DNA of 12,139 bases from Gloeopeniophorella convolvens (lineage: Eukaryota > Basidiomycota > Agaricomycetes > Russulales), in NCBI GenBank assembly GCA_022496205.1, contig WTXD01000332.1:1-12139 (forward strand), in the 5' to 3' direction. The notes beneath the pieces are model-generated. The model was not told where the DNA came from, ran no database searches, and was given only the letters and a program-made list of their open reading frames with translations. This document shows positions 1-12,139 of the stretch, in pieces; position 1 is the first letter of the stretch; every line of letters starts with the position of its first letter. A program made the translations under genes and the position numbers.

Positions 1-53
1 ACATTTGTCCTCTGCACCTGGACAGATGAGACAAATACCATCAGAGCTTGTGG

Positions 54-110
54 GTGAGTGAAAAATATGCTTCTATTATCCCTTATGCACAATGCTAATT
101 TGGTAATCAG
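54..110 (+). other. Spliceosomal intron 1 of the 1-1925 gene (57 bp)
   Basis: GTGAGT donor at 54-59, GCTAAT branch site at 94-99 and a TAATCAG acceptor ending at 110. An in-frame TGA at 55-57 would end the open frame from base 1 if the intron were not removed. Splicing joins GG|A and continues into an open exon. Size and signals are typical of basidiomycete introns. Confidence 0.8.
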
Positions 111-229
111 ACAAGAGTATAACAAATATATTGACAATGGAGTTGACTTCAAGAGTATGATCAGAGACTGGGAGACAGCCCCATTGTGGAATAGCTGGAA
201 GAGATATTCTCAGAGGTGCTTTGCAAACG

Positions 230-278
230 GTCCGTGTTTATCTGTCTTCAATATCTCTATCACTAATATCCCTGCTAG
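230..278 (+). other. Spliceosomal intron 2 of the 1-1925 gene (49 bp)
   Basis: GTCCGT donor at 230-235, CACTAAT branch site at 261-267 and a TGCTAG acceptor ending at 278. Removal moves the reading frame from the one ending at 324 to the one open to 685. The donor lies inside ACGGTCCGTGTTT, a motif that recurs in the intergenic repeats of this window. Confidence 0.75.
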
Positions 279-835
279 CTATGCATGTTCCAGCACCACC
301 AGCATCTGGAAAGGCCAATCATGAGCCGATCATGATTGAACTTGATAGAGAAGGATGTCCTCTAGTTCCAGTGATTGCAGACTATTCTCAGCATCATGCC
401 AAAGTGATTCAGGGTGCTGTCAGAGACTTTCTCACCCTACATCTCAGTGAGTCACCCTTCACCTTGTTTATTACTCCTTATAATATGATCATAGAGTTTG
501 TCACAGGCCGCAAAAACCTTGCTATTAGCTGGAGTGCCCTTAAGAAGGATCAATTTGCTTGGCTCCAAGAGGACAGTCTCCCCACAGATCTCCAGCTACA
601 AGATCCATCCAAGATGGCAAGGATGATGTTCAGCGTCTCCTTGACTACTGGTATGAGCAGGAAGAGGCTGGAATTCAACCTGTAGAGTGGAAGAGCACTT
701 GTCCCCTTCTGAGGGATGAGCCACCTCGTGTCTCTAACATTCCTAGGCCTGTTCCTCGTGCTCAAGAGCCTGAGGCTCCCCTACCATCACCCCAGCTCCC
801 TCCTAATGTGTTGGAGCCAGATCTTGACCGTCCTA

Positions 836-885
836 GTATGCATGGCCACTCTTATCTATATGAAACATATCTGACATTAATATAG
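836..885 (+). other. Spliceosomal intron 3 of the 1-1925 gene (50 bp)
   Basis: GTATGC donor at 836-841, CTGAC branch site at 871-875 and an ATATAG acceptor ending at 885. Without splicing the upstream frame stops at 883-885. With splicing it enters the frame that runs to the LTR insertion at 1085. Confidence 0.78.
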
Positions 886-1085
886 CCACTGATGGAGGTT
901 CTAGGCACGCACGGCCCATTCCAACACGCACCTTTGCCCCCTTGCCATCTAGAGCTCGTGGTGCACCCTCAGATGCATCTGTGACATTTGCCTCGACAGT
1001 TGCAGGTGCATCTATGGCCAATCGAAGCAATGAAGGCTCATCCAACACTCGTGGTGGCCCATCATCTATCACAGCAGTCACAAGT

Positions 1086-1653
1086 TGTCACGTGCTGTGC
1101 AGGGGTTCTGCCGAAGGACTTGCAAGACCTAAGCCTCGCGGTCGCAGTAGAGGATGAAGAGCGATGGGGCAAGTCGGGTGGCGATCAAGCACACTAGAGG
1201 ATGCCACTGAAACTCCAGTATATTACAGGAGGTCAAAGCTAAGGAGCTAAGATGCTACTGGCAGGTCCTTATATACTACAAGGGTACCTACTGACTAAGC
1301 TACTGGTTCGGGTTCATGTGGGTCAGGAAGCACGGAGTACAAGTGGGGCATGCTATAAATAGACATGCTGACTGAACACTCACTCAGCTGACGTCACCAT
1401 CAGTCAGCAGTGAGTCATCCGTGTTTCGTCAGCGTCATGGCCTAGGCCCGGTCACGAGTCTCATCACGTGCTCGGTCACGTGACTGCGGAGAACTCGGTC
1501 CAAGGGCGAGGCGTCGAAGCCGATCGTCTATGCTCGTCAGTCCCTCCTGCTGCTGATCGTACCGCACTAGGTTGGCACGGACATCTGCAGATGTCAGAAG
1601 GGGCGTCGGGGTCGGGTCGCCCGGCCCGGAAGCCGCGGGCTGAGATCGTGACA
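1086..1653 (-). mobile_element. Solo LTR inserted in an exon (568 bp, TSD CAAGT)
   Basis: The element begins TGTCACG and ends CGTGACA, a perfect 7-bp inverted terminal repeat with TG...CA ends. It is flanked by identical 5-bp sequences, CAAGT at 1081-1085 and CAAGT at 1654-1658, the size of duplication made by LTR retrotransposon integrases. There is no internal coding region, so it is a solo LTR. Orientation is uncertain. A TATATAAGG box on the - strand (1268-1275) and local similarity to the - oriented copia LTR at 2684-3169 (14 identical bases at 1263-1276 and 2899-2912; CGGAGTACAAG at 1333-1343 and 2995-3005) favour minus. TATAAATAG at 1354-1362 would suit plus. The ends resemble those of the gypsy LTR at 7073 (TGTCACGA...TGACA) rather than the copia LTRs (TGTTGA...TCAACA), so family membership is open. 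Confidence 0.8.
1389..1417. promoter_or_regulatory. bZIP-type sites in the solo LTR: TGACGTCA and TGAGTCA
   Basis: A perfect CRE-like palindrome TGACGTCA lies at 1389-1396 and a Gcn4/AP-1-like TGAGTCA at 1411-1417. CACGTG E-box cores occur elsewhere in the same LTR, near 1090, 1465 and 1477. These are known binding words for fungal bZIP and bHLH factors. That they work here is inference. Confidence 0.35.
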
Positions 1654-1925
1654 CAAGTAGGTCTAGAAGGCGACCCAATGTGGCAGCCATTGAGGAGGAT
1701 GATGGTGAGCCTGTGGTGCATGAGCGAGGCAGTGGTGGTGGATCAGTGCCTGCCATGGCACTCTCTACAAGCACAAGTCGTCCAAAGCGTAACACTATGC
1801 TGACTGAAAAGGCTAGGTACAATTCTTCTCCCTATTCACTATCTTGTGGTACTGACATTGTTCCTTACCCTGCAGCAATCCTGATAGAGGACGAGGGGCA
1901 GGCAGAGTTCCCAATCACTTCTTGA

Positions 1926-2033
1926 GTGGTGGAGTATAGTTTCTAGGTTATACTGCATTGCCTAGGTAGTTTCTATTTATTGTGTACCTAGGTTGTTGGT
2001 GTTTGAGGTGTACTGCCATGATTATATTTTTTG
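1926..2033. other. 3' flank of the spliced gene
   Basis: AT-rich sequence after the TGA at 1925 with no open frame of note. It presumably holds the 3' UTR. CCTAGG occurs at about 1961 and again at about 1987. No clear polyadenylation signal was recognised. Confidence 0.3.
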
Positions 2034-2330
2034 CATGGACCGTTTTATACACGGTCCGATTCAGAAATGGTCCGTGCATATGTAGTGTAAGTACTCCATA
2101 TCCATTGAGTTTAAATGACCTATATGAGTACTCCTTGCACGGTCCGTTCTAAAGTGCTTATACGGTCCGTGTTTCTGCATTGTATGCATTTAGAGTACAC
2201 TACATAGTATCTAGTGTATTATGGTTACACTCACCTATCTTGATTTATCACTCATCATCTGAGTTATGTGTATGGTGGACAACCTTGCAGTCACTTGATA
2301 TATCTAGTCCTTTGCATCTAGTACACTTAT
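2034..2330. repeat. Palindrome-rich repeat, copy R1
   Basis: Diverged direct copy of 3195-3530. Both carry GCATGGACCGT- or ACGGTCCG-type words, then TGTAGTGTAA, TTTAAATGAC, TTGCACGGTCCGTTC, ACGGTCCGTGTTTCTGC, TTGTATGC, AGAGTACACTACATAGTAT and CTGAGTTAT in the same order. ACGGWCCGT is nearly self-complementary. A second inverted pair, TATGTAGTGTA and TACACTACATA, brackets about 120 bp. No coding frame was seen. The class is unknown; it may be a non-autonomous element or a duplicated intergenic segment. Confidence 0.65.
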
Positions 2331-2683
2331 TATATTCCATTGTATATTAGTCTTCACAACTAGTCTAATATTCTTGTAGTGTATATTACACTCCCCAATA
2401 GACATGCTTTATCTCTAGCTCCTTTTCATATTGAAGGACTTTGCAGAGTGTATTCTCAGTTTGAGAGCATATCTTACTTGTAGATAAAGATATGTCTTAT
2501 GATGCTTGACACCTGGATAATCAAAGCCATCTGAGTATAGCCATTACAACAGCTTGATTGATGCAGTCCTGTTTACTCTGTATACCTAGCACAACAGGTT
2601 ATAGATGAGTAGTTCACACAGATATTACCTATACTGCCTGCACAGTCTGATCTGTGCATAGTCTATTCTCTAACATGATCTAA
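2331..2683. other. AT-rich intergenic stretch, no gene seen
   Basis: No open frame, RNA gene or recognised element. It contains further GTAGTGTA/TACACT inverted words (about 2376-2392) like those in R1 and R2, so it may be the diverged tail of the same repeat family. It ends with TCTAA, the left target duplication of the solo LTR that follows. Confidence 0.4.
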
Positions 2684-3169
2684 TGTTGAAGCGCAGCAAA
2701 GGGTGGAGTGACAACTGAAGGACACAGAGTGACGCTCAGTCAGAGAAGGTCAAGAGACTGATACATTAGTGCAATACCTGAAGGACACAGAGTGACGCTA
2801 CAAGGTAAGGTAAGCATAAGGTAGAAGTGAAAAGAGCGGTAGTGTACTTGCCTCAGTCAGAGAAGGTCAAAAGACTGAGGCTACAAAGGCGAAGAAAGAG
2901 GTCCTTATATACAGTAAGGAGCGACAGATAGCATGTGATAAACACTGCTTAGAAAGCCTAGGAGACCCACATGAAACGGAGTAAGAGTGGGTACCGGAGT
3001 ACAAGGTGGGTCATGGAATGCCCTAGAATAGTCCAGAATCATGGAAACGAATGTGGGGCTGAACACAGCCTTAAGTCTAGAACATTATGTACATAAGATA
3101 AGATAGTCCTTGATCATTAGGTCCATATCTAATCTAATCAGAGCCGCCAGGACACTGTCCGTCTCAACA
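2684..3169 (-). mobile_element. Copia-family solo LTR (486 bp, TSD TCTAA)
   Basis: Begins TGTTGAAGCGCAGCA and ends GTCTCAACA, with TGTTGA/TCAACA inverted ends. It is flanked by perfect TCTAA duplications at 2679-2683 and 3170-3174. It aligns along its length with the 3' LTR of the copia element at 4589-5114, sharing both ends, the CCTCAGTC...GACTGAGG hairpin, the TATA box, GTGGGTCATGGAA and TATCTAATCTAATCAGAG. It is minus in orientation because the TATA box reads TATATAAGG on that strand and the related element is coded there. It is a solo LTR, presumably left by LTR-LTR recombination. Confidence 0.9.
2903..2911 (-). promoter_or_regulatory. TATA box of the solo copia LTR
   Basis: TATATAAGG on the minus strand, about 260 bp from the LTR 5' end (3169). 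It matches in place the TATATAAAGG at 4805-4814 in the second copia LTR, which supports a conserved promoter. Confidence 0.6.
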
Positions 3170-3194
3170 TCTAATCTATTCAGTGATCATTCTA

Positions 3195-3530
3195 AACATG
3201 GACCATTCTATACACGGACCGTGCTGTGCATGGACCGTTCCATGCACGGTCCGTTCTATACACAGACCGTTCCATGCACAGACCATGCACATGTAGTGTA
3301 ACTGAACTATATATACAGATTTTAAATGACTTGTTTATAGGGCCTTTGCACGGTCCGTTCGATAGCACTCGCACGGTCCGTGTTTCTGCCTTGTATGCGC
3401 TCAGAGTACACTACATAGTATGTAATGTAACATGGTAACACTCATTCATCTTGAGTTACCACTCACCACCTGAGTTATATGTATAGTGGGGGCCCTTGGA
3501 ATCATCTGATGTATCTACTCACTATACTGA
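3195..3530. repeat. Palindrome-rich repeat, copy R2, with expanded ACGGWCCGT array
   Basis: Second copy of the repeat at 2034-2330. Its first 100 bp (about 3195-3290) are an array of alternating GGACCG/GGTCCG words separated by TTCTATACAC or TTCCATGCAC spacers. It has at least six such words where R1 has three, so the array has expanded or contracted. The remainder follows R1 in order through CTGAGTTAT and TGATGTATCTA. The small ORFs across it are by-products of the low-complexity array. Confidence 0.65.
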
Positions 3531-3638
3531 AGTACTTATGTGTTTATCACTCAATGAGTACTGGGATACTACTTGGGTACTCCTTAATACTTCATTTTAT
3601 GTTTTCCTAGTCATGGCTGCACTCAAAACGATGTTTGC

Positions 3639-3733
3639 ACGGTCCGTTTTGGCCGACGGTTGGCCGACCCATGAGTCATGTGCAGAAACGGTCCGGTCGG
3701 CCGACGTCGGCTGGCCATGAGTCATATGTAGAA
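3639..3733. repeat. Two-copy tandem repeat with ATGAGTCAT palindromes
   Basis: Units 3639-3687 and 3688-3733 each run ACGGTCCGK, then two GGCCGAC/GGCTGGCC-type words, then ATGAGTCAT, then ATGTRTAGAA-like ends. ATGAGTCAT occurs at 3671-3679 and 3717-3725 and is a perfect palindrome matching the Gcn4/AP-1 consensus. GGCCGACGTCGGC at about 3700-3712 is a further palindrome. The repeat lies just beyond the stop codon of the minus-strand gene ending at 3792. Confidence 0.55.
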
Positions 3734-3791
3734 TCTTTGGTCGGGCCGTTCCATAAGTGATATAGCCGGTCTTGGTCCATATGTGCCTGAG

Positions 3792-4397
3792 TCACTCCCT
3801 CAGTGTTGACCTGCAGCATGGCCCGTTTTGGCAGCACACGGGTCGGTCTGCACTTTGCAAGGGTTCTACAAGCCCAGAGAATGTGTCAGAGATGTACAAA
3901 CACGATAGGGATACTGAGACGCACCTGGTTCATCCACCTCCATCTCCTCAGCTGCTGGTGGCAGCCACCACCTATCCAACTCCCCATCCTCAATCATCAC
4001 CTCCTCCAGGTCAGTGCTAGACAAGACACCCTCCCTCTTGAACTTCTGACAGGCTTTAGTGATGCTCTTCATGGTGAGCTCATCCAGAGGGGTCACAGTC
4101 TCACCTTCCCACAGGCTGGAAGCAAGCTTGATGGCTGGGTGGACAGAGAGGTGCTCCAAAGTTCTCTTTTGCATCTTGATAGCAGTGTCCTACATATTCT
4201 GACTGTTAGAGACATTGAATGAAATAATGACACTGAAAACTCACCACCTCTTGCTTCAGATGCTTTTTGAAGTCCTTGTCAGGGATTGCATTACCCTGAT
4301 CCCTTGCCCTGACAGCCTCAATGATCCTACAGGCAATCTGTAGCATATCTTGCTGCTCATCAGTGTATTTGAGGTACTCTAGACGAAGGTCAGACAT
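3792..4397 (-). CDS. Unrecognised small protein, three exons (about 163 aa)
   Basis: I do not recognise the family. Exon 1 is 4397-4245, exon 2 is 4189-3925 and exon 3 is 3865-3792, with TGA at 3794-3792. The exon total is 492 nt, exactly 164 codons including the stop. The start is the ATG at 4397, chosen because the sequence before it is a CT-rich leader typical of fungal genes and the protein-like composition begins there (MSDLRLEYLKYTDEQQ). Residues 1-100 are charged and look helical (IIEAVRARDQ, KHLKQEVDTAIKMQKR). Residues about 115-140 are acidic (LEEVMIEDGELDRWW, EEMEVDEP). The last 20 residues are Cys-rich and lie near ACGG-type repeat words, so the 3' end may be a later addition. No signal peptide or membrane segment was seen. 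A copia LTR lies 191 bp upstream of the start and may have displaced its promoter. It could be a host gene or a transposon accessory gene. Confidence 0.62.
3866..3924 (-). other. Intron 2 of the 3792-4397 gene (59 bp)
   Basis: On the minus strand, GTGCGT donor at 3924-3919, CTCTGACAC branch region and a GGCTTGTAG acceptor ending at 3866. The unspliced frame stops inside the acceptor (TAG 3868-3866). Confidence 0.7.
4190..4244 (-). other. Intron 1 of the 3792-4397 gene (55 bp)
   Basis: On the minus strand, GTGAGT donor at 4244-4239, CTCTAAC branch site and a TATGTAG acceptor ending at 4190. It is phase 0, and removal joins two frames that each end soon after if unspliced. Confidence 0.75.
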
Positions 4398-4588
4398 TGA
4401 AGCGATGGGGATGAGTGGGATAGTGTGTGGAAAGTGTGAGGGGGATTTAGGACACTTTGGATGGCTTGTGATGCTGATTGAGCCCCAAACATGGCCCATG
4501 CAAGGTGCACACACAGCCCGTGTCTGGAACGGCCCGGCCAGATGATCCATATCTAGCACTCAGTGATGTCATCAACTCAATTTGAAAT
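4398..4588 (-). promoter_or_regulatory. 5' leader and remaining upstream region of the 3792-4397 gene
   Basis: Read on the minus strand, the last 70 bases before the ATG are C/T-rich with few G, as in many basidiomycete leaders. No TATA box was recognised. The copia LTR begins at 4589, leaving under 200 bp of native upstream DNA. GAAAT at 4584-4588 is the expected left target duplication of the copia element; its partner lies outside the window. Confidence 0.35.
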
Positions 4589-5114
4589 TGTTGAAGCGCA
4601 GCAGAAACAGGGTGCCAACTAGGCAAGCAAGAGCAAAGCTCAGTCAGTGAAGTCAACAGACTAAATGTCATTGGCGCAATACCTAGGCAAGCAAGAGCAA
4701 AGCTAAAGTAACTAGGTAAGCGCAAGTCCGGAAGTTCCGGAAGTAAAGTACTTGCCTCAGTCAGTGAAGTCAACAGACTGAGGCTACAAGGGCGAAAACA
4801 GCGTCCTTTATATACACAAAAGGAGTGTGGTTTGCATATGATAAACAACAGCAACATGTGATAACCAGAGACCCATGTGAAAGTGGAACTAAAGTGGGTC
4901 GACCGGAACTGCAGGTGGGTCAACCCGGAACTGCATGTGGGTCATGGAAGAGCCCGGAAGAATCTAGAACAGGAACGAAAGTAGGTACAGCCTTAGGGGC
5001 TAGAACATAATGATGTCATATACATTGTAGATCAGATAGCTCGCAGATCACCGAGTCCCTTATCTAATCTAATCAGAGACGTCCTTCCTGTCCTGAGTCC
5101 TGTCCGTCTCAACA
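4589..5114 (-). mobile_element. 3' LTR of the copia element (526 bp)
   Basis: TGTTGAAGCGCAGCAG...GTCTCAACA with TGTTGA/TCAACA ends. It is homologous to the solo LTR at 2684-3169 and directly abuts the polypurine tract at 5115. It contains a 22-nt direct repeat (4619-4640 and 4683-4704), a 9-bp-stem hairpin GCCTCAGTC...GACTGAGGC (4754-4784), and three related GTGGGTC words near 4893-4943. The last 16 codons of pol read into its 5' edge (5114-5069). Confidence 0.92.
4805..4814 (-). promoter_or_regulatory. TATA box in the copia 3' LTR
   Basis: TATATAAAGG on the minus strand, about 300 bp from the LTR 5' edge. It is in the same relative place as TATATAAGG in the solo LTR at 2903-2911. Confidence 0.6.
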
Positions 5115-7072
5115 TCCCCCCGTGATCCAGACTGTCTCACTACAATGCCCATGCGCTTATTGAGCAGCCGCAGGTTATCCTTTGGCAGGGATTTTGTGAA
5201 GCCGTCGGCGACCATGTCCTCAGTGCGAGTGCGCACCAATTCAATGACACCTTGTTCAACATATTCCCGTATAACATGATGCTTGATAGCAATATGTTTG
5301 GATCGCTTCCCAGTGACAGGATTTAATGCCAAATCAATGGCACCTTTGTTATCACCGTGAAGTGGGATGCGGGATCCTCAACGTCGTACTCAAGCTCCAT
5401 GAAGAAGCTCCGATACCACTGAGCCTGGTTAGAGGCATCAGTCATGGCCATGTACTCTGCATGTGTAGTACTCTGGGCAATAGTCTTTTGCTTGCGCGAA
5501 GACCAAGAGATTGCACCATTGCATAGCAAGAATACGTAACCGGACGTAGAGTGGTAATCGTCTGGCTGGTCTGCCAGAGAGGAATCAGAGTAGCCGCTAA
5601 GCCAACTCTTTGACGTGCCATTATAGCATAGCGCATAGTCTGCAGTACCATTAAGATATGCCATAACATATTTTGCTAGCCTTATATGGTCTTTAGAGGG
5701 ATTTGCGGCGTATTGCGCCAGTCTCCCCACCGCAAAAGAGACATCCGGACGAGTTCCGAGTTGTGCGTACAGCAAACTGCCGATCAAGGACTGGAAGTAT
5801 CCTCGTTCCGCAATAGTTGCTTCATCTGTGTATTTTACAAGGTGCACGTCGGCGCCGGCTGGCAAGGGAGTTGCGGGCGTTTTTGCGCTCCGCAAGTCAA
5901 ACTGAGCAACTTTACTCAAGATATAACCAGTTTGGTCAATCTCGATGCGCCTTCTGGAACGATCGCGAGTGATGCGAATGCCCAGGTATGACTGGATTTC
6001 TCCCAAATCCGTCATTTCATAGCGCTTGCTCAACAGGGTTTTAATCCTGATGACTTCCACAAGGGAATTCCCCATGAGTGTGATATCGTCCACATAGAGT
6101 ATAATGACAACATATAACTTTGTGCCATTCTCTGAACGACAGAGCACTTATACTCCTGCATCAGAGTACGTTCGCTTAAAGCCGAGTTCCACCAGAACTC
6201 CATGGAACTGCAAGTTCCATGCGTGGGAGGCTTGTTTGAGACCATAGATGGCCTTTAGCAGGCGACAGACTTTGCCCTCCTGTCCTACGATGACGAAACC
6301 ATGAGGCTGCTCCATATAGATTTCCTCATCCAGTTCCCCATGAAGGAACGCCGACTTGACGTCCATCTGGTGTATTTCCCAATCTTCCTGCGCGGCCAAC
6401 GCAAGGAGAAGTCTAAGAGACTCAAACTGGGCAACTGGAGAAAATGTTTCGTCGTAATCGATCCCAGGGACTTGTGTAAATCCCTTTGCGACCAACCGAG
6501 CTCTATAGCGACCATCCGCTTTGAGCTTGAAGACCCATTTTGATTTTACTGTCTTGCGACCAGCAGGGAGATCAACTAACTCCCAAGTACCATTCTTAGA
6601 GAGCGCATCCATTTCATGTTGACATGCCTCTAGCCACTCTTGCGCATTTGCAGACTGCATTGCTTCCGCAAAAGTTACGGGGTCTGCGCCTATTGCGACC
6701 GCAAGTAACTGTAGAGTTCCGAGTCTTCCGGTTCTTGGATTCCAAGCAGCATTATTAGGGTTGGCATAGTGCGGATTAGGCCTGCTAACTCTAGTGCTGC
6801 GCCGAACTCCGGCAATCTCCTGAAGAATGTCCTGCTGCGTGGCCATGTCCCCCTCTGGTTCAGGAGTAGGGGAAGGACATCTAGAAGGAGTGGGAGTTTC
6901 GGGAGGGGAAGACTCTTCTTCTGGATCGGCAAGTTCTCTTCCGACCGGAACTCTTGTAGGGGTAGATGGTGCGCTGCGTGGGCGAGTGGGTGGTGTTACA
7001 AATGCTGATGGGTCTTGTTTCTGCTCCTTCTTTGGCGTAGAAGGTGGAGAGGGAGCAGGTGGTGGTACTGGT
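5069..7072 (-). pseudogene. Copia pol fragment: linker, reverse transcriptase and RNase H
   Basis: The minus-strand frame is open from 7072. The first 75 codons are a Pro/Ser-rich linker, normal between integrase and RT in copia Pol, followed by RRSTRVSRPNP (about 6810-6780). The RT follows: NGTWELVDLPAGRKTVKSKW, GIDYDETFSPVAQ, QMDVKSAFLHGELDEEIYM (first catalytic Asp), AIYGLKQA and LYVDDI (catalytic YVDD, about 6090). RNase H shows SGYSDSSLADQ, ISWSSRKQKTIAQST and HAEYMA, then KHIAIKHHVIREY and ADGFTKSLPKDN at the C terminus. Two lesions are visible: an in-frame TAA at 6150-6148 between GV and VLCRSENG, where the same frame continues at once, and a frameshift near 5350 after SHFTV that moves the rest into the frame 5332-5069. 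Integrase, protease and gag are absent, lost to the gypsy insertion at 7073. Confidence 0.93.
5115..5123 (-). other. Polypurine tract of the copia element
   Basis: On the minus strand, ACGGGGGGA sits immediately before the LTR start TGTTGAGACGG. A purine run touching the 3' LTR is the expected primer site for plus-strand DNA synthesis. Here it is also read as pol codons. Confidence 0.75.
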
Positions 7073-7522
7073 TGTCACGAACACTAAGGCCTCAAGGAGG
7101 TCGAACTGCTCAGAACACTAGAGCAAATCCAGCCCTACCAGTAAATACCCTACGCATCGCTCACAATGCGACGCGTACCACTCACATTGCGACTACAAGT
7201 CGAAATGCATCACGTGACCCTTCACCCCCATTCCTCGCCCTACTCCCTAATGGCCAATTAACCCTGGAATACCCCCAAGATCCTGGACTAGGGATCTCTC
7301 AGAATGGCCATATTACTCGTCCCAAAGTAACCAGAACCTTGATCAAGGTGAAACACTTCATGCGTCCTCTTTGGGACTCTGATCATCAAGAACTCCATGG
7401 GGCCTCAAGCCCCACTCTGCGATGGAATCTAAGAAGCGTATCAGAGAGGAGAGGTTATGGGGAATCCCCTCTGGAATCCCCATCAGTAATTAGACCAGAT
7501 TCGTCTGGGGGGTCTCCAGTAG

Positions 7523-7530
7523 TATATAAG
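7523..7530 (+). promoter_or_regulatory. TATA box of the gypsy LTR
   Basis: TATATAAG, about 450 bp into the 650-bp LTR. It predicts transcription starting about 25-35 bp downstream, near 7550-7560. That is where the sequence complementary to the primer-binding site begins (7558). Confidence 0.65.
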
Positions 7531-7557
7531 ACCCCCATGTATCGCCCAGTGGTCCTC

Positions 7558-7567
7558 AGACTGTCCA
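7558..7567 (+). other. Candidate self-primer at the transcript 5' end
   Basis: AGACTGTCCA is the exact reverse complement of TGGACAGTCT at 7725-7734, and it lies about 35 bp after the TATA box, at the expected RNA start. In Tf1 and related sushi-type elements the first 11 or so nucleotides of the RNA fold back and prime reverse transcription. The same role here is inference. Confidence 0.55.
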
Positions 7568-7723
7568 TCTGTGGCACTCTCATCTGTACCTAGCACTGCA
7601 ATAGCACTGTTAGTGTGTTCCCCTCTTCCTGCAATATCGCAGCTCATCTTCTGTCTCCCCCTTTGACGCTCTCCAAACCCTCTGCTATCCTCTCTGCGCG
7701 CACCCGCGAGTGAGTCCTGACAT

Positions 7724-10700
7724 TTGGACAGTCTCTTACACCCTCTGATCAGCTGCGACCCAGTGTCTTACTCTCACTCTGGAATCACTGCACCCCGGAC
7801 TGCGCTCCTCTCGGACCATACTCAACCTCAGGCACTGATTCGCCCCTCGTCCTATCTTGACCTTGACGCTCCCACCTCTGGACCGTCCAACCCCCTTGAC
7901 TACGGCACTCCCACTCGCGGACTGTCTCCTGAACTCCAGTACCCTCCTCTCGTCTCCACTCCTCGTCCTCCGCCTACACCTCGTTCTCCATCATATCATC
8001 CTCGCTCCCCATCTCCGATCGACGTCGAACCAGGACAAATCCTCGACGTTCTCACAGTACCACCTCGCTCTCCCTCTCCTCATCACTCGGCCTTCGACTT
8101 CTAGTCCGCCTCAGAGCTCAACAGGTGCAAGAACGTTTCGCAGAAATAGTACGCACTTCAGCCATCCCTCAGTCTCCCACTCCTGGCCCCTCTCGCACTG
8201 GTGAACAAGCTCCCAGCCCCTTGGTCGAGCCTACTCCAGCCTCCCCTGTCGTATCCACTCCCCAGCCTCGCTGTCGCGTTTTTGCCTCTTTACTCCCCTT
8301 CGCATCTCTCTATCCTTGCCCCTTCTCCTCATCCTGCATCGTCGACGCATACTCCTGCGCTCAGTCCTGCTCCTGTCCTACTCCTCATCTTGTACCAACT
8401 CCCATACCCTCGCGAGCAGCGACGGTATCCCCTTTAATCTTCGCTCCCAATCCAGCACCTGCTCCTGCCCTTGAAATCCTAGTCGACGTCGCAGTCGAGC
8501 AAATCCCAGACCACGCACCTCCTCCATACCAGGCTCTGCCTCGTCGCTCTCCCTCCATCTCTGAGTTCAGTGAGGACCTCACTGACTACGCCAGAACCAC
8601 TTCGTTCTCCCTCGCCGTGCACCATCCCCTGACTGCGCTCACACCAACCACTACTACCACGAGCGCATCGCCCAAGTCCTACACGGTTACCCAGCAGCAG
8701 TCGGCAACCATCACCAGCCTTTCCACGTCCCTCGCATCAGCAGCGCCCTTTACTACCTCACCCACTTCGACGAATTCCTCCCTGAAGTACGCCCCTTCAG
8801 GTCGATCATCCTCCCCAACACTACATCACCATCCCTTCCACGCGCGTGAACGGAGACAGTCCACCATACGCACCACAGTACATCTGTGCCGTCACCGCTT
8901 ACACTCCCCCTTGTCGAGAACTCCCCCTTGGTGCCATCCGTTACGACTTTACCTACCACCTCATCCACACCTTCAAAAACCTGCGTTCGGCACCCAACGA
9001 CTCTACGAAGGAGCAAGAATTCCCCTTCTCATATTGACTTCCTCGACGGCCGCGTCCTCACCACTGAAGGCAACCTCCACTTCAACCACGGTCGCCTCAT
9101 CCGCATCGACAACCGGTACTCCGTCGTAAACGACGCCTGCAGCCTTTACCCCCACCTCAAACTCTTCACCGCCTACGCTCGCGTTCCCAACAACATCAAG
9201 CAGATAGGCGACGATCCCTTCCTCGTTATCGACTCCAACCTCCTCGCCATCGTCCATATTCCGGTAGAAGAGTTCCTGTAAACCCAGTAAACCAAGTCGA
9301 CTACCTTGTACCAGTAGTAGTATCTGCCCAATCGTTTTCTAGAGTGCGTAGCACCTCTGTGGGAGATACTATTGACTCAGACTCGACTCAGTGGAAGCAC
9401 CACCCCAAGTATTGCTTGAAGGACTCCATCTGATCCCTTACAACGACGACAATCGCCTAACCTTTGACCAAGCCTATCGACGCTTCTTCGACAAATACTA
9501 TCAAGTCCTCATCGTATTATCCGACTCCAGTTCTACGACCCTCGCGCTCGTGTCCACGACTTCTCTACCGACACTCTAGTCCGCTCTGACTCTTGGCTTA
9601 CTCCGGTTCTAACAAGACTTCGACGATCTCTCCCATTCGGACAACTCTTTGACAACGATCTACACCTCAGTCACTGGTTCAACGCTGAAAGGAACATTGT
9701 CCAAAGTGCTGTAGAAGAACAGCACCTCTTTTGGTTCCTTCAACGACCTAGCGGTGTACGCTGGGAACCCATCCAAACCACCAACCTCTGGCTCGAACTC
9801 GAGCTCTTCTGGTGGAACATCGTCCAAGTCCACAAAGAACATCTCATCGAGAAAATCCTTACCGGCCATCAAATCTACTATCTTGAACGCTTCATCACTA
9901 CTCCGTACCAGACTCGTCTCCACTTCGCTCAACTTGTTCTACTTCAAGAAAACCCTCTAGTCCTCTCTACTCTATCCGCTCCGGCCCTTTCTGCAACTAT
10001 ACCTTGCACCTACAAGACGCACACTGGATCATAAGTAATCCTCTCGACCTCGACCTTGTCCAATCAAACAACGACTTCCTATATCCTGTACCACGACGAC
10101 CTCCTCTTATTCCTCCAGCAACCCCTGAATCAGACACCGGAGAAAATAGTTGGAACAACGCCCCAAGCATCGTCAGCAACTTCAGCCTCGACGAAGAACA
10201 AGAAGCAACAGACAACGACGTCCCCAGCATCCACACTATCAGCGACCTCGACCTACAAGACACCAGTGACCTTACCGACACCCAGTATTTAGAGATCTAG
10301 TCAGATCCTCCTGTACCCTGTATTTTAGACTATCAGAGTCTTTCTGTCGCAATCCTGGCATCCAGACCTAATCGTCGACGGTCTCCCAGACACCGTCCTC
10401 CGACACCACTACCGCAAGTAGCGTTACCACCAGTACAACGTACGCCAACCCCTGAAGATCCAAGAAACCTCAGCAGAACCCGACTCATCGACATCCAACG
10501 TGATAACGTTGCGCACCACCCAGAAATCATCTACATCGGCCAAACCTTGCCTACCCGAAACTACCTTGGTTTTCACAACTTCCGACGCTGGTGCAGAGAA
10601 GAATACAATCGTCGCCAACTCCGTATCATCAGTTTCCCCCACGATCTCCACGAACTCGCCAACTTTACTAGCGATCCTCTGCACTTTGAAGGCTATCTGT

Positions 10701-10870
10701 GGAAGCGATCTACAAGAATCTTTCGCGACCACATCGAAGAAGACTACGCCCGCATCGAACGCCATACCATTGATCGACGTCGTCCTATCCTTAACCACGC
10801 TTTCACCATCACATATCATCACAACGTCAACACCTACACTGTGCAAGTTGTAGGACTCCCTATCATCTGA
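7724..10870 (+). pseudogene. Large AUG-free coding region ahead of gag, broken by indels (unknown protein)
   Basis: I do not recognise the protein. By eye, protein-like sequence passes through these frames (codon start mod 3): 2 (7724-8104), 1 (about 8101-8590), 0 (8590-8820), 2 (8822-9035), 0 (9035-9275), 2 (9275-9400), 1 (9400-9505), 0 (9505-10031) and 2 (10030-10870), with a TAG at 10298-10300. The first third is Pro/Ser-rich (TPRPPPTPRSPSYHPRSPSP). It then becomes globular, with aromatic- and His-rich segments such as ALYYLTHFDEFLPEVRPF, NLHFNHGRLIRIDNRYSVV, LWLELELFWWNIVQVHKEHL and NYLGFHNFRRWCREEYNRRQ, separated near 10090-10470 by an acidic/Pro-rich linker. No ATG occurs in any frame, so any start must be non-AUG. 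TTG 7724, CTG 7745 and GTG 7763 are in the first frame. The stop TGA (10868-10870) is 10 nt before the gag ATG. The indels could be decay or assembly error. An unrelated inserted sequence is less likely, because the region directly abuts the LTR on one side and gag on the other. Confidence 0.6.
7725..7734 (+). other. Candidate primer-binding site (self-priming type)
   Basis: TGGACAGTCT begins two bases after the LTR end. It starts TGG as tRNA-primed sites do, but I do not recognise a matching tRNA 3' end. It pairs over 10 nt with 7558-7567 in the same RNA. Confidence 0.55.
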
Positions 10871-10880
10871 ATCACTCTTT

Positions 10881-12139
10881 ATGAGTACCGAATTCCAAAG
10901 ATACATCAAAGAGAACAATTGGAACGACCCTAGCCCAGAAGAAATCACTGACATCTCCCGACATCTACCTCCCGGAAGCATTATTAGGAAAATCAGACTT
11001 GACGAAGAAAGCGGACACGTCTACGCCATCGCCACAGTCCTTGGACGAACTCTCGTCCTCGACGAGGCAACCAAGCAAACAGTTTTCACCACTTATCAAG
11101 TACCAGTCCTCGACGCACTCAACGCTTACTACCCACACGCCGATCAACTTCAAGGTTACGCCTGGGCGTCCTTAGAAGGACTTTACAAAGACAAGAAAGT
11201 CCGTTGGAACGAAGGAAGGAAACGGTGGCAATACTTCAACAACCAACCAGTATACTTCGACCCTCCTGAACAAACCCGCGTCGTACCACCACCTACACCA
11301 CCTCCCTCAGACCCCATTAGCTGCAAACTCGCCTCGCACCATACCTGGAGGCTTTGGTACCCCGGAACGTCATCCATCTCCTCAACAAAACCCAATTCCT
11401 GAAGAATCGTCTGAACCAGTTGCGCCTCCATCGTCTCAGCCTCAAGAACTTGTACCTTTCGTCCAGACTCCTATGCCTCCTGTCTCTCGTATCGGACCGA
11501 CTCAGACCCAGTTGCCTCTTCATCTCGTCAGACTCAAGTACCGCCTCCTTTAAACCACCAGTAAACCCACCATCACAAGGAATCACTACTGCTCCGCCCA
11601 AGATGTCTTCCAAATTACTCGGCAGCCCACCAGAACCCTTTGATGGCGCAGAAGCCACTGCCCGCCAATTCCTTTCTCATCTTAACAACTATTATTCGCT
11701 CAATGAAGACCTGTATAACACCGACACCAAGAAGATTGCCGACGCCTATACTCACTTTAAAAACAACACCCGTGCTGGGAATGGGCTCGCGTCCGCATGA
11801 ATGACGCACTCACGAATAAAGCCTACGGCACCTGGAAAGCCTTTGTCGACGCCTTCGAAACTATGTTCACCAACCCGGACCAGAAACAACTCGCTATCAA
11901 CAAGTTCTTCCAGTACCCACAAGGCATTCGCCGCTTCCGCGAATGGTACCAAGATTGGGACGTTGCACGCACTGAAGCTGCCATCACTGACGACACTGTC
12001 ACCATCCCCGTTCTCCGCCATAACCTGAACAATCAACTTGAGCAGAAATACTCTGCTGTCGCAAACAAACCAAAGACGCTTGCGGAAGTCGTTAAGATTA
12101 TCCAAGACTTGACGACTCCTACTGGACGAACCGTCCCAG
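10881..12139 (+). pseudogene. gag: Ty3/gypsy gag: N-terminal domain, Pro-rich linker and capsid, frameshifted, 3'-incomplete
   Basis: It starts at ATG 10881, the first ATG after the predicted RNA start. Residues 1-130 form a compact unrecognised domain (FQRYIKENNWND, GHVYAIATVLGRTLVL, YAWASLEGLYKDKKVRW). A Pro/Gln-rich linker follows (PTPPPSDP, PERHPSPQQNP, SQPQELVPFVQTPMPP). The capsid starts near 11603 (PEPFDGAEATARQFLSHLNN) and continues EWARVRMNDALTNKAYGTW, FVDAFETMFTNPDQKQLAI and FREWYQDWDVARTEAAI to the window end. This is the retrotransposon Gag pattern of Ty3/gypsy elements, which builds the virus-like particle. The frame changes by eye near 11305, 11512, 11553 and 11780 (0 to 1 to 0 to 2 to 1). 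The last falls in GGGAATGG and looks like loss of one G. The copy is broken as read. The zinc knuckle, protease and pol would follow outside. Confidence 0.82.

Follow-up and report, generated by a model that had tools for sequence, protein, structure and literature searches.

How might ribosomes reach the gag gene of a retrotransposon when more than three kilobases ahead of it hold no ATG in any frame? The question is raised by a contig of the basidiomycete Gloeopeniophorella convolvens (C260 of an assembly with 404 contigs and 36.7 Mb). The whole contig, 12,139 nucleotides long and ending within gag, was analyzed and is called the window here. We consider it probable that the genomic RNA of this Ty3/gypsy element is polycistronic and is read by leaky scanning past ORFs without AUG starts until Gag is reached. 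The features on which this argument draws are collected in Table 1. In the window copy, ORF-A and ORF-B are both disrupted by frameshifts, and about 83 b are missing after 11312, inside the gag extension.

Table 1. Positions of the element's features in the window
Feature	Position	Strand	Basis or remark
5' LTR (TGTCA...TGACA), 650 b	7073..7722	+	family homology begins at 7072-7073 in many copies; ends read from the sequence
TATA box-like TATATAA	7523..7529	+	read from the sequence
Final ATG ahead of the gap	7537..7539	+	unchanged in 15/15 copies displayed
Putative self-primer AGACTGTCCA	7558..7567	+	lies at the 5' end predicted for the RNA; complements all 10 bases of the PBS
Donor-like hexamer GTGAGT in U5	7710..7715	+	candidate only; intact in 14/15 copies displayed
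Putative primer binding site (PBS) TGGACAGTCT	7725..7734	+	2 b past the LTR
Stretch without ATG in any + frame	7540..10880	+	ATG listing, shuffles, other copies
ORF-A region, stop included	7749..9281	+	Met-free in other copies; frameshifted in the window copy
ORF-A/ORF-B spacer	9282..9375	+	variable, with indels up to about 9340
ORF-B region, ends TAG	9376..10300	+	Met-free in L004; broken in the window copy
ORF-C, stop included	10301..10870	+	Met-free, 189 aa; open in the window copy
ORF-D, N-terminal gag extension, from the first ATG of the predicted RNA	10881..11602	+	context TTT[ATG]A
gag core (MSSKLLGSPPEPFDG...)	11603..12139	+	ATG context AAG[ATG]T; runs to the contig end

The element is a Ty3/gypsy LTR retrotransposon, judging by the RT of Ty3 type in another of its copies (L065, on contig C47). 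This copy holds a protease-like match (under its cut-off) followed by RVT_1 and RNase H domains, and the best solved-structure matches of its RT were 4ol8 (E 7.7e-78), which we take to be Ty3, and 7q5b (Transposon Ty3-G Gag-Pol, E 9.1e-77). Gag matched Retrotrans_gag (E 0.0014) and Ty3_capsid (E 0.0012), in each case below the curated cut-off, and shows CMYCGG, the beginning of a CxxC knuckle. Membership in the Caulimoviridae was considered and rejected, as an LTR-like end accompanies the leader in many copies and genomes of that family are without LTRs. Searches for related loci gave 64 pattern matches in viral_contigs and 203 in genome_contigs, of which none was confirmed. Among sister gypsy loci, the longest ATG-free tract was 773 b in L063 and 423 b in L062. 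A third locus, L061, has an ATG-free tract of 1,228 b (8.8 ATGs expected) with no ORF of 150 codons, but this tract is pieced together from three or more repeats, and its part 227-1173 recurs in at least five other places (best 40 of 54 candidates scored). We make no claim that an ATG-free leader is a general rule for sister gypsy elements.

The preliminary description of this DNA had reported no + strand ATG from 7540 to 10880. This was exact: when every ATG of the window was listed, those at 7537 and 10881 proved to be neighbors, separated by a gap of 3,341 b. The figure of about 49 expected ATGs given there holds for even base composition. With its excess of C and shortage of G (A 770, C 1245, G 538, T 788), the stretch has an expectation of 22.0 from dinucleotide content. 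The comparison with dinucleotide-preserving shuffles, also proposed there, confirmed the deficit: 2,000 shuffles of 7540-10880 gave a mean of 22.05 ATGs (sd 3.96) and never fewer than 10, against 0 observed. ATG has the lowest observed/expected ratio of all 64 triplets. Its complement CAT is common, as had been claimed (63 observed vs 54.6 expected), as are AGT (47 vs 39.1) and GTA (34 vs 24.9), while TGA (34 vs 38.8), TAG (23 vs 26.2) and GAT (19 vs 31.5) fall below expectation. TAA is also depleted (11 vs 29.5), for which the open frames would account. Since the count of CAT is normal, the ATG effect is specific to the + strand, which indicates a constraint at the RNA level. Downstream of the gap the density is normal, again as described (10 ATGs vs 10.5 expected in 10881-12139), and in control stretches (1-7060 on each strand and 7540-12139 on the minus strand) the longest ATG-free gaps were 252-288 b.

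The assembly contains at least 48 matches to 8500-10880 (best 40 of 49 candidates scored). Thirty loci were cut, one of which (L001) is the window itself, and the 29 other copies were compared singly rather than as a consensus. Most counts per copy come from BLAST-aligned pieces and leave out ATGs in unaligned inserts; copies were read directly for the whole-gap check, for ATG expectations and the self-primer, and for the spacing at the gag start. Five of the 29 copies (L002, L012, L017, L019 and L029) have no ATG in the stretch, and the reading of the preliminary description, which had named alignment of other copies as a check, came through this comparison. One ATG was found in two copies (L003 and L018), two in one (L021), 3-4 in eight, six in five and 10-25 in eight. 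In L002, L017 and L019 there is no ATG anywhere between the equivalents of 7537 and 10881 (3,340, 3,332 and 3,340 b, respectively), and L012 and L029 are ATG-free as far as their contigs reach; 19.9-26.7 ATGs would be expected in each of these copies. Near-intact copies are not uniformly ATG-free: L004, L005 and L006, although 96-98% identical to the window, carry 3-4 ATGs, which counts against our best explanation.

Ten of the 29 copies form a second lineage, only 67-83% identical to the window over 8440-9340 (300-b bins; L025 was unplaced). ATG-free members occur in both lineages, those of the second being L017, L019 and L029. These three and L018 are 96-100% identical to the window in the bins beyond 9340. 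The four copies carry 228-337 substitutions each relative to the window in the stretch, creating no ATG at all, so that the single ATG of L018 arrived with an indel. When the substitutions were relocated at random with the base changes kept, 6.6-9.7 ATGs arose and zero was reached in 0/300 trials for each copy, although, because the four share ancestry, they count as about one independent test. Three further members of this lineage, L021, L023 and L030, have 2, 4 and 4 ATGs vs 8.4, 7.3 and 7.8 on relocation. The longest-branched copies, in contrast, have as many ATGs as neutrality predicts or more (L014, 25 vs 11.2; L015, 19 vs 10.9; L024, 11 vs 11.3; L026, 21 vs 12.4; L028, 22 vs 13.9). Copies with longer terminal branches have more ATGs (Spearman 0.84, 29 copies), and 146 of the 189 substitution-aligned ATGs sit on a window ACG, as expected from C-to-T change at CpG. 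In a parsimony count, 15 ATG gains fell on internal branches vs 20.0 expected (P 0.18), which is not significant; the internal-branch share of ATG was nevertheless the lowest of 12 triplets, the direction expected. The selection against upstream AUGs that had been proposed is favored by an absence common to several copies and to two diverged lineages and by the ATGs that long-branched copies have gained.

The left edge of the gap lies near the predicted beginning of the RNA. AGACTGTCCA in the LTR is complementary to TGGACAGTCT behind it at 10/10 positions, and of the 25 copies extending into this region, 23 have both without change (L021 lacks the former, L015 the PBS). Their pairing is also present in the computed RNA fold, and any such 10-mer appeared in 12 of 20,000 mononucleotide shuffles of 7540-7722. 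From this match, which follows the layout of Tf1, the RNA 5' end is predicted at about 7557-7558, and the TATA box about 30 b upstream points to the same position. The element is probably self-primed in the manner of Tf1. The earlier suggestion of an RNA start just after the last ATG, at about 7555, agrees with this prediction to within a slight shift. ATG 7537 lies about 20 b ahead of the predicted start and is constant in the 15 displayed copies; past that start, ATGs vanish.

The stretch was described as protein-like, with one ORF that begins without AUG. The protein-like character stood, and the number of ORFs did not, as there are three. In other copies only frames open as they stand were taken. 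ORF-A is Met-free over 509 aa in L004, 511 in L012 and 513 in L029 (7749-9278 in the window, stop excluded), ORF-B over 308 aa in L004 (9376-10297, stop excluded) and ORF-C over 189 aa (10301-10867, stop excluded). ORF-C is open in the window and in six of the seven copies that reach its end (the exception is L003). In L004, ORF-B and ORF-C share one frame, and the TAG between them is present in 15/15 displayed copies. Full-length matches to ORF-A without a stop (at least 478 of 509 residues) were found in 7 of 88 rows, and full-length ORF-B in 2 of 74 (C105 and C6). Between the lineages (L004 and L029), ORF-A differs at 114/89/182 first, second and third codon positions (dN 0.23, dS 0.60, dN/dS about 0.39); within a lineage (L004 and L012) the differences are 23/13/73 (dN 0.033, dS 0.21, dN/dS 0.15), and the ratio lies at 0.15-0.39 over three pairings. 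By these substitution patterns, ORF-A is under purifying selection and evolves as a protein.

In 1,000 synonymous-codon shuffles with the amino acids kept, 4.0 ATGs were expected in L012 ORF-A, 5.0 in L029 ORF-A and 3.8 in L004 ORF-B; none was observed in any of the three, a result reached by 0.4%, 0.2% and 0.4% of shuffles, respectively. Three other frames were not distinctive alone (L004 ORF-A, 2 vs 4.1, 15% of shuffles; L004 ORF-C, 0 vs 2.5, 5.2%; L012 ORF-B, 0 vs 2.1, 7.5%). The gag of L005, used as a control, was normal (11 vs 13.0). As to their relatives, no Pfam family matched ORF-A, ORF-B or ORF-C at E up to 1, and no homolog of ORF-A was found among 7,991 protein candidates scored. 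ORF-B had one match among 397 candidates scored, P0008, which is 97% identical; its sole Met is the residue annotated as the first, a position occupied by Val in the L004 protein. A PDB sequence search with ORF-B gave no matches, and the structure models were unusable (mean pLDDT 30.0 for ORF-A and 37.9 for ORF-B). The leader shows no shortage of near-cognate codons in strong context (25 vs 23.6 expected), and in the first 110 codons of ORF-A no conserved one stands out. With near-cognates unpurged, hundreds of them would need passing by scanning ribosomes, which is a point against easy scanning.

The right edge of the gap had been placed exactly at the start of gag. ATG 10881 is real, but it opens an N-terminal gag extension and not the gag core. 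Its context is weak, with T at -3 and A at +4. In five of the eight copies checked (L002, L005, L017, L018 and L019) the start is likewise TTT[ATG]A, and the next ATG in any frame lies at +807, in frame; this is the ATG of the gag core, which has A at -3 and a better context. The 807-b spacing applies where the deletion of the window copy is absent. The 807-b interval of these five copies holds no ATG vs 3.6-3.7 expected; the five are near-identical across the gag extension. Of the remaining copies, L004 has eight ATGs within the interval, where it carries an insertion, the long-branched L014 also has eight, and L028 is without the exact start context. The extension is recognizable in the related proteins P0002-P0005 (28-35% identity over the alignment) and absent from P0006. 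The part that separates the first residue from the core Met contains no Met in two related Gag proteins, P0002 and P0004, and a single one (residue 6) in P0003; P0005, a more distant relative, has two within the extension. No AUG, then a weak AUG and then a better AUG is the order that leaky scanning needs, and in the five copies about 4.1 kb of predicted RNA would hold one weak AUG.

We infer from these sequences non-AUG initiation, leaky scanning and translation of the leader ORFs. Ribosomes scanning from the RNA start at about 7557-7558 would encounter no AUG for some 3,323 nt. A minority might initiate early in ORF-A on a codon other than AUG, perhaps at ORF-B and ORF-C too, and so produce Met-free accessory proteins. 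The remaining ribosomes would reach the weak-context AUG 10881 and make extended Gag, or continue for about 800 nt to the better AUG and make the Gag core. We propose that AUGs were purged in every frame since any one of them would draw ribosomes away from Gag. If a single long RNA is read by leaky scanning, the strand, the edges, the involvement of all three frames, the contexts of the AUGs and what becomes of old copies would all be explained. The full combination, with three Met-free accessory proteins on one RNA, a scan of more than 3.3 kb to Gag, and AUG-freedom selected in at least two lineages, has in our judgment an even chance of being right. Such a tract, more than 3.3 kb long or 4.1 kb if followed past one weak AUG to the gag core, would to our knowledge be the longest known for leaky scanning.

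It is conceivable, though unlikely, that ribosomes instead terminate and reinitiate, passing from a non-AUG start of ORF-A through ORF-B and ORF-C to AUG 10881, with the absence of AUGs blocking early reinitiation by 40S subunits. The ORFs do lie in succession with short spacers (the stop of ORF-C ends at 10870, 10 b ahead of ATG 10881), and reinitiation would benefit from an ATG-free tract. However, eukaryotic reinitiation usually fails past ORFs of more than about 50 codons, according to the review PMC5902531, and ORF-A, with about 510 codons, is far above this limit; the succession of a weak and a better AUG context would also be left unexplained. We likewise think it unlikely that Gag is made from a spliced RNA, with a donor such as the GTGAGT in U5 (7710) joined to an acceptor immediately ahead of 10881, while the RNA left unspliced serves as genome and for the leader ORFs. 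The hexamer is intact in 14/15 displayed copies, and GTAAAC...CTCAG at 9278-9380, worked by hand, would fuse ORF-A to ORF-B in frame, but GT...AG pairs of fitting phase are common by chance, and the joined form of 9278-9380 matched no place in the genome at up to three mismatches (lineage-A flanks only). Inside an intron, ATGs would make no difference to gag, and still there are none; neither splicing nor downstream promoters require an ATG-free tract. In C366, the one copy followed up that has gag and no leader matches, homology ends inside ORF-C at another LTR-like sequence, an insertion or truncation and not a splice join. An intron removing the region from the gag mRNA, named in the preliminary description as a way to refute its reading and checked through one proposed join and this one copy, is unsupported here.

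A distinctly improbable reading is that the leader ORFs are relics and that a long, non-coding AUG-free leader is under scanning constraint alone. The lack of Pfam matches for all three ORFs, the failure to find a homolog of ORF-A among the candidates scored, the single near-identical protein matching ORF-B and the 1,228-b tract without an ORF of 150 codons in another repeat of this genome are consistent with it; the codon-position pattern and dN/dS of ORF-A and its seven nearly full-length, stop-free matches stand against it. That composition, mutation bias or avoidance of a DNA-level motif emptied the C-rich, G-poor stretch without any translational cause is scarcely credible, given that no shuffle fell below 10 ATGs, that CAT is normal, that the mutation spectrum does produce ATGs in long-branched copies, and that on its left side the gap begins where the RNA is predicted to start.

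If leaky scanning is the true explanation, scanning complexes are able to cross several kilobases in living cells, and a retrotransposon can exploit this ability for a coding leader that is polycistronic. Met-free proteins would be invisible to ATG-based gene finders because they contain no methionine codon. The copies, being of graded age, also offer a ready comparative test of the strength of selection against upstream AUGs.

Several known systems resemble parts of this arrangement. In the open-licence literature, no LTR retrotransposon was found described with such an AUG-free coding leader. Like Tf1 and Tj1, the element has a PBS that complements the 5' end of the RNA (a predicted one here), and its RT is Ty3-like; Met-free ORFs such as the three ahead of its gag go unmentioned for Tf1/Tj1 in the available part of PMC4600332. 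Retrosat2, RIRE3 and RIRE8 of plants share with it a fast-evolving extra ORF (ORF0) ahead of gag-pol; here there are three such ORFs with all frames lacking ATG, and an AUG-free tract goes unmentioned in the accessible portion of PMC3485330. In the bicistronic genes of green algae, the first start is weak and start codons are under-represented before ORF 2, and leaky scanning was tested in vivo, according to PMC11291117; those genes are cellular, with two ORFs, and not mobile. In translation, the element would resemble rice tungro bacilliform virus (RTBV) and the badnaviruses (Caulimoviridae), whose upstream ORFs are free of internal AUGs before the main ORF. In RTBV, according to PMC5902531, an ORF starts at AUU and is followed by a moderate AUG and a further AUG on one pregenomic RNA read by leaky scanning through ORFs I and II, and the order of a weak and then a better AUG recurs here (in five of the eight copies checked). 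Against 900 nt in RTBV, ribosomes here would travel about 3,320 nt before the first AUG and about 4,130 nt before that of the gag core. Furthermore, the element is an LTR retrotransposon, whose leader proteins were compared with viral ones through Pfam and the protein search. We propose that its translation works like that of RTBV without membership in the same family. What is new, on our best reading, is an RTBV-like scheme in an LTR retrotransposon, with the first AUG lying almost four times as far away.

The C-terminal part of ORF-A, the first Met-free ORF of the ATG-free stretch, exists in two versions. In comparisons of the window with other family copies (L017-L019, L021, L023, L024, L026 and L028-L030), DNA identity between the versions was 67-83% (300-b bins), and the rest of the young copies was near-identical around them. 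From these alignments, it looks as if this part had been swapped between copies as a recombination module. An in-frame TAG separates ORF-B from ORF-C and was the same in all 15 copies displayed, including long-branched ones; the codon may be read through or lie within a short intron. A donor-like GTGAGT in U5 was kept in 14 of the 15.

Positions in the window of the features discussed
Feature	Position	Strand	Remark
Copia-type polyprotein pieces	5323-7074	minus	RVT_2 in 5323-6147; gypsy LTR directly adjoining
GTGAGT	7710-7715		
ORF-A C-terminal part	8440-9340		
TAG	10298-10300		
End of family homology in L064	10792		within ORF-C
Joint of gag deletion	after 11312		2-b overlap between aligned pieces

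At locus L064 (contig C366), the gypsy homology abuts LTR-like sequence, which by eye is similar to the window region at about 4590-5110. Words like CACGGTCCGT were also seen by eye, as repeats clustered at about 2036-2170 and 3195-3380 of the window. Another repeat of the same genome contains an ATG-free tract of 1,228 b (L061:4980-6205, minus strand), in which 8.8 ATGs were expected. The middle part of this tract was found again at no fewer than five other places, one of which, on contig C400, lies about 2.3 kb upstream of a reverse transcriptase.

Approximately 83 b of gag are missing from the window copy and present in the other copies spanning the joint. Among related Gag proteins, the extensions of P0002 and P0004 have no Met after the first residue and before the start Met of the Gag core, and that of P0003 has a single one, at residue 6 (lengths of 182-240 residues in these three). 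The P0005 extension carries two Mets.
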